Source: Flavicella sediminum (GTDB lineage: Bacteria; Bacteroidota; Bacteroidia; Flavobacteriales; Flavobacteriaceae). From it: 64,000 nucleotides of DNA. Made by a program: the position numbers and the translations under genes. This document shows positions 1 to 64,000 of the stretch, in pieces (positions within the stretch are counted from its first letter, which is position 1; each line of letters begins with the position of its first letter). The DNA lies in NCBI RefSeq assembly GCF_006381105.1, contig NZ_VDET01000018.1:1-64000 (forward strand). Reading direction: 5' to 3'. The notes under the pieces are model-generated. The model searched no databases. It worked only from the letters and a program-made list of their open reading frames with translations, and was not told where the DNA came from.

Positions 1-90
1 ACCAAAATTTATGCCTGAAATTAAAAAAACCCAGAATTGGCACCGAAACCAAAGTTATTTGCTCAAATTTCAGATGTTTCTGAAAAAGAA

Positions 91-121
91 AACGCCTCAT
101 CTATAGAGATGAAGCGTTTTT
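91..121. terminator. Bidirectional rho-independent terminator
   Basis: Two 12-nt arms (91-102 and 107-118) pair with one mismatch around the loop ATAG. The stem is followed by a T run on the + strand and by a T-rich tract on the - strand. It separates the leftward lipoprotein gene from whatever rightward gene ends at the left edge of the window. Confidence 0.75.
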
Positions 122-143
122 ATATTGTTTGTGCTACTATGTA

Positions 144-329
144 TTAGCTCTCTTGTTTGTTGTTTAATTCAGTGTTGTTAACCAACATAATTTGAGGTTC
201 TTTTTGATCGTGGATGTTTAAAATTTTTAACGATTTTGACAAGCCGCAATTACTAGATCTCATAGAGCCGCAAGATATTGTACTTGCAGAAACAGCTACC
301 ATAATAATAAGCACTAATTTGAAATTCAT
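144..329 (-). CDS. Small lipoprotein, 61 aa, paralogue of the next gene
   Basis: A short hydrophobic signal sequence ends in the lipobox STISC (Cys20), so the product should be lipid-anchored after cleavage. Directly after it lies GSMRSSNCGL, with a second Cys at residue 28; the remaining 30 residues are polar and without a recognised domain. The neighbouring 56-aa gene carries the same pattern, CGS-x(6 or 7)-CGL, which makes the pair likely tandem duplicates. A -7 box TATTTTTG (351-358, - strand) lies just upstream of the start. The function is unknown. Small size is a caveat, but the lipobox, the paralogue and the terminator at its end support a real gene. Confidence 0.65.
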   Translation of the reverse strand: MNFKLVLIIMVAVSASTISCGSMRSSNCGLSKSLKILNIHDQKEPQIMLVNNTELNNKQES

Positions 330-362
330 TTTCTAACTTTTTTGATGTTACAAAAATAGTTA

Positions 363-387
363 GAGTTAAAACCTTTAAGGTTAACTC
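363..387. repeat. Inverted repeat between the two small lipoprotein genes
   Basis: GAGTTAAAACCTT and AAGGTTAACTC face each other around a single T; the left arm has two extra A. It lies downstream of the 414-584 gene and upstream of the promoter of the 144-329 gene, so it could be a weak terminator or an operator. There is no long T run. Confidence 0.4.
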
Positions 388-413
388 AATGTTAACAAAA
401 AGTTTCTTAATGA

Positions 414-584
414 TTATGATTCAGAAATAGCTGTTTTGTCTTTAAAAATTGACGTCGTGTTCGCTATTTCCTGTTGCACATTTTCTTTTTTGTTTGCTAG
501 GCCACAGTCGCTACTTCTTCTTAAGGAGCCACATGAGAAACATGCAAATGAGATGACTAAAATAAGTATGTAGTTGAATTTCAT
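414..584 (-). CDS. Small lipoprotein, 56 aa, paralogue of the previous gene
   Basis: The start is taken at the ATG at 584, because translation from there gives a clean lipoprotein signal (MKFNYILILVISFACFSC, lipobox Cys18), whereas the longer frame would begin inside hemH. After the lipobox come GSLRRSSDCGL and a polar tail rich in Asn, Glu and Lys. The second Cys (residue 27) and the CGL motif match the 61-aa neighbour. It starts 25 bp downstream of the hemH stop codon on the same strand, so it may be cotranscribed with the AraC regulator and hemH. No function can be assigned. Confidence 0.6.
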   Translation of the reverse strand: MKFNYILILVISFACFSCGSLRRSSDCGLANKKENVQQEIANTTSIFKDKTAISES

Positions 585-609
585 AAATGAGGAGTTTCTT
601 TTAAATTTG

Positions 610-1626
610 TTAGTTTTTCCAGTCTTCAATCCAGTTGCACATGACATCTACCCAGTCTTCGTTTTCGTTTAAACAAGGAATATGTTTGTAGGTTTTACCT
701 CCTCCTTCTTTAAATTGCTCTTCGCCTTCCATGGCAATTTCTTCAAGGGTTTCTAGGCAGTCAGAAACAAAGGCAGGTGTAATTACGGCCATATGTTTTT
801 TACCTTCTTCCTGAGGCAGTCTTTCGAATTCAAAATCGGTATAAGGTTTTAGCCAAGGGTCTCTTCCTAGTCTTGATTGAAAAGAGTTGCTATAGCTACC
901 TTCTTTTAGGTTTAGTAATTTTGCAATTTCTTTGGTGGTTTCAAAACACTGATGTCTGTAACAAGTTGCATGTGCTTTAGAAGCAGTTTCACAACAAGAT
1001 CCGTCTAATTTACAATGCGATTTTGTGGTGTCAGATTTTAAAATGTGACGTTCTGGAATTCCATGGTAAGAAAATAAAATATGATCGTAGTCAAATCCTT
1101 TCAAATGGTTTTGAATGTTTGTCGACATTACCTTGATGTAATCTGGTTGATTGTAAAAAGCAGGTAAAACTTCCGTTTTCATGGTAGGAAAGAATTTTTG
1201 TTCTACTTCTTTGGCTTTTTCCACCACTGTTTCAAACGAAGACATAGCATAGTGTGGGTATAGAGGTACTAAAAGTACTTCCGTTACTCCTTTTGCATGT
1301 AGTTTTTCGTAGCCTTCTTTGATGTTTCCCGATCCGTAGCGCATACCTAACTCAACAGGAATAGTTGCTTTGGCTTGAACTTTTTTATGAAATTTCTCAG
1401 AAATAACAATCAATGGAGATCCGTCTTCCCACCAAATTTTTTGATAGGCTTTTGCAGATTCTTTAGGTCTTGTGTTTAAAATAATTCCTTTGACAAGAAT
1501 ATTTCTCATGATGATGTTGGTGTCAATAACACGTTCATCCATTAAAAATTCTTTTAAATATTTTTTTACGTCTTTTGGTGATGGGCTATCAGGCGAGCCC
1601 AAATTCACTAGTAATACACCTTTCAT
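610..1626 (-). CDS. hemH: Ferrochelatase
   Basis: Inserts ferrous iron into protoporphyrin IX, the last step of protoheme synthesis; cytoplasmic or membrane-associated. The 338-aa length is normal. Visible motifs are the N-terminal GVLLVNLGSPDSP, YPHYA (123-127) and FSYHGIPERH with the conserved His188; the acidic SDCLETLEEI follows near the C-terminus. The middle is Cys-rich (SCC and CYRHQC), as I recall for Bacteroidota ferrochelatases. Its ATG directly abuts the stop codon of the AraC-type regulator upstream, so the two are almost certainly cotranscribed, divergently from hemA. Confidence 0.96.
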   Translation of the reverse strand: MKGVLLVNLGSPDSPSPKDVKKYLKEFLMDERVIDTNIIMRNILVKGIILNTRPKESAKAYQKIWWEDGSPLIVISEKFHKKVQAKATIPVELGMRYGSGNIKEGYEKLHAKGVTEVLLVPLYPHYAMSSFETVVEKAKEVEQKFFPTMKTEVLPAFYNQPDYIKVMSTNIQNHLKGFDYDHILFSYHGIPERHILKSDTTKSHCKLDGSCCETASKAHATCYRHQCFETTKEIAKLLNLKEGSYSNSFQSRLGRDPWLKPYTDFEFERLPQEEGKKHMAVITPAFVSDCLETLEEIAMEGEEQFKEGGGKTYKHIPCLNENEDWVDVMCNWIEDWKN

Positions 1627-2529
1627 TTAGTTATGGTCTTGTTTTGTAAATTGTTTTGGAGTAATTCCGAATTTCTTTTTAAATGCAGCAATAAAATGAC
1701 TAGAATTGCTGTAGCCTATTTGCAATGCAACTTCAGATACATTCAATTTATTTTCTTCTAATAATTTTTTTGAATGCTCTAATTTATAATTCAATAAAAA
1801 TGTGAATACAGGTGCTCCGTAGAATTCCTTGAATCCCATTTTTAGTTTTTTTATGTTTAAACCAACTGTTTTAGAAAGTTCTTCTAAACTTGGAGGGTTT
1901 GCCATGTTTTCAATAATAATATCCTTGGCTTTTTTTATCTGAGCAACAGTTTCTTCATTGGCCATAAACGGACAATGGTCTGATTCTGTTTCTTCAGAGG
2001 TATTGAAATACAAGCTCAGCAACTCGTAAATCTTCCCTTTTATATATAAGGACTGCAATGCTCCGTGTAGTTTTTTTGCTACAATTTGATTGAGAACAAT
2101 TTTTAAGGAAGGAGCAATTACTTTTTCTTCAATAACAGGTCTGCCGCCTTTTATATTTTCAAAATTGAAAAAATAATCACCTTCACTAGCAAATAAAGAA
2201 TGAAAAAAAGAAACAGGAATTAATAAGCCTAACATTTTGCTAGCAGCGGGTAGCTCAAAAAGAACATTCATCGTATCGTCTTTGAAATAAATCAGACCAG
2301 AATCTTCAGGAGACAAATAAATAGCACAATGCTCCATGTTAAAAGCAACTTTTATTTTGTCTTGCAAACTGAAATACAACTGAATATAATTACCGTTTAA
2401 AGTGTATTTAGTATATTCTGTTTCGTCGGAATTATTTTCTAAGTACAATAAGGAAAATTTTTCCTTTTCGTTGAAAAACTCAATGGAACTTTTATCGATG
2501 TTTTTGTATTTCAGCGTATCAAATTTCAT
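1627..2529 (-). CDS. AraC-family transcriptional regulator of the heme cluster
   Basis: The C-terminal 100 residues form a two-HTH AraC/XylS domain (EELSKTVGLNIKKLKMGFKEF, then VALQIGYSNSSHFIAAFKKKFG and TPKQF). The N-terminal 180 residues are an uncharacterised sensor-like region. The start is set at the ATG at 2529 (300 aa), because the longer frame from 2562 would begin upstream of a -7 box at 2552-2559. Just before the DNA-binding domain is HCP (Cys186 in this numbering), a Cys-Pro dipeptide of the kind found in heme-regulatory motifs. Position between hemH (cotranscribed) and hemA (divergent) suggests it controls heme synthesis, possibly by sensing heme or an intermediate; that is inference. 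Confidence 0.85.
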   Translation of the reverse strand: MKFDTLKYKNIDKSSIEFFNEKEKFSLLYLENNSDETEYTKYTLNGNYIQLYFSLQDKIKVAFNMEHCAIYLSPEDSGLIYFKDDTMNVLFELPAASKMLGLLIPVSFFHSLFASEGDYFFNFENIKGGRPVIEEKVIAPSLKIVLNQIVAKKLHGALQSLYIKGKIYELLSLYFNTSEETESDHCPFMANEETVAQIKKAKDIIIENMANPPSLEELSKTVGLNIKKLKMGFKEFYGAPVFTFLLNYKLEHSKKLLEENKLNVSEVALQIGYSNSSHFIAAFKKKFGITPKQFTKQDHN

Positions 2530-2551
2530 TCGTGATATTTTATCATCAACA

Positions 2552-2559
2552 CAAAAGTA
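2552..2559 (-). promoter_or_regulatory. -7 box for regulator-hemH transcript
   Basis: On the - strand the sequence reads TACTTTTG, a perfect match to the Bacteroidota -7 consensus TAnnTTTG, 22 bp upstream of the chosen regulator start. No good -33 TTG was seen at the usual distance. Confidence 0.5.
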
Positions 2560-2627
2560 CAATAAAAATACCGATTATTAGTAGGGGTTTTAGGCAAGCT
2601 ATATTTATGATTTATATCATGTTTTAA

Positions 2628-2659
2628 TTGAATAAGAGATTTTAATATCTGTATCTTCG
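2628..2659 (+). promoter_or_regulatory. Possible distal hemA promoter
   Basis: TTG at 2628-2630, 21 bp spacer, then TATCTTCG at 2652-2659, one base from the -7 consensus. If used it would give a leader of about 180 nt before hemA. Confidence 0.35.
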
Positions 2660-2744
2660 CTGTTTTTCAAGGGGTTAAGTTTGTTTGTAATGAGTCTAAA
2701 TAGCTTGTGTTTTCCCAATGACGATATTTATAGTCCTTTTAACG

Positions 2745-2776
2745 TTGTTTTTATTGAAATGAAGGTGGTACTTTTG
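2745..2776 (+). promoter_or_regulatory. Likely proximal hemA promoter
   Basis: TTG at 2745-2747, 21 bp spacer, then a perfect TACTTTTG at 2769-2776; hemA starts about 68 bp later. The 315-bp stretch between the divergent starts (2530-2844) holds this, the distal candidate and the leftward -7 box, and an imperfect hairpin at 2804-2829. No gene is seen in it. Confidence 0.55.
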
Positions 2777-2844
2777 GCGTTGTTTACAAAATAAAAGATT
2801 TATTTTCTTTTATTTGAAATAAGAAAGAATCGAAATTTATTTGG

Positions 2845-4095
2845 ATGAGTTTAGAAATTAAGAATAGAAAATTATACAATGTTGGCTTAAGTTATAAAAA
2901 AGCAGATGCTACAACTAGAGGAGCTTTCAGTATAACTAAAGAAAATCAAAAACTCTTGCTTAAAGATGCCAAAAATTTCGGTATTGATGGTGTGTTTGTA
3001 CTTTCTACATGTAACAGAACGGAAATCATGGGCTTTGCTTACCATCCTTTTGAATTGATTTCCTTGTTGTGTAAATATTCTAGTGGAGAAATAGAAGACT
3101 TTGTCAGTGTGTCTAATGTTTATAAAGATAAAGACGCGATTCGCCATTTATTTAAAACAGCAACAGGATTAGATAGTCAAATTTTGGGCGATTATGAAAT
3201 TGTTGGTCAGTTAAAAGAATCTTTTAAATTGGCACAAAAGCATAAAACCTTAAATGCCTATTTAGAGCGATTGATAAATTTGGTGCTACAAGCAAGTAAA
3301 AAGGTCAAAAACTCTACAAAATTAAGTTCAGGAACGACTTCAGTTTCATATGCAGCGGTGCAGTATGTAGTTGATAAAGTAGAAGATTATAGCAATAAAA
3401 ATATTTTGGTGTACGGTTTAGGAGATATAGGGAAAAATACCTGTAAAAACTTAATTGAATATGCACAAAACAAAAATGTTACTTTAATAAATAGAACAGA
3501 AAGTAAAGCCAAGGAGTTTGTAAAAGAGCATCCTTTGGTAAAAGTAAGTTCATTAGATAAGTTGACAGAAGAAATTAGCAAAGCTGATATTTTAATTGTT
3601 TCTACGGGAGCAAATGTGCCTACGGTGACTTTAGATCATATTACGACAAAAAAGGAATTACTAATTTTGGATTTGTCTATGCCTGAAAATGTAGACCGAG
3701 CGGTTTTAGCTTTGGAAAGTGTATCCTTAGTAAATATTGATGAATTGTCTAAAATTACAGACAAAACTATTGAAGAACGACAAAAAGAAGTGCCAAAGGC
3801 AGAAGCCATTATTATGTCGCACAAAGCAGAATTTATTGAATGGTTAGATCATCGAAAATTCACACCGGCGGTCAATGCTTTGAAAGAATCTTTAATGACG
3901 ATTCAAAATGATGAAATTGATTTTCAAAGTAAAAAGATAAAAGACTTTAATGCCGAGCAAGCAGAAGTGATTACTTCACGAATGATTCAAAAAATAACAA
4001 CACAATTTGTAAAACATTTAAAAGCGGAAGATACTTCTGTAGATCAGAGTATTGAAGTGATTTCTAAAATGTTTGACATTGAAATTAACGAATAA
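2845..4095 (+). CDS. hemA: Glutamyl-tRNA reductase
   Basis: First committed step of C5-pathway tetrapyrrole synthesis: NADPH-dependent reduction of glutamyl-tRNA(Glu) to glutamate-1-semialdehyde. The catalytic Cys56 is in STCNRTE (54-60). A Rossmann motif GLGDIG (191-196) binds NADPH, and the C-terminal helical dimerisation region is complete; 416 aa is the family size. The family's usual SxxLGExQIxGQ segment reads SQILGDYEIVGQ here, with Asp in place of Glu. It leads the rightward heme operon, with hemC 13 bp downstream. Control by the divergent AraC regulator is likely from position only. Confidence 0.96.
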   Translation: MSLEIKNRKLYNVGLSYKKADATTRGAFSITKENQKLLLKDAKNFGIDGVFVLSTCNRTEIMGFAYHPFELISLLCKYSSGEIEDFVSVSNVYKDKDAIRHLFKTATGLDSQILGDYEIVGQLKESFKLAQKHKTLNAYLERLINLVLQASKKVKNSTKLSSGTTSVSYAAVQYVVDKVEDYSNKNILVYGLGDIGKNTCKNLIEYAQNKNVTLINRTESKAKEFVKEHPLVKVSSLDKLTEEISKADILIVSTGANVPTVTLDHITTKKELLILDLSMPENVDRAVLALESVSLVNIDELSKITDKTIEERQKEVPKAEAIIMSHKAEFIEWLDHRKFTPAVNALKESLMTIQNDEIDFQSKKIKDFNAEQAEVITSRMIQKITTQFVKHLKAEDTSVDQSIEVISKMFDIEINE

Positions 4096-4108
4096 AGGAA
4101 CCTATTAA

Positions 4109-5029
4109 ATGAGTAAAATTATTAGAATTGGAACTAGAAATAGTGAATTGGCGCTATGGCAAGCACATTTAGTTCAAAAATCACTGATTGATTTAGGTTA
4201 CCAAACAGAAATTATTGAACTTTCCTCTATAGGTGATGAGGTATTAGATATTCCATTGCACCAAATAGGAAGTATGGGGGTGTTTACAAAAACCTTGGAT
4301 GTGGCTATGTTACGTGGTCAAATAGACATTGCCGTACATTCATTAAAGGATGTGCCTACACAATTGCCCGAAACCATCGTACAGGCTGCTGTGTTAAAAA
4401 GAGCCGATGTACATGATGTTGTTGTGTACAAAGGAACAAAAGAAGAATTGGTTGCGGACGGAGCTACAATTGCTACAGGTAGTTTAAGAAGAAGGGCTCA
4501 ATGGTTGCAAAAATATCCAACGCATCATTTAACAGATTTACGAGGGAATGTAAATACACGTTTGCAAAAGTTACAAGATAATAAATGGAACGGCGCAATT
4601 TTCGCAAAAGCAGGATTGGAACGTATCAGTTTGTTGCCAGAGAATCACTTAGTATTGGATTGGATGATTCCAGCACCTGCACAAGGAGCCATTATGATTA
4701 CGGCTTTAGAAACTGACAAAGAAGTTTTAGATGCTTGTGCCAACTTACACCATGAAGAAACTGCTTTGTGTGTAAGAATTGAAAGAGATTTTATGAGAAC
4801 CTTAGAAGGCGGTTGTACGGCTCCTATTGGTGGTTATGCTGAAATTAATGGCGATAGCGTTTCTTTTAAAGGATTGCTAAGTGCTATTGACGGTAAAGAA
4901 CAAAAAGGAGTATTTAAGATCGCCAATTTAAATGAGGCTAAACGCTTAGGTGTTGATAGTGCGAAAGAAATTTTAGCCAACGGAGGGAAAGCTTTAATGG
5001 ACGAAATAAAAAAAGTAGTTAAAAAATAG
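4109..5029 (+). CDS. hemC: Hydroxymethylbilane synthase (porphobilinogen deaminase)
   Basis: Condenses four porphobilinogens into hydroxymethylbilane in the cytoplasm. HSLKDVP (77-83), TGSLRRRAQ (123-131) and LRGNVNTRL (144-152) are the substrate-binding signatures, and Cys236 in EGGCTAPIGG is the attachment site of the dipyrromethane cofactor. The 306-aa length is normal. It lies between hemA and hemD, with only 3 bp before hemD, so it is in one transcription unit with them. Confidence 0.97.
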   Translation: MSKIIRIGTRNSELALWQAHLVQKSLIDLGYQTEIIELSSIGDEVLDIPLHQIGSMGVFTKTLDVAMLRGQIDIAVHSLKDVPTQLPETIVQAAVLKRADVHDVVVYKGTKEELVADGATIATGSLRRRAQWLQKYPTHHLTDLRGNVNTRLQKLQDNKWNGAIFAKAGLERISLLPENHLVLDWMIPAPAQGAIMITALETDKEVLDACANLHHEETALCVRIERDFMRTLEGGCTAPIGGYAEINGDSVSFKGLLSAIDGKEQKGVFKIANLNEAKRLGVDSAKEILANGGKALMDEIKKVVKK

Positions 5030-5032
5030 TCC

Positions 5033-5713
5033 ATGAAAATTTTAGTAACTAAAAAACTAAATACCGAACAACGAAATCTATTAACCGATTTCGAGCTGGA
5101 AGAGGTTTCTATGATTGATATTTCTTTTGGAGAAAACTTTAAAGTTGAAGAAAAGGTTGAAATCGCTGTTTTTACGAGTGCCAATAGTGTTCGTTCTGTC
5201 TTTTCAGTACATAAAAATAATATTGCTCATTTTGATACTATTTATTGTGTAGGGCAAAAAACAAAATACTTATTAGAAGAGATTGGTTTGCAGGTTGCCT
5301 TAGTAGCAAATAATGCCATGGAATTGGCAGATGCACTAGCAGATCGGTTTTCTAAAGATGAAAATTCGTTGAAAGAAATTAGTTGGTTTTGTGGAAATCT
5401 TAGAAATAATGATTTGCCCGAAATAATGGCAGAGAATGGTGTTTTGGTAACCGAATATTTGGTATACGAAACAAAATATGTTCCTGTAAAACTAGAGACT
5501 ATTTTTGATGCCATTTTATTTTTTAGTCCTTCTGGAGTTAGGAGTTATTTAAAAGAAAACAAATCAAATTCAAAACCTGTTATTTGCATTGGTGCTACTA
5601 CAGCCATTGAGGCAATTCAGAATTTTGACAATGTATATATAGCGGATGACACAAGTGTTGAGTCCGTTTTAGAAAAAGTAAAAGAAGTACTAAATTCTGA
5701 AGAAAATGAATAG
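5033..5713 (+). CDS. hemD: Uroporphyrinogen-III synthase
   Basis: Cyclises hydroxymethylbilane with inversion of ring D. The family is poorly conserved; support comes from the 226-aa length, [11 protein letters not shown] near residue 50, the late [11 protein letters not shown] segment with [11 protein letters not shown], and its place between hemC and hemB. Its last 8 bases overlap the start of hemB, which suggests translational coupling. Confidence 0.93.
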
Positions 5714-6671
5714 AACTAGACGTTTAAGAAAAACAGAAGGAATTAGAAGATTGGTTCAGGAAAACAAACTGACCATTGATGATTTGATATATCCTTTGTT
5801 TATTGAAGAAGGTGAAAATATTGAAAAAGAAATTGTTTCAATGCCGGGTATCAAACGTTTTTCTTTGGATAGAATTCATAAAGAATTAGATGAGGTGGTG
5901 GCCTTAAATCTACCTGCTGTTTTGTTATTCGGAATTCCTGCTGAAAAGGATGATGAAGGAACAGAGACATGGAATGATAATGGAATTATGCAACAAGCCA
6001 TTCGTTATATCAAAAAGAATTATCCAAGTTTGTATGTCATTACAGACGTGTGTTTTTGTGAATATACAAGTCATGGACATTGTGGGATTATTCATGAAAA
6101 TGATGTGGACAATGATGCTACTTTAGTGAATTTGGCAAAGCAAGTTATTTCTCATGCAAAAGCTGGGGTTGATATGGTAGCGCCATCAGGAATGATGGAT
6201 GGAACGATTGCTGCTATTAGAGAAGCCTTAGATAATACAGGTTTTGCAAATTTGCCTATTATGGGGTATTCTGTAAAATATGCCTCGGCATTTTACGGAC
6301 CGTTTAGAGATGCAGCAGATTCTGCCCCCACTTTTGGTGATCGAAGAACCTACCAAATGGATCCTGCTAATAGAGACGAAGGTTTGCGTGAAGCAACTTT
6401 TGATGATGAAGAAGGAGCCGATATTTTAATGGTGAAGCCAGCATTGTCTTATTTAGATATTATTCGCGATTTAAAGGATAAGTATGACAGACCAATTGCT
6501 TGTTACAATGTAAGTGGAGAATATGCCATGGTAAAGGCAGCAGCAGAAAAAGGTTGGATTGATGGAGAACGCGTGATGATGGAATCTTTATTGTCTATGA
6601 AAAGAGCAGGAGCAGATATTATCATTACCTATTTTGCTAAGGAAGTAGCTAAAGTGTTATTGAAACGTTGA
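5706..6671 (+). CDS. hemB: Delta-aminolevulinic acid dehydratase (porphobilinogen synthase)
   Basis: Condenses two 5-aminolevulinate molecules to porphobilinogen. Both Schiff-base lysines are visible: Lys191 in [12 protein letters not shown] and Lys244 in [10 protein letters not shown]. Cys116, Cys118 and Cys126 ([11 protein letters not shown]) form the site of the zinc-dependent class. Length 321 aa is usual. It overlaps hemD by 8 bp. The tight operon is interrupted directly downstream by a GIY-YIG cassette before hemL. Confidence 0.97.
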
Positions 6672-6749
6672 ATAGTTTAACTGTTTAAGATGTATTCAAA
6701 TCAATTATATAAATTCAATTACACAATTTAGCAATAAAGAATAGTCAAC

Positions 6750-6774
6750 GTCATTCCTGCGAAGGCAGGAATCT
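6750..6774 (+). repeat. 25-bp repeat, left copy flanking the GIY-YIG gene
   Basis: This copy begins GTCATTCCTGCG and ends GGCAGGAATCT; its inner part is itself palindromic (ATTCCTGC and GCAGGAAT around GAAG or similar). The same 25-mer occurs in opposite orientation at 7074-7098 with one mismatch. Similar palindromes are, as I recall, common dispersed REP-like repeats in bacteria. Confidence 0.85.
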
Positions 6775-6781
6775 CAATAGT

Positions 6782-7072
6782 ATGAAACAGTTTTATGTTT
6801 ACATTTTAGCTAGTAAAAAAGAAGGTGTTTTATATATTGGTGTAACGAATGACTTAGAAAGAAGAGTTTTAGAGCATAAAACTAAAATAAATAAAGGATT
6901 TACTTCAAAATACAATATTGATAAATTAATGTATTTCGAGATTTTTAGTTCTATTGAAGCTGCTATTTTAAGAGAAAAGCAAATGAAAAAATGGAAACGA
7001 GAATGGAAGGTAAATCGGATTGTAGAAAATAATCCCAGTTGGGAAGATTTATCAAAAGAGTGGTTTAACTAA
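6782..7072 (+). CDS. GIY-YIG nuclease family protein (UPF0213-like), 96 aa
   Basis: A minimal GIY-YIG domain: FYVYILAS (the Y-VYIL form of the first motif), YIGVTNDLERRVLEHK (YIG strand with the catalytic Arg), GFTSKYNIDKLMYFE, and AILREKQMKKWKREWK with the metal-binding Glu. There is no extra DNA-binding domain. Proteins of this size resemble the UvrC and homing-endonuclease catalytic core but have no assigned role. The gene fills a 349-bp segment with a 25-bp repeat in inverted orientation at each end (6750-6774 and 7074-7098), lodged between hemB and hemL. The layout resembles a small mobile cassette rather than a heme gene. Confidence 0.9.
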   Translation: MKQFYVYILASKKEGVLYIGVTNDLERRVLEHKTKINKGFTSKYNIDKLMYFEIFSSIEAAILREKQMKKWKREWKVNRIVENNPSWEDLSKEWFN

Positions 7073-7073
7073 A

Positions 7074-7098
7074 AGATTCCTGCCTACGCAGGAATGAC
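7074..7098 (-). repeat. 25-bp repeat, right copy flanking the GIY-YIG gene
   Basis: Reverse complement of the copy at 6750-6774 apart from one central base (A to T). It begins 2 bp after the GIY-YIG stop codon and ends 13 bp before the likely hemL start. The ATG inside it (7094) is in frame with hemL and could be mistaken for its start. Confidence 0.85.
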
Positions 7099-7111
7099 AA
7101 CAATAGAGAAT

Positions 7112-8404
7112 ATGAAATTCAAACAGTCAGAAAAATTATACAAAAGAGGATTGACTAATTTAGTAGGTGCTGTAAATTCACCTGTGAGAGCGTTTGCTTC
7201 TGTAGGAGGTAATCCGTTGTTTATTGATAAAGCAAAGGGAAGTCAGATCAAAGATGTAGACGGAAATAAATATGTGGATTTGGTGCTTTCTTATGGACCA
7301 ATGATTTTGGGACATAGAAACAAGAGAGTTGAAAAAGCAATTTCTAAAGCCTTAAAAAAAGGCTATTCTTTTGGCGCTTCCTCTGTTGGAGAAATCAAGT
7401 TGGCGAAGATTGTTTGTGATGCTTTTCCAGGAATGGATAAAGTTCGTTTTGTAAGTTCAGGAACTGAAGCTGTAATTAGTGCTATTCGCTTGGCAAGAGC
7501 CCATACTGGTTTTAGTAAAATAATAAAATTTTCTGGATGTTACCACGGACATATGGATGCTATGTTGGTAGCGGCAGGTTCTGGTTTGGCGACTTTAAGT
7601 ATTCCAGGAAGTGCAGGTGTACCTGATGAAGCTGTTAAAAATACGTTGATTGCTGAGTATAATAATATCGAATCTGTAAAAAAACATTTAGAAGAAAATA
7701 GCGATGTAGCTGCTGTAATTTTAGAACCGGTTTCTGGAAATATGGGGGTTGTAAAACCTAGCGATGCTTTTATAAAAGAACTAAGAAAAATTACCAAAGA
7801 AAAAGGAGTTCTGCTTATTTGTGATGAGGTAATGACTGGTTTCCGATCTAAATTTGGAGGCGCTCAAGAGGTGTTAGGAATTGAAGCAGATATTACTTGT
7901 TTAGGAAAAGTAATTGGAGGAGGTTTTCCTGTTGGCGCTTATGGTGCTAGAAATGAAATCATGCAAAATGTATCTCCATTAGGAGCAATGTATCAAGCCG
8001 GAACTTTGTCAGGGAATCCTATTGCTATGGCAGCAGGTATAGCGACGTTAACGGAATTGAAGCGTCAAAATCCATATGATCAATTCAATGCTATTGCTGA
8101 AAAGATGGAAAACATCCTATTAAATGCAGCAAAGAAGCACAATGTGGATTTGGTAGTGAATCGTTTTGGTTCTATGATCAATCCATTTTTTACAAAAGAA
8201 AGTGTTTCTAATTTTGAAGAAGCACAAAAATCAGATACAGAAAAATTTGCAAAATTCTTTTGGGCAATGATTGAAAATGGAATTTTCTTACCACCGTCTC
8301 AATTTGAAGCTTGGTTTTTATCTTCAGCTTTATCAGATAAAGATTTGGAAAGATTTGAAAATGCTGTGGATAAGGCGATGGGAAAAGTAGCTCTTAGCCT
8401 TTAG
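7112..8404 (+). CDS. hemL: Glutamate-1-semialdehyde 2,1-aminomutase
   Basis: PLP enzyme that turns glutamate-1-semialdehyde into 5-aminolevulinate, the partner of HemA. Motifs: GCYHGH (142-147), DEVMTGFR (238-245) and the PLP-binding Lys266 in CLGKVIGGGFPVGAYG. The start is put at 7112 (430 aa, MKFKQSEKLYKRG), because the six residues encoded from the in-frame ATG at 7094 fall in the 25-bp repeat and spacer and look non-native. The last codons lie in a 9-bp repeat that recurs inverted after the next gene, so both ends of hemL border inserted-looking DNA. Confidence 0.96.
   Translation: MKFKQSEKLYKRGLTNLVGAVNSPVRAFASVGGNPLFIDKAKGSQIKDVDGNKYVDLVLSYGPMILGHRNKRVEKAISKALKKGYSFGASSVGEIKLAKIVCDAFPGMDKVRFVSSGTEAVISAIRLARAHTGFSKIIKFSGCYHGHMDAMLVAAGSGLATLSIPGSAGVPDEAVKNTLIAEYNNIESVKKHLEENSDVAAVILEPVSGNMGVVKPSDAFIKELRKITKEKGVLLICDEVMTGFRSKFGGAQEVLGIEADITCLGKVIGGGFPVGAYGARNEIMQNVSPLGAMYQAGTLSGNPIAMAAGIATLTELKRQNPYDQFNAIAEKMENILLNAAKKHNVDLVVNRFGSMINPFFTKESVSNFEEAQKSDTEKFAKFFWAMIENGIFLPPSQFEAWFLSSALSDKDLERFENAVDKAMGKVALSL
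8390..8398 (+). repeat. 9-bp inverted repeat, left arm (flanks the S23-type gene)
   Basis: GCTCTTAGC here and GCTAAGAGC at 8798-8806 are perfect reverse complements on either side of the four-helix-bundle gene. The left arm is inside the final hemL codons. Short enough that chance is possible. Confidence 0.4.
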
Positions 8405-8445
8405 TTGTTGGCTTTTGAAACCTAAACTATTGAACAATTCAATGG

Positions 8446-8802
8446 ATGAGAAATTTTAGAAAATTAGATATTTGGAGGTCGGGAATTGAGCTAGTAAAAG
8501 CAATTTATGTTCTTGCTGAAAAATTACCAATCCAGGAAAAATATGGACTGAGAAGTCAAATTACTAGAGCGGCTGTTTCGATTCCTTCAAATATAGCCGA
8601 AGGTTCAAGTCGAAATAGTGAAATTGAATTTAAAAGATTTTTAGAAATAGCATTAGGTTCTCTTTTTGAATTAGAAACGCAAATCGTAATTATTGAAGAA
8701 CTAAAGCTGATTGATAAAGTGGAGGTAATGAAAATATTGGAAATGCTAGATAAAGAAGGTAGAATGATTAACGGATTAATAACGAAAATAAAAAATAGCT
8801 AA
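8446..8802 (+). CDS. Four-helix bundle protein (23S rRNA intervening-sequence / S23 type)
   Basis: 118 aa with the signature of the family: FRKLDIWRSGIELVKAIY, then KYGLRSQITRAAVSIPSNIAEGSSR and FLEIALGSLFELETQ. Such proteins were first noticed in intervening sequences of 23S rRNA genes but are widespread as free genes; they form pentameric four-helix bundles and have no clear function. Here it sits between hemL and hemE, with no likely metabolic link. The flanks are low-complexity (AGCTAA, GCCAAAAGC, ACTACCAAA) and contain a 9-bp inverted repeat, which suggests a late insertion into the heme operon. Confidence 0.92.
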   Translation: MRNFRKLDIWRSGIELVKAIYVLAEKLPIQEKYGLRSQITRAAVSIPSNIAEGSSRNSEIEFKRFLEIALGSLFELETQIVIIEELKLIDKVEVMKILEMLDKEGRMINGLITKIKNS

Positions 8803-8806
8803 GAGC
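8798..8806 (-). repeat. 9-bp inverted repeat, right arm
   Basis: GCTAAGAGC, spanning the stop of the S23-type gene; matches the arm at 8390-8398. It is followed by low-complexity AGC/ACTACCAAA-like sequence up to hemE. Confidence 0.4.
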
Positions 8807-8840
8807 CAAAAGCAAATAGCTAACTACCAAATACTAAAAA

Positions 8841-9866
8841 ATGATAAAAAACGATTTATACTTAAGAGCCTTAAAAGGAGAAGTTGTAGAAAGACCTCCA
8901 GTTTGGATGATGCGTCAAGCAGGTAGGTATCTGCCAGAATTTCAAGAAATTAAAAAGAAGTATGATTTCTTTACTCGTTGTCAAACTCCTGAATTAGCGG
9001 CAGAAATTACGGTGCAGCCTATTCGTAGATATGGAATGGATGCAGCGATTTTATTTTCTGATATTTTAGTAATTCCACAAGCTATGAATATTGAAGTGGA
9101 AATGAAAAATGGAATAGGGCCTTGGTTGCCAAATCCAATTCGCTCAATGGCGGATGTTGAGAAAGTAATAGTTCCAGAAATTGACGAGACGTTAGGTTAT
9201 GTGATGGATGCGATTAAGCTGACTAAAGAAATGTTGAATGATGACATTCCTTTAATTGGTTTTGCGGGTTCTCCATGGACGATCTTATGTTATTGTATAC
9301 AAGGGCAGGGGTCTAAAAACTTTGACAAAGCAAAAGAATTTTGTTTTACGCAACCTTTAGCAGCACATATACTATTACAAAAAATTACAGATACGACCAT
9401 TGCTTACTTAAAGAAAAAAGTAGAAGCAGGAGTAAATGCCGTTCAGGTATTTGACTCTTGGGGTGGGATGTTATCTCCAGTAGATTATCAAGAATTTTCT
9501 TGGCAATACATCAATCAAATTATTGAAGCATTGAAAGATGATGCTCCAGTAATTGCTTTTGGGAAAGGATGTTGGTTTGCTTTAGAAGATATGTCTAAAT
9601 CAAATGCAGCCGCTTTAGGTGTAGATTGGACAATAACTCCAGAATGGGCACGTAAGTTAACAGGAGGAAATGTGACCTTACAAGGTAATTTTGACCCAAC
9701 ACGTTTATTTTCGCCACCGGCAGAAATTAAGAAACAAGTAAAAACAATGATTGATGCTTTTGGAAAAGACAAGTACATTGTAAACTTAGGGCACGGAATT
9801 TTACCAAATATAGGATTGGATAATGCGAAAGCATTTATTGATGCGGTAAAGGAATACAGTGTATAA
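8841..9866 (+). CDS. hemE: Uroporphyrinogen decarboxylase
   Basis: Removes the four acetate carboxyls of uroporphyrinogen III to give coproporphyrinogen III. The N-terminal signature [15 protein letters not shown] (20-34) contains the substrate-binding arginines; [13 protein letters not shown] supplies the catalytic Asp, and [10 protein letters not shown] and LGHGILP follow. Length 341 aa is normal. Its leader ends ACTACCAAATACTAAAAA, closely resembling the heptamer repeat in front of hemF. Confidence 0.97.
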
Positions 9867-9921
9867 TGTAGTTCGTATTTGGTACGCTTCGCTTTTAGTG
9901 GTTAAATTCTAGCTGTTATTT

Positions 9922-9960
9922 CCAACTACCAACTACCAACTACCAACTACCAACTACCAA
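9922..9960 (+). repeat. Heptanucleotide tandem repeat (CCAACTA)5
   Basis: Five perfect CCAACTA units from 9922 to 9956 plus a partial CCAA, ending 5 bp before the hemF start codon. A second heptamer array of related composition (CATCCAA) lies at 51557-51619. Confidence 0.9.
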
Positions 9961-9965
9961 AAAGA

Positions 9966-10868
9966 ATGAAAAAACAATTTTACGAATACATACAAAAGCT
10001 TCAAGACACCATTACTGCTAAATTAGAAGAAGTAGATGGCAAAGCCAAATTTGTTGAAGATTTATGGGATCGTCCAGAGGGTGGCGGAGGAAGAACACGT
10101 GTTATTGAAAATGGAAACGTTTTTGAAAAAGGTGGGGTAAATATTTCTGCTGTTGAAGGAGAATTACCTCAAGTGCTAAGAGATAATTTTGGAGTAAAAG
10201 AAGGAAATTTTTTTGCTTGTGGATTGTCTTTGGTATTGCATCCTAAAAACCCTATGGTGCCAACGGTACATGCAAATTGGCGTTATTTTGAAATGTATGA
10301 TGAAAAAGGAAATATTGTTACCCAATGGTTTGGTGGTGGACAAGATTTAACTCCTTATTATTTATTTGATGACGATGCTATTCATTTTCATACAGTTTGT
10401 AAAAACGCATGCGATAAGCATAACAAAGAATTTCATCCAATGTATAAAAAACGTTGCGATGACTATTTTTGGAATGCGCATAGAAATGAAGCACGTGGTA
10501 TTGGTGGTTTGTTCTTTGATTATTTAAAAGAAACAGAAGAAATCAGTCTGCAAGACAGGTATGATTTTGTTACAGAAATAGGAAATAGCTTTTTAGAAAG
10601 TTATGTGCCCATCGTAGAGAAAAGAAAAGAATTAGAATACAGTAAGTCACAACGTGACTGGCAAGAGATTCGAAGAGGTCGTTATGTGGAGTTTAATTTG
10701 GTACACGACAAAGGAACTTTATTTGGTTTGAAAACCAATGGCCGTATTGAATCTATATTAATGAGCTTACCGCCACATGTGCAATGGCATTATTGTCATG
10801 AACCTGAACAAGGAAGTGAAGAGGCCTATTTGGTTTCAGTACTTCAGAAACCAAAACAATGGATATAA
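9966..10868 (+). CDS. hemF: Oxygen-dependent coproporphyrinogen III oxidase
   Basis: Oxidative decarboxylation of coproporphyrinogen III to protoporphyrinogen IX using O2. The 300-aa protein carries the HemF signatures: GGGGRTRVIENGNVFEKGG, NPMVPTVHANWRYFE, WFGGGQDLTPYY and GRYVEFNLVHDKGT. Presence of HemF indicates aerobic heme synthesis; no oxygen-independent HemN or protoporphyrinogen oxidase gene is in the window. It is the last gene of the operon, closed by a strong terminator. The heptamer array directly before it could affect translation if its length varies. Confidence 0.97.
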   Translation: MKKQFYEYIQKLQDTITAKLEEVDGKAKFVEDLWDRPEGGGGRTRVIENGNVFEKGGVNISAVEGELPQVLRDNFGVKEGNFFACGLSLVLHPKNPMVPTVHANWRYFEMYDEKGNIVTQWFGGGQDLTPYYLFDDDAIHFHTVCKNACDKHNKEFHPMYKKRCDDYFWNAHRNEARGIGGLFFDYLKETEEISLQDRYDFVTEIGNSFLESYVPIVEKRKELEYSKSQRDWQEIRRGRYVEFNLVHDKGTLFGLKTNGRIESILMSLPPHVQWHYCHEPEQGSEEAYLVSVLQKPKQWI

Positions 10869-10902
10869 AAAAGAGGATGCTAAATTTAGCATCCTCTTTT
10901 TT
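10867..10902. terminator. Strong bidirectional terminator after hemF
   Basis: A perfect 24-nt palindrome (GAGGATGCTAAA and its complement, 10873-10896) flanked by A run and T run. It serves both hemF and the convergent lipoprotein gene. Confidence 0.93.
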
Positions 10903-10919
10903 TATAATAGTTTTTGAAA

Positions 10920-11321
10920 CTATTGTCTTGTGTAGACCTCAGTTTCAGGTTGGTCATCATCAATAAATGTAACCGTTAATTTGTTTTGATTTACAGAAAC
11001 TGTTACAACAGTAACGTCATCACCATCGCCTCCTTCTCCAGGGAAAGTTACAGTCATTTTGTTGCCATTTAAAGTATATGTTCCAATTTGAGTGTTTGTT
11101 TCCGTTTCACCATCGTAGATATTGGTGCTAATAATGGATATAGTATTACTAGTAATTGTAAGAACGTTAGTAGTAGTGCTTTCAGCATCGGTAGATGTGT
11201 GAGACCAAGTTCCAATAAGGGAACTGTTACCGCTTTCGTTATCAAGATCATCGTTGTTGCTAGCGCAAGAAGTAAAAAATAATGAAGAGATTACGGTTAA
11301 AATCAGTAGTGCATTTTTCAT
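10920..11321 (-). CDS. Lipocalin-like lipoprotein, 133 aa
   Basis: The signal sequence ends in the lipobox FFTSC, followed by ASNNDDLDNE, an acidic stretch like the export signals that send Bacteroidota lipoproteins to the cell surface. The body (LIGTWSHTSTDAESTTTNVLTI ... IGTYTLNGNKMTV) has the GTW start and alternating strands typical of small lipocalin-like/DUF5004-type domains. Specific ligand and role are unknown. It is a single-gene unit, convergent with hemF. The 292 bp upstream (11322-11613) up to the divergent neighbour are AT-rich, and I see no gene there. Confidence 0.75.
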   Translation of the reverse strand: MKNALLILTVISSLFFTSCASNNDDLDNESGNSSLIGTWSHTSTDAESTTTNVLTITSNTISIISTNIYDGETETNTQIGTYTLNGNKMTVTFPGEGGDGDDVTVVTVSVNQNKLTVTFIDDDQPETEVYTRQ

Positions 11322-11613
11322 AAAATAAAGGGTTTTAAGGTGAAAAATTAAATTTAGGTGTTTTGAGAAGAAAAGTATATACTCATTTATGAGTATATTT
11401 GATGAACCAGCTAAACTAGACTTGAATATATTGGTAGCTTAGATCTAGAAATGATTTGTGAAATGTTTTCATTCTAATGACTATATTTACTACCGATTAA
11501 AAAGGTGAATTCAAAACATAATTTTATTTATTATTTGATAATTTTCACAAACCTATTGAACATTGATTACTAGTTTTACTTCAAAATAAATCTTCACAAT
11601 AAAAAGCACTAAA

Positions 11614-12333
11614 ATGAAAAAACACATTGGTTTTCTGCTAATGATTTGTTTTATGGTAGCCTGTAATTCAAGTCAAAAGAAAAAAAAGGTAAAGAGTTCT
11701 TACAAGCATGAAATTGTAGCTCAAGAAGTGATTCAAGTTAGTGGCTATACGTATGTTCATTCTGAAGAAAATGGAAAAGAAATTTGGGTAGCAGTACCTT
11801 CATTTGACGGCAAAGTGGGAGAGATTTATTATTTTAATGACGGCCTTGAAATGTTTGATTTCAAAAGTAAGGAATTAAATAAAACTTTCAAATCTATTTA
11901 TTTCTTGCAAAAAGTCTATACTAATCCGATAGTTAAAGCTGTTGTAAAAAAAACAAAGAACGCTTATACTCTAGTTTCAAAAAATAAAAAGAGCATATCT
12001 TTTGAAGACAAGAAAATAATAAAAATGGAAGCATCTAAGGGTGTTACTTCTATAGCGAGTTTATTTGAAGGATTGTCAAGGTTTGATGGCAAAAAAGTTA
12101 GTGTTAAAGGAAAAGTAACGAAATTCAGTGCGATGATTATGAATAAAAATTGGATTCACTTACAAGATGGATCTGATTTTGAAGGAGAGTATGATTTAAC
12201 AATTACTACATTACAAGATTTCAAGGTCGGCGACATCGTATTGTTAGAAGGAGTCGTGGCTGTTGAAAAAGACTTCGGCTATGGATATAAATACAAGCTT
12301 ATTTTAGAGGACGCTAAAGCGCTCGAAATGTAA
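11614..12333 (+). CDS. OB-fold lipoprotein, 239 aa
   Basis: Signal sequence with lipobox MVACN, then a Lys-rich linker. Two similar beta-rich modules follow: residues 30-115 (EVIQVSGYTYVHSEENGKEIWVAVP ... VGEIYYFNDG) and 150-239 (FDGKKVSVKGKVTKF ... NWIHLQDG ... VGDIVLLEGVVAVEKDFG). The second has the usual order of a nucleic-acid-unrelated OB fold found in exported Bacteroidota proteins. Partner and ligand are unknown. It is a monocistronic gene, convergent with the DUF2867-type gene; there is no clear terminator between them. Confidence 0.7.
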   Translation: MKKHIGFLLMICFMVACNSSQKKKKVKSSYKHEIVAQEVIQVSGYTYVHSEENGKEIWVAVPSFDGKVGEIYYFNDGLEMFDFKSKELNKTFKSIYFLQKVYTNPIVKAVVKKTKNAYTLVSKNKKSISFEDKKIIKMEASKGVTSIASLFEGLSRFDGKKVSVKGKVTKFSAMIMNKNWIHLQDGSDFEGEYDLTITTLQDFKVGDIVLLEGVVAVEKDFGYGYKYKLILEDAKALEM

Positions 12334-12391
12334 TTGGAATATTTTTCTTGTAGAATTTTGATTAGCATTAATTGGTATATTTCTTTAAAGA

Positions 12392-13810
12392 CTAACTAAT
12401 AAGTTTTCTGATCAATCCTTTAAAAATAAAACTATGAAAAGGCAAAACACTATACCAATACAATCTTCCCCATAAACCTTTGGGTCTGAAAACGGCACGT
12501 TGAAATAATTTATTTTTAACGATTTTAAATTCTAGCCAAGCTTCACCGGGTAGTTTCATTTCAGCATAAAGTAAAAGCCTTCCTTCATTTTTATTTGCGT
12601 AAATAACACGCCAAAAGTCTAAGGCATCTCCAGTTTGTAATTTTGTAGGATGTGTTCTTCCTCGTCTCAACCCAATGCCTCCAAATAATTTGTCAAGATA
12701 ACCTCGAATTCTCCATAAATAATTCATACTGTACCAACCATTGCTTCCGCCCAATGCCCAAATTTTAGCAAGAGTACTTTCTCTATTGGAAATGTTTCTT
12801 GATTTTACATCTTTAAAACATCCATATTGTGGAATATTGATGTGTTTGGAAAGTTTTTGATTCAAAACACCACTAACCATAGAATCTTTCCAGCTTGAAA
12901 TCAGGACATTTTGTTCAATGGTGTCAAAAGCTTTTTCCACGGCCGTTTTGTAAGAAATAGGATAAATTTCTAACAATTGTCCTACAGAATTCTCTTTTCC
13001 AATAATTTCAATTTTCATACTGTCTACTAATGAAGCCGCCAACCTAAAGGAGGTAGAAGTAACAAAATACAACCAATAGGAAGAAAGTTTTGGTGTCATT
13101 ATAGGCACGGTGATAATAGTCCGTTTCAACCCACGGACTTCACTAAAAATAAGCAACATTTTTTTATAGGTCAATATTTCTGGTCCATAAATATCAAAGG
13201 AAACATTGTACAGTTCTTTTTTGAAAAGAGACTTGTTTAAAAACTGAACCACATCAGAAATACCGATGGGTTGGGTTTTGGTATTTAACCATTTTGGCGT
13301 AATCATGATCGGAAGCTTTTCTACCAAATCTCTAATAATTTCAAAGGATGCACTTCCACTTCCTACAATAATTCCAGCTTTTATGGTGGTCAGTGCATAC
13401 TTTTTTGAAACCAGAATTTCTGCGACTTGTTTTCTTGAATTTAAATGTTTGGAAAGTTCTATGTCATTGGTAATTCCGCTTAAATAAATTACTTGTTGAA
13501 TATTTGTTGCTTCTATTAGGGTTTTGAAATTTTCTGCACAAGTTTTTTCAAGACTGTCAAAGTCGGTGTTGTTTGACGACATAGAATGAATTAAATAATA
13601 TGCCGCATCTATATTCTTTGGGAATTTTTCAATTTCAAAAGGCTTTAAAAAGTCAATTTCTAAAAAACTAATTTGAGGATTTTCTATATAGTTTTCAGGA
13701 ATTCTTAACAAATCTCTTACACAACAAATAAGTTCATGTTGTTGTGATAACAATAATGGAATCAATCTTTTTGCAATATAACCCGTGGTTCCTGTAATTA
13801 AAATTTTCAT
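12392..13810 (-). CDS. NAD(P)-binding SDR-type protein with C-terminal DUF2867
   Basis: N-terminal extended-SDR Rossmann domain (MKILITGTTGYIAKRLIPLL, glycine motif TGTTGYIAK) with LIHSM and an atypical active site, followed from about residue 320 by a DUF2867 region (GSNGWYSMNYLWRIRGYLDKL, RGRTHPTKLQTGDALDFWRV). These two-domain proteins of about 470 aa are common in Bacteroidota and have no known substrate. It is the last gene of a leftward unit TetR, UbiB-like kinase, flavin reductase; 34 bp separate it from the flavin reductase gene. A role in redox or lipid chemistry with the neighbours is inference. Confidence 0.85.
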   Translation of the reverse strand: MKILITGTTGYIAKRLIPLLLSQQHELICCVRDLLRIPENYIENPQISFLEIDFLKPFEIEKFPKNIDAAYYLIHSMSSNNTDFDSLEKTCAENFKTLIEATNIQQVIYLSGITNDIELSKHLNSRKQVAEILVSKKYALTTIKAGIIVGSGSASFEIIRDLVEKLPIMITPKWLNTKTQPIGISDVVQFLNKSLFKKELYNVSFDIYGPEILTYKKMLLIFSEVRGLKRTIITVPIMTPKLSSYWLYFVTSTSFRLAASLVDSMKIEIIGKENSVGQLLEIYPISYKTAVEKAFDTIEQNVLISSWKDSMVSGVLNQKLSKHINIPQYGCFKDVKSRNISNRESTLAKIWALGGSNGWYSMNYLWRIRGYLDKLFGGIGLRRGRTHPTKLQTGDALDFWRVIYANKNEGRLLLYAEMKLPGEAWLEFKIVKNKLFQRAVFRPKGLWGRLYWYSVLPFHSFIFKGLIRKLIS

Positions 13811-13844
13811 AGGTTAATTAGAGTTTAAAGAAATGTTAGTTGTT

Positions 13845-14462
13845 TTAAATTTTTGGTCTTTGATAGGCAAATCTGCTTGTTTTGGTAGGAACTGTATAAC
13901 CGTCTAAACCATTTATACAAGCAATTTTTCCTTTGGTTAAGTTAATGAAATAATCTTCCTCAAGGAGTTTTTTGTTTACATATAATTTTTCTACTTCTGC
14001 TAGTATCAATAGGGTTCCATTTCTTTTTATAGGATGTTCTTCCAAAAAACGCATGGCTAGTTGTATGGGTGCGTTTTTTACAAATGGTGCTTGGCAATTA
14101 TCTTTATATTCTTCTTCAAAAATTGTTTTGTCAAATTCTGAAATTGCTTTGTCGTATTTTGCTGAAGTATGATGTGCATCCGCAAGAGTAGCTTCAAAAA
14201 CAGGGTTTATCGTAAATACGCCTGTCGCTTTAATATTGTCGTAGGTATTTCTAGCTACTGTGGTAGGCCGTAACACAAATCCGTAAATGGCAGGGCTAGA
14301 ACCATAATGTGTTACAGAACTAAATATGGCCAAATTGGCAATCCCTTCTTTTGATTTTGTTCCAATCAGGTTAGCCGATTTGTAACCTGTTGCTGAATTG
14401 ATTAAATTTATTTTATGTAAATGCGGTAAATTTTCAATTTTATTTTTGTCGAAACTGATCAT
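13845..14462 (-). CDS. Flavin reductase-like FMN-binding protein
   Basis: 205 aa with the flavin-reductase/split-barrel pattern: ANLIGTKSKEGIANLAIFSSVTHYGSSPAIYGF, then RNTYDNIKATGVFTINPV and a late ILAEVEKLYV strand. It should bind FMN and either reduce it for a partner or act as an oxidoreductase. Its start codon overlaps the stop of the UbiB-like gene (ATGA), so the two are translationally coupled. Confidence 0.85.
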   Translation of the reverse strand: MISFDKNKIENLPHLHKINLINSATGYKSANLIGTKSKEGIANLAIFSSVTHYGSSPAIYGFVLRPTTVARNTYDNIKATGVFTINPVFEATLADAHHTSAKYDKAISEFDKTIFEEEYKDNCQAPFVKNAPIQLAMRFLEEHPIKRNGTLLILAEVEKLYVNKKLLEEDYFINLTKGKIACINGLDGYTVPTKTSRFAYQRPKI

Positions 14463-15772
14463 AATTGGGGGCTGTAGTTGTTTATTTTTACATTTTTTGC
14501 TTTTAGGTCGAACATTAAATTATACAAACCAAAAAAGGTTCTGTTAATGTAAATAAAATGCTTAGATCCTCTATTTCCGTTCATTTCTTTTAATTCTGCA
14601 CTTTTGGCATATTTAGCTCCTAAGTCGGCAATTTTACCGAAGAAATCTGCATCTGAAAAATCAAAAGTTTCTTGTTGAAAGGGTTGTGTAAATAAGGTCA
14701 GCATTTCATAGAATAATTTTTTAAAGAAAACGATTTCCGCTGCACTATCATCAGGTCTTAAAATTTCCAATTCGTATAGTTTTTTCTCAAAATAAGCTGG
14801 ATTCTCAATATTTTCTTTTTTAGCCAACTCAAAATACGGAATGTAAAACTCAACGGGAATGGTTTTCATGCAGCCAAAATCTATCACGATCAATTCTCCT
14901 TCTGTGTTCACTAAAAAGTTTCCAGGATGTGGGTCGGCATGTACCTTTTTTAAAGAATGAATTTGAAACATGTAAAAATCCCATAAAGCTTGACCTAGTT
15001 GATTCGATTTTTCTTGCTGAATTGGTTTTGCGGTGTATTCAGACAAATGAATACCGTGCATCCAACTCATGGTTAAAATTCTTTCCGAAGAAAATTCTTG
15101 ATAGTAGCTAGGAAATTTCAAATTTGGAATGTGCGCACAGGCATTTGCAATTTCTTCGCTTTGTTGAAATTCTAAAATATAATCAGTTTCTTCTGTTAGT
15201 TTTTCTTCTACTTCTTTAAAATACCTGTCAGAATCTTTTCCTTGAATATTAAACATTCGCATGGCAATGGGTTTTACCAATGCCAAATCTGAAGAAATAC
15301 TTTCGGCAATTCCGGGGTATTGTATTTTTACAGCTAGGGTTTCTCCATTTTTTTCTGCCTTATGAACTTGACCTATACTAGCCGCATTGACAGAATTTAA
15401 ATTGAACTTGTCAAAAATTTCGGAAGGATGTTTTCCAAAATGGTTTTTGAAAGATTTTACAATTAAAGGAGCCGAAAGTGGAGGGACAGAAAATTGTGCC
15501 AATGAAAATTTTTCAACATAAGCTCTGGGCAAAATATTTTTTTCCATGCTCAGCATTTGTGCAACCTTTAAAGCACTTCCTTTCATAGTTTTCAAACCAT
15601 CATAAATATCTTTAGCGTTTGATTCATCTAAGTTTTCTTGTGCTGTTGCTTCAGAATGCAGCAATTTATCACCATAATATTTTACATAATTCACCCCGAC
15701 TTTAGCTCCTGTTTGTAGGAGTTTAGAAGCACGTTGAATTTTAGAGGTAGGAATTGTATTGATTGTTTTCAT
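14459..15772 (-). CDS. ABC1/UbiB-family atypical kinase
   Basis: 437 aa of the ABC1/ADCK/UbiB family. Visible: a KxGQ-like segment KGSALKVAQMLS (about 65-76), the Ala-rich loop NAASIGQVHKA, the VAIK-like Lys in LAVKIQYPG, HADPHPGNFLV (catalytic loop) and VIDFGCMK (DFG). The family supports isoprenoid-quinone and lipid metabolism as ATPases. This gene is not next to menaquinone genes but sits between a TetR regulator and a flavin reductase. It is 6 bp downstream of tetR. The A in place of G within KxGQ (KVAQ) departs from the most common form. Confidence 0.9.
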   Translation of the reverse strand: MKTINTIPTSKIQRASKLLQTGAKVGVNYVKYYGDKLLHSEATAQENLDESNAKDIYDGLKTMKGSALKVAQMLSMEKNILPRAYVEKFSLAQFSVPPLSAPLIVKSFKNHFGKHPSEIFDKFNLNSVNAASIGQVHKAEKNGETLAVKIQYPGIAESISSDLALVKPIAMRMFNIQGKDSDRYFKEVEEKLTEETDYILEFQQSEEIANACAHIPNLKFPSYYQEFSSERILTMSWMHGIHLSEYTAKPIQQEKSNQLGQALWDFYMFQIHSLKKVHADPHPGNFLVNTEGELIVIDFGCMKTIPVEFYIPYFELAKKENIENPAYFEKKLYELEILRPDDSAAEIVFFKKLFYEMLTLFTQPFQQETFDFSDADFFGKIADLGAKYAKSAELKEMNGNRGSKHFIYINRTFFGLYNLMFDLKAKNVKINNYSPQL

Positions 15773-15778
15773 AATTGT

Positions 15779-16438
15779 TTACATTTTAAAATCCATTTTT
15801 TCTTTTAAAAGAAATTTCCCTAAGTCGATAAAACTTTTTACGGGTTGGGTATTGATGGCATCAAAAGTGGCATGTACACTTTTTTCAATGAAAATATCTG
15901 TTTTTTCAAAAGCTTTAGAATTATCTTCCATCCAAAATTTCAGAATCAATAATAACTGTATCCAAAAAAGTTCTTCGGTACCTTTGTCTTGAAACCTGCC
16001 AATTCTTTCTTCTTTAAAATCTATTTTTTCAATGGCTAGGCTTTTGATAAATTCATTAAAAAAGAATTTCAAGCCGGTTAATTTTTTTAACGATTTCAAT
16101 TTGTTCTTGTCGTTATTCAAGGCAAAAACTACATACGATCTGTTGGCGGTTAGCACCTCTACAAACGTATAATAAAAACTGAGTAGCTTATTTCTAGCAT
16201 CAAAATCTTTAAAGTCGATTGATTTTTCTAATAATTCTAAGGAATTCTTAAAGAACAAAGTGAATATTTCTTTCTCTATCTGCTCAAAAGAACTATAAAA
16301 TCTATAAAATGTGCTTTCCTCTATGTGTTGGTCTTTTGCAAATTTGTAAACAGATTCTGGATGGTGTCCTTTTGTCAAAACAAAATCCATATACTTCGTA
16401 ATCAGTTCATTTTCTGTAATTTCTTTTTTTGTCTCCAT
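15779..16438 (-). CDS. TetR-family transcriptional regulator
   Basis: 219 aa. The N-terminal 60 residues form the TetR HTH (ELITKYMDFVLTKGHHPESVYKFAKDQHIEESTFYRFYSSFEQIEKEIF), with the usual STFYRF recognition helix; the C-terminal helical domain is specific to Bacteroidota homologues. It heads the leftward kinase/flavin reductase/DUF2867 unit and is divergent from the SDR-TspO unit. A perfect 8-bp inverted repeat in the 119 bp between the arms (chosen starts) is its likely operator, so it may repress both. Confidence 0.9.
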   Translation of the reverse strand: METKKEITENELITKYMDFVLTKGHHPESVYKFAKDQHIEESTFYRFYSSFEQIEKEIFTLFFKNSLELLEKSIDFKDFDARNKLLSFYYTFVEVLTANRSYVVFALNNDKNKLKSLKKLTGLKFFFNEFIKSLAIEKIDFKEERIGRFQDKGTEELFWIQLLLILKFWMEDNSKAFEKTDIFIEKSVHATFDAINTQPVKSFIDLGKFLLKEKMDFKM

Positions 16439-16453
16439 GATTTCTATTTTCTA

Positions 16454-16461
16454 CAAAAGTA
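16454..16461 (-). promoter_or_regulatory. -7 box of tetR
   Basis: TACTTTTG on the - strand, matching TAnnTTTG, 15 bp upstream of the TetR start and next to the palindrome at 16468-16495. Confidence 0.5.
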
Positions 16462-16467
16462 CAAAAT

Positions 16468-16495
16468 GTTTAACTTAAAATTAGTTTAGTTAAAC
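16468..16495. promoter_or_regulatory. Candidate TetR operator
   Basis: GTTTAACT (16468-16475) and AGTTAAAC (16488-16495) form a perfect 8-bp inverted repeat with a 12-bp spacer. It lies directly upstream of the tetR -7 box in the divergent intergenic region, where a TetR dimer would block both promoters. Confidence 0.55.
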
Positions 16496-16557
16496 AAAAA
16501 TTGTAAATTTACATTTTGAAACTTAAAAAGAACATGTATAATTTAAAGCAAATGGAA

Positions 16558-17241
16558 ATGAAAACAATTGTTATTATTGGTGGAAGTAGCGGTATTGGTA
16601 GGGCTTTAGTTGAATTGGAGTTGAAAAAAAACAAAGTAATTTGTATACAACGGAACCCTATAGATTTAGAGCATAACAATTTAGTTCAGTATCAACGAGA
16701 TGTTATGGAAGATGAATTGCCAAATTTTGAACAGGTAGATGCTTTGGTGTATTGTCCGGGAAGCATTAACTTAAAGCCAATTAATCGTTTGACAACAGAA
16801 GATTTTTTACAAGATTATCAGATTAATGTTATTGGAGCTGTAAAAGTTGTACAAAAATATTTGCCTGCTTTAAAAAGTTCAGTAAGCCCTAGTGTCTTAT
16901 TTTTTAGTAGTGTTGCTGTACAGATGGGAATGCCTTTTCATGCAAGTATTGCGGCAGCAAAGGGGGCTATTGAAGGTTTGGTAAAATCATTGGCTGCAGA
17001 GTTGGCACCCTTAATTTGTGTAAATGCTATTGCGCCTACATTGACAAATACCGCTTTAGCTGCTAAATTGTTAAGGAATGATCGATTGAAAGAAATGAGT
17101 GCGGAGCGACATCCTTTGAAAAAATATTTAGAACCGGAAGAAGTTGCTGAAATGGCAAGCTTTGTCATTTCTGAAAAATGCCGCTCAATGTCGGGACAAA
17201 TTTTTCAAATGGATTGTGGAATAGGAACTTTAAAAATATAA
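16558..17241 (+). CDS. SDR-family protein lacking the catalytic Tyr
   Basis: Classical short-chain dehydrogenase fold: GGSSGIG (8-14 in a 227-aa protein starting at 16558), NVIGAVKVVQKYLP, SSVAV with Ser118, and AKGAIEGLVKSLAAELAP. Ser118 and Lys135 of the active site are in place, but the position 13 residues after the Ser, normally Tyr, is Ile131 (FHASIAAAK). The protein may therefore bind NAD(P) without normal SDR catalysis. In-frame ATGs at 16516 and 16552 are alternative starts; 16558 gives the usual short lead to the first strand. It leads the rightward unit of the TetR cluster. Confidence 0.85.
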   Translation: MKTIVIIGGSSGIGRALVELELKKNKVICIQRNPIDLEHNNLVQYQRDVMEDELPNFEQVDALVYCPGSINLKPINRLTTEDFLQDYQINVIGAVKVVQKYLPALKSSVSPSVLFFSSVAVQMGMPFHASIAAAKGAIEGLVKSLAAELAPLICVNAIAPTLTNTALAAKLLRNDRLKEMSAERHPLKKYLEPEEVAEMASFVISEKCRSMSGQIFQMDCGIGTLKI

Positions 17242-17243
17242 AT

Positions 17244-17414
17244 ATGTTTGGAATTTTTAAGAAGAAAACAAAATTAGAATTGCTTCAAAAAGAATATGAA
17301 AAATTAACACAAGAGACTTTTGTGCTTTCTAAAACGAGTAGGGCAGAAGGTGATAAAAAATTTGCTGAAGCTGAATTGGTATTAAAGAAAATTAAGGAGG
17401 AACAAGAAAAATAG
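17244..17414 (+). CDS. Lacal_2735-type small protein, 56 aa
   Basis: MFGIFKKKTKLELLQKEYEK, then KTSRAEGDKKFAEAELVLKKI: a short, charged, helical protein that I recall as the flavobacterial Lacal_2735 family, of unknown function. The ATG at 17244, 2 bp after the SDR stop, is preferred over a longer frame overlapping the SDR gene. Cotranscribed with the SDR, DUF2452 and TspO genes. Confidence 0.8.
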   Translation: MFGIFKKKTKLELLQKEYEKLTQETFVLSKTSRAEGDKKFAEAELVLKKIKEEQEK

Positions 17415-17420
17415 TAAAGT

Positions 17421-17819
17421 ATGTCTAGTAAAAAGCCTGATAATATTGTTTTTAATGAAGAAACTCAAAGCTATGATGCTTCATTAAAATCATACGGAAC
17501 AAATGTAGGTGCCCCAGCCATAGAAATGGTTGATACGGTAGCTTGGAAAAATAGATTTATCCATGAAATAAACGCACAGTTTAAGTCTAAATACCAAGAA
17601 TTAAAAACAGCATTAAAACAGCTTTCAGAAGAATTTGAATACAATAATTTGGTGTATGCTTCAAAATTTAATTTTGAGCCCATCGTTGGAAAAACCTATC
17701 ATTTGTATAAAAATGCTAATAACGAATCTTTTTTGTCTATTATAGCTCCTCAAGAATGTAATTTTGAGTTTTTAGGAAGTTTCTATTTGAACAGTGATAA
17801 AATGTGGAAAAAACAATAA
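17421..17819 (+). CDS. DUF2452 protein, 132 aa
   Basis: Begins KPDNIVFNEETQSYDASLKSYGTNVGAPAIEM, the recognisable opening of DUF2452 proteins, and continues with a helical middle (FIHEINAQFKSKYQELKTAL) and GKTYHLYKNANNESFLSII. Cytoplasmic; no signal or membrane segment. Function unknown. It ends 1 bp before the tspO start, so coupling is likely. Confidence 0.85.
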   Translation: MSSKKPDNIVFNEETQSYDASLKSYGTNVGAPAIEMVDTVAWKNRFIHEINAQFKSKYQELKTALKQLSEEFEYNNLVYASKFNFEPIVGKTYHLYKNANNESFLSIIAPQECNFEFLGSFYLNSDKMWKKQ

Positions 17820-17820
17820 A

Positions 17821-18282
17821 ATGAAAACAGCTTTATATAGTATTTTGTTTTTAGTCTTAAATTTTGGAGCCTTGGCCTTAGGGGCATGGCTTATGAATTC
17901 TGGACCAACATCAGCTTGGTATCAAAATTTAAACAAAGCTCCATGGACTCCACCGGGTTGGGTTTTTGGTGTGGCATGGTCTCTTATTATGCTGTGTTTT
18001 TCGGTATTTATGACACGTTTGGTTTTGCTAAAATCGAGTTTAAAAATTGCTTTGCTTTTTGGATTGCAATGGGGGTTAAATGTTTCATGGAATTTTTTAT
18101 TTTTTAATCAGCATGAAGTGGTTTACGGACTCGTTGTTTTATTCGGATTGGCATCAATAATCACTTATTTTATGGTGAGTTGTACTACTACAATGAAAAA
18201 CTACCGCTTTTTTATAGTCCCTTATTTTTTGTGGTTGCTTGTGGCAATTTCTTTAAATAGCTATGTTTTGTTTTATAATTAA
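17821..18282 (+). CDS. tspO: TspO/MBR-family membrane protein
   Basis: 153 aa with five hydrophobic segments and the Trp-rich first loop WYQNLNKAPWTPPGWVFGVAWS typical of the tryptophan-rich sensory protein/benzodiazepine receptor family, which binds tetrapyrroles and sterols. The ATG at 17821 is chosen; a longer frame would overlap DUF2452. It ends the rightward arm of the TetR-controlled cluster. Porphyrin binding would be a functional link to the heme cluster 7 kb away, but that is inference only. Confidence 0.92.
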   Translation: MKTALYSILFLVLNFGALALGAWLMNSGPTSAWYQNLNKAPWTPPGWVFGVAWSLIMLCFSVFMTRLVLLKSSLKIALLFGLQWGLNVSWNFLFFNQHEVVYGLVVLFGLASIITYFMVSCTTTMKNYRFFIVPYFLWLLVAISLNSYVLFYN

Positions 18283-18363
18283 TAGTTAAAGCATTGGTTT
18301 TTAGTTGGTTTTACTTGATGTTGATGCATTGTAAATCCGGCTATTTTTATGCTTTATTTTTCT

Positions 18364-18371
18364 TAAATTTG
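18364..18371 (+). promoter_or_regulatory. -7 box of the E2 gene
   Basis: TAAATTTG matches TAnnTTTG and lies 34 bp upstream of the ATG at 18406. No clear -33 element was seen. Confidence 0.45.
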
Positions 18372-18405
18372 CACTCGAATAATAGGCTAAATCCAAAGTA
18401 AAAAA

Positions 18406-19713
18406 ATGGCAAGATTTGAACTGAAACTTCCTAAAATGGGAGAAAGTGTAGCAGAAGCAACAATTACTTCTTGGTTAAAAGAAGTAGGGGATACAATTGA
18501 GATGGACGATTCGGTAGTAGAAATAGCTACGGATAAAGTCGATTCAGATGTGCCTTGTGAAGTAGCTGGTACTTTGGTTGAAATTCTTTTTGAAAAGGAT
18601 GAAGTTGTTAAGGTTGGTGAAACCTTAGCAATTATAGAAGTAGACGGAGAATTAGAGGAAGTTATAACGCCAGAACAAATAAACGTTTCCGAAGAAATAT
18701 CAGAAGCGGTTCACGAGGTTGAAAAACAAATTGAAAAAGCTGTTTCCGTAACAAAAACAGCTGTTGTAGGTATCGTAAGCGAAAATCGTTTTTACTCTCC
18801 GTTGGTTAAAAATATGGCTTCGAAAGAAGGTGTTAAGCAAAGTGAATTGGATGCTATCCCTGGTACGGGATTGGACGGAAGAGTGACCAAAGCAGATATG
18901 TTACTTTACTTGAAAAAACGAGTAACGAAAGTTGTTCCTGATATAGCCAATTCTTCAAATTCACAAGCCAAACCAAATGTAGTTCCGTTGACTTTAAATG
19001 GAGAAGATGAGTTGATTGAGTTAAGTAGAATGGGAAAAATGATTTCCGATCATATGATTCATTCGGTACACAAATCGGCACATGTACAATCATTTATAGA
19101 AGTTGATGTGACCAATTTAGTTGCCTGGAGAACAAAAGCAAAAGATGAGTTTCAAAAAAGAGAAGGTGAAAAATTAACTTATACACCTGTGTTTATGATG
19201 GCCGTTGCGGCAGCAATCAAAAAATATCCTTTGGTAAATTTATCGTTTGATGGAGATAAAAAAGTAGTCATTCGAAAAAATATTAATTTAGGAATGGCAG
19301 CTGCACTAGGCGATGGGAATTTAATTGTTCCAGTTATTCATAAAGCTGATGAATTGAACCTGGTGGGTATGGCTAAAATTGTCAATGATTTGGCAGGACG
19401 AGCAAAAATAAACAAGTTAAAACCCGATGAAATTCAAGGAGGAACCTATACGGTTACCAATGTGGGTGGATTTGGAAGTTTGTTTGGTACACCGATTATC
19501 AATCAACCAGAAGCGGCAATTTTAGCGCTTGGAGCTATCCGCAAAGTACCTGCCGTTTTAGAAACGCCAGACGGAGATGTGATTGCAATTCGTCAAAGAA
19601 TGTTCTTATCACATTCTTATGATCATCGTGTAATTAATGGTGCTCTTGGAGGTTTATTTATTAAATTTATTAAAGATTATTTGGAAGCTTGGGAGGTAGA
19701 TGCTCCTTATTAA
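18406..19713 (+). CDS. 2-oxo acid dehydrogenase complex E2 (dihydrolipoyl acyltransferase)
   Basis: Order: lipoyl domain (1-78, lipoyl-Lys44 in EIATDKVDSDV), hinge, E3/E1-binding domain (about 128-165, FYSPLVKNMASKEGV), and the catalytic chloramphenicol-acetyltransferase-like domain. Single lipoyl domain and length 435 suggest a branched-chain or 2-oxoglutarate type; branched-chain is my preference. The active-site motif normally ending HRxxDG reads HRVING (His407, Asn411), an Asp-to-Asn change. No E1 or E3 gene is adjacent; it is a single gene with its own -7 box. Confidence 0.9.
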   Translation: MARFELKLPKMGESVAEATITSWLKEVGDTIEMDDSVVEIATDKVDSDVPCEVAGTLVEILFEKDEVVKVGETLAIIEVDGELEEVITPEQINVSEEISEAVHEVEKQIEKAVSVTKTAVVGIVSENRFYSPLVKNMASKEGVKQSELDAIPGTGLDGRVTKADMLLYLKKRVTKVVPDIANSSNSQAKPNVVPLTLNGEDELIELSRMGKMISDHMIHSVHKSAHVQSFIEVDVTNLVAWRTKAKDEFQKREGEKLTYTPVFMMAVAAAIKKYPLVNLSFDGDKKVVIRKNINLGMAAALGDGNLIVPVIHKADELNLVGMAKIVNDLAGRAKINKLKPDEIQGGTYTVTNVGGFGSLFGTPIINQPEAAILALGAIRKVPAVLETPDGDVIAIRQRMFLSHSYDHRVINGALGGLFIKFIKDYLEAWEVDAPY

Positions 19714-19808
19714 GAATAAATAGACCCTAATTAATTTTTGAGCTTATTTTTGTTAGGCTTTTATAATTCTATCGACTTAGCATTTGTCTTATATTTAAAT
19801 AAATTACA

Positions 19809-20423
19809 ATGAAAAATAAGTTTCTGTTTTTAATCATGGTCTTTTTATTTTTTATGAATAGTATGCAGTCGCAAAATTTCGACAAGCAACTAAAATCAGG
19901 AGAACTAAAAGTAGCCTATTTTGCAAGTGGTTGCTTTTGGTGTGTTGAGGCTATTTATGAAAGTATCAAAGGAGTAGAAGAAGTAGTTTCAGGTTATGCG
20001 GGTGGACATACCATAAATCCAACCTATGAATCTACAGGGACTGGGAAAACAGGACATGCAGAAACGGTTGCTGTTTATTACAATCCAAAAATAGTCACAT
20101 ATATTAATTTGGTTCGTGCCTATTATGGTTCTCAAGATCCCACTAGTTTTGGACAAAAGCCCGACTTTGGTTCTGCTTACCGGTCGTTAATTTTTTATCA
20201 AAATAACCACGAAAGAGAAGTCGCTCAAAAATATTTTGATGGCCTGAATACGCAATATGACGGAAAGGTAGCTACAGAAATAGTTCCTTTTAAGAAATTT
20301 TATAGAGCAGAAGAATACCACCAAAATTTTGAAAAACTACATCCAGATCATCGTTACATTCAAGGGGTTTCTATTCCAAGATTGAATCGTTTTAAAAAGG
20401 CTTTTCCTGAATTATTGAAGTAG
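19809..20423 (+). CDS. msrA: Exported peptide-methionine (S)-S-oxide reductase
   Basis: Reduces methionine-S-sulfoxide in proteins. FASGCFWCVEAIYESIKGV contains the catalytic Cys42; SGYAGGHTINPTYE, GHAETVAVYY and KFYRAEEYHQNFE are further signatures. The N-terminal MKNKFLFLIMVFLFFMNSMQSQ is a signal peptide, so this form acts in the periplasm, or is lipid-free at the membrane. The AraC-type gene that follows starts 22 bp later and may be cotranscribed. Confidence 0.95.
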   Translation: MKNKFLFLIMVFLFFMNSMQSQNFDKQLKSGELKVAYFASGCFWCVEAIYESIKGVEEVVSGYAGGHTINPTYESTGTGKTGHAETVAVYYNPKIVTYINLVRAYYGSQDPTSFGQKPDFGSAYRSLIFYQNNHEREVAQKYFDGLNTQYDGKVATEIVPFKKFYRAEEYHQNFEKLHPDHRYIQGVSIPRLNRFKKAFPELLK

Positions 20424-20445
20424 TATTCATCTTATAGATATTCAT

Positions 20446-21285
20446 TTGGCGCTCCAAGATATTTCTACCTATACTTACAAAAATATATTTTCTTTACGTG
20501 CTGTTCAATTTGAAAAAGCTTGTGTTGTTTCCAAACCTGAAAAAGTAGTAGATTATGCTATTTTCTGGGTAAAAGAAGGAAAAGGAACCTATCATATAGA
20601 TTTTAAAAAGTATGATTTTGAGGGGAATGTGTTGTTCTTTTTATCGCCAGGACAAGTTTTTTCTGTAGAAACAGAAAGTATAAAAGTTGCCTATCAACTA
20701 AGTTTTGTCAAAGATTTTTATTGCATTGAAACACACGATAAAGAAGTTTCTTGTAATGGAGTGCTGTTTAATAATATGCACGAAGCTCCTTTGGTTCAAC
20801 CAAACTTAAAAGAAACAGCAAAGCTTGAATTTATTATTGCTAATTTAATCGAAGAATTTACCTCTTCAGATACGGCTCAATACGATATGTTGCATGCTTA
20901 CTTAAAGCAGTTTATAGTCAGTTCTGTCCGGATAAAAAAGGAATTTCATCCATTAAAAAATGATGAAGAATCTAAACTTTTTAAAGATTTTAGTTTGTTG
21001 GTAGATAGTAATTTTACAAAACTGCATGCCGTTTCAGATTATGCAACTAAGTTGGGGGTTTCACCAAAATCACTGACTAAAAATTTTCAAAAATACAAGC
21101 TCGGTACTCCTAGCGATTTTATTAAGAATAGAATTGTGTTAGAAGCAAAACGCCAGTTGAAATATACAGATACTTCTGTTAAAGAAATTGCTTATAATTT
21201 AGGATTTTCGGATCCTGCCTATTTTACAAGATTCTTTACTAAAATTGAAAACACTTCACCAAAACAATTTAAGAAGAGTCTGTAG
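20446..21285 (+). CDS. AraC-family transcriptional regulator
   Basis: 279 aa; an N-terminal cupin-like sensor domain (YAIFWVKEGKGTYHIDFKKYDFEGNVLFFLSPGQVF) and a C-terminal AraC HTH pair (VSDYATKLGVSPKSLTKNFQKY, IAYNLGFSDPAYFTRFFTK, TSPKQFKK). No ATG fits at the N-terminus; the start is a TTG at 20446. Directly downstream is a cupredoxin-like gene whose promoter region holds two TGTCC boxes 21 bp apart, which are plausible binding sites. The signal sensed is unknown. Confidence 0.88.
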   Translation: MALQDISTYTYKNIFSLRAVQFEKACVVSKPEKVVDYAIFWVKEGKGTYHIDFKKYDFEGNVLFFLSPGQVFSVETESIKVAYQLSFVKDFYCIETHDKEVSCNGVLFNNMHEAPLVQPNLKETAKLEFIIANLIEEFTSSDTAQYDMLHAYLKQFIVSSVRIKKEFHPLKNDEESKLFKDFSLLVDSNFTKLHAVSDYATKLGVSPKSLTKNFQKYKLGTPSDFIKNRIVLEAKRQLKYTDTSVKEIAYNLGFSDPAYFTRFFTKIENTSPKQFKKSL

Positions 21286-21325
21286 GAATTTTAATTTTGC
21301 TATTCGTTTTACATAAAAAATGTCA

Positions 21326-21383
21326 TGTCCAATACATAGGAACCTTTGTCCATTTTTTGAAGTGCAAAACCGTCGCATCTTTG
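21326..21383 (+). promoter_or_regulatory. Promoter and possible AraC sites of the cupredoxin gene
   Basis: TTG at 21357-21359, 16 bp, then CATCTTTG at 21376-21383, one base off the -7 consensus; the ATG follows at 21417. Upstream are two direct TGTCC boxes at 21326-21330 and 21347-21351, spaced by two helical turns, fitting the half-site layout of AraC-type regulators. Confidence 0.5.
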
Positions 21384-21416
21384 TATCAGAATAGTAATCA
21401 TATAAAAACGATACAC

Positions 21417-21791
21417 ATGAAAACAGTTAAAAATTTAATTTTAGGAATCTTTTTAGTAGCAACTTCTTTCGCAGCAAATGCACAAAAAAATGTTGTAAAA
21501 ACAGTAGCTTTAGAACAAACAAAAGGAGAATTTACACAACAATCTATTACGCTTAGTCCTGGCGATTATGTTTTTGAAATTGCAAATAACGGAATTGATC
21601 ACGAGGTTGGTTTTGTTTTGGCACCTAAAGGAAAAACAGATCAAGCTCATCATATTAAAAATGCCTATGTGACGTCTACAGTAAAAAAAGATTCGAAATC
21701 AAAATCGAAAGTTGTGAGCTTAGAAAAAGGAGAATACACGTATTTCTGTCCTTTAAATCCAACACCACAATATACACTTATTGTAAAATAA
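21417..21791 (+). CDS. Periplasmic cupredoxin-like protein, 124 aa
   Basis: Signal peptide MKTVKNLILGIFLVATSFAANAQ, then a single beta-sandwich domain with cupredoxin order: SPGDYVFEIANNGIDHEVGFVL (His ligand of the first copper motif) and a late EYTYFCPLNPTPQYTL with the Cys. The second copper His and the Met normally found after that Cys are not visible, so blue-copper binding is doubtful. The ATG at 21417 is chosen from the signal peptide and the promoter position. It is followed by a strong terminator. Likely the target of the AraC gene just upstream. Confidence 0.8.
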   Translation: MKTVKNLILGIFLVATSFAANAQKNVVKTVALEQTKGEFTQQSITLSPGDYVFEIANNGIDHEVGFVLAPKGKTDQAHHIKNAYVTSTVKKDSKSKSKVVSLEKGEYTYFCPLNPTPQYTLIVK

Positions 21792-21809
21792 GAAATTTCT
21801 AAAATTTTA

Positions 21810-21851
21810 AAAACCCACTTGATAGAAAAATCTTTCAAGTGGGTTTTTTTA
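21810..21851 (+). terminator. Terminator after the cupredoxin-like gene
   Basis: AAAACCCACTTGA (21810-21822) pairs with TCAAGTGGGTTTT (from 21835), followed by a T run. Confidence 0.9.
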
Positions 21852-21936
21852 TGAGGTTTTGCGAATAGATGATAAAATAATTAATCTTTAAGGAGAGTGT
21901 GAAATAATTAATTAAGAAAAAGGTTGGCGTGTCTAC

Positions 21937-22005
21937 TCGAGCGGAGTCGAGAGGTTTGTATTTATTGAAAATTATCAATAAAAATGAGGTCTCGACTCCG
22001 CTCGA
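21937..22005. repeat. REP-like long inverted repeat (hairpin)
   Basis: TCGAGCGGAGTCGAGA (21937-21952) and its exact reverse complement (21990-22005), each arm itself partly palindromic, enclose an AT-rich middle that also pairs (TTTATTGA and TCAATAAA). Its GC-rich arms stand out from the AT-rich background. I recall this core as a dispersed repeat in Bacteroidota genomes. It lies between the terminator of the cupredoxin-like gene and the 3' end of pyrF. Confidence 0.85.
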
Positions 22006-22024
22006 CCTGACATCTAAGGAAAAA

Positions 22025-22846
22025 TTAATATTTATTTAGAATAACTTCCATTTCTTGTTGTAATTCATAGGCTTTTTGTGTGGCGACTGTAGCAAAATCT
22101 TTCGCTGCACTTGCGTAAATAATTCCTCTTGATGAATTGATTAAAAGTCCAATATCTTCATTCATACCAAACTGGCAAACGTTTTGTAAATTCCCACCTT
22201 GTGCACCCACTCCTGGAACTAATAAAAAGTGATTCGGAACAATTTCACGAATACCTTTAAAATATTCTGCTTTGGTTGCACCCACTACATACATCAACTG
22301 TTCGTTGTTTTTCCAAGTCAAGGATTGCTTTAAAACATTTTGGTATAATTTTTCTTCAGAGATCAAATCTTGCGCTTGAAAATCCAATCCACCTTTGTTA
22401 GAAGTCAAGGCCAACATAATTGTAAATTTATCTTCAAAGGCTAAAAAAGGTTCAACAGAATCGCTTCCCATATAAGGAGCAACTGTTACAGAGTCAAAAT
22501 TTAAATTTTCGAAAAAAGCTTTGGCATACATGGTAGACGTATTTCCAATATCTCCACGTTTTGCATCTGCAATGGTAAAAATTTCAGGGTGCTTTGCATT
22601 TAAGTATTGAATTGTTTTTTCTAAAGATTTCCATCCTTCCAATCCGTAACACTCATAAAAAGCAGTGTTGGGTTTGTAGGCAACAGCTAAGTGATGTGTT
22701 GCATCAATAATTTGTTTGTTAAATTCGAAAATTGGATCCTCGGTGTCTAACAAATGTTTTGGAATTTTATTGATGTCTACATCCAAACCAATACATAAAA
22801 ATGATTTTTTTAATTTGATTTGCGCTATAAGTTCTTGTCTTGTCAT
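22025..22846 (-). CDS. pyrF: Orotidine-5'-phosphate decarboxylase (type 2)
   Basis: Decarboxylates OMP to UMP, the last step of pyrimidine synthesis. FLCIGLDVD at the N-terminus, [13 protein letters not shown] (catalytic Lys/Asp set) and [10 protein letters not shown] are present. The 273-aa length marks the longer type-2 form usual in Bacteroidota. A - strand promoter (TTG, N18, TATTTTTG) sits 28 bp upstream. Confidence 0.95.
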
Positions 22847-22874
22847 GCTGTTTCCTTAAAATAATAAAGTTGCG

Positions 22875-22903
22875 CAAAAATAATCTTTTAGAAGCTCTCA
22901 CAA
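22875..22903 (-). promoter_or_regulatory. pyrF promoter
   Basis: On the - strand, TTG at 22903-22901, an 18-bp spacer, then TATTTTTG at 22882-22875, matching the Bacteroidota consensus; the pyrF start is at 22846. Confidence 0.55.
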
Positions 22904-22999
22904 AAATTAATCTTTGAATTTATAGTAGGTACTACTTTTGAAAGTTTATTCTCCGCTCAAAAAAGAAGGGGAACAACAAATAAAGCTATGGGTATTGTT

Positions 23000-23007
23000 T
23001 ATATTTG
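23000..23007 (+). promoter_or_regulatory. -7 box of the permease gene
   Basis: TATATTTG, matching TAnnTTTG. The long open frame would start upstream of it (22988), which argues for the internal ATG at 23054. Confidence 0.45.
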
Positions 23008-23053
23008 CCCAAGTCGTTTTGTTTTAGCGACAGCCATCGATACTAAAAAATAC

Positions 23054-24130
23054 ATGCTTCAAAATATTTTCAATAAAATACTATACGGAATACTCACTTT
23101 GTTTGGCGTGGTAACAGTAGTGTTTTTATTGTTTAATGTGTTGCCAGGTGACCCAGCAAGTATGATGCTAGATGAACGTCAAGACGAATCACAATTGCAG
23201 GTTATTCGGCAAAAATATGGTTTTGATAAACCGATGCATATTCAGTATTTGTATTATATAAACGACTTATCACCACTTTCTTTTCATAGTCAGAAAACAG
23301 CACATTACACCAAATTAGACTCAGGTAAATATGCCGTAGGCGCAAAGCTATCTATAGGAACTGTGGATGTTGTTTTGAAAGCTCCATATCTGAGACAGTC
23401 TTTTCAAAAAAACGGAAAATCGGTGAGTAGCATTATTTCAGAAACCTTACCAAATACCGCAATTTTGGCAGTGTCTGCTATAGGTATAGCCTTAATTTTA
23501 GGTGTTTTATTTGGCATATTGACAGCACTTTACAAGGATACCTTTTTCGATAGATTTGTTGCCATTGTCAGTACTATTGGAATGAGCGTGCCTTCTTTTT
23601 TATCGGCTATTGTTTTTGCTTGGTTGTTTGGATTTGTGTTGACAGAATACACAAATTTAAATATGACAGGTAGTTTGTACGAAGTAGATGATTTTGGTGA
23701 AGGGGTTTATTTGGAATGGAAAAACTTGGTATTACCTGCCATTGTATTAGGAATAAGACCTTTAGCAGTAGTCATACAATTAATGCGAAATTCACTGTTG
23801 GAAGTTTTGGATATGGATTATATAAGAACTGCCAAAGCAAAAGGGTTGAGTAATTTTCAAGTAATCCGAAAACATGCTTTAAAAAATTCTTTAAATCCAG
23901 TAGTTACCGCAATTTCAGGTTGGTTCGCTTCCATGTTGGCAGGAGCCGTTTTTGTAGAGTATATTTTTAACTGGAATGGCTTAGGAAAAGAAATAGTGGA
24001 TGCGTTAAATACTTTAGATCAGCCGGTAATTATGGGAGCTGTTTTAATCATCGCAAGTCTTTTTATTGTCATTAATATTTTGGTAGATATGATTTATTCT
24101 TGGTTAGATCCTAAGGTTCGCCTCAGTTAA
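23054..24130 (+). CDS. ABC transporter permease, DppB/OppB type
   Basis: 358 aa with six predicted membrane segments: an N-terminal one followed by LLFNVLPGDPASMM (the GDP signature of peptide permeases), a large periplasmic loop, and a C-terminal membrane domain with the EAA-type loop RTAKAKGLSNFQVIRKHALKNSL and VEYIFNWNGLGKEIVDAL. Family members move peptides or nickel with a binding protein, a second permease and ATPases; none of these is encoded nearby, so it is an orphan here. The start at 23054 (MLQNIFNKILYG) follows the -7 box. Confidence 0.9.
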   Translation: MLQNIFNKILYGILTLFGVVTVVFLLFNVLPGDPASMMLDERQDESQLQVIRQKYGFDKPMHIQYLYYINDLSPLSFHSQKTAHYTKLDSGKYAVGAKLSIGTVDVVLKAPYLRQSFQKNGKSVSSIISETLPNTAILAVSAIGIALILGVLFGILTALYKDTFFDRFVAIVSTIGMSVPSFLSAIVFAWLFGFVLTEYTNLNMTGSLYEVDDFGEGVYLEWKNLVLPAIVLGIRPLAVVIQLMRNSLLEVLDMDYIRTAKAKGLSNFQVIRKHALKNSLNPVVTAISGWFASMLAGAVFVEYIFNWNGLGKEIVDALNTLDQPVIMGAVLIIASLFIVINILVDMIYSWLDPKVRLS

Positions 24131-24287
24131 TACTATAATTAGTGAATTAAAGACTTCATTTTAACCCATTTGTTATTCGAAAACGTTTGCGCAAATCGTC
24201 TATAGGCAAAGTTTTTTTTCTTGTGAAATAGCTGTAAGTTTGTCAAATTAATCATGTCTAAATAATTTCATATAAATTAGAAAGATT

Positions 24288-24794
24288 ATGAAATTAAATA
24301 TAATGAGAAACCTTGTCGTTTTAACCCTTTTTGTCCTAACCTCTTGCCTGTCGGCTCAAGATAAAACTACTTTTTCAGAAGAAGGTTTGGCAGATAAAAT
24401 GGTTGCCTTGGATGGAAGTACACAAACTTTTGGAGAGCTGATACAACAATTCAAAGGAAAAACGGTTTTAATAGATATTTGGGCATCTTGGTGTGGGGAC
24501 TGTTTACAGAGCATGCCAAAATTAAAAGAAATTCAAAAAGAGAATCCCGAAATGGTGTATTTGTTTTTGTCGGTTGATAAAAGTAAAAATGCTTGGAAAC
24601 AAGGAATAAAAAAACACGGTATTGTCGGAGAACATTATTTTATTCCGTCAGGGTGGAACGGGCCTTTTAATAGCTCTATAGATTTAGATTGGATTCCTCG
24701 GTTTATTATGGTGGACTCCACAGGTAAAATTAAGTTGTGGAAAGCAAAATCATCTTCAAGTAGTAAATTAAAAAAAGCAATAAAAACTAATTAA
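24288..24794 (+). CDS. TlpA-like thioredoxin-fold lipoprotein
   Basis: Signal with lipobox LTSC (Cys20), then a TlpA/ResA-type thioredoxin domain with WASWCGDC (Cys69, Cys72) and DLDWIPRFIMVD, where the cis-Pro is at the IP. It should be a membrane-anchored periplasmic thiol-disulfide reductase. An alternative start is the ATG at 24303. It ends 10 bp before tpiA; the thioredoxin-tpiA-prmA-clpS order is one I recall for flavobacteria. The 157 bp before it (24131-24287) hold no gene. Confidence 0.88.
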   Translation: MKLNIMRNLVVLTLFVLTSCLSAQDKTTFSEEGLADKMVALDGSTQTFGELIQQFKGKTVLIDIWASWCGDCLQSMPKLKEIQKENPEMVYLFLSVDKSKNAWKQGIKKHGIVGEHYFIPSGWNGPFNSSIDLDWIPRFIMVDSTGKIKLWKAKSSSSSKLKKAIKTN

Positions 24795-24804
24795 ATTATA
24801 TATA

Positions 24805-25566
24805 ATGAGAAGTAAAATAGTAGCAGGTAACTGGAAAATGAACAACGATTTGGCAGCTTCAAAAGCTTTGGCAAATGGTTTGGTAGAAGGATTAAGCGGA
24901 AAAACGTTAAATAATACAAGAGTCATTGTAGCTCCAACATTTGTAAACTTAACTGCTGTAAGTGCTGCTGTTGAAGGATCGGTTGTTGAAGTAGCTGCTC
25001 AAAATATGCACCAAGCTGCTAGTGGAGCTTATACAGGTGAGATTTCTGCAGAAATGTTGACGTCAATTGGTTTAAAATCTGTGATTTTAGGACATTCAGA
25101 AAGAAGAGAATATTTTGGTGAAAGCGATGCTTTATTAGCTGAAAAAGTAAATGCTGCTTTGGCAAATGGATTGGAAGTAATTTTCTGTTTTGGAGAAGTT
25201 TTAGAAGATCGTAAATCTGGAAATCACTTTTCAGTAGTTGAGTCACAAATCTCAAATGCAATCTTTCATTTAGAAGCTGCTGCTTGGAAAAATATAGTAT
25301 TGGCTTATGAGCCAGTATGGGCAATTGGAACAGGTGAAACTGCTTCAGCTGATCAAGCACAAGAAATGCATGCATTTATTAGAAAAATAGTTGCAGATAA
25401 ATATGACGCTACTGTAGCTGAAGAGGTTTCTATCCTTTATGGAGGTTCTTGTAAGCCAGGAAATGCAAAAGAAATTTTTTCTAAAGAAGATGTTGATGGT
25501 GGTTTAATTGGTGGTGCTGCATTGCAAGCTGCTGATTTTATTGCAATTATTGAAGCGATTCAATAA
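24805..25566 (+). CDS. tpiA: Triose-phosphate isomerase
   Basis: Interconverts dihydroxyacetone phosphate and glyceraldehyde-3-phosphate. Active-site residues: Lys11 in GNWKMN, His in LGHSERREYFG, and Glu in LAYEPVWAIGTG; phosphate loop LYGGSCKPGN. Length 253 is normal. Followed by a strong terminator, so prmA downstream has its own promoter. Confidence 0.98.
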   Translation: MRSKIVAGNWKMNNDLAASKALANGLVEGLSGKTLNNTRVIVAPTFVNLTAVSAAVEGSVVEVAAQNMHQAASGAYTGEISAEMLTSIGLKSVILGHSERREYFGESDALLAEKVNAALANGLEVIFCFGEVLEDRKSGNHFSVVESQISNAIFHLEAAAWKNIVLAYEPVWAIGTGETASADQAQEMHAFIRKIVADKYDATVAEEVSILYGGSCKPGNAKEIFSKEDVDGGLIGGAALQAADFIAIIEAIQ

Positions 25567-25586
25567 GAAAGAATAAACTATATTTT

Positions 25587-25626
25587 AAAAAGCACTGTTG
25601 TAAATTTACAACAGTGCTTTTTTTTT
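25587..25626 (+). terminator. Terminator after tpiA
   Basis: Perfect 34-nt palindrome (AAAAGCACTGTTGTAAA at 25587-25603 and its complement) followed by a T run. Confidence 0.93.
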
Positions 25627-25668
25627 GCAATTACACAATTTTACAGTTCAACAATAAAACGCTTGTAC

Positions 25669-25676
25669 TATCTTTG
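25669..25676 (+). promoter_or_regulatory. -7 box of prmA
   Basis: TATCTTTG, a perfect TAnnTTTG, 20 bp before the ATG at 25696. It lies inside the 5' part of the longer open frame (TTG at 25663) and so rules that start out. Confidence 0.55.
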
Positions 25677-25695
25677 CAGCTCAAAAATATTTTTT

Positions 25696-26535
25696 ATGGA
25701 TGCTATTTATTTAGGCTATAGTTTTAAAGTTTCTCCAAAAGAACCTGCAACAGAAATTCTAATTGCAGAGCTAGGCTATGCCGGTTTTGAAAGTTTTGTT
25801 GAAAATGAAGAAGGTGTTACGGCATATATTCAAAAAGAAGAATGGAGAGCGGATATTCTAAACGATATTTATGTGTTGACATCTGATGAGTTTGCTATTA
25901 GTTATACCTTTGAAGAAATTGAACAGGTAAACTGGAATAGTGAATGGGAAAAAAACTTTAATCCTATTCAGGTAGATGAATTGGTCTCAATCAGAGCACC
26001 TTTTCATGAAAATCCAAATTTAAAATACGACATTGTAATAGAACCAAAAATGAGTTTTGGAACGGGGCATCATGAAACAACCCATATGATGGTGCAACAT
26101 TTGTTGGAATTGGATTTAAAAAATAAAAAAACTTTAGATATGGGGTGTGGAACTGGAATTTTAGCAATTTTTGCTGAAATGAAAGGTGCACAACCTATTG
26201 ATGCTATTGATATTGATAATTGGTGTTATGTAAACACCGTAGAAAATATTGAAAGAAATAACAGCAAACACATAACACCTTATGAAGGAGAAGTGAGTTT
26301 GTTAGAAGGTAAAAACTACGATGTAATTATTGCCAATATCAATCGAAATATTTTATTGCAAGATATTACTGCTTACGGAGCTTGTTTAAATCCGGGTGGT
26401 GTGTTGTTATTAAGTGGGTTTTATGCGGCTGATATTCCTTTGTTAGATGAAAAAGCAAAGGCATTGGATATGCAATTGGAAAAAACATTGCAACGAAACG
26501 ACTGGGTATCATTAAAGTACGTTAAAAATTCTTAA
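25696..26535 (+). CDS. prmA: Ribosomal protein L11 methyltransferase
   Basis: SAM-dependent methylation of ribosomal protein L11. EPKMSFGTGHHETTHMM is the PrmA signature, LDMGCGTGILAIFAEMKGA the SAM-binding motif I, and IIANINRNILL the NIN-type catalytic segment. 279 aa from the ATG at 25696, supported by the -7 box just upstream. clpS follows after 39 bp. Confidence 0.95.
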   Translation: MDAIYLGYSFKVSPKEPATEILIAELGYAGFESFVENEEGVTAYIQKEEWRADILNDIYVLTSDEFAISYTFEEIEQVNWNSEWEKNFNPIQVDELVSIRAPFHENPNLKYDIVIEPKMSFGTGHHETTHMMVQHLLELDLKNKKTLDMGCGTGILAIFAEMKGAQPIDAIDIDNWCYVNTVENIERNNSKHITPYEGEVSLLEGKNYDVIIANINRNILLQDITAYGACLNPGGVLLLSGFYAADIPLLDEKAKALDMQLEKTLQRNDWVSLKYVKNS

Positions 26536-26574
26536 ATTGCAGGTCAGTAATAATAGTCATCTAATTAATTTACA

Positions 26575-26850
26575 ATGAGTACTAAAGAAAAAATTCAGGA
26601 AGACGTTGATGTATTGGAAATGGAAACTCCACAGCATGAAATTATTTTACATAACGATGATGTAAATACTTTTGATTTTGTAATAGATTCTTTGATAGAT
26701 GTTTGTGATCATACTTTAGAGCAAGCTGAGCAGTGTACCATCTTAGTGCATTATAAAGGAAAATGTGCTGTAAAAAGCGGTGAATATGAGGAGTTAAAAC
26801 CCAAATGTTCAAAATTACAACAGTTAGGGCTTTCTGCCGAATTAGTATAA
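26575..26850 (+). CDS. clpS: ATP-dependent Clp protease adaptor ClpS
   Basis: 91 aa. HEIILHNDDVNTFDFVIDSLIDVC is the N-degron pocket region of ClpS (NDDxxTxxxV), and VHYKGKCAVKSGEYEELKPKCSKL the C-terminal part. It delivers N-end-rule substrates to ClpAP/ClpCP. The short length is usual for Bacteroidota ClpS. Confidence 0.94.
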   Translation: MSTKEKIQEDVDVLEMETPQHEIILHNDDVNTFDFVIDSLIDVCDHTLEQAEQCTILVHYKGKCAVKSGEYEELKPKCSKLQQLGLSAELV

Positions 26851-26874
26851 TAGCAAATAATCTTTTTCGTTTTT

Positions 26875-27399
26875 ATGTCCTTTTTTCAATTTAAGAGAAA
26901 CAGTATTCTCAAATTTTTCAAGAATGAAATAGCGCGACAAGATTTGTTGGTGCGCAAGCATACTTCAAAAAAAATAAAAACGATTGGTATATTGGTGGAT
27001 GAGGCACAGTTTTTTCAAAACAGGGTCATTCATGATGTGCAAAAAAACTTCGGAGTTTCAAGTGAGAATATCGAGCTTTTGATATATCGAAAATTTCAAA
27101 AAAAACAAGAATATTCGGAAAATGAATTTACTGAAAAAGATTTCGGTTGGTCTGGAAGTTTAAAATTAAACAGACTGAATGAATTTGTTAAAAATGAATA
27201 CGATTTGTTGATAAACTATGGAATTGAAGAAAACTTGTATTTGAAAGTAATAACTTTGCGTTCCCAATCTAAGTTTAAAATAGGTTTTTCCTCTGAAGAC
27301 AACAGATTGTATGATTTATCTGTTTCTGACAAAGATAGAAATATGAATGTATTGAACATAGAAGCGGTAAAGTATTTAAAGATATTAAAGAAATTATAA
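26875..27399 (+). CDS. DUF6913-type protein, 174 aa
   Basis: Cytoplasmic protein with no recognised catalytic motif; begins with a basic helical segment and has [22 protein letters not shown] and [10 protein letters not shown] strands. I recall it as a Bacteroidota family (DUF6913) usually sitting before dapA. Here its TAA overlaps the dapA ATG by one base (TAATG), so the two are coupled. Function unknown. Confidence 0.75.
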
Positions 27400-28283
27400 T
27401 GCAAGCATTTTTTGGAACTGGTACAGCCTTAGTAACACCATTTAATACAGACAATACGGTTGATTATTTTGCTTTAGAGCAATTGGTTAATTTTCAAATA
27501 GATAATGGCGTAGAGTATATTGTAGTTTTAGGAACTACAGCAGAAACTGCTACATTAACGGCAGAAGAAGTTGCGCTTGTAAAACAAAAAGTAATAGAAG
27601 TTAACAATGGTAGATTGCCTTTAGTTCTGGGTGTTGGTGGAAATAATACAGCAAATATTGTGAACCAACTTCAAACTTTAGACCTGTCTAATTTTGATGC
27701 AATCTTATCGGTATCTCCATACTATAACAGACCTTCACAAGAAGGGATTTTTCAACATTTTGTTGAAGTAGCAAAGGCGAGTCCTGTGCCTGTAATCATT
27801 TACAATGTTCCTAGTAGAACTGGAGCAAATATGTTGCCCGAAACAGTGGTTCGTTTGGCAAATGCTTCAAAAAATATTATTGGTGTAAAAGAAGCTGCTG
27901 GAGATATGATCCAAGCCATGAAAATAATTCAATCAGTACCCAAAAACTTTTTAGTGCTTTCTGGAGATGATGAAATTGCTTTGCCAATGGTATTGGCCGG
28001 TGGTGCCGGAGTTATTTCTGTAATTGGTCAGGCGTATCCAAAAGAATTTTCTGAACTTATTCGTTTAGGTTTGCAAGGGAAAAATAAAGAAGCTTTTGAA
28101 TTGCAATACAAATTACTGGAGGTCATTGGACTTATTTTTGCAGAAGGAAATCCTGTAGGAATCAAAGCTTTATTGTCGGCATTGGAAGTGTATAAAAATG
28201 AAAGCAATGTTCGTTTGCCTTTGGTAACTGCTACCCAAGAATTGCAAAATAAAATGAAGAATTTTATTGCGAATTTCTCTTAA
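27399..28283 (+). CDS. dapA: 4-hydroxy-tetrahydrodipicolinate synthase
   Basis: Condenses pyruvate with aspartate semialdehyde, the first step of the lysine/diaminopimelate branch. Seen: [21 protein letters not shown] (the usual GTTGE reads GTTAE), YNVPSRTG (Tyr of the triad) and the Schiff-base Lys in [10 protein letters not shown]. 294 aa. Coupled to the DUF6913 gene. Confidence 0.96.
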
Positions 28284-28397
28284 ATAAGAATTAACAAATA
28301 TTTAGTAGCAAACCCACATCGTACAAATAATAAGGGGTTATTTTTGACTTTGATTTTTCTATTGAAAAAATCACTTTCTTAATCCATAAATAATGCC

Positions 28398-28405
28398 TAA
28401 TTTTG
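28398..28405 (+). promoter_or_regulatory. -7 box of the bamD operon
   Basis: TAATTTTG, a TAnnTTTG match. It is so close to the ATG at 28410 that the ATG at 28419 is the better start for bamD. Confidence 0.45.
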
Positions 28406-28418
28406 CAAAATGCTTAAA

Positions 28419-29210
28419 ATGAGAAACCTTACAATATTACTGTTTGTTGCCACAATACTAATGTCTTGTAGTAACTACAATAAAGTTTTAAATAAAGGGA
28501 CAACTACTGAGAAATATAAGATGGCTACGGATTTGTATGAAGCAAAGAAGTTTAGCAAAGCCTTGCGTCTTTTTGAGATGATTACACCTGCTTATAAAGG
28601 AAAGCCTCAAATGGAGCGTATTCAATTTATGGTAGCACAATCGTATTTTAATACCAAAGATTTTTTTAACGCAGCGTATTATTTTGAACGATTTTCAACC
28701 AATTATCCAAAAAGTTCTAAAAAAGAAGAAGCAGAATTTACAGCCGCAAAAAGTTATTATTTAGCTTCTCCTAAATATAGTTTAGACCAAGCAGATACAA
28801 AAAAGGCCTTGGCGTCTTTTCAAAAATACATAAATGCCTATCCAGATTCTAAACGTTTGTCAGAAGCAAACGAAATGGTGAAAGGTTTGCAATACAAATT
28901 AGAAAAGAAATCTTTTGAAATAGCGAAACAATATTATGAAATCGGCTATTATAATTCAGCAATCGTTTCTTTTGATAATATGACATCAGAGTTTTTAGGA
29001 ACTAGTTTTAGAGAAGAAGCCTTGTTTTACAAATTAAAAGCTTCTTACGAATTAGGGATGCGAAGTACGGAAAGAAAAAAACTCCCACGTATTGAAGCAG
29101 CAATTAAAGCCTACGATAAATTAAAAAGAAACTATCCAAATTCTGAATTTTTAAAAGAGTCAGATAAATTATTGGAGACGCTTCAGCAAGAAAAAAAAGT
29201 AAATAGTTAA
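28419..29210 (+). CDS. bamD: Outer membrane protein assembly factor BamD
   Basis: Lipoprotein (lipobox ILMSC, Cys17) with TPR-like repeats: KMATDLYEAKKFSKALRLFEMI, AQSYFNTKDFFNAAYYFERFSTNYPKSSK, ALASFQKYINAYPDSKR and AIKAYDKLKRNYPNSEF. Part of the BAM complex that inserts outer-membrane barrels. First gene of a run bamD-rpoZ-coaBC-porD-recN that I recall as conserved in flavobacteria. Start 28419 is preferred from the -7 box; 28410 is an in-frame alternative. Confidence 0.94.
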   Translation: MRNLTILLFVATILMSCSNYNKVLNKGTTTEKYKMATDLYEAKKFSKALRLFEMITPAYKGKPQMERIQFMVAQSYFNTKDFFNAAYYFERFSTNYPKSSKKEEAEFTAAKSYYLASPKYSLDQADTKKALASFQKYINAYPDSKRLSEANEMVKGLQYKLEKKSFEIAKQYYEIGYYNSAIVSFDNMTSEFLGTSFREEALFYKLKASYELGMRSTERKKLPRIEAAIKAYDKLKRNYPNSEFLKESDKLLETLQQEKKVNS

Positions 29211-29223
29211 TAAATAAGTCAAG

Positions 29224-29544
29224 ATGGATTATAAAAACACAAATGCACCAGACACTACGGTAACTTATGATAAGTCTAAAGTAGAAGCTGCAACAGGAAA
29301 TATCTATGAAGCAATTTCTATCATCGCTAAAAGAGCGGATCAAATCAATGGCGATTTGAAAAAAGAATTGATAGAAAAATTAGAGGAATTTGCGACTTAT
29401 AGTGATAACCTTGATGAGGTTTTTGAAAATAAAGAACAAATTGAAGTTTCTAAATTCTACGAAAAATTACCTAAAGCACATGCTTTAGCAGTAGAAGAGT
29501 GGTTGAATGGTAAAGTTTACCATAGAAATTCTGACGAACAATAA
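29224..29544 (+). CDS. rpoZ: RNA polymerase omega subunit (Bacteroidota form)
   Basis: 106 aa, with GNIYEAISIIAKRADQIN matching the conserved omega helix and an extended acidic C-terminal part typical of the Bacteroidota form. Assists assembly of RNA polymerase. Placed between bamD and coaBC, a usual location in this phylum. Confidence 0.88.
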   Translation: MDYKNTNAPDTTVTYDKSKVEAATGNIYEAISIIAKRADQINGDLKKELIEKLEEFATYSDNLDEVFENKEQIEVSKFYEKLPKAHALAVEEWLNGKVYHRNSDEQ

Positions 29545-29556
29545 GAAATAGCGCAA

Positions 29557-30768
29557 ATGAGTGTTTTACAAGGAAAGAAAATTCTTTTAGGTGTAACCGC
29601 AGGAATTGCTGCCTACAAAACAGCTCATTTAGTTAGATTATTCATAAAAGCAGGTGCCGAGATCCAAGTGGTCATGACACCTGCTTCTAAGGATTTTGTA
29701 ACGCCACTTACACTTTCTACACTTTCTAAAAATCCCGTTCATTCAACTTTTTACAGCAAAGAAGATGAAAACGAAGTTTGGAATAATCATGTAGATTTAG
29801 GACTTTGGGCAGACCTTATGCTCATTGCTCCAGCAACTGCAAATACCCTTTCTAAAATGTCTAATGGTACCGTTGATAATTTATTATTAGCGACCTACCT
29901 GTCTGCAAAATGTCCTGTATATTTTGCACCGGCTATGGATTTAGACATGTACAAACATCCATCAACAGAAGTCAGTATTTCTACACTTGAGAGTTTTGGA
30001 AATATTTTAATTCCTGCAGCTAGCGGAGAATTGGCTAGTGGTTTGGTAGGTGAAGGTAGAATGGCTGAACCAGAGGATATCTTTTCCTTTATAGAAAAGG
30101 ATGTGCTAGGGAAGCTTCCCTTAAAAGGAAAAAAAGTATTGATTACGGCAGGTCCAACTTATGAAGCTATTGATCCTGTGCGATTTATAGGAAATCATTC
30201 TTCAGGAAAAATGGGCTTTGAATTGGCAAAGAATGCTGCTAATCTAGGTGCTGAAGTTATTTTAATTTCAGGTCCTTCTGCACAACAAATTTCGCATTCT
30301 TTGGTGCAAAGAATCAATGTGAAAAGTGCTGCTGAAATGTATACAGAAGTACATAAGTTTTATAGTGATGCTCATATTGCCATTGCCTCAGCTGCTGTAG
30401 CAGATTATACACCTACAGAAGTTGCCGATCAGAAAATAAAGAAAAAAGGCAGTGCTATGGAAATTGTCTTAAAACCAACAAAAGATATTCTTGCCTCTAT
30501 GGGAGCATTGAAAAAGCAGCAGTTTTTAGTTGGTTTTGCATTGGAAACCAATAATGAAGTGGAAAATGCAAAAGGAAAATTAGTACGTAAAAATTTAGAT
30601 CTAATTGTTTTAAATTCTTTACAAGACAAAGGAGCGGGATTTGCTGGTGATACCAACAAAATTTCTATTATAGATACAAAAAATAATATCTCAGAATTTC
30701 CGTTAAAATCGAAAGATCGGGTTGCAATTGATATCTTTACAGAAATTTTATCCAGACTAGATGCCTAA
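29557..30768 (+). CDS. coaBC: Bifunctional phosphopantothenoylcysteine decarboxylase/phosphopantothenate-cysteine ligase
   Basis: CoaC part (1-180): LLGVTAGIAAYKTAHL, the His in NNHVDLGLWADLMLIAPATANT and PAMDLDMYKHP. CoaB part (190-403): VLITAGPTYEAIDPVRFIGNHSSGKMG, ASAAVADYTP and KKQFLVGFALETN. Two steps of coenzyme A synthesis. The 3' end overlaps porD by 8 bp. Confidence 0.96.
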   Translation: MSVLQGKKILLGVTAGIAAYKTAHLVRLFIKAGAEIQVVMTPASKDFVTPLTLSTLSKNPVHSTFYSKEDENEVWNNHVDLGLWADLMLIAPATANTLSKMSNGTVDNLLLATYLSAKCPVYFAPAMDLDMYKHPSTEVSISTLESFGNILIPAASGELASGLVGEGRMAEPEDIFSFIEKDVLGKLPLKGKKVLITAGPTYEAIDPVRFIGNHSSGKMGFELAKNAANLGAEVILISGPSAQQISHSLVQRINVKSAAEMYTEVHKFYSDAHIAIASAAVADYTPTEVADQKIKKKGSAMEIVLKPTKDILASMGALKKQQFLVGFALETNNEVENAKGKLVRKNLDLIVLNSLQDKGAGFAGDTNKISIIDTKNNISEFPLKSKDRVAIDIFTEILSRLDA

Positions 30769-31651
30769 AATAGTTTTATTATTTCTTTGTAGTTTCTTTT
30801 CGCTGACCGCAATAAACAGTCAGGAGTTGAATTGTACTGTTGAAATCAACGCAAATCAAATTGCACAAACAAACAAACAAGTTTTTGAAACTTTAAAAAC
30901 TTCCTTAACGGATTTTATCAACAAAACGCAATGGACGAATAAAGTGTACAAGCTAAATGAGCGTGTAGACTGTGCCATGACTTTTGTGATTACTGAACAA
31001 TCAGGCAATAATTATTCTGGTACATTACAAGTAAATGCAGTGCGACCAGTCTTTGGAACTTCTTATCAAAGTCCCATTTTTAATTATATGGACAAAACAG
31101 TAAGTTTTGAATATACGGAATTTGAACCCCTAGTTTTTAACGCAACGGTGTTCGAGTCTAATTTAATTTCTTTGGTGGCATTTTATGTCTATACTATTTT
31201 AGGAGTAGATGCAGATACATTTGCTTTAAAAGGCGGCGACGAATTTTTAAAACAAGCTATTGATGTGGCCAATTTGGCGCAACAAGGTGGTATGGAAGGT
31301 TGGGAGCTAAAAAGAAATCAAATCAATAGATATTCTTTGATTGATCAATTAATGTCAAACGCACATCAAGAATATAGAGAAGCCATGTATCAATACCATG
31401 TCAAAGGCTTTGATATTCTTGCTACAAAACAAGTAGAAGGAAAAGAAAAAATTGCTGCGGCAGTTTTGCGCTTGGAAGAATTATTTTCTAAAAATAGAAA
31501 CTCCATGTTGATTCGAACTTTCTTTGATGCGAAAGCAGATGAGCTTGTAGAAGTATTTAAAGATGGTAAAACTGTAGATACTTCTAAATTGAAAAATGCA
31601 CTGAGGAGAATATCTTCTATGAATGCCTCTAAATGGCAAAAAATTAAGTAA
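30761..31651 (+). CDS. porD: Type IX secretion system protein PorD (DUF4835)
   Basis: 296 aa with signal peptide (cleavage after INSQ) and the DUF4835 features: ELNCTVEINANQI, RVDCAMTFVITEQ, VNAVRPVFGTSY, FNYMDKTVSFEY and WELKRNQINRYSLIDQLM. The PorD designation and its link to gliding/T9SS come from recalled family knowledge. Overlaps coaBC by 8 bp and precedes recN, the usual order in flavobacteria. Confidence 0.9.
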   Translation: MPKIVLLFLCSFFSLTAINSQELNCTVEINANQIAQTNKQVFETLKTSLTDFINKTQWTNKVYKLNERVDCAMTFVITEQSGNNYSGTLQVNAVRPVFGTSYQSPIFNYMDKTVSFEYTEFEPLVFNATVFESNLISLVAFYVYTILGVDADTFALKGGDEFLKQAIDVANLAQQGGMEGWELKRNQINRYSLIDQLMSNAHQEYREAMYQYHVKGFDILATKQVEGKEKIAAAVLRLEELFSKNRNSMLIRTFFDAKADELVEVFKDGKTVDTSKLKNALRRISSMNASKWQKIK

Positions 31652-31705
31652 TTTCGAACTTCTATTGAGTTGTATTCTTAAGTCTCATTTTCTAAATAAA
31701 TACCC

Positions 31706-33361
31706 TTGTTAACAGCCCTTTCCATTTCAAATTACGCTTTAATAAAAGCTTTGCAAACAGATTTTTCTGACGGACTTTCTATTATTACTGGTGAAACTGG
31801 TGCCGGAAAATCGATTCTTTTAGGTGCCTTAGGTTTGGTTATGGGAAACCGTGCCGACTTGAATAGCTTAAAAGACAGCGATAAAAAATGTATTATTGAA
31901 GCTACGTTTTCTATAAAAGAATATGGGTTAAAAGATTTTTTTGAACAAGAAGATATTGATTACGAAGAAGAAACAATTTTGCGTAGAGAAATTTTGCCAA
32001 GTGGAAAATCCCGCGCCTTTGTCAATGATACACCTGTTACCTTATCCGTATTAAATGTGTTGAAGTCGCAATTAATTGACGTGCATTCACAACATAAAAC
32101 AGCGCAGCTTTCTGAAAATAAATACCAGTTTCAAATAGTAGATGCCTTGGCTAACAATGAAACGGATTTACTTTTGTTTAAAGCAACCTTGAAAACGTAT
32201 AAAAGTTTGCAAAAAGAATTGGAAGTTTTATTGCAAAGTCAAGAAGCGGCCAAACAAGAATATGCTTACAACTCGCATTTATTTGCAGAGCTTGAGGAAG
32301 CCAATTTTAAGGAAGGCGAACAACAAGAGTTGGAAGAAAATTTAGATAAATTAAATAATATTGAAGTCATAAAGTTAGCCTTAGCAGAAAGTGTTGCTTT
32401 GGCAACCAATGAACAAGTAGGTATTCAAGATTCATTGAATACCCTATCACATACACTTCAAAAAATTTCTAGTTTTTCATCTGAATATGAAAATTATTTG
32501 ACACGCGTGGAAAGCTTGAAAATTGAATTGGACGATGTCGTTTTCGAATTGGAAAAAGCCAATGAAAATGTCGATTTTGATCCAAATGAAATTGAAGAAT
32601 TTAATGATAGATTGCAGCTATTGTACAGCTTGCAGAAAAAACATATGGTCAGTTCCATAGAGGAATTACTCGCTGTCAAAGATCGATTAGATGAAAAAAT
32701 TGGACAGGTAGAAAATTCGACTGAAATTTTAGAAGAAAAGAAAAAGGACATTCTTAAAATTGAAGAAAAATTATCGAAAATAGCTTCAAAATTACATGCT
32801 AGTAGAAAAAAAGCCATTCCTGTATTGACAAAGCAATTAGAAGAAGTATTGTCTAAATTAGGGATGTCCAATGCAAGTTTTAAAATTCAATTAGAGCAAA
32901 CCAAAGAATATTTTAGCAATGGTTTTGATCAGTTGAACTTTTTATTTGCAGCCAATAAAGGAACCAATTATGACGAACTTAAAAAGGTGGCATCAGGAGG
33001 TGAACTTTCTAGAATTATGTTAGGTGTAAAATTAATTCTTTCAAAATATTCTAAATTACCAACCATTATATTTGATGAAATTGATACGGGAGTTTCTGGA
33101 GATGTTTCTAACAAAATTGCCGATGTAATGGCGGAAATGGGGAATTTTATGCAAGTAATTACCATAACACATTTACCTCAAATAGCCGCTAAAGGAAACA
33201 ACCATTACAAGGTTTATAAAAAAGATGTAGCAGGTGTAACCAATACCTTTTTAAAACAATTATCAGCAGAAGAACGTATAAAAGAAGTAGCAGAAATACT
33301 AGGTGGTAAGGACTTAACAGCATCTGCTTTGGAGCATGCAAAAGAACTTTTAAAAGCTTAA
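31706..33361 (+). CDS. recN: DNA repair protein RecN
   Basis: SMC-like ATPase of double-strand break repair. Walker A in ITGETGAGKSILLGAL, a long coiled-coil middle, signature VASGGELSRIMLGVKLI and Walker B IIFDEIDTGVSG, then THLPQIAAKGNNHY. 551 aa. No ATG fits; the start is a TTG at 31706 encoding LTALSISNYALIK, which is where RecN proteins begin. Confidence 0.95.
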   Translation: MLTALSISNYALIKALQTDFSDGLSIITGETGAGKSILLGALGLVMGNRADLNSLKDSDKKCIIEATFSIKEYGLKDFFEQEDIDYEEETILRREILPSGKSRAFVNDTPVTLSVLNVLKSQLIDVHSQHKTAQLSENKYQFQIVDALANNETDLLLFKATLKTYKSLQKELEVLLQSQEAAKQEYAYNSHLFAELEEANFKEGEQQELEENLDKLNNIEVIKLALAESVALATNEQVGIQDSLNTLSHTLQKISSFSSEYENYLTRVESLKIELDDVVFELEKANENVDFDPNEIEEFNDRLQLLYSLQKKHMVSSIEELLAVKDRLDEKIGQVENSTEILEEKKKDILKIEEKLSKIASKLHASRKKAIPVLTKQLEEVLSKLGMSNASFKIQLEQTKEYFSNGFDQLNFLFAANKGTNYDELKKVASGGELSRIMLGVKLILSKYSKLPTIIFDEIDTGVSGDVSNKIADVMAEMGNFMQVITITHLPQIAAKGNNHYKVYKKDVAGVTNTFLKQLSAEERIKEVAEILGGKDLTASALEHAKELLKA

Positions 33362-33441
33362 AAAATACAATAGGAATTGGGTGAAAATAGAAGTTTCAAG
33401 GACTTTAAAGTTATAAACTTTCACACATTAAACTATAATAG

Positions 33442-33449
33442 TATATTTG
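33442..33449 (+). promoter_or_regulatory. -7 box of fabI
   Basis: TATATTTG, 57 bp before the fabI start codon. The rest of the 145-bp gap to recN holds no gene. Confidence 0.4.
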
Positions 33450-33506
33450 CCAACAATAAATTAGGTTGTAGTTTCATCAATCTATAAACATTCAATAAAA
33501 AAAAAT

Positions 33507-34322
33507 ATGTACAATTTATTAAAAGGAAAAAGAGGGATTATCTTCGGAGCATTAGATTCAAACTCTATTGCATGGAAAGTAGCAGAAAAAGCTCATGAAG
33601 AAGGAGCAACATTTGTTTTGACCAATGCACCTATTGCAATGAGGATGGGAACCATTAATGAATTAGCAGAAAAAACGGGATCACAAGTAATTCCTGCTGA
33701 TGCTACTTCTATGGACGATTTGTCTAATTTAATAGATCAATCTGTTGAAATTTTAGGAGGAAAAATAGATTTCGTATTGCACTCTATTGGAATGTCATTA
33801 AACGTAAGAAAGGGGAAACACTATACAGACTCAAACTACGACTTTACACATAAAGGATTTGATATTTCGGCACTTTCTTTCCACAGAGTAATGAATTTGT
33901 TATACAATAAAAAAGCAATGAATGAATGGGGATCTATCGTTGCATTGACGTATATGGCTGCACAAAGAGTTTTTCCAGATTACAATGATATGGCTGATAA
34001 CAAAGCGTATTTAGAGTCGATTGCTCGTAGTTTTGGTTACTTCTTTGGAAGAGATATGAAAGTACGTGTTAATACAATTTCTCAGTCTCCTACACCAACT
34101 ACTGCTGGTAGTGGGGTAAAAGGATTTGACGGTTTTATCAACTATGCAGAAGAAATGTCTCCATTAGGAAATGCAACTGCTGCTGATTGTGCGGATTATA
34201 CAATTTCTATGTTCTCTGATTTAACGAGAAAAGTTACTTTACAAAACTTATTACATGATGGAGGTTTCTCTAATATGGGTGTAAGTACAAAAGTGATGTC
34301 TAAGTTTATTGACGAAGAATAA
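33507..34322 (+). CDS. fabI: Enoyl-[acyl-carrier-protein] reductase (FabI)
   Basis: Last step of fatty-acid elongation, NADH-dependent. RGIIFGALDSNSIAWKVAEKA is the FabI nucleotide motif, LHSIGMSLN follows, and the Tyr-x6-Lys active site is in PDYNDMADNKAYLESIARSFG. 271 aa is usual for the Bacteroidota form. Single gene with a strong terminator. Confidence 0.96.
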   Translation: MYNLLKGKRGIIFGALDSNSIAWKVAEKAHEEGATFVLTNAPIAMRMGTINELAEKTGSQVIPADATSMDDLSNLIDQSVEILGGKIDFVLHSIGMSLNVRKGKHYTDSNYDFTHKGFDISALSFHRVMNLLYNKKAMNEWGSIVALTYMAAQRVFPDYNDMADNKAYLESIARSFGYFFGRDMKVRVNTISQSPTPTTAGSGVKGFDGFINYAEEMSPLGNATAADCADYTISMFSDLTRKVTLQNLLHDGGFSNMGVSTKVMSKFIDEE

Positions 34323-34340
34323 ATAGTATTCAAAAATATA

Positions 34341-34374
34341 AAAAATGCAAACCTTCTGGTTTGCATTTTTTTTT
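34341..34374 (+). terminator. Terminator after fabI
   Basis: AAAAATGCAAACC (34341-34353), loop TTCT, GGTTTGCATTTTT (34358-34370), then more T. Confidence 0.93.
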
Positions 34375-34444
34375 GCGCTTTCCTTAGTTTTACATGAAAT
34401 AGAGCTCAATTAACTTTAGTATATTTGAAGCATATTTTCTATGC

Positions 34445-35410
34445 ATGAATTTGTTGTATTCTTTTATTATTCCTGTTTATAATCGTCCTTTTGAAGTGGA
34501 GGAGCTTTTGGAGAGTCTCGTCAAACAAAAGGGGGCTATTCCTTTTGAAGTTGTCCTTGTGGAAGATGGTTCTACAGAGACATCAGCGAAGGTGGTCAAA
34601 AAATATACAAACGATTTAGCAATTAAGTATTTTGTTACAGAAAATCAAGGAGCAGGGAAGAGTCGTAATTATGGAATGGAAAAAGCCTCCGCTAATTATT
34701 TTATCATTTTAGATTCGGATTGTATTCTTCCAGAAAACTATTTACAAGAAGTTGACAAAGCTTTGAAATTAAAGTTTACCGATGCTTTTGGAGGTCCCGA
34801 TGCTGCACATAAAAATTTTACGGATATTCAAAAAGCTATCAATTATTCCATGACATCTTTTTTTACTACAGGAGGAATTAGAGGTAAAAAGAAAGGAGTA
34901 GGGAAATTTCAACCAAGAAGTTTTAACTTCGGAATTTCAAAAAAGGCTTTTGAAAACACAGCCGGTTTTTCTGATTTAAAAATAGGAGAGGATATTGATT
35001 TAACGTTTCGACTTTGGGAAGCTGGTTTTGAAACACAGTTATTGGAAAAAGCTTTTGTATATCATAAACGGAGAGCTACATTTCAGCAGTTTTATGAGCA
35101 AACAAAATCATTTGGTTCTGCAAGGCCCTTGCTAAATAAAAGATACCCTGGTAGTGCTAAAATCACCTATTGGTTTCCTAGCGTTTTTTATGTCAGTTTT
35201 CTGTTCGCACTTTCTTTATATATGGCTACAGAAGTTTTCTTTTTTATAGAATTATTCTATCTGTATTTCTTCCTTGTTTTTGTGCATTCAAGTATTTTAA
35301 ACAAAAGTATAAAGGTTGGTGTTTTAAGTGTTTTAAGCACGGCTATTCAGTTTTATGGTTATGGAACTGGTTTTTTAAGAAGTTATTTTTCGACAAAAAT
35401 AAAGCCCTAA
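34445..35410 (+). CDS. Family 2 glycosyltransferase with C-terminal membrane segments
   Basis: GT-A fold: FIIPVYNRPFEVEELLESL, VLVEDGSTE, NQGAGKSRNYGMEKA and the metal-binding ILDSDC; the acceptor-side IGEDIDLTFRLWEAGF has the ED motif. Two or three hydrophobic segments at residues 245-310 place it at the inner membrane. Donor and acceptor cannot be told. It is a single gene, convergent with the FAH-family gene. Confidence 0.9.
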   Translation: MNLLYSFIIPVYNRPFEVEELLESLVKQKGAIPFEVVLVEDGSTETSAKVVKKYTNDLAIKYFVTENQGAGKSRNYGMEKASANYFIILDSDCILPENYLQEVDKALKLKFTDAFGGPDAAHKNFTDIQKAINYSMTSFFTTGGIRGKKKGVGKFQPRSFNFGISKKAFENTAGFSDLKIGEDIDLTFRLWEAGFETQLLEKAFVYHKRRATFQQFYEQTKSFGSARPLLNKRYPGSAKITYWFPSVFYVSFLFALSLYMATEVFFFIELFYLYFFLVFVHSSILNKSIKVGVLSVLSTAIQFYGYGTGFLRSYFSTKIKP

Positions 35411-35428
35411 ATTTTCATTTAAGGCTTT
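35401..35428. terminator. Hairpin overlapping the glycosyltransferase stop codon
   Basis: AAAGCCCTAAAT (35401-35412) and ATTTAAGGCTTT (35417-35428) pair with one mismatch; a short T run follows. It includes the stop codon of the glycosyltransferase and lies before the convergent FAH-family gene. Confidence 0.6.
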
Positions 35429-35450
35429 TGTATACATAAGAAGGCTTGGT

Positions 35451-36065
35451 TTATACCATTTTAAAATCTAAAAGTAATTTTCCTTCTATAGAACATTGAA
35501 GTCTGTCTCCTTTTAAGATAGCACCTGCGCCTGTAGCTGGTGTTCCTGTAAAGATTAAATCACCAGGTTCTAAAGTCATATATGTGGATACATAAGAAAT
35601 AATTTCACTAAAATTATAAATCATATGTGATGTATTTCCTACTTGTTTTTGTGCTCCGTTAATTTTTAAATCAAAGTTGATATCACTTGGGTCACTAAAA
35701 TTAGAAAAATCTTGAAAACCAGAAATTGGTGCCGCACCGTCAAAACCTTTGGCCAATTCCCAAGGACCGCTGTTTTCACGACATTTAGCCATTACATCTT
35801 TTGCTGTATAATCAATTCCAACGGCAATTTCTGAAACGTGATTTAGCGCGTCTTTTTCTGAAATATTTTTACCGGTTTTACCAATTTTTAAGACCAATTC
35901 AATTTCATAAGCCAGGTTGTTTGTGAAGGATGGATATACAACATCTTTGTTGTCTGTCACTAAACTTGATTCAGGTTTCGAAAAAATAACGGTAATTCCT
36001 TTTTTTACAGCGCTAATTTCTTCAATTGCATTTACGTAGTTTTTACCAATGGCAAGTATTTTCAT
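35451..36065 (-). CDS. Fumarylacetoacetate hydrolase-family protein
   Basis: 204 aa. MKILAIGKNYVNAIEE opening, metal-binding Glu pair in YEIELVLKIGK, DYTAKDVMAKCRENSGPWELAKGFDGAAPI and PGDLIFTGTPATGAG are the FAH/acylpyruvase signatures. Bacterial members of this size hydrolyse acylpyruvates or decarboxylate oxaloacetate; the exact substrate is not determined by sequence. Single gene. Confidence 0.92.
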   Translation of the reverse strand: MKILAIGKNYVNAIEEISAVKKGITVIFSKPESSLVTDNKDVVYPSFTNNLAYEIELVLKIGKTGKNISEKDALNHVSEIAVGIDYTAKDVMAKCRENSGPWELAKGFDGAAPISGFQDFSNFSDPSDINFDLKINGAQKQVGNTSHMIYNFSEIISYVSTYMTLEPGDLIFTGTPATGAGAILKGDRLQCSIEGKLLLDFKMV

Positions 36066-36133
36066 TGTTTAATTCTGTTAAGTAAGTTATAAATAAAAGT
36101 GATGTCGGATGCTTGTATGGATACTTTTACGGC

Positions 36134-36457
36134 CTAGTCCAAGCTCATAAGTTTGTATAATTTTTTATTGAGTATTTTGTTTTCAGCAGTAAATTTTCGA
36201 ACAAAATAAATGACAATCAATATGTAGATAATTGCAGAAGTTATTATTGCTATACCCAGTGCTTTAAGAGCATAGGTTGTGTCTCCCCAAAAGTTATTAT
36301 TGGCGTGAGAGGAGTAATTTATGAATGCGATAAAAACTAAAATAAAACCAGAAATCGTATAAGGGATCGCCTTTTTTGTTTTCTTTATTTTAGATTTATT
36401 CGTATCAACAATTGCTTGATATTTATCAATTAATTCTGTTTTCGAGCTCTTCGCCAT
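36134..36457 (-). CDS. Small membrane protein with two transmembrane segments
   Basis: 107 aa: a basic N-terminal third (KSKIKKTKKAIPYT), hydrophobic helix ISGFILVFIAFINY, a loop with NNNFWGDTTYALK, a second helix ALGIAIITSAIIYILIVIYFV and a basic C-terminal tail. Both termini should be cytoplasmic. No family recognised. Single gene between the FAH-family gene and the divIC/ftsB-like gene. Confidence 0.6.
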   Translation of the reverse strand: MAKSSKTELIDKYQAIVDTNKSKIKKTKKAIPYTISGFILVFIAFINYSSHANNNFWGDTTYALKALGIAIITSAIIYILIVIYFVRKFTAENKILNKKLYKLMSLD

Positions 36458-36594
36458 GCTGACAATTTTGTTAAAAGACTAAATTGACAATTTTAGGGAA
36501 TGTCGTCAATAACTTGGCTAAGATAATAAAAATAATTTTAGCTACTTTCGTCTAGCTCTCTTTTAACATTAATGAAAATTCTAATGATGTGGGT

Positions 36595-36912
36595 TTATTT
36601 TAAAGTATCAAATTCAATAATGAATAGGTCTTCATTTTCTTTTTTCATACGATAAACTTCTCTTGCAAATTTTTCCAACTTTAAAGGATCTTCTAGGGTC
36701 TCAATCATTTGCTTGTTTTGCTCTATTTCTTTTTTATAGAATTCAATAGAGTTTTGTAAATCATTAATTTCACGATCAAAATCTCTATGATTTAAATAAG
36801 AATTTTCATCAAAAAACAACATCCATACGGCAAAGGTTAAAAAAATTAGGACATACCTATTGGTTATAAATTTAAATACGGGGTGATTTATAATTTTTTT
36901 TAAAACTGTCAT
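36595..36912 (-). CDS. Septum formation initiator (FtsB/DivIC family)
   Basis: 105 aa: one N-terminal membrane helix (YVLIFLTFAVWMLFF) and a coiled coil (REINDLQNSIEFYKKEIEQNKQMIETL) followed by LEKFAREVYRMKKENEDLFII, the conserved DivIC end. It should act with FtsL and FtsQ in the divisome. Overlaps the udk stop by 4 bp, so coupled to it. Confidence 0.9.
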   Translation of the reverse strand: MTVLKKIINHPVFKFITNRYVLIFLTFAVWMLFFDENSYLNHRDFDREINDLQNSIEFYKKEIEQNKQMIETLEDPLKLEKFAREVYRMKKENEDLFIIEFDTLK

Positions 36913-37514
36913 AATTGTTTCTCTATACTCAATTTCAATTCTTCAAAAGCATTTTTCGTAGCATCACCATTAAAAATTATCTGGTCTGAAATGTCTTTAG
37001 TAGGTGCTACAAACAAGTCGTGCATGGGTTGCAAGGTGTTTTTATAGCGTTTTGTAACTTCTTCTTCTGTACGTCCTCTTTCTTTGATATCTCTTTTTAA
37101 TCTTCGTTGAAATCGATGCTCGTTCGGGGCATCAATGTATATTTTATAATCCATCAAATTTACCAATCTTTTATCGTTTAGAATTAAAATCCCCTCAATA
37201 ATTAGAATTTTTTTTGGAACAATTTTTTGAAATTGATCAGTTCTATTATGTGCTATAAATGAATAGCTTGGTTGTTCAATAGTTATACCAGTTTTTAAAA
37301 GTCCGATATGTTTGACAAGTAAATCAAAATCTAAAGAGTTTGGATGGTCAAAATTGAGTTCCATTCGCTCTTGCATTGAAAGATGGTCAGTTTTATGGTA
37401 ATAGGAATCTTGAGAAATAACTTCCAAAATATCTTTTGCATATATTTCTTTTAGCTTGTTAACCAAGCTGGTTTTTCCACTGGCAGTTCCGCCAGCAATT
37501 CCTATAACTAACAT
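36909..37514 (-). CDS. udk: Uridine kinase
   Basis: Phosphorylates uridine and cytidine in salvage. P-loop GIAGGTASGKTSLV (5-18), SQDSYYHKTDHLS, NFDHPNSLDFDLL, RLKRDIKERGRT lid. 201 aa. It starts the small unit with the septum initiator gene. Confidence 0.95.
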   Translation of the reverse strand: MLVIGIAGGTASGKTSLVNKLKEIYAKDILEVISQDSYYHKTDHLSMQERMELNFDHPNSLDFDLLVKHIGLLKTGITIEQPSYSFIAHNRTDQFQKIVPKKILIIEGILILNDKRLVNLMDYKIYIDAPNEHRFQRRLKRDIKERGRTEEEVTKRYKNTLQPMHDLFVAPTKDISDQIIFNGDATKNAFEELKLSIEKQL

Positions 37515-37554
37515 ATGTGATGTGTATTTGTTTTGGCATCAAAAATAACTAAAA

Positions 37555-37584
37555 AGCGTCCTAATACATACATATTAGGACGCT
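37555..37584 (-). terminator. Terminator after metK
   Basis: AGCGTCCTAATA (37555-37566) and TATTAGGACGCT (37573-37584) form a perfect 12-bp stem; on the - strand it is followed by a T run, serving metK. Confidence 0.88.
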
Positions 37585-37605
37585 CATTAAAATTTAAGTT
37601 ATTTT

Positions 37606-38862
37606 TTATAAAGCAAAAGCTTCTTTTACTTTGGCAACATAATCTAGTTTTTCCCAAGTAAAGGTTTCTACTTCTTTTTCTACAACTTCACCGCTTGGAG
37701 ACGTGTAACGAACCGTTTTAATTTCTGGAGTTCTACCCATATGTCCATAGGCAGCAGTTTCCAAATAAATAGGATTTCTTAATTTTAATCTGTCTTCAAT
37801 AGCAATTGGACGCATATCAAAAAGTGCAGTGATTTTCTTAGCAATTTCACCATCTGATAAATTAACTTTTGAAGTTCCGTAAGTTTCTACAAAAATTCCC
37901 ATAGGCTCAACAACGCCAATTGCATAAGAAACCTGAACTAATATTTCATCAGCAACACCTGCAGCGACTAAGTTTTTAGCGATATGTCTTGTTGCATAGG
38001 CAGCAGATCGATCTACTTTACTAGGATCTTTTCCACTAAAAGCACCACCACCATGAGCACCTTTACCTCCGTAAGTATCCACAATAATTTTACGACCTGT
38101 TAATCCTGTGTCTCCATGAGGTCCACCAATTACGAATTTTCCTGTTGGGTTGATATGGTATTTGATATCATCTCCAAATAAAGCTTGGATTTCTGGAGTC
38201 AATTTAGCCAAAACTCTTGGAATCAAAATTGAAATAATATCCGATTTTATTTTTGCCAACATCTTTTCATCATCAGCATCAAAATCATCATGTTGAGTAG
38301 AAATTACAATGGCTTCAATTCTTTCTGGTTTGTTGTCATCAGAATATTGAATCGTAACCTGACTTTTTGCATCTGGGCGTAAGTATGGAATTTCTTTTTC
38401 TTCTCTTCTTAATGCAGCCAATTCAATTAACAAACGATGTGATAATTCTAAAGCCAATGGCATGTAGTTATCAGTTTCGTTGGTTGCATAACCAAACATC
38501 ATTCCTTGGTCGCCAGCTCCTTGTTCTTCTTTGGTAGCTCTATCTACACCACGGCTAATGTCATCAGATTGTTCGTGGATTGCAGACAATACACCACAAG
38601 AATTCCCATCAAATTGATAAGCTCCTTTGGTATAACCAATTTTATTAATTGTTTCTCTGGCAATTTTTTGAACATCTAAATAGGTCGTAGATTTAACCTC
38701 TCCAGCTAAAAATACTTGTCCTGTAGTTACCATAGTTTCACAAGCAACTTTTGATTCTGGGTCAAATGCCATGAAATTATCTATTAATGCATCAGATATT
38801 TGATCTGCTACTTTATCTGGGTGTCCTTCCGAAACGGATTCGGATGTAAATAAATAAGCCAT
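37606..38862 (-). CDS. metK: S-adenosylmethionine synthetase
   Basis: Makes SAM from methionine and [24 protein letters not shown] opening, [16 protein letters not shown] (the MetK hexapeptide-type motif), [19 protein letters not shown] (Gly-rich P-loop). 418 aa. It is divergent from metY with 376 bp between; the first 140 bases of that region form a structured leader of metK. No S-box consensus is seen in that leader. Confidence 0.97.
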
Positions 38863-38907
38863 AATTCTTTTTTAATTTTATGCGTTTGTCGGAAACAAAT
38901 TAAAAAA

Positions 38908-38991
38908 TTACCACGAAGACTAAAGAAGGTAGATTGAAAATCCTGCTTTAGCTCTTTTTTAACGAGGTGGCAATCAGTCAAATCTTTCCTC
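38908..38991 (-). promoter_or_regulatory. Structured metK leader, candidate regulatory RNA
   Basis: On the - strand RNA: GAGG and CCTC (38988-38991 with 38964-38967) form a stem; TTGCCAC (38967-38973) pairs with GTGGTAA (38908-38914) over 7 bp including one wobble; inside, CTAAAG pairs with CTTTAG (38946-38951 with 38920-38925). The outer stem is followed directly by a run of U. The CCTC of the first stem shares a base with the outer stem, so the two may compete. I cannot match it to a known riboswitch class. Confidence 0.5.
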
Positions 38992-39006
38992 TTTGTTATC
39001 AGAGCA

Positions 39007-39014
39007 CAAAACTA
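39007..39014 (-). promoter_or_regulatory. -7 box of metK
   Basis: TAGTTTTG on the - strand (TAnnTTTG match), about 145 bp upstream of metK, so the transcript would include the whole structured leader. Confidence 0.45.
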
Positions 39015-39132
39015 TAAAAAAGAAATGAATATTTGCATATTTGAAAAATGTTTCTACATTTGTTTAGCAAAAAAAAATAAAAATGAAATTTTACATGCAA
39101 ATGTGTTCAAATATTATGTGCAGAATTATTCT

Positions 39133-39205
39133 GTAGAGGTATGCTTTTGTAAAATATTCAACGAATATAGGCGAGCCTCTGTAAATTTAGTATAGAGGTT
39201 TTTTT
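39133..39205 (+). promoter_or_regulatory. Terminator-containing metY leader (possible attenuator)
   Basis: CCTCTGTA (39176-39183) pairs with TATAGAGG (39191-39198, one wobble), followed by a run of T: a rho-independent terminator about 35 bp before metY. The AGAGG of its right arm recurs upstream at 39135-39139 within TAGAGGT, where it can pair with the same CCTCT instead. This is the layout of an attenuator, or of a short RNA that ends here. No S-box or tRNA-binding motif was recognised. Confidence 0.5.
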
Positions 39206-39238
39206 ATGCTTTAAATCAACAAAATAAATATAGAAATC

Positions 39239-40513
39239 ATGAGTGATCAAAAATTAGCAACGCAAGCTTTACATGCGGGACATGAAGTGTCAAATACACA
39301 AGGAACAAGAGCTGTACCTATTTACCAAACATCGTCTTATGTATTTAATGATACCGACCATGCTGCCAATTTATTTGGTTTAAAAGAATTAGGATTTATT
39401 TATACGCGTTTGAACAATCCAACAAATCAAATTTTACAGGAGCGTTTAGCGGCAATTGAAGGAGGAATTGGAGCTGTTGTATTTTCATCCGGAACAGGAG
39501 CTATTGCTACAAGTTTAATGACATTGTTAAAAGCAGGAGATCATATTGTGGCTTCTAGTAGTTTGTACGGTGGAACTTATACTTTGTTAAATGTAACCTT
39601 GCCAAGATTGGGAATTACTACAACTTTTGTAGATGCTTCAAACCCTGAAGAATTTAAAGCGGCTGTGCAAGATAATACCCGTGCCTTTTTTGTAGAATCT
39701 TTGGGAAATCCAAAATTAGATGTATTAGATTTAGAAGCGATTGCTGCGCATTCTAAAGAAGCAGGTGTTCCTTTTATTGTAGATAATACCGTGGCAACTC
39801 CAGCTTTATTAAATCCAATCAAACATGGAGCAAACTTGGTAATCCATTCGTTAACAAAATATATTGGTGGTAACGGAACTTCTTTAGGTGGTGCTATTAT
39901 TGATGCCGGTACTTTTGATTGGACTAATGGAAAATTCCCTGAATTTACGGAACCAAGTGCAGGTTACCATGGTTTGGTTTATAGCGAAGCTTTAGGGGCT
40001 GCTGCCTTTACTTTTAAATTAATTTTAGAAGGGTTGCGTGATTTTGGAGCGGCATTGAGTCCGTTTAATGCATTTCAAATTATTCAAGGTTTAGAAACAC
40101 TTCCTGTTAGAATTAAGCAACACAGTGCAAATGCATTAGAGTTGGCAAAATGGTTAGAAGGAAAAGAGGAAGTTGCTTGGGTAAATTATCCAGGATTGGA
40201 AAGTAGTAAGTACCACGAATTGTCTAAAAAGTATTTAGCCAAAGGACAAAGTGGTTTGGTTACTTTTGGAATAAAAGGTGGTTTTGATGCGGCTAAGAAA
40301 TTTACAGATGCGACTAAATTATTTTCTTTATTAGCAAATATTGGTGACACAAAATCATTAATTATACATCCAGCAAGTACTACACATCAGCAATTAACTG
40401 TTGAGCAGCAAGCTGGAGCAGGTGTAAGTCAAGATTTAATTCGTCTTTCTGTTGGTTTAGAAGATATTGAAGATTTAAAAGCAGATATAGAAAATGCTTT
40501 CAAAGCATTGTAA
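39239..40513 (+). CDS. metY: O-acetylhomoserine sulfhydrylase
   Basis: PLP enzyme that makes homocysteine from O-acetylhomoserine and sulfide. 424 aa; YTRLNNPTNQILQERLAAIEGG, VFSSGTGAIATSL, FVESLGNPKLDVLD, PFIVDNTVATP and the PLP-Lys in VIHSLTKYIGG identify the long MetY form of the Cys/Met metabolism family. It has its own leader and terminator, separate from the S-box-controlled metX-thrA-metZ operon that encodes a second enzyme of this family. Confidence 0.95.
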   Translation: MSDQKLATQALHAGHEVSNTQGTRAVPIYQTSSYVFNDTDHAANLFGLKELGFIYTRLNNPTNQILQERLAAIEGGIGAVVFSSGTGAIATSLMTLLKAGDHIVASSSLYGGTYTLLNVTLPRLGITTTFVDASNPEEFKAAVQDNTRAFFVESLGNPKLDVLDLEAIAAHSKEAGVPFIVDNTVATPALLNPIKHGANLVIHSLTKYIGGNGTSLGGAIIDAGTFDWTNGKFPEFTEPSAGYHGLVYSEALGAAAFTFKLILEGLRDFGAALSPFNAFQIIQGLETLPVRIKQHSANALELAKWLEGKEEVAWVNYPGLESSKYHELSKKYLAKGQSGLVTFGIKGGFDAAKKFTDATKLFSLLANIGDTKSLIIHPASTTHQQLTVEQQAGAGVSQDLIRLSVGLEDIEDLKADIENAFKAL

Positions 40514-40532
40514 AATCTAAATTTTATGAATA

Positions 40533-40570
40533 AAAAGGCCAGTGTAGTTTTTTAGAAAACACTGGCTTTT
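40533..40570 (+). terminator. Terminator after metY
   Basis: GCCAGTGT (40538-40545) and ACACTGGC (40559-40566) flanked by A and T runs. Confidence 0.9.
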
Positions 40571-40599
40571 CTATTTTTTATTTTTACCAAGATTTAATG

Positions 40600-40629
40600 T
40601 TGGTCGTATCTAAATAATTCCTACTTTTG
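40600..40629 (+). promoter_or_regulatory. Promoter of the metX-thrA-metZ operon
   Basis: TTG at 40600-40602, exactly 19 bp spacer, then TACTTTTG at 40622-40629; both elements match the Bacteroidota consensus. The S-box starts about 28 bp downstream. Confidence 0.7.
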
Positions 40630-40656
40630 TAGCCAAGTTCATACATTTATTGTAAC

Positions 40657-40768
40657 CGTTATCAAGAAAGGCAGAGGGATTAGACCCATTGAAGCCTTAG
40701 CAACCCTTTAACTTTTAAAGAAGGTGCTAAATTCTACCTTAGCTATTTTATAGTTAGGATAGATAACC
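40657..40768 (+). ncRNA. SAM-I (S-box) riboswitch
   Basis: The class signature is clear: GTTATCAAGA (P1 5' strand and kink-turn), GGCAGAGGGATTAGACCC, ATTGAAGCCTTAGCAACC, AAGGTGCTAAATTCTACC, and GATAAC (40762-40767) closing P1. It binds SAM and here precedes metX-thrA-metZ. Downstream are a small hairpin (GACTTT/AAAGTC, 40772-40786) and, 10 bases later, a T run at 40797-40804; this is not a textbook terminator, so the mode of control is uncertain. Confidence 0.93.
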
Positions 40769-40871
40769 AAAGACTTTGAAAAAGTCATCACTCTTAATTT
40801 TTTTATAACAGTTATTTAATGCCATCTTGTTTAAAGGTGATGAATTATTGTATAAATAAATAAAGTATCCA

Positions 40872-41846
40872 TTGAATAGTAGTTTAAAATATCATTCTAT
40901 AGAAAATTTCACCACGGAAACGGGGGTGGTTTATGACGAAATAGAACTCTCTTATGAGTTGTTTGGTCAGGAACTACATACAGCTCCTATTGTATTGGTG
41001 AATCATGCGCTTACAGGAAATTCAGATGTTGCAAGTCCGCATACCGGTTGGTGGAAAGGAATTGTTTCTCCAGGAAATCTTATTGATACAAATACATACA
41101 CCATCCTTGCCTTTAATATTCCAGGAAATGGTTACGACCAAAAGCCCGGAAATTTAATTGAAAGTTATAAAGATTTTACACTTCGCGATGTGGCCAAATT
41201 ATTTGGATTGGCATTGTTAGATTTAAAAGTTGAAAAATTGCATACCGTTATTGGTGGTTCTTTGGGAGGTGGTGTTTCTTGGGAATTAGCCGTTTTATTT
41301 CCCGACTTAGCAACAAATTTAATTGCTATAGGTTCCGATTGGAAAGCTTCGGATTGGATTTTAGCCCACAACAAAGTTCAAGAGCAAATTTTATTGAATT
41401 CTAAAAAACCGGTACATGATGCTCGTATGATGGCCATGTTGTTTTACAGAACAGCAGGTTCCTTCAAAGAAAAATTCAATAGAACTGTCAATGAAAATTT
41501 GGGAATTCCAAATGTTGAAAGTTGGTTGTTGCACCATGGTTTTCAGTTAGAAAATAGATTTCACTTACAGTCCTATAAACTGGTCAATCATTTATTGTCT
41601 ACCTTAGATATTACTAGAGAACGAGGTGCTTTTAAGGAGGTTGCTAAATTGATCAAAGCCAATATTATTCAAATAGGAATAGATTCAGATTTTTTCTTTG
41701 TAGCCGAAGAAAATATGGAAACCCATGAAGCATTGAACGAAATAGGCATCAAAAACACCTATAGAGAGTTAAAATCAATTCACGGTCACGATGGGTTTTT
41801 AGTGGAAGACGCGCAATTGAAAGAATTGTTAAAAGATATATTTTAA
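40872..41846 (+). CDS. metX: Homoserine O-acetyltransferase
   Basis: Alpha/beta-hydrolase enzyme that acetylates homoserine. LVNHALTGNSDV, GWWKGIVSPGNLIDTNTY, the nucleophile Ser130 in IGGSLGGGVSWE, and the late Asp/His in QIGIDSDFFFVAEE and IHGHDGFLVE. 324 aa, shorter than the common 350-380 aa MetX. The start is a TTG at 40872; no in-frame ATG fits before the first conserved strand. First gene after the S-box riboswitch. Confidence 0.92.
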   Translation: MNSSLKYHSIENFTTETGVVYDEIELSYELFGQELHTAPIVLVNHALTGNSDVASPHTGWWKGIVSPGNLIDTNTYTILAFNIPGNGYDQKPGNLIESYKDFTLRDVAKLFGLALLDLKVEKLHTVIGGSLGGGVSWELAVLFPDLATNLIAIGSDWKASDWILAHNKVQEQILLNSKKPVHDARMMAMLFYRTAGSFKEKFNRTVNENLGIPNVESWLLHHGFQLENRFHLQSYKLVNHLLSTLDITRERGAFKEVAKLIKANIIQIGIDSDFFFVAEENMETHEALNEIGIKNTYRELKSIHGHDGFLVEDAQLKELLKDIF

Positions 41847-41884
41847 TTAATAGTTATTGATACAAATAACAAAAATTTAAAGGT

Positions 41885-44305
41885 TTGAAAGTAGTTAAAT
41901 TCGGAGGTAAATCTTTGGCAAACGGAAAAGGTTTGCAACATGTTTTAGAAATTATCATTTCTAAAATAAAAAAGAAAGAGCAAAATATTTATGTTTTGTC
42001 GGCTAGAGGAAGCGCGACCAATGATTTGGAACGAATTCTGGAAAAAGCAAAAAGGAATACTTCTTATAAAAAAGCTTTTCAAGAATTTAAAGATTACCAA
42101 CTAGAGCCCAATGCAACTATTGATTTTTCAGAAGAGTTTGATCTTTTGGGAAAAATATTTGAAGGGGTAAATTTGTTAGGTGATTACAGTCCCAAAATTA
42201 AAGATTTAGTTTTGGCTCATGGCGAGTTGTTGGCTGGGAAATTAGTGGTAAGTCAGCTAACGTCTAAAGGAATTCAAGCACGTTTTGTAGACTCAAGAAA
42301 TTTATTAAAAACAGATACAACCTTTGGCGAGGCCGAATTGTTAGAAGAATTGACAAAGTACAATGTGGTTGAGTATTTTAAAAATACCGACCCAAATGAA
42401 GTTCAAATCGTAACCGGTTTTATTGCTTCAAGTATTGAAAATGAAACCACTACTTTGGGTAGAAATGGAAGTAATTATTCTGCGGCTTTATTGGCAAATT
42501 ATTTAGATGCGGAGACCTTAGAAAACTATACACATGTAGATGGAATTTATACGGCTAATCCCGATTTAGTTTCAAATGCTCGTAAAATTGAAAATTTATC
42601 TTTTAAAGAAGCCAATGAACTGGCCAATTTTGGAGCGTATATTTTAAATGCAAAAGCCATGATTCCTCTTATAGAAAAAGGAATTCCGTTGCGTATATTA
42701 AATACATTTGACACCACTAATGAAGGAACTTTAATTACAAAAGATCACAAATCTAAAGACGGAATCAAAGCTATTTCTGTATTGGAAAACATGGCCTTGA
42801 TCAATTTAGAAGGAAAAGGTCTTTTAGGAAAAGTGGGGGTAGATGCACGTGTGTTTACGGCCTTGCAAAAAGAAAATATTAGTGTTAGTATTATCTCTCA
42901 AGGCTCTTCAGAAAGAGGAATAAGCTTTGTGGTAAATGCCAACCAGTCTAGAAAAGCGAGAGAAGCTTTGGCTAACGAATTTAATTTAGATTTTATCAGT
43001 AAGGATGTCACTAAAATTGAAGTCCGACAAAATGTATCTGTCGTTTCTACCTTAGGAAAAACCTTGGCTTCCTTCAATAGTTCTTATAGTGCTTTGATTA
43101 GAAATAGTATTGAACCTATTTTAATGAACAATACCGTTGCCGGAAGAAATGTTTGTTTGGTGATTGATAATAAAGATTTACACAAAGCTGTAAATGTTAT
43201 ACACGGTGAAATTTTTGGAGTTTCTAAAAAAATAAACATCGCTGTATTTGGTGTTGGTTTGGTAGGAGGTACACTTGTGGATCAAATACTAGAAAGCAAG
43301 TCGAAAATTTTAGCACGTAAAGGTGTTGAGTTAAATATTTTTGCTGTTGCAAATTCAAAGAAAGTTGTTTTAAATGCACAGGGTATTCAAAATAACTGGA
43401 AAAAAACTTTAGCAGAAGAAGGACAAGAAATTGGAGTGGCTGAAGTTGTCGCTTTTGCAGATACGCATCACTTAGAAAATTTAATTGCAGTTGATAATAC
43501 GGCAAGTGCTCAATTTGTAGACCATTATATTTCTTTGGTAGAAAGTGGTTTTAATTTGGTTTCATCAAATAAAATAGGAAATACAATTTCTTTCGAGTTT
43601 TATGAAGAATTAAGACGTGTTTTAAAGAAGAATAAGAAAAGTTATTTATACGAAACCAATGTTGGAGCCGGATTGCCCTTAATTGATACCATTCGAGTAT
43701 TGCACTATTCAGGTGAAAATATTACTCGAATCAAAGGGGTGTTTTCTGGAACTTTAAGTTATTTGTTCAACAATTATTCTGCAAACGACGAACAGTTTAG
43801 TCAGGTGTTAAAAGGAGCTGTTGATCAGGGATTTACAGAGCCAGATCCAAGAGAGGATTTAAATGGAAATGATGTCGGTAGAAAATTGTTAATTTTAGCA
43901 AGAGAATTGGAGTTGAAAAACGAATTTTCTGATGTGCAAATTCACAACCTAATTCCTGAAACATTAAGAGACGGAGACACCGCTACTTTTTTAAATAATT
44001 TAGAGCAATTTGATCCTATTTATAAAGAAATAAAAGAGCAACAAGAACCTGGAAATGTATTGCGATATATTGGCGATTTACACGGAGATTTGTCACAAGA
44101 CAAAGGAATCTTAGAAGTCAAATTAATTTCAGTTTCTCCGGAGTCTGCTTTAGGGCAAGTAAAAGGTGCTGATTCGATATTTGAGATTTATACAGAATCG
44201 TATGGAGAGCGCCCAATAGTGATACAAGGAGCAGGTGCAGGTGCGCATGTAACGGCAAGAGGGGTTTTCGGAGATATATTAAGACTTTCTGAAAGCGGAC
44301 TTTAA
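41885..44305 (+). CDS. thrA: Bifunctional aspartate kinase/homoserine dehydrogenase
   Basis: Aspartokinase domain at 1-280 (VVKFGGKS where KFGGTS is more usual), ACT domains from about 305 to 440 (LEGKGLLGKVGVDARVFTALQ, VSIISQGSSERGI), and homoserine dehydrogenase from about 448 (IAVFGVGLVGGTLVDQIL; later VSSNKIG, ETNVGAGLPLI and PDPREDLNGNDVGRKL). 806 aa. Supplies homoserine to metX next door. Start codon TTG at 41885. The location in a SAM-riboswitch operon suggests this copy serves methionine rather than threonine synthesis. Confidence 0.95.
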   Translation: MKVVKFGGKSLANGKGLQHVLEIIISKIKKKEQNIYVLSARGSATNDLERILEKAKRNTSYKKAFQEFKDYQLEPNATIDFSEEFDLLGKIFEGVNLLGDYSPKIKDLVLAHGELLAGKLVVSQLTSKGIQARFVDSRNLLKTDTTFGEAELLEELTKYNVVEYFKNTDPNEVQIVTGFIASSIENETTTLGRNGSNYSAALLANYLDAETLENYTHVDGIYTANPDLVSNARKIENLSFKEANELANFGAYILNAKAMIPLIEKGIPLRILNTFDTTNEGTLITKDHKSKDGIKAISVLENMALINLEGKGLLGKVGVDARVFTALQKENISVSIISQGSSERGISFVVNANQSRKAREALANEFNLDFISKDVTKIEVRQNVSVVSTLGKTLASFNSSYSALIRNSIEPILMNNTVAGRNVCLVIDNKDLHKAVNVIHGEIFGVSKKINIAVFGVGLVGGTLVDQILESKSKILARKGVELNIFAVANSKKVVLNAQGIQNNWKKTLAEEGQEIGVAEVVAFADTHHLENLIAVDNTASAQFVDHYISLVESGFNLVSSNKIGNTISFEFYEELRRVLKKNKKSYLYETNVGAGLPLIDTIRVLHYSGENITRIKGVFSGTLSYLFNNYSANDEQFSQVLKGAVDQGFTEPDPREDLNGNDVGRKLLILARELELKNEFSDVQIHNLIPETLRDGDTATFLNNLEQFDPIYKEIKEQQEPGNVLRYIGDLHGDLSQDKGILEVKLISVSPESALGQVKGADSIFEIYTESYGERPIVIQGAGAGAHVTARGVFGDILRLSESGL

Positions 44306-44378
44306 AAAAAATAAATTATAAATGTTGCGTTGTAGTTACTATAATTAATATACAATTCAACCTTTGAACGATTACACA

Positions 44379-45551
44379 ATGGAAAATAGACATTTTGAAA
44401 CGGAAGCAGTCAGAACACAATCTGAAAGAACGCAACACAAAGAACATTCAACACCCTTATATTTAACTTCAGGGTTTGTATTTGATGATGCTGAAGAAAT
44501 GCGTGCCTCTTTTGCCGAAGAAAAACAACGTGATTTATACAGTAGATATAGCAATCCGAATACTTCGGAATTTATAGAGAAAATTTGTAAAATGGAAGGA
44601 GCAGAAGATGGTTTTGCTTTTGCTTCTGGTATGGCAGCTATCTATTCTACGTTTGCGGCTTTGTTAAGTTCAGGAGATCATATTGTATCTGCTAGATCTG
44701 TTTTTGGCGCTACACATGGTTTATTTACCAAGTATTTTCCAAAATGGGGAATTGAAACTTCTTATTTTGCTGTAGATGCTTTGGATACCGTTGAAAGTTT
44801 AATTCAACCAAATACAAAATTTATTTATGCAGAAACTCCTACAAATCCTGGAGTCGATGTATTGGATTTGGAAAAACTAAGTGCCATTGCAAAAAGGCAC
44901 AATGTTTTGTTGATCATCGACAATTGTTTTGCGACTCCTTACTTACAACAGCCTATTAAATTTGGTGCCGATTTGGTCATCCATTCTGCAACAAAATTAA
45001 TTGACGGACAAGGAAGAGTTTTAGGAGGTATTACCGTAGGATCAAAAGAACTGATTCGTGAAGTGTATCTGTTTTCTAGATTAACAGGACCTTCGTTGTC
45101 GCCCTTTAACGCTTGGGTACTTTCTAAAAGTTTAGAAACTTTGGCGATTCGTTGTGAAAAACAATCGGACAATGCGTTAAAATTAGCAGAATTTTTAGAA
45201 GAACATCCAAAAGTAAAATGGGTGAAGTATCCGTTTTTAAAATCGCATCCTCAATACGAAGTAGCCATCAAACAAATGAAACTTGGCGGAACCATTGTGG
45301 CCTTTGAAGTAGCAGGTGGTGTAGAAGGAGGTAAAACATTTTTTGATCATATCAAAATGTGTTCTTTGTCGGCTAATTTAGGAGACACAAGAACCATTGT
45401 AACACATCCAGCATCTACTACGCATGCCAAGTTAGAAAAAGCAGATAAAGAAGCTGTAGGTATTTTAGATGGTACGGTAAGGTGCTCTTTAGGATTGGAA
45501 CATATAGATGATATTATTTTTGATATCAATCAGGCATTAGAAACAATTTAA
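44379..45551 (+). CDS. metZ: O-succinyl/O-acetylhomoserine sulfhydrylase-type PLP enzyme
   Basis: 390 aa Cys/Met metabolism PLP enzyme: LYSRYSNPNTSEFIEKIC, FASGMAAIYSTFAALL, FIYAETPTNPGVDVLD, IIDNCFATPYLQQ and PLP-Lys in VIHSATKLIDGQGR. Similarity to the MetZ group suggests direct sulfhydrylation; cystathionine gamma-synthase activity is an alternative. The ATG at 44379 is preferred over a TTG at 44364. Third gene of the S-box operon, closed by a terminator. Confidence 0.88.
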   Translation: MENRHFETEAVRTQSERTQHKEHSTPLYLTSGFVFDDAEEMRASFAEEKQRDLYSRYSNPNTSEFIEKICKMEGAEDGFAFASGMAAIYSTFAALLSSGDHIVSARSVFGATHGLFTKYFPKWGIETSYFAVDALDTVESLIQPNTKFIYAETPTNPGVDVLDLEKLSAIAKRHNVLLIIDNCFATPYLQQPIKFGADLVIHSATKLIDGQGRVLGGITVGSKELIREVYLFSRLTGPSLSPFNAWVLSKSLETLAIRCEKQSDNALKLAEFLEEHPKVKWVKYPFLKSHPQYEVAIKQMKLGGTIVAFEVAGGVEGGKTFFDHIKMCSLSANLGDTRTIVTHPASTTHAKLEKADKEAVGILDGTVRCSLGLEHIDDIIFDINQALETI

Positions 45552-45555
45552 ATTT

Positions 45556-45589
45556 AAAAAAGACCGAACATTTTGTTGGGTCTTTTTTT
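45556..45589 (+). terminator. Terminator after metZ
   Basis: AAAAAGACC (45556-45564) pairs with GGTCTTTTT (45579-45587), extended inside by AACA/TGTT; T run follows. Confidence 0.9.
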
Positions 45590-45640
45590 ATACCCACAGT
45601 TAAATGATTATTTTTAGGCTTTAATAAAGATAACTAAAGG

Positions 45641-47071
45641 ATGATAGAAACGGTTGAGGAGAACAAGGAATTAACTATTTGGGAGGCACTCATTGCCGTA
45701 TTCGTTTTGATTGGTTTATTGGCTTTGAATATTTTTTGGTTTGAAGGCGTACTTTTAGGAGATTATTCCAATCAATTTATTTTATTATTTGCAGCGTCTG
45801 TTGCACTTGTCATAGGTTTAAAAAATCAAGTCTCAATAACAAAAGTTTTAAACGAAATAGGGAACAATATTAAAAGTGTTGGGGTACCTATTGTTATTTT
45901 AATGTTGGTTGGCGCTTTGGCAGGAACTTGGCTTATAGGTGGGGTCATTCCGGCTATGGTTTATTATGGATTGCAAATTTTAAATCCGAGTATTTTTCTT
46001 CCGGCTTCCGTAATTATTGCAGCAATTATATCCATTGCTACTGGAAGTTCATGGACAACCTCTGCTACGGTAGGAATTGCATTGATTGGTATTGGTAAAG
46101 CTTTGGGAATTGATGCAGGAATGATTGCAGGTGCTGTAATTTCTGGTGCTTATTTTGGTGATAAAATGTCGCCTTTGAGTGATACAACAAATTTAGCTCC
46201 AGCCATGGCAGGAACGGATTTGTTTACGCATATTAGATACATGACACTTACCACGGTGCCCACTTTAATTGTCACCTTAATTGCTTTCGGAATTATAAGT
46301 CTGAATATTGATACGAGTGGTGTTGCAGATATCAGTGATTTTTTGGCTTCTATAAAGGCTACTTTTACAATTACACCTTGGTTATTTGTCGTACCCATTG
46401 TTGTTGTAACCATGGTTTTACTAAAATTCAAACCTTTATTGGCCTTACTAACAGGCGTGGTTTTAGCAGCCATTTTTTCGGTAGTTTTTCAAAGTGAAGT
46501 TTTAGCGATTATTTCTGACAACACTTCAGCAAGTATTTTACAAGCTGTTTTTTTTGACGTAACTATTGAAACAGATAATGAAGCTTTGAATGAATTATTT
46601 AGTTCTGGTGGAATGCTAGGTATGCTATGGACCATTTTATTAATTCTATCCGCTATGGTCTTTGGTGGCGTCATGGATGCCATTGGTGCCCTATCTAAAA
46701 TAACAAATGCTTTGCTAAAATTGGCGACTTCCGTTTTCGGTTTGTTTGTAAGTACTGTATTTAGCTGTATTGGTTTAAATATTGTTGCTTCAGATCAGTA
46801 TTTAGCAATTGTTATCCCAGGGAAAATGTTTAAAAAAGCATATGAAGATAAAGGGTTGGCTCCTGAAAATTTAAGTAGAACTTTGGAAGATTCAGGAACT
46901 GTAACTTCTGTATTAATTCCTTGGAATACCTGTGGAGCCTATCAATCTGGCGTACTAGGTGTGTCTGTTGCCGATTACTTTGTGTATGCCTTTTTTAATT
47001 ATTTAAGTCCTATTACAACTTTGCTATTTGCAGCGTTCAGAATCAAAATAAAACAATTAGCCAAAGACTAA
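45641..47071 (+). CDS. nhaC: Na+/H+ antiporter NhaC family
   Basis: 476 aa with about 11-12 hydrophobic segments. GALAGTWLIGGVIPAMVYYG, ATGSSWTTSATVGIALIG, YFGDKMSPLSDTTNLAPAMAG and LIPWNTCGAYQSGVLGV are the NhaC signatures. Exchanges sodium for protons at the inner membrane, fitting a marine organism. The barrel gene follows after 26 bp. Confidence 0.94.
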   Translation: MIETVEENKELTIWEALIAVFVLIGLLALNIFWFEGVLLGDYSNQFILLFAASVALVIGLKNQVSITKVLNEIGNNIKSVGVPIVILMLVGALAGTWLIGGVIPAMVYYGLQILNPSIFLPASVIIAAIISIATGSSWTTSATVGIALIGIGKALGIDAGMIAGAVISGAYFGDKMSPLSDTTNLAPAMAGTDLFTHIRYMTLTTVPTLIVTLIAFGIISLNIDTSGVADISDFLASIKATFTITPWLFVVPIVVVTMVLLKFKPLLALLTGVVLAAIFSVVFQSEVLAIISDNTSASILQAVFFDVTIETDNEALNELFSSGGMLGMLWTILLILSAMVFGGVMDAIGALSKITNALLKLATSVFGLFVSTVFSCIGLNIVASDQYLAIVIPGKMFKKAYEDKGLAPENLSRTLEDSGTVTSVLIPWNTCGAYQSGVLGVSVADYFVYAFFNYLSPITTLLFAAFRIKIKQLAKD

Positions 47072-47097
47072 TTTTTCTTTTAAATAGATCTAAAAAA

Positions 47098-48645
47098 ATG
47101 AAAATTGCTTTAAGATTAAGTTTCCTTATTTATTTGTTAAGTATAACAAATAGCATTGCACAACAAGAATTTTCCATAGAGAAAAAAACATCAAGAATTC
47201 GATTAAGCGGCGAAACCATGCATATGGATGGTGAAGACAATATCGGTATGATTGGAATAGGTTATGATCTTTTTGGGTTGGTGAAAAAACATCCAAATGT
47301 TTATTTAGGGGTGAACTCATTTTCTGCTATGACAGGTGAGCGAGCAGGGATATTTTCTTTTGGAGTTTCGGCTGGACTTAAAAAGAGGTTTTTCAGAACT
47401 TCTTTATTTTACGATGTAGGAGTTTATGTTGGTGGCGGTGGTGGCGGTGGCGCACCTGATGGAGGAGGTTTGATTGTAAGACCGCATTTTGAATTCGAAC
47501 AAAGAGTGTCAAAAGGACTTTCTTTAAGAGCTGGTATTGCCAAAATAGATTTTCCAACAGGAACCATTTCAAGTACACATTTTAGTTTTGGATTGACTTT
47601 AGATGAAAGTTTTTATTTGGCTTCCGAAAAAGTAAATACCAACTTTGAACGTTTTTCTAAGTTTAAAAATAGTACCAACCGACTTTCATTTGTGAATACA
47701 ATGTACACAAGTTATCAAGGAGAAGTGGTAGAAAAAGGTAATGTGACCTTTGTACCAGGATCAAAAATTGAATTGATCGGTATTCAATTTGATAAATACA
47801 TTACCCCAAATTTTTATGGTAGTTTAGAGTTTAATGGTGCATATGGTGGCGGTGTTGATGGATTTATGTCTTATTTTATTGGTGGAGGTATGACACTTCC
47901 TATTTGGAAAGATAAATTGTTTTATGACTTTAGAGCGCTCGTTGGACCAAGTGGTGGAGGTGCTGTGGCTACAGGAGGAGGTGCTTCATTTCAAATAGAA
48001 ACAGGACTAGGAATTCAAATTTTTAAAGATTATCAGTTGAAAGTATTAGCAGGAAAAACCTTTGCACCTGGTGGGACTTTTGAAGCTTTTCATTACGATT
48101 TTGTGTTTGGAAAAACTATAGAGCTTTTTGGTGGGATTTCAGATAAATCGCCACAAAAATTCAATATAAAAACAGAGGACTATCAGTTACAAGATTTTTC
48201 ATTCTCGGTTTTTAACAGAACTTATTTTCCACCAGCTCTAAAGGATAAAAATGGTATTTCGTATGACCATTCTTTTAACTTAATTGGATTTGAAGTCGCC
48301 AAAAGATTGAATAAATATGTAAGTTTGGTTGGGGCCACAATTTGGGCCTATCAAGGTAGTTATGGTGCATATGGTGAAGGTTGGGTTGGTGTTATTGGGC
48401 ACCAAGCTTTAAAAAATAATTGGGAACTCAATGCAAAAGTAATGGCCGGTGCTGGAGGAGGTGGCGGAATTGAACTAGGTAGTGGTTTGTTGTTTCAATA
48501 CACCGCTGGTATTGAGAAAAAAATATCAGAAGGAATTTCTTTATTTTCAAATATTGGACGGTTTAAACCTTTAAAAGGAAATTTTGATCCTCTAATTTTA
48601 GATATCGGCGTTAAATTTCAATTGGGACAGCTGGTACTTAAATAA
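47098..48645 (+). CDS. Glycine-rich outer-membrane beta-barrel candidate
   Basis: 515 aa, signal peptide ending ITNSIAQ, then alternating aromatic/glycine strands throughout, ending in a C-terminal aromatic-rich strand region (DIGVKFQLGQLVLK). Unusual glycine runs recur: VGGGGGGGAPDGGG (about residues 112-125), GPSGGGAVATGGG and MAGAGGGGGIELG. No recognised family; the pattern suggests an outer-membrane protein built from three similar modules, each with a glycine cluster. Cotranscription with nhaC is possible. Confidence 0.65.
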   Translation: MKIALRLSFLIYLLSITNSIAQQEFSIEKKTSRIRLSGETMHMDGEDNIGMIGIGYDLFGLVKKHPNVYLGVNSFSAMTGERAGIFSFGVSAGLKKRFFRTSLFYDVGVYVGGGGGGGAPDGGGLIVRPHFEFEQRVSKGLSLRAGIAKIDFPTGTISSTHFSFGLTLDESFYLASEKVNTNFERFSKFKNSTNRLSFVNTMYTSYQGEVVEKGNVTFVPGSKIELIGIQFDKYITPNFYGSLEFNGAYGGGVDGFMSYFIGGGMTLPIWKDKLFYDFRALVGPSGGGAVATGGGASFQIETGLGIQIFKDYQLKVLAGKTFAPGGTFEAFHYDFVFGKTIELFGGISDKSPQKFNIKTEDYQLQDFSFSVFNRTYFPPALKDKNGISYDHSFNLIGFEVAKRLNKYVSLVGATIWAYQGSYGAYGEGWVGVIGHQALKNNWELNAKVMAGAGGGGGIELGSGLLFQYTAGIEKKISEGISLFSNIGRFKPLKGNFDPLILDIGVKFQLGQLVLK

Positions 48646-48745
48646 AACGACTGCTTCACTTTTTCTGAACTCGGACCTTTTGTTAAAGGCTAGTTAAAAT
48701 AAGTTAATGCGTAGTTAAACTAAAAAAAGCAACGCTTTCATTTTA

Positions 48746-48753
48746 TATATTTG
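48746..48753 (+). promoter_or_regulatory. -7 box of the DegP-type protease gene
   Basis: TATATTTG, 30 bp before the ATG. No clear -33 TTG, so an alternative sigma factor or an activator is possible. Confidence 0.4.
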
Positions 48754-48783
48754 GACTGTAATTAATAATTCAAGTATAAGAAA

Positions 48784-50163
48784 ATGAAAAAAACAGCAAA
48801 TTTAGTTTTTGTAGCCTTTTTAGGTGGAGCCATTTCATTAGGAGGTTATAAATTGTTTGTAGAGAAAAATAGTACTACAAATGAAACCGTAAGTCATCAA
48901 GTGGAAGATACATTAGTTCCAATTCAAACTAATTTTAGTTATGTAAATTCTATTGCTGCGGAAAAAACAGATTTTGTAACTGCAGCTGATAAAAGTTTGA
49001 ATGCCGTAGTTCATGTAAAAAACACGTCAGTTCAAAATGTAAGAGATCCTTTTGCTGAACTTTTTTATGGTCGTTCTCAAGGACGAAAATACGAACAAGT
49101 TGGAACAGGAAGTGGTGTTTTAATTTCTTCTGATGGTTATGTAATTACAAACAATCATGTAATTGATAACGCTACCGATATCGAAATTACCTTAAATAAT
49201 AAAAAAGTATACAAAGCGACTTTAATTGGGGCAGATCCATCTAATGATATTGCCCTAGTAAAAATTGAAGGCGCTGAATTTGATTATATTCCTTTTGCTA
49301 ATTCAGACAATGTAAAAGTTGGAGAATGGGTATTGGCAGTTGGAAATCCTTATAATTTAACTTCCACAGTAACTGCGGGTATTATTAGTGCTAAAGGAAG
49401 AGACTTGGAAGGAAATTCTAATATAGAATCATTTATACAAACAGATGCCGCCGTAAATCCGGGAAATAGTGGAGGTGCCTTGGTAAATACTAGAGGTGAA
49501 TTGGTAGGAATCAATACGGCGATTAGCTCTAAAACAGGAGCCTTTGTAGGTTACTCTTTCGCAGTACCTTCTAATATTGCTAAAAAAGTAGTTGAAGATT
49601 TAATGGAGTATGGAAATGTCCAAAAAGCATTGATCGGAATTCAATACGACCCGAGTAAAGATGATTTAGAAGGAGTACGTATTACAGCGGTTACAGAAAA
49701 TGGAGGCGCTAAAAAAGCAGGATTGCAAGAAGAAGATGTAATCGTGAAAATAAATGATGTAAAAATTACTAAGTTTTCTGATTTAAAAGGCCAATTGAAT
49801 GCAAAACGTCCTGGAGATAAAATCAATGTAACCGTTTTAAGAGGTGATAAAAAGTTAACAAAAGTTGTAGAGTTGACAGAAAACAGAACCGCAAAAATTA
49901 ATGCTTTCGGTTTTTCTTTAGAGAAATTATCACCAAAAGAAGCAAAGAAATTGAACAATCATGGAGTTAAAATTTCTAAAATTCAAAATGAAGAATTGTT
50001 ATCACTAGGTGTTGAAGAGGGAGCTGTATTGGTAGAAATAAACGGCAAAGAAATTAAGACTATTGAAGAAGCAGAACAAATGCTGAACAATAGAAATAGA
50101 GGATATTTAAAATTAGGAATTTTAAACCTTGAAGGAGAAAAAGAAAATTACATATTTAGATAG
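48784..50163 (+). CDS. degP: Do/DegP-type periplasmic serine protease
   Basis: 459 aa: N-terminal signal/anchor (ANLVFVAFLGGAISLGGYKL), trypsin-like domain with His125 in NNHVID, Asp155 in SNDIALVK and Ser229 in NPGNSGGALV, then two PDZ domains (about 265-360 and 370-459). Degrades or refolds misfolded envelope proteins. Monocistronic, with its own -7 box and a strong terminator. Confidence 0.95.
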   Translation: MKKTANLVFVAFLGGAISLGGYKLFVEKNSTTNETVSHQVEDTLVPIQTNFSYVNSIAAEKTDFVTAADKSLNAVVHVKNTSVQNVRDPFAELFYGRSQGRKYEQVGTGSGVLISSDGYVITNNHVIDNATDIEITLNNKKVYKATLIGADPSNDIALVKIEGAEFDYIPFANSDNVKVGEWVLAVGNPYNLTSTVTAGIISAKGRDLEGNSNIESFIQTDAAVNPGNSGGALVNTRGELVGINTAISSKTGAFVGYSFAVPSNIAKKVVEDLMEYGNVQKALIGIQYDPSKDDLEGVRITAVTENGGAKKAGLQEEDVIVKINDVKITKFSDLKGQLNAKRPGDKINVTVLRGDKKLTKVVELTENRTAKINAFGFSLEKLSPKEAKKLNNHGVKISKIQNEELLSLGVEEGAVLVEINGKEIKTIEEAEQMLNNRNRGYLKLGILNLEGEKENYIFR

Positions 50164-50187
50164 TTTGGTTAGTTTAGTTAATAGTGA

Positions 50188-50220
50188 AAATAGCTCGGGT
50201 GGTTCCGAGCTATTTTTTTT
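50188..50220 (+). terminator. Terminator after degP
   Basis: AAATAGCTCGG (50188-50198) and CCGAGCTATTT (50205-50215), then a T run. Confidence 0.93.
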
Positions 50221-50315
50221 GCATTATTTTCTTAAAAGTATAAACTTTCTCTACAAGGGATGCTTAGCTAGCAACTATTGGTACAAACTAGCTGTTTTTT
50301 ACAAGTAAGTAAAAA

Positions 50316-51110
50316 TTAGACCAAAGAATCGCTAGAAATAGTGTCCTTAAGCCCTACAAAGTCATAGATGTTTCTATCCAATAAATGTGATGGATATACA
50401 TTTTGCAAAGCATTCATCATGATAGAAGTTCTGTCAGGAAATTCTACTTCCCAATCGGCTATCATTTGTTTTACTTTTTTTCTTTGTAAATTTTCTTGAG
50501 AACCACATAGATTGCAAGGGATAATTGGAAATTGCATGTGGTCAGAATACACCTCAATATCACTTTCCTTACACAAAGCTAAAGGTCGCAATACAACCAA
50601 CTCTTCCGCATCATTAATGAATTTTGGAGGCATGGCTTCTAATTTTCCTGCAAAAAAGAAATTCAAGAAAAAGGTTTCAATTATGTCGTTTCTATGATGT
50701 CCCAATGCTAGTTTATTACAGCCTAAAACTTTAGCAGCTTCGTATAAAGTTCCTCTTCTTAATCTAGAACAAAGGCTACAGGTTGTTTTGCCTTCAGGAG
50801 TTTTGTCCATCACCACTTTATAGGTGTTTTTTTCGATGATTTTATACGGAACTTTTAAGTTTCCTAAATAAGTAGGTAAGATTTCTTCAGGGAATCCAGG
50901 TTGTTTTTGATCTAAATTCACCGCAATAATTTCAAAAGAAATTGGAGCAACTTTTTGGAAATGCAACATCATTTCTAAAAGGGTGTAACTATCCTTTCCT
51001 CCAGATAGGCAAACCATGATTTTATCGCCATCTTCTATCATTGTAAATTGCTGAATAGCTTCACCTACCGCACGATGCAATTTTTTTGTAACCTGTTTAA
51101 TATTCTCCAT
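50316..51110 (-). CDS. ttcA: tRNA 2-thiocytidine(32) synthetase TtcA-like protein
   Basis: 264 aa PP-loop ATPase: [14 protein letters not shown] (PP-loop SGGKDS), two CxxC motifs (CSLCSRLRR and CNLCGSQ) that hold the iron-sulfur cluster, and [14 protein letters not shown]. Adds sulfur to C32 of certain tRNAs. A - strand TATTTTTG (51123-51116) lies only 5 bp before the ATG; if used, the mRNA would be nearly leaderless. Confidence 0.92.
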
Positions 51111-51225
51111 GGAGGCAAAAATAATACTTAGTTACTTAGAATAAAAACTTAAATGACGTAATGAATATGTGTTAGCCAATAAAAAGGTTTAGGTTTCATA
51201 AAACGTAGCGAAGAAATAGAGTTCC

Positions 51226-51447
51226 TTAACTTTTAATTTCCTTTTTCTGAATTAATTTTAATAAAAGTATGGCAATAGCAATAGGGGCTACTATGTAGCG
51301 AGAAATATTTTTAATATCCAACAGACTGATTCCTTTTGAGTTGGGGTGAATAAGATATTTGTCTATAACACACAGTAAAATAACGGCTAGTATTAGGAGT
51401 AAGACAAGGGTTAAGAATTTTTTTAACTTCAGAAGGAACTTAAGCAT
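51226..51447 (-). CDS. Small membrane protein, 73 aa
   Basis: From the ATG at 51447: a basic start (MLKFLLKLKKFL), a hydrophobic helix TLVLLLILAVILLCVIDKYLI, a loop with HPNSKGISLLDIKNISRY and a second helix IVAPIAIAILLLKLI with a basic tail. No family recognised. Real gene is plausible but unproven. No partner in context. Confidence 0.45.
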   Translation of the reverse strand: MLKFLLKLKKFLTLVLLLILAVILLCVIDKYLIHPNSKGISLLDIKNISRYIVAPIAIAILLLKLIQKKEIKS

Positions 51448-51556
51448 TGTAATTGTTTTTATGAATTCGGAAAAATAAGGCAATTTGAGGAAAATCAAAT
51501 GTTTTAATCATAGAAAAAAAGTCAGTTTTTGTTTCATTGCAATATTTTTATTTAAA

Positions 51557-51619
51557 CATCCAACATCCAACATCCAACATCCAACATCCAACATCCAACA
51601 TCCAACATCCAACACCCAA
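51557..51619 (+). repeat. Heptanucleotide tandem repeat (CATCCAA)8
   Basis: Eight perfect CATCCAA units (51557-51612) plus one variant (CACCCAA). Lies in the 197-bp gap after sbcC, 25 bp from its stop codon. Same unit length as the CCAACTA array before hemF. Confidence 0.92.
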
Positions 51620-51644
51620 CAGAAACACTTTTTGCTAAACTGAA

Positions 51645-54600
51645 TTAAGTAATAGCAACCGTACTAACGCCGTTACTTTTTTTAGTGATCTTAATTTGTG
51701 TTGGAATGCGTTCTTTTAAATTTTCTACATGAGAGATGATGCCAATCATTTTACCTTGCGACTGCAATGTTTCTAAGGTGGAAATTACGGTTTCTAAGGT
51801 GTTGCTATCCAGAGTCCCAAAACCTTCATCTATAAATAAAGAGTCTATTTTTACATTTTTACTAGCTAAATCAGACAAGCCCAAAGCCAAGGCCAAACTG
51901 ATAATGAATTTTTCTCCACCACTAGAGGTATCTACCAAGCGGGCCTGGTCTGTTTGGTAATGATCTATCAAATTAAAATTCAATTCCTCCTTCGGTTTAT
52001 ACGCTTCTTCCATTTTTAAAGAATACCGTTTGTTTAATTGGTATAAATGTACATTGGCCAAATCCAATAAATGTTTTAAAGTCAAACGCTGTACATAAAC
52101 GTTAAATGCATCTTTAGAATTTCCAATGAGCTTAAATAATTCTTTCCAAACCAAACAAATTTCTGTTTGTGCAGCAATTTTTTGATAGGTTTCCTTATTT
52201 CTATTTTTGATTTCTTCGTCTTTTGTAAAGGCTTGTACAATTTTCCCTTTTTCGGTTAAAAAATGCCTGTGTTTATGACTAAGTTCTTGGAGTAATGTTT
52301 TGTTTTCTACTTCAGTTGTTTCAAAGTTTTTGACTTTGTTAAGGTTTTCTGTTGCTTTTAAATTGGCTTCTTTGTGTGTTTTTAAACGGACTTGTTTTTC
52401 TTTTATTAGCTCCTTGTTTTTCGTGAAATTCTTTAAATCCTCTTCTGTCAGCAAAGCTTTTTCAATGGCTTCTTTATTTTCAAAATCACTGCTTTTTAAC
52501 TGCGTAACAAATTTTGTTTCTAAACTAGTTAGGTGTTCTTTTAAATCAACTTGTTCTTTTGTGTTTTTAACTTTTAAGGTGTTGTTTTGAGTTTGTAAAT
52601 CTAAATCTTGTTGGAGTGCTAGCTTACTTTGTTCAAGTTGTTTAGTGAAACTCGTTTTTGCTTTTTGTAAACTTTCTCGCTTGGTCTCTACAGAGATAGC
52701 CAAAGGTAAAATTGCATTTCGATCAATTTTTAGCTCAGTAATTTTAGCAGAAGTAGCTTTCAAATATTCTAGAGTAGTGTTTTGCGCTTTCAATTCTGCG
52801 CTTAGCTTTTCTTTGTTGTTCTCTAGTTTGGTTTTTGTTACTTTTAAATGGGAAAGTAATTGGTCTAAATTCTTCTGTGTTTTTGTGAAAATAGCGATGA
52901 GAGTTTTTAGTTCTGATATAAATTGAGAACTTTCTTCTGTAGAAGGTAATGGGTAGTTAAACTTTGCCAATTTATTCGTCAAACTAGTTTCTAAGGCTGT
53001 GCAACTTGTTTCTAAATTACGAATCGTTTTTTGTTTATCGCTAATTTCTGTGGCAGTATTTTTATTTTTTTCAAGAAGACTAGTGATACCGATTTCTATT
53101 TTACGAATAGCATTATTTTGAAAGGTAAAATCGTTCGATAGTTTGTCCTTCTCTTTTTGTAATTGCTGCGACGTATGTAATTGTGTTTCTAATTTTGTAA
53201 GCTGTTCTTGTGTTTTTTTTAATTCACTGGCAATGGATGCTGTATTATATATGTCACAAGTAGCATGTAACTGATTGGCTTTAGATGCAAGCTCTTTTAC
53301 TTCTTCATGAATGTTTTCTATTTGCTGAGTAAAACTTTTAATAGAGGTGTTGAGCGCCACTTCTTTTTTATCCCATTCTGTTTTTGACAAAATAAGCGCA
53401 TTCAGTTTTTCTTTTCGCTGTTGAAATTCTTGTTCAGATTTTGAAACACCAGCACTTTTTAGATCTTCGGCAAACGGATGTTCTTTAGAACCACACAAAC
53501 CACAAGGAATTCCTTTTGTTAAGTTTTTACGATCTGCTTCATATTTAGCAATACTTTTTTCTAGCTCTAAAATTTTTTCAGCATCGGTCACCGTTTTTTC
53601 TTGCTGTTCAATTTTATCTTTTAAGTCCTTAATTTGTTTTTTACTTGTTTCTAGTTCTTCCGTATCCCGTTTTTGCTTTGCTAATAAATCGCTTTCCTCT
53701 TTTTTTATTTTAAGGACTTGTTCAGAATAGTTTTGTAATTGCTTCCACTTTGCTTCCGTTTCGGATAATTTTGTTTGGGAAGCCAATAAATCTTCGACTT
53801 TATTTTTGGCTAACTGCAAGTTAATAGCTACAAGTTCTTTTTCTGTTTTTTTTAATTTCTCAACTTCAACATTCAGTAATTCATTGCCATCTTTTAGACG
53901 TTTTTTTGTTTTGTCAATTTCTTTATTTTTAAGATCAACAAAGGTAGTAGCTTCTTTTAGTGCGACTTTTTTTTCTTTAAGTGAAGCCATTTCAATAGCC
54001 CAATCGGAAATTTCTAGCTCTACATTTTTTAAGAATTTATGTTCTGTTAAATAAGCTTCATCCACTTTAATTTTGGAAGTGAATTCTTCTATTTCTTTAT
54101 TTAAGTGTTGTTTTTCGGTATTAAAATTCTCAATATTTTTGTTAATGGAAAGACTTTCAGACTCTGTTTTTTTGAGCGTATCAAGCTCACTTTTAAGGGT
54201 ATTGTCTAAGTTGTTAATCTTATCAAATTTCGGTAGCCAAGTATCAAATTCCTGGTCGACCTTATTTAAAGCTTCCGAATCTTTTTGAGTTTGTAAACTT
54301 AGTTTTTCAATTTTCGGTGTTAGTTCTTGAAGTTGTTTTTCTAAGCGTTCTATTTCTTTCGATTTTTCAAGAAATTCTTTTTCTGTTCTGTTTAAGTTTT
54401 GAAGCAAGTCTTTAAAAGGTGCGGCTTTTTCATTTAAATCTAAGCCTTGAAGTTCTTCTTTGTGTTTTTCAATAAATACTGCTAATTCTTGTGTTTCCGT
54501 TTCAAGTTTTTCAGCGTCATTAATAATATCTTGAAATTTCTGGTACCAACTTTCAACAAGCCGTGCAGCTATAATTTCTTTTTCTGTAACTTTAATTTGA

Positions 54601-55298
54601 AGGTCTAATTCTTTGTCTTTCTGATGCAATGCAATTTTGGCTTCTTCGCTTAAAATATCATCGGAATTAATTTTGGATTGAATATCTCTTAGTTTAGTGT
54701 CCTCGTTTGATTTTCGATCTAAAATTCCCTGGCCTATTTTTTTGTAAATTTCTTCACCGGTAATTTGCTCTAATAGTTTTCCTTTTTCCGGACCTTTGGC
54801 GGATAAGAAAGAAGCAAATTCTCCTTGTGCCAACATCACAGATCTTAAAAACTGATGGTAGTCTAATTGAGTTACGTTTACTACTTCTGAAATAAGGGCC
54901 CTTTTTTGTGTGGCTAAAATGGCGCCAGTAGTTAAGTTTTTTAAACTGACTTCTTCTTTGGCATTTTTATATTTTTTTCCGGAGGCATCGGCTACTCTAA
55001 TTCCCCAAAAAACTTCATAAACAACGGCATCATTTTCAAAAGTAACTCTACTAAAAGCATCATGAGCACTATGACTCACAACATCTAGCAAGGTGCCTTT
55101 TGTTCCGTTAAAACGCGGTACGTTGTGGTACAATGCAATGGTTATGGCATCTAAAATGGTTGTTTTTCCAGCGCCTGTAGAGCCTGTAATGGCGTACAAC
55201 CCCACATCTTTAAAGACTTCATTTTCAAAATCGATGACAATAGGTGTATCTGATTTTAAGGAATTTATATTTTGTAATTCTACTTTTAAAATTTTCAT
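51645..55298 (-). CDS. sbcC: Nuclease SbcCD subunit C
   Basis: 1217-aa Rad50-like ATPase. Walker A in ITGSTGAGKTTILDAI, long coiled coils, zinc hook CGLC (Cys599 and Cys602) at the apex, signature STGGEKF-like segment (SSGGEKFIISLALALGLSDL) and Walker B SLFIDEGFGTLD near the C-terminus. With SbcD it cleaves hairpins and long inverted repeats. The sbcD gene is 12 bp upstream. Confidence 0.96.
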   Translation of the reverse strand: MKILKVELQNINSLKSDTPIVIDFENEVFKDVGLYAITGSTGAGKTTILDAITIALYHNVPRFNGTKGTLLDVVSHSAHDAFSRVTFENDAVVYEVFWGIRVADASGKKYKNAKEEVSLKNLTTGAILATQKRALISEVVNVTQLDYHQFLRSVMLAQGEFASFLSAKGPEKGKLLEQITGEEIYKKIGQGILDRKSNEDTKLRDIQSKINSDDILSEEAKIALHQKDKELDLQIKVTEKEIIAARLVESWYQKFQDIINDAEKLETETQELAVFIEKHKEELQGLDLNEKAAPFKDLLQNLNRTEKEFLEKSKEIERLEKQLQELTPKIEKLSLQTQKDSEALNKVDQEFDTWLPKFDKINNLDNTLKSELDTLKKTESESLSINKNIENFNTEKQHLNKEIEEFTSKIKVDEAYLTEHKFLKNVELEISDWAIEMASLKEKKVALKEATTFVDLKNKEIDKTKKRLKDGNELLNVEVEKLKKTEKELVAINLQLAKNKVEDLLASQTKLSETEAKWKQLQNYSEQVLKIKKEESDLLAKQKRDTEELETSKKQIKDLKDKIEQQEKTVTDAEKILELEKSIAKYEADRKNLTKGIPCGLCGSKEHPFAEDLKSAGVSKSEQEFQQRKEKLNALILSKTEWDKKEVALNTSIKSFTQQIENIHEEVKELASKANQLHATCDIYNTASIASELKKTQEQLTKLETQLHTSQQLQKEKDKLSNDFTFQNNAIRKIEIGITSLLEKNKNTATEISDKQKTIRNLETSCTALETSLTNKLAKFNYPLPSTEESSQFISELKTLIAIFTKTQKNLDQLLSHLKVTKTKLENNKEKLSAELKAQNTTLEYLKATSAKITELKIDRNAILPLAISVETKRESLQKAKTSFTKQLEQSKLALQQDLDLQTQNNTLKVKNTKEQVDLKEHLTSLETKFVTQLKSSDFENKEAIEKALLTEEDLKNFTKNKELIKEKQVRLKTHKEANLKATENLNKVKNFETTEVENKTLLQELSHKHRHFLTEKGKIVQAFTKDEEIKNRNKETYQKIAAQTEICLVWKELFKLIGNSKDAFNVYVQRLTLKHLLDLANVHLYQLNKRYSLKMEEAYKPKEELNFNLIDHYQTDQARLVDTSSGGEKFIISLALALGLSDLASKNVKIDSLFIDEGFGTLDSNTLETVISTLETLQSQGKMIGIISHVENLKERIPTQIKITKKSNGVSTVAIT

Positions 55299-55310
55299 TA
55301 CTGTCGGGAC

Positions 55311-56513
55311 TTATTGATTTTTAACGGCTTGTAATATTTCATTGAAGGCATCCCAAATTGCGGGATTTTCTTCTAAATCATAACCCATTTCTGCACATTT
55401 TAGTTTGAAGACTTCTGTTGGTAAAAGCTCTTTTATAGATTTTGTGTTTTCTAATAATTCTTCTATACCAATATTTTTTCTTTGATTTTTTAAAGAAGTT
55501 TTTAAAATTTCAAAGCCATATTTTTCAGCCTCATTTTTTAATTCCTCCGTGTTTATCGTATTATCTTCATCCAACACAATTTCTACCCAAGGAGTTAATT
55601 GAAACGAATTAGAAATGATTTCAGGAAAGGCATGGATGCAATCTGCCATTTTCCCTGTTACTTTATAAAAGTTTCTAAATCGAGGAATGACAATTTCTTT
55701 GATGTCGTTTATTGTATTGTCTTCAACGCTTAAAACAAGTATTTTTTTAGCGTAGTTAATTTCGCTAAAACTCAAAATAGTTGGAGAACCAGAGTAGCGA
55801 ACCTTTTCATTTCCGCCAATTATTTGGGGTCTATGTAAATGTCCTAATGCAACATAATCAAAATAAGCAGGGAAATCTTCAGCACCAATATGCCCCAAAG
55901 TACCCACATAAATATTTTGTTCACTGTCGGAAACCGAACCACCAATAGCAAATAGATGTCCCAAAGCAATTACGGGAGCATTGCTCGTATTAATTGCTTG
56001 GCAGTGGTCTGCGGCAGTTTGGTAGTGATTGATCAGGGCTGTTTTGTATTTGTCGGTTAGTTCTTCAAAGCTTTCGCCTGCAACCGCACGTCTAATATCG
56101 CCATCTCGTAAATAAGGTACTGCTGCAATAATTACTTTTTCAGTGTGTACATCAATCTCAAAAATTTCGTTGGAAATTGCTTCAGTAGCTTTTCCTACGA
56201 CTTTTATAGATAAGGCACTTAAAATATCTTTTGGAGCATTTAAAGTTCCTGGTGAATCATGATTTCCGCCAGTAATAATAATGGAGGAACAAGAAGTACT
56301 TTTTAAGCTCACTAAAAAATTATAATACAATTCCAAACTTTGGTTTGAAGGAGAACCTGTGTCAAAAACATCACCTGAAATTAGGAGTATATCAATTTTT
56401 TCAACGTTGATATAATTTTCAATCCAAGCTAAAAAAAGCATTTGCTCTTCTAGTTGAGATTGTTCATGTAGTCGATGTCCTAAATGCCAATCGGCGGTGT
56501 GCAATATTTTCAT
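55311..56513 (-). CDS. sbcD: Nuclease SbcCD subunit D
   Basis: 400-aa Mre11-like phosphoesterase: HTADWHLGHRL, ISGDVFDTGSPS, TGGNHDSPGT, and VALGHLHRPQ metal-binding motifs in order. Forms the nuclease with SbcC, whose gene follows. The 255 bp upstream (56514-56768) are AT-rich with a possible - strand -7 box (TAAATTTG, 56665-56658) and no gene. Confidence 0.96.
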   Translation of the reverse strand: MKILHTADWHLGHRLHEQSQLEEQMLFLAWIENYINVEKIDILLISGDVFDTGSPSNQSLELYYNFLVSLKSTSCSSIIITGGNHDSPGTLNAPKDILSALSIKVVGKATEAISNEIFEIDVHTEKVIIAAVPYLRDGDIRRAVAGESFEELTDKYKTALINHYQTAADHCQAINTSNAPVIALGHLFAIGGSVSDSEQNIYVGTLGHIGAEDFPAYFDYVALGHLHRPQIIGGNEKVRYSGSPTILSFSEINYAKKILVLSVEDNTINDIKEIVIPRFRNFYKVTGKMADCIHAFPEIISNSFQLTPWVEIVLDEDNTINTEELKNEAEKYGFEILKTSLKNQRKNIGIEELLENTKSIKELLPTEVFKLKCAEMGYDLEENPAIWDAFNEILQAVKNQ

Positions 56514-56768
56514 GAATGTACTAAGCTGGCTATACGTCGTGCAGTTTATTGCCTTACTGTTTGTTTTTTGTGAAAATTAATTTCAAATTTGAAAGAAGTT
56601 TACCAAACAGTTGGGAAATAATAGTATGAGAATGTTATAGCGATTTAAATTCTGTTTCAAATTTAAAAGTACTCTTATTTTGAATAGTAAGAAAATTTTG
56701 GAAAAGAATTATTGCTAAGAAAAACATGTATTTAAAGGTATAGAAACTCAGTTTTTTTGAGTGTCCTT

Positions 56769-57485
56769 TTAATAAAAACGAAAAGAGTCAAACAACACAT
56801 AGTTTTCTTTTTCAGGTAGCTGTTCTCCCATAAAAGAAAGGTTTTCCAAACTATTGTGTACGCTAAATTTGTGTTTTATTTTAATATCGGTTTGTAAGCT
56901 TTTAACAAGAATAGTATTGATATACCATTTTACAAAATATTTTTTATTGACGGCTGTTAACTCCATTTTAAAAGTATGCCATTGTTCAGTAGCAACGGTA
57001 AATGTTCCAGATGAATTTGGGTGGTTTTGGGATGTACAATGAACAGTTGCTTCATTCGGTTTCGCATTTGCTTCTTTTCGATCTTCAATATTTCCTGAAC
57101 CAATTTCAAAATCTAGTTCATAGGGTCTTTTTCCTGAATGGTAGATAAAAGCACCAATACTACATTGGTCGTGCAGGTTAAATTTTGGGACATAAATTTT
57201 CCATTCATAAGTGCCTATGCCAAAATCTTTTCGTTTGGTTTTTACTTTTACTCTATCCGTGCTATTTGCGCGAGTGGTAATTTTTAAAGTTTCCTTTTCT
57301 AATTGATAGGATTTAGGGTGTCCAAAGGAATTGTCTTTCCAATAGGTATTAAAATTTTCTTGATTGTTGAAGGTTTCGACAAAAGGAAGGTTTTTTACTG
57401 TAGCTTTTTTTAGAAATAAAGGATGGGTGCAACTAGTCATCATTACGATTGTTAGTATCAGAAATTTTAAGGAAAAGTTACCCAT
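56769..57485 (-). CDS. GH16-like lipoprotein (laminarinase-fold candidate)
   Basis: Lipobox MMTSC after a signal that begins at the ATG at 57485 (238 aa). The body reads as a concanavalin-like beta-jelly roll: YEWKIYVPKFNLHDQCSIGAFIY, then ELDFEIGSG, which fits the E-x-D-x-E catalytic pattern of GH16 beta-glucanases, and WHTFKMELT with KWYINTILVKSL. GH16 enzymes cut beta-glucans such as laminarin. Whether all catalytic residues are functional is uncertain; a sugar-binding role is the alternative. Confidence 0.65.
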   Translation of the reverse strand: MGNFSLKFLILTIVMMTSCTHPLFLKKATVKNLPFVETFNNQENFNTYWKDNSFGHPKSYQLEKETLKITTRANSTDRVKVKTKRKDFGIGTYEWKIYVPKFNLHDQCSIGAFIYHSGKRPYELDFEIGSGNIEDRKEANAKPNEATVHCTSQNHPNSSGTFTVATEQWHTFKMELTAVNKKYFVKWYINTILVKSLQTDIKIKHKFSVHNSLENLSFMGEQLPEKENYVLFDSFRFY

Positions 57486-57660
57486 TAAAAATTGCAAATT
57501 GGATTTAGCTTTAAATATAGCTTTTTTTAAGAACTATTGGGGTTCGGAATTGTATATAGGCAATCAAGTGTTTATTAGAGGTCAATAGCCTTTTAGATTT
57601 AAGGGGAACAGAACAAATTGAATGAACAATATGCGTTTTCCACTTTCTACTATTCATTTC

Positions 57661-58665
57661 TTACTTTCCAAGCCACATTGAACACAATTTGTAAACAATT
57701 CTGGCACCTACATTTCCATCCCATTCCTTAGTGCCTACCTCACATAGGTCAAAGCCAATCAATATTTTTCCTGAATTGATAATTTTTTCCAACAAATAAA
57801 TCAGTTGTTCGTACGTAAGTCCGCCAGGAACGGGGGTTCCGGTTGTAGGGCATAAGTCAGGATTTAAGCCATCTATATCTAAACTGAAATATACTTTTTC
57901 AGGCAGTTTTGATAAAATGTTTTCACAAATAGCATTCCATGAAATTCCATTAAAAAGTTGATTTTTTATAGAATTATCAGTTAAAACAGTAATATTATTT
58001 TCTTTCGCATAATTTATTTCAGCTTCACAATAATCGCGAATACCAATTTGTACTAGTTTGGATACAGCAGCTATTTGTTTTGTAACATTGTAAAAAATAC
58101 TGGCATGTGAATAACTAAATCCTTCATAGGCTTGACGCAAATCCAAATGTGCGTCTATTTGTAAAATTCCAAAGTTTTGATGGATTTCACCAAGCGCTTT
58201 GATATAGCCAAAAGGAGTACTGTGATCCCCTCCAATTAATCCCACCAATTTATTTTGTGAGAACAGCAATTTACTTTCGTTGTATATATAGGCATGAAAT
58301 TCAGTACAACCAGAGTTTATTTCCTCTAAAAGCTTTGCGTTTGTGGGAAGCTCATTTTCTAATGTATAAATGTGTTGCTCAGCTTTTGTTCTAAGTTTAT
58401 TGTTTATGGAAATCCATTCCTTTGAAGATGGGCGCATATAGATGCCTTTTTTCCATGAATTTGGATAGTCGACATCGTATAAATCTAGTTGAGAGGAGCA
58501 GTTTAAAATATTTTGTGGCGCTTTGGAAGTTCCGGCTCCGTAAGAAACAGTAACATCCCAAGGAGCGGAAAGGAGAACAATTTTTGCTTCCTTTTCTTCA
58601 AAAGGTAAACCAATAAAATGGCCATTGTCTTTCCCAATTCCATTTGGATCGAAGTCTTTATACAT
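57661..58665 (-). CDS. speB: Agmatinase/arginase-family ureohydrolase
   Basis: 334 aa with the manganese-site motifs GGDHSTPFGY, IDAHLDLR and SLDIDGLNPDLCP. The agmatinase assignment comes from its position divergent to two carboxynorspermidine-pathway genes; agmatine would give putrescine for them. Arginase or formimidoylglutamase activity cannot be excluded by motifs alone. No arginine decarboxylase gene is in the window. Confidence 0.88.
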   Translation of the reverse strand: MYKDFDPNGIGKDNGHFIGLPFEEKEAKIVLLSAPWDVTVSYGAGTSKAPQNILNCSSQLDLYDVDYPNSWKKGIYMRPSSKEWISINNKLRTKAEQHIYTLENELPTNAKLLEEINSGCTEFHAYIYNESKLLFSQNKLVGLIGGDHSTPFGYIKALGEIHQNFGILQIDAHLDLRQAYEGFSYSHASIFYNVTKQIAAVSKLVQIGIRDYCEAEINYAKENNITVLTDNSIKNQLFNGISWNAICENILSKLPEKVYFSLDIDGLNPDLCPTTGTPVPGGLTYEQLIYLLEKIINSGKILIGFDLCEVGTKEWDGNVGARIVYKLCSMWLGK

Positions 58666-58718
58666 TAGTTTTTGTGCATTGAAAAAAAATAATGTGTAAA
58701 ATTATCAAAAAAAGATAA

Positions 58719-58726
58719 TATTTTTG
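58719..58726 (+). promoter_or_regulatory. -7 box of the carboxynorspermidine operon
   Basis: TATTTTTG, matching TAnnTTTG, 55 bp before the synthase start, in the 116-bp divergent gap. Confidence 0.4.
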
Positions 58727-58781
58727 CTTTTTTTATAAAACTAAAATACAAATAATATACACTTTAATAGGAATATAAATT

Positions 58782-59987
58782 ATGTCTAAAGTAATGATCA
58801 TCGGCGCTGGAGGAGTAGGGCGTGTAGTTACCCAAAAATGTGCTTCTATCCCAACTGTTTTTTCTGAAATAATGTTGGCAAGTAGAACCAAATCTAAATG
58901 TGATATCATCGCAAATGAAGTAGGCCAAGGAAAAGTTGTCACCGCGCAAGTAGATGCCGATAATGTACCTGAGCTGGTCGCTTTGATTAATCAGTTTAAG
59001 CCTAAGATGATTATCAATGTGGCGCTTCCATATCAAGATTTGAATATTATGGATGCTTGTTTGGAAACAGGAGTTCATTATTTAGACACAGCAAATTATG
59101 AACCTTTAGAGGAAGCTAAATTTGAGTATTCTTGGCAATGGGCTTATCAAGAGCGATTTAAAAAAGCCGGCTTAACAGCAATACTAGGTTGTGGTTTTGA
59201 CCCTGGGGTTACAGGTGTTTTTACGGCTAGAGCTGCCAAACATCATTTTGATGAAATACACTATTTAGATATTGTAGACTGTAATGGAGGTGATCATGGA
59301 AAAGCTTTCGCAACCAACTTTAACCCAGAAATTAACATTCGAGAAATTACTCAAAACGGTCGTTATTGGCAAGATAATGAGTGGGTGGAAACAAAACCTT
59401 TTGAAATAAAGCAAGTACTGAATTACCCGAAAATTGGAGGTAGAGATTCTTATGTATTGTATCATGAAGAGTTAGAATCACTTACAAAAAATTTTCCAAC
59501 TATTAAACGGGCTCGTTTTTGGATGACTTTTGGTCAGGAGTATTTAACACATTTACGCGTCATCCAAAATATAGGAATGGCACGTATAGATAGCATTAAT
59601 TATAAGGGTGTGGATATAGTTCCTTTGCAATTCTTAAAAGAAGTATTACCAGATCCTGGAAGTCTTGGAGAAGATTATAGCGGTGAAACTTCTATTGGTT
59701 GTCGTATTAAAGGCCTTAAAGATGGAAAGGATAAAACCTATTATATCTGGAATAATTGTAGTCATCAAGCTGCATACGACGAAACAGGTGCTCAAGGTGT
59801 TTCTTATACGACAGGTGTGCCTGCCATGCTGGGTGCCATGATGTTTTTAACAGGAGAATGGAAAAAGCCAGGAGTGTACAATGTTGAAGAATTTAATCCG
59901 GACCCATTTTTAGAGAAATTAGCAGCACATGGATTGGCATGGCATGAGGAGGTAAATATAGATTTAGAGTTCGATTATAATGAATAA
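58782..59987 (+). CDS. Carboxynorspermidine/carboxyspermidine synthase (dehydrogenase)
   Basis: 401 aa, saccharopine dehydrogenase-like: Rossmann motif IIGAGGVGRVV (6-16), then NVALPYQDLNIMDAC, DTANYEP, LGCGFDPGVTGVFTARA and GGVPAML-like TGVPAMLGAM. It reductively couples aspartate semialdehyde to putrescine or diaminopropane. The partner decarboxylase gene overlaps its last 8 bp, which fixes the assignment better than the sequence alone. Confidence 0.93.
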   Translation: MSKVMIIGAGGVGRVVTQKCASIPTVFSEIMLASRTKSKCDIIANEVGQGKVVTAQVDADNVPELVALINQFKPKMIINVALPYQDLNIMDACLETGVHYLDTANYEPLEEAKFEYSWQWAYQERFKKAGLTAILGCGFDPGVTGVFTARAAKHHFDEIHYLDIVDCNGGDHGKAFATNFNPEINIREITQNGRYWQDNEWVETKPFEIKQVLNYPKIGGRDSYVLYHEELESLTKNFPTIKRARFWMTFGQEYLTHLRVIQNIGMARIDSINYKGVDIVPLQFLKEVLPDPGSLGEDYSGETSIGCRIKGLKDGKDKTYYIWNNCSHQAAYDETGAQGVSYTTGVPAMLGAMMFLTGEWKKPGVYNVEEFNPDPFLEKLAAHGLAWHEEVNIDLEFDYNE

Positions 59988-61113
59988 TGTAATAACGTCA
60001 CCTGCATATGTGATAGACATGGCATTGTTACGTAAAAACTTAGAGCTAATACAATATGTGCAGGAGCAATCTGGAGCAACTATTATATTAGCTTTTAAAG
60101 GGTTTTCTACTTGGGGTACATTTCCATTGGTAAGAAATTACGTTAAAGGAGCAACTGCCAGTTCATTGAATGAGGCAAGGTTGTGCTTTGAGGAAATGGG
60201 GTCTTTGGCTTACACGTATTCTCCAGCTTATCATCCAGTAGATTTTGAAAAAATATGTAAGTATTCAGGGCATATTGTATTTAATTCATTATCGCAACTG
60301 GAACGATATTATAAAGAGACGCAAGAGGTTTCACATTCAATTTCATGTGGACTGCGTGTTAACCCTGAATATTCTGTGGTGGAGACGGATTTGTACAATC
60401 CTTGCGCTCCGGGTTCCAGACTAGGTGTGAAGGCATCTTTGCTTCCAAATAAATTACCAAAGGAAATTGAAGGTTTGCATTTTCATGTATTGTGTGAGTC
60501 TTCTGCAGAGGACTTGGTAGCGGCGTTGGCACTTTTTGAAAAAAAATTCAGTAAATATTTCTACCAATTAAAGTGGGTGAATTTTGGAGGAGGACATTTA
60601 ATGACTAGTAAAGGATACAATGTTGATTTGTTAATTCGTACGCTTCAAGCTTTTAAGGAAAAACACAAATTGGAAGTGCTTTTAGAACCTGGTTCTGCTA
60701 TTGCATGGGAAACAGGTGTTTTGATTTCTGAGGTATTGGACCTGGTGGCAAGTGATGGAATTACAACTGCAATTTTAGATGTGTCTTTTACTGCACATAT
60801 GCCCGATACGTTAGAAATGCCCTATAGGCCAAAAGTTAGAGATGCACAAGATGCCATTACCGGTGGACAGTTTAATTATAGATTGGGTGGGGTAAGTTGT
60901 CTTGCCGGAGATTATATGGAAGCTTATGATTTTGGAAAAGAATTAAAGATAGGCGACCGAGTAGTTTTTGAGGACATGATTCATTATACCATGGTTAAAA
61001 CTACCATGTTTAATGGTGTAAATCATCCAGATATTGTTTTGTTAAATGAAGATAAAAGTACGAAATTACTTAAGAAATACGATTACGAGCATTTTAAAGG
61101 AAGATTAGGCTAA
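59980..61113 (+). CDS. nspC: Carboxynorspermidine decarboxylase
   Basis: 377-aa PLP decarboxylase of the alanine racemase-fold group: ILAFKGFSTWGTFPLVR contains the PLP-Lys, LHFHVLCE and NFGGGHLMTSKGY the PLP-phosphate region, LEPGSAIAWETG and VSCLAGDYME the catalytic Cys. Turns carboxyspermidine or carboxynorspermidine into the triamine. Coupled to the synthase gene by an 8-bp overlap. Confidence 0.95.
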   Translation: MNNVITSPAYVIDMALLRKNLELIQYVQEQSGATIILAFKGFSTWGTFPLVRNYVKGATASSLNEARLCFEEMGSLAYTYSPAYHPVDFEKICKYSGHIVFNSLSQLERYYKETQEVSHSISCGLRVNPEYSVVETDLYNPCAPGSRLGVKASLLPNKLPKEIEGLHFHVLCESSAEDLVAALALFEKKFSKYFYQLKWVNFGGGHLMTSKGYNVDLLIRTLQAFKEKHKLEVLLEPGSAIAWETGVLISEVLDLVASDGITTAILDVSFTAHMPDTLEMPYRPKVRDAQDAITGGQFNYRLGGVSCLAGDYMEAYDFGKELKIGDRVVFEDMIHYTMVKTTMFNGVNHPDIVLLNEDKSTKLLKKYDYEHFKGRLG

Positions 61114-61143
61114 CTGAACATATTCTTTAGATGGCTAGCTCTC

Positions 61144-61174
61144 AATTGCTATGTTTTTTAATGAAATAGCAATT
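61144..61174. terminator. Hairpin between convergent nspC and dus genes
   Basis: AATTGCTAT (61144-61152) and ATAGCAATT (61166-61174) form a perfect 9-bp stem, loop 13. There is no strong T run, so it is a weak terminator candidate. Confidence 0.4.
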
Positions 61175-61191
61175 CGTGATATTTTGAATGA

Positions 61192-62154
61192 TTATTTAAT
61201 TTGCATTTCATTTTTTAAAATCTGAGCAACAGCCTGTTTGTACTTTATAGGGTTTGACGCCTTTTTTATGGCTTTGTAAGTTTTTTGAGGGTTACTTGTG
61301 GCTTGTGAAAAGTATTCCCAAAAACCTAACATTTTCATTTTTATGGGTGTAGGGCCAGATAAATATTCGTCATATTGTTTGTAAATAGTGTCATGAAATT
61401 CAGAAAAAATTTCCCATCTATTGTCAGGATATTCGGTAGTATTATTTTTGATCATGCTCGGCAAAAAAGGATCTGCAATTAAACCACGGCCAATCATAAA
61501 ATGATCAATGTTTGGAAATTGCTTTTCTATGGCTTTAAACGAAGAAATACTTGTAATGTCGCCATTGTAATACAATTTATGTTTGGTACTGTGTAGGCAT
61601 TTTTCGAAAGCTTCTAAGTCAACGGGACCTTTGTAAAGTTGCTTTCCAATTCTAGCATGTATCGCAATATTTTTAAGCGGGTATTCATCTAACATCGGAA
61701 ATACTTCCAAAATCTCTTGCGCATTTTCATAACCCATTCTCATTTTCATAGAGACAAGAATATCGGTTTCATTGTGTGCTTTATGTAAAACTTCTTGAAT
61801 TTTTGAAGGATTGCAAATTAAGCCTGAACCCATGCCAGATTTGGCCACCATAGGGTAGGGGCAACCCAAATTCCAATTCAATTCTTTGTAGCCTAAACTT
61901 TGTACATATTTGGCTACATACACAAATTCATCCGCATCATTGGTAATTATTTGTGGAATAACTTCTAAGGTCGTATTGTTTTCAGGCAGTAAATCATTTT
62001 GATATGATTGCTTGATTTTCAACTTTCCATTGAGTCGGATATACGGAGAATAAAAAGTATCAATTCCACCAAAATAATGTTGAAAAGCATTGCGAAATCT
62101 GAAATCGGTAAAACCTTGTAAGGGTGATGAAAGGAGAGTAGTTGCCATCTTCAT
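61192..62154 (-). CDS. tRNA-dihydrouridine synthase
   Basis: 320 aa flavoenzyme of the Dus family: LLSSPLQGFTDFRFRNAF, ELNWNLGCPYPMVAKSGMGSGLI with the catalytic Cys, MKMRMGY, IHARIGKQLYKG, YNGDITS and FMIGRGLIADPFL. The size and motifs fit the DusC-like group. A perfect - strand -7 box TATCTTTG (62173-62166) lies just upstream. ATG at 62148 is an alternative start. Confidence 0.93.
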   Translation of the reverse strand: MKMATTLLSSPLQGFTDFRFRNAFQHYFGGIDTFYSPYIRLNGKLKIKQSYQNDLLPENNTTLEVIPQIITNDADEFVYVAKYVQSLGYKELNWNLGCPYPMVAKSGMGSGLICNPSKIQEVLHKAHNETDILVSMKMRMGYENAQEILEVFPMLDEYPLKNIAIHARIGKQLYKGPVDLEAFEKCLHSTKHKLYYNGDITSISSFKAIEKQFPNIDHFMIGRGLIADPFLPSMIKNNTTEYPDNRWEIFSEFHDTIYKQYDEYLSGPTPIKMKMLGFWEYFSQATSNPQKTYKAIKKASNPIKYKQAVAQILKNEMQIK

Positions 62155-62165
62155 AATTAATAAGA

Positions 62166-62173
62166 CAAAGATA
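62166..62173 (-). promoter_or_regulatory. -7 box of the dihydrouridine synthase gene
   Basis: TATCTTTG on the - strand, 11 bp before the ATG. Confidence 0.45.
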
Positions 62174-62302
62174 GGTCAATTGAAGGTATGTTTATATATT
62201 GTTGTTGGTATTTGATTTTTCGTAAAGCAAATTAGCACTTAAATATTACTTTTTATCCCAAATACCAACGTTTTATTTTTAGAAACTTTTAATTAAAAGC
62301 TG

Positions 62303-63172
62303 TTAAATTTTGTTACCTAAAAACTTTTGAAACTTTTTAGGATTGCAATCTTCATCGCCAATAAGCAAATAATAGATCATTCCAGCATCTGAAATGTCTG
62401 CTCTTTTTTCATTGTGTTTTTTCATACAAGTCCATATCCAAGCTATGTCTTTATTTTTATGATTTTTTAGCCAATTCCATACACTCCAATCCTGATTAGA
62501 ACTTAAACCTTCGTTTGGATTGTTTTTATTGTTTTGGTCTTTTATGCGTTTGAATATCAGTCGATTTTCACTTAATTCGAGAACATCGTCTATAGTGTGA
62601 TGCTCAGGTCTTCTTAAATGATGATCGTTATAATGGCTATGTGAAATGACATATACGTTCAACAGAGCAGTTTCATTACCTTCTTCAATAACCAGCTGTA
62701 TTGCTTGGTATAAGAATTCGGAAGGTCCCATATTGATAAAATATAATGGGTCCATTGGTGTGGATTTTTCTATTTCGTGCTTGAGGTGTTTTATGGCTTC
62801 TTTTTTATGAGTTCCTACATCGAAGAAATTATTCTTATCAAAATTCCATCTTTTAATGGATCCATCAACTCCTTCTTTCATGTAATTTCTTACTGTAGTG
62901 TGAGGAGGAGATGGCGTGAAATTATTGTACGAAAAGTGAACTAATTTTTCTTGAAGCTTTTGTTTAGCTAAAATAGCCAAAGCTGCAGGAGTAGCTCCCC
63001 AGTCATCAGGGTCAGCGTAGTTATATCTTCCCTTGTATTCTAAGTCCGGTTGTGCATTCCCATCTGCGCTACAAGCAATTCTATGATTGTTGTATTTCAA
63101 GGCTTGTGCATTTGATAGTTTTGGAATAATCATCAAAAGTACAATGATGAATTGACAGCTTATTTTGTTCAT
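62303..63172 (-). CDS. Secreted nucleoside-hydrolase-like protein
   Basis: 289 aa with a signal peptide (cleavage near SNAQA). ACSADGNAQPDLEYKGRYNYADPDDWGATPAALAILAKQKLQEKLVHFSY places an Asp-rich patch in a Rossmann-like fold reminiscent of inosine-uridine nucleoside hydrolases; INMGPSEFLYQAIQLV and VISHSHYNDHH follow. I recall such proteins beside polysaccharide-degrading genes; substrate is unknown. It starts 12 bp after the lipoprotein gene upstream, so they share a transcript. Confidence 0.6.
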   Translation of the reverse strand: MNKISCQFIIVLLMIIPKLSNAQALKYNNHRIACSADGNAQPDLEYKGRYNYADPDDWGATPAALAILAKQKLQEKLVHFSYNNFTPSPPHTTVRNYMKEGVDGSIKRWNFDKNNFFDVGTHKKEAIKHLKHEIEKSTPMDPLYFINMGPSEFLYQAIQLVIEEGNETALLNVYVISHSHYNDHHLRRPEHHTIDDVLELSENRLIFKRIKDQNNKNNPNEGLSSNQDWSVWNWLKNHKNKDIAWIWTCMKKHNEKRADISDAGMIYYLLIGDEDCNPKKFQKFLGNKI

Positions 63173-63184
63173 GTTTTTGTTTTT

Positions 63185-63919
63185 TTATTCGCAGCTAATG
63201 GTTTCTGTTCGGGATTTAGATTTTTCCATGGCTACCTCATTGGTCATGCCTTTTGATAAGACAATTTTATCTAACTGGAAAAACTCTGATCTCGCACAAA
63301 TTTTTAATGAATACTCTCCTGCAGCAGGAAATTCAACATTGTACCACGAACTCGCTTTTGGATTGTGTAAATCTAAAACACCTCCATAGGCAAAGTCACC
63401 TTTTCCTCGGCTGACAAACTTTTCATACTGTTCTAATACTACCGATTGGTCATTTACCCAGGCCCTACCATAGTTGTTAGGAAAATAAATCCAAACATCA
63501 TTAGATTTATCACCTTCTGCCTCATCGGGTTGTCTCATATACCATTTTACAAGATATTTCGAAGCTCCGTTAATTGTGAATTTTATGGAAATTTCATGCG
63601 TAAGATTTTGACTGTTGTAACTATTGCTTCCGTAGTATTCAATATATTTTCCTCCAGAAGCTTTTTCATCTTCAACAACGCGCCATTTTCCTTTTAAATC
63701 GAAACTTTCAGCTTCTAATATTAGTAAGCCGTCTTTTTCAACGATTTTACAAACTTCAGCTTCTTCGCTTTGTGTTTCTTCTTCATTTTCTGTTTCCTCT
63801 ATGTTTTCCATTTCAATTTTTGATTGTTCTTTGGAACAAGAATTAAATAAAAAAGCAGTTATGACAAATAAAGATAAAATAGAAGCGTGGAACCGATTCG
63901 TAGAAATTGTGTTTTTCAT
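63185..63919 (-). CDS. Surface lipoprotein with carbohydrate-binding-like domain
   Basis: Lipobox LFNSC followed by SKEQSKIEMENIEETENEEE, a strongly acidic linker typical of surface-exposed Bacteroidota lipoproteins. From about residue 70: LILEAESFDLKGKWRVVED, GGKYIEYYGSNSY, a beta-rich stretch and EYSLKICARSEFFQLDKIVL. The order resembles CBM6/35 or GH115 C-terminal type sugar-binding modules. 244 aa from the ATG at 63919. Pairs with the nucleoside-hydrolase-like gene and may be the edge of a polysaccharide-use locus beyond the window. Confidence 0.6.
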   Translation of the reverse strand: MKNTISTNRFHASILSLFVITAFLFNSCSKEQSKIEMENIEETENEEETQSEEAEVCKIVEKDGLLILEAESFDLKGKWRVVEDEKASGGKYIEYYGSNSYNSQNLTHEISIKFTINGASKYLVKWYMRQPDEAEGDKSNDVWIYFPNNYGRAWVNDQSVVLEQYEKFVSRGKGDFAYGGVLDLHNPKASSWYNVEFPAAGEYSLKICARSEFFQLDKIVLSKGMTNEVAMEKSKSRTETISCE

Positions 63920-64000
63920 GTGTTTAGTTTTTTTATAAAATTTGAACAATTTAAATACCGCTGTTCTGAACAGATATTAAATTGTGTACTTGTTTTTTCA

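Follow-up and report, generated by a model that had tools for sequence, protein, structure and literature searches.

Does a small nuclease gene that lies between two inverted copies of one palindrome, in the middle of a bacterial heme operon, act on those repeats or spread with them? An earlier note on a locus of Flavicella sediminum had suggested as much. Here we analyse this locus in the window, by which we mean the whole 64,000-nt stretch of DNA studied (NZ_VDET01000018.1), and compare it with related loci in other genomes. The locus consists of the following elements:

5706..6671, + strand: hemB, the neighbour upstream of the cassette
6750..6774, + strand: left REP, with a GTC tag, stem ATTCCTGC, loop GAAG and a CTC tail facing the gene
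6782..7072, + strand: GIY-YIG nuclease gene, encoding 96 aa
7074..7098, − strand: right REP, an inverted copy with loop GTAG, which holds an ATG (7094) in frame with hemL
7112..8404, + strand: hemL, with its homologous start at 7112; the listed ORF start at 7094 is REP-derived

The cassette spans 349 bp (6750–7098) and, as the earlier note described, is bounded by 25-nt inverted repeats that are complementary at 24 of 25 positions, leaving one mismatch. Each 25-mer contains a palindrome, and both copies are predicted to fold into hairpins in which an 8-bp stem carries a loop of 4 nt. The cassette separates hemB from hemL, which lie 444 nt apart in the window and 22–101 nt apart at empty sites, and the hemL reading frame remains intact after the insertion. 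The right repeat does supply hemL with a spurious in-frame ATG at 7094; because the hemL starts of relatives align with the ATG at 7112, the one at 7094 is an extra start made by the repeat. The window also contains a 23S rRNA-intervening-sequence-like gene (8446–8802, a PF05635 match in Pfam) between hem operon genes. By appearance, such genes also occur in the thi operon of the same genome (L008, 342–719) and of G001 and G003 (L194 and L195, upstream of thiD); these are small accessory genes located in the same operons as REP elements.

The junction between hemB and hemL, which the earlier note had proposed to compare in close relatives, proved informative. In five of five other genomes of the genus examined, hemB (84–94% identical to that of the window at the amino acid level) adjoins hemL without the cassette, and the cassette is likewise absent between the adjoining genes of G034 and G026; in G018, 618 nt of other sequence separates the two genes. 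These counts refer to the nine of 34 hemL loci in which hemB was found (the window, the seven cassette-free loci and G018), the remaining 25 having no hemB inside the locus and being uninformative. Judged by this sequence comparison, the cassette at hemB–hemL is lineage-specific. A target-site duplication, sought by eye, was not found; the junctions in relatives are too diverged to define one.

Searching the window for the 23-mer with up to three mismatches returned two places, both of them the cassette repeats, and 100 shuffles of the window contained no such repeat. The whole 4.58-Mb genome contains four copies at the same tolerance, and reversed-pattern controls gave none. The other two copies form an inverted pair of 72 bp (G000:C76:169646-169717) between a thiE-like gene and thiD. 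Of the other genomes of the genus, three gave a thiD match (G005, G001 and G003), and all three lack this dimer: thiE and thiD abut in G005, another small gene lies between them in G001 and G003, and the thi loci of the three held no match to the stem pattern; G002 and G004 gave no thiD match. With only four copies in its genome, the repeat has spread little here.

The 96-aa protein encoded at 6782–7072 matches PF01541 (GIY-YIG; E = 4.8e-17). Its Pfam matches are to GIY-YIG and T5orf172 alone, with none to an HUH tyrosine transposase. An alignment of 41 sequences has 12 invariant columns, which include residues Y7, Y18, R28, H32, E65 and N84, and a profile of the nuclease family matches the solved structures 1zg2 (E = 1.7e-8) and 1ywl (E = 6.6e-7). 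These UPF0213/GIY-YIG proteins resemble the window nuclease in being small, and we know of no repeat association for them. An NCBIfam search with the nuclease gave nothing above the cut-offs, a PADLOC search gave weak matches alone (best E = 0.0066), and the phage records searched contained no match. By protein search, at least 187 of 249 family genomes contain relatives of the nuclease. For further analysis most matches interrupted by in-frame stops were set aside, as were roughly 20 rows at the end of the list and a few more; the relatives sampled comprise 127 distinct genes, from which four shorter than 85 aa were excluded to give the 123 used for flank and tree counts. Tandem arrays of very short GIY-YIG genes were also seen, at L280 (G151:C34:6985-9766) and L015 (G005:C1:1658389-1659762), with units of about 363 and 387 bp, respectively; stretches of the G151 array are 88–92% alike, and in the units of the G005 array a palindrome precedes the gene.

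The earlier note had further proposed to look for repeats beside other GIY-YIG genes of this type. We counted a hairpin as a tagged repeat if its tag was [GT]TC and its stem had no more than one mismatch and was followed by a C (or if it matched the D-type motif), provided that it lay within 250 nt with its tail toward the gene. By this rule 79 of 123 family genes and 71 of 80 cross-phylum genes have a tagged repeat on one or both sides; the two sets overlap partly, so that the pooled enrichment test is not one of independent loci. Within the family set, repeats are located upstream of 60 genes and downstream of 65 (both sides, 46; neither, 44), and several of the 44 genes in the last group have the same stem with another tag. 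The cross-phylum set, made up of the best 80 named loci among the matches listed from many phyla, has repeats on both sides of 41 genes, on one side of 30 and on neither side of nine. Background windows satisfy the hairpin rule at a rate of 2.5–3% (12 of 479 for the family set and 9 of 294 for the cross-phylum set), and neighbouring ORFs used as a control have a tagged hairpin upstream in 5 of 109 cases and downstream in 9 of 102. Tagged repeats flank a relative in N. gonorrhoeae (51% identity) on both sides, at distances of 188 and 169 nt, and 3.3 kb of this locus contain 16 tagged hairpins; an Aeromonas relative has one tagged repeat, upstream, and no tagged repeat lies within 250 nt of the relatives in S. 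meliloti and Planktothrix. These four are the ones examined among 33 plasmid records with a match. Among 17 relatives on viral contigs, repeats flank ten on both sides, three on one side and four on neither. A comparison of left with right flanks that relied on identity only was tried and dropped: mis-paired flanks scored at least 14 in 32 of 381 cases, against 63 of 127 for true pairs. This test is weak: identical repeats turn up in different genomes, and the stems on the two sides often differ through compensating changes. We therefore used the tag–stem–loop rule instead.

Within the family, repeat class tracks the nuclease clades. A tree of the 123 proteins, built on a short alignment of 96 columns, resolves them poorly (55 of its 119 inner branches are open), and near-copies aid label clustering in it. 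On this tree nine repeat labels need 21 changes, against a mean of 68.8 for shuffled labels, with 0 of 200 shuffles as low; the nine include ‘none’ (44 genes) and three mixed labels, all of which enter the 21 changes. Eight changes are needed for the 76 genes assigned to one class only. Taken class by class (shuffled means in brackets), B needs 4 (28.7), A needs 5 (15.3), C, to which the rule assigned L080 in what looks like a misassignment, needs 5 (12.5), B9 needs 1 (5.9) and D, which clusters weakly (6 of 500 shuffles as low), needs 7 (8.8). Two clades combine a left and a right repeat with different stems, each combination being found again across several genera. The first of these unequal pairs has ACCCTGAA on the left and ATGCTGAA on the right, and the second has ATTTCCGC on the left and ATTCCCTC on the right. 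There are exceptions: L159, L143 and L152 carry the first pair, or a variant of it, reversed, and L151, L133 and L127 have equal stems. We consider it very probable that enzyme and repeat form a cognate pair.

A second such arrangement exists in the same genome, which has four GIY-YIG matches. The other small protein, L001 (contig C12), is encoded between inverted copies of a different palindrome that have diverged from each other (19/22), and further copies of this palindrome lie on both sides at a spacing of about 60 bp. The window genome has 24 copies of this repeat type, of which 12 belong to the array around L001; G005 has 25, and the remaining four genomes of the genus lack it. One pair is present in the window:

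21931..22011, no strand assigned: inverted pair of the second repeat type (GTCnnnTCGAGCGnAGTCGAGA), a gene-less dimer of the type that flanks L001

The loci of the two long GIY-YIG proteins were scanned for any tagged hairpin; that of L003 has one, on one strand, and that of L004 has none.

Copy numbers and gene-less copies of repeat A, the repeat of the window cassette, bear on whether the pair moves. Of 249 family genomes, 86 contain the tagged repeat-A pattern, and none contains the reversed control. All 17 genomes counted as carriers of repeat-A cassettes have 3–71 copies, against 30 of the 232 other genomes with at least three (Fisher p = 3e-14), and 14 of 17 still have at least three when the two copies of the cassette itself are subtracted (p = 2e-9); the 17 were chosen by label or tree place, which makes the comparison partly circular, as they were picked partly by their flanking repeat, and the species are related, so these tests are not independent. 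G009, with 25 repeat-A copies in its genome, carries decayed GIY-YIG copies with several stops (C11, C4 and C5) beside a stop-free one (C36). A search with exact stems over 56–86 bp found 27 gene-less dimers of two inverted repeat-A copies, 66–80 bp long, in 13 of 249 genomes (control, 0). Five of these 13 genomes are among the 17 repeat-A genomes and eight are outside them, and some dimers lie in genomes in which no such nuclease was placed. In 25 of 27 dimers one end reads ATCC and the other ATCT, whereas the two tails of repeat-A cassettes are equal in 7 of 8 cases in the family set and in 12 of 13 in the overlapping cross-phylum set; the dimers are thus not simply gene-less cassettes. Their spacers vary in sequence, a subset sharing a weak common motif.

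The borders of the unit can be seen in the genus of G045 (ten genomes). G259 contains two tandem cassettes of 392 bp each, measured from repeat to repeat, that are 97% identical, and the sequence outside them differs. The second of these cassettes aligns over positions 1242–1637 with the G045 cassette, which occupies query positions 1243–1633, so homology ends within 4 nt of the repeats. Among the matches listed, the flanking blocks are about 340 bp apart in G252 and 255 bp apart in G253, against 2.8 kb including the cassette in G045. At the site of the G259 cassettes, G257 shares the outer REPs of G259 around a different interior (more than 1 kb of other sequence; L294/L304 versus L295), and REPs may therefore bound exchangeable cargo. 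The G045 locus (L276, G045:C3) also contains dispersed repeats of about 136 and 66 bp (query 490–626 and 1022–1087), which have many copies in the ten genomes of that genus among the matches listed.

The repeats resemble a described class. CGTC-tagged REPs have a CGTC (or TGTC/CCTC) tag, an 8–9-bp stem starting with AT, a 4–5-nt loop and a tail that is mostly CCA; they are reported in five phyla, including Bacteroidetes, Neisseria dRS3 is equated with CGTC-1, and they are described as not associated with transposase genes and as ones that ‘apparently lack a dedicated transposase’ (Di Nocera et al. 2013, PMC3733652). The cassette shares with this class the tag (ACGTC on the left, TTGTC on the right), the 8-bp stem starting with AT (ATTCCTGC) with loops GAAG and GTAG, and the occurrence as dimers. 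It differs in its tails, which are CTC and CTT rather than CCA (CCA occurs at one end of the 72-bp dimer), in its tie to a GIY-YIG gene family and in lacking a high copy number; with four copies in the window genome against up to 71 in relatives, we regard the repeat as CGTC-like and of low copy number here. The end difference of our dimers is a tail base, whereas the statement of Di Nocera et al. on dimers concerns stems and loops (PMC3733652).

A second comparison is with RAYTs and REPtrons, in which an enzyme gene is bounded by REPs (PMC3733652). The cassette shares with RAYT/TnpA-REP, REPtrons and REPINs the REP-bounded enzyme gene, the cognate repeat families and the short gene-less dimers. 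RAYTs, however, are HUH tyrosine transposases paired with GTAG REPs, and here a GIY-YIG protein is paired with GTC-tagged REPs. The RAYT-like reading of the earlier note therefore holds for the layout of an enzyme gene bounded by REPs and not for the enzyme fold or the repeat tag, which makes it an analogy.

The enzyme itself recalls another system. Chenal, Veyrier and colleagues reportedly described, in Nat Commun in 2025, site-specific single-stranded nucleases (Ssn), small GIY-YIG proteins with a genome-wide repeat as their target. Ssn homologues are said each to have their own sequence, and the role described, in natural transformation of Neisseria, is reportedly an effect on transformation. 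The window nuclease, which is small, of the GIY-YIG type and coupled to a repeat of its own, presumably fits this family. A mobile unit bounded by REPs, with empty sites and with dimers that lack the gene, is not known to be part of that description.

The empty sites, the repeats flanking relatives and the tracking of clade by repeat class together support the earlier proposal that the nuclease acts on, or spreads with, its repeats. Beyond this pairing, presence and absence at homologous sites, the duplicated cassette, the dimers and the scattered distribution suggest that nuclease and repeats probably form a mobile unit. The cassette is most likely a minimal unit of this kind, comprising a small, Ssn-like GIY-YIG nuclease and two inverted cognate CGTC-type REP hairpins in a RAYT/REPIN-like layout. 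From the GIY-YIG family and the reported Ssn work, we infer that the nuclease itself may cut the hairpin in single-stranded DNA and so bring about the movement. It would recognize the REP hairpin in single-stranded DNA, either on the lagging strand or in DNA taken up or transferred, and cut at or near the hairpin; the REP-bounded segment, with or without the gene, would then be copied or joined elsewhere. Such movement would be like that of RAYT enzymes, which are thought to move GTAG REPs. To our knowledge, enzymes of the GIY-YIG class form no covalent tyrosine–DNA intermediate. More broadly, small GIY-YIG nucleases may be the missing mobilizers of CGTC-tagged REPs across bacteria, to which we give a probability of roughly 0.45: a nuclease with two cognate REPs would be an autonomous element of about 350–390 bp, the dimers would be non-autonomous elements with two distinct ends (ATCC and ATCT), and enzyme and hairpin would co-evolve.

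Two other explanations survive in part. The nuclease could be a host-serving, repeat-specific single-stranded DNA nuclease, as reported for Neisseria Ssn, with repeats that are target marks spread by other means and a flanking pair that serves the regulation or immunity of its own gene. The tracking of nuclease clade by repeat class fits such a role, as do the repeats on both sides of the N. gonorrhoeae relative and the hairpins crowded around it, and much of the data is compatible with it; lineage-specific presence, the duplicated cassette and the gene-less dimers favour a unit that moves. Taken as the whole explanation we think it unlikely, and it can hold together with the mobile-unit reading. 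Spread could instead resemble homing, with the nuclease cutting a gene-less REP or dimer that repair from a cassette copy then converts, and with new sites arising only by REP–REP recombination. GIY-YIG domains occur in homing endonucleases, and the outer REPs common to G257 and G259 around different interiors are as expected from such conversion. REP borders could also have arisen without transposition, by gene conversion or by tandem duplication through homologous recombination. Against homing-like spread, the unequal tails of the dimers contrast with the equal tails of repeat-A cassettes, and a scan of six of the seven empty hemB–hemL loci found no repeat-A stem, the seventh, G026, having just 34 nt between the genes. 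We regard homing-like spread as unlikely.

That the repeats are ordinary terminators or mRNA-stabilizing hairpins whose inverted placement is incidental would account for their predicted stability and their location between operon genes, but we reject this as a very remote prospect because they are enriched around the nuclease family relative to neighbouring ORFs and because their classes by sequence agree with the protein tree. Chance is rejected as next to impossible, as is descent of an old conserved locus from a common ancestor; the shuffles (0 of 100) and the empty sites in the other genomes of the genus contradict these readings.

The pairing of nuclease and repeat is itself probably known in principle, since in tag, stem and loop the repeats agree with CGTC REPs and the nuclease fits the Ssn family as reported. 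What our analysis adds, as far as the literature was searched, is the candidate identity of the nuclease as the missing partner of the CGTC REPs and the putative behaviour of the pair as a mobile unit. The 2013 paper left the spread of CGTC REPs open (PMC3733652), and a gene family located beside the repeats across phyla offers a concrete, testable candidate, resting on the match of repeat classes to protein clades and on the gene-less dimers. If true, small GIY-YIG nucleases would represent a second, independent solution to the task of RAYT enzymes.
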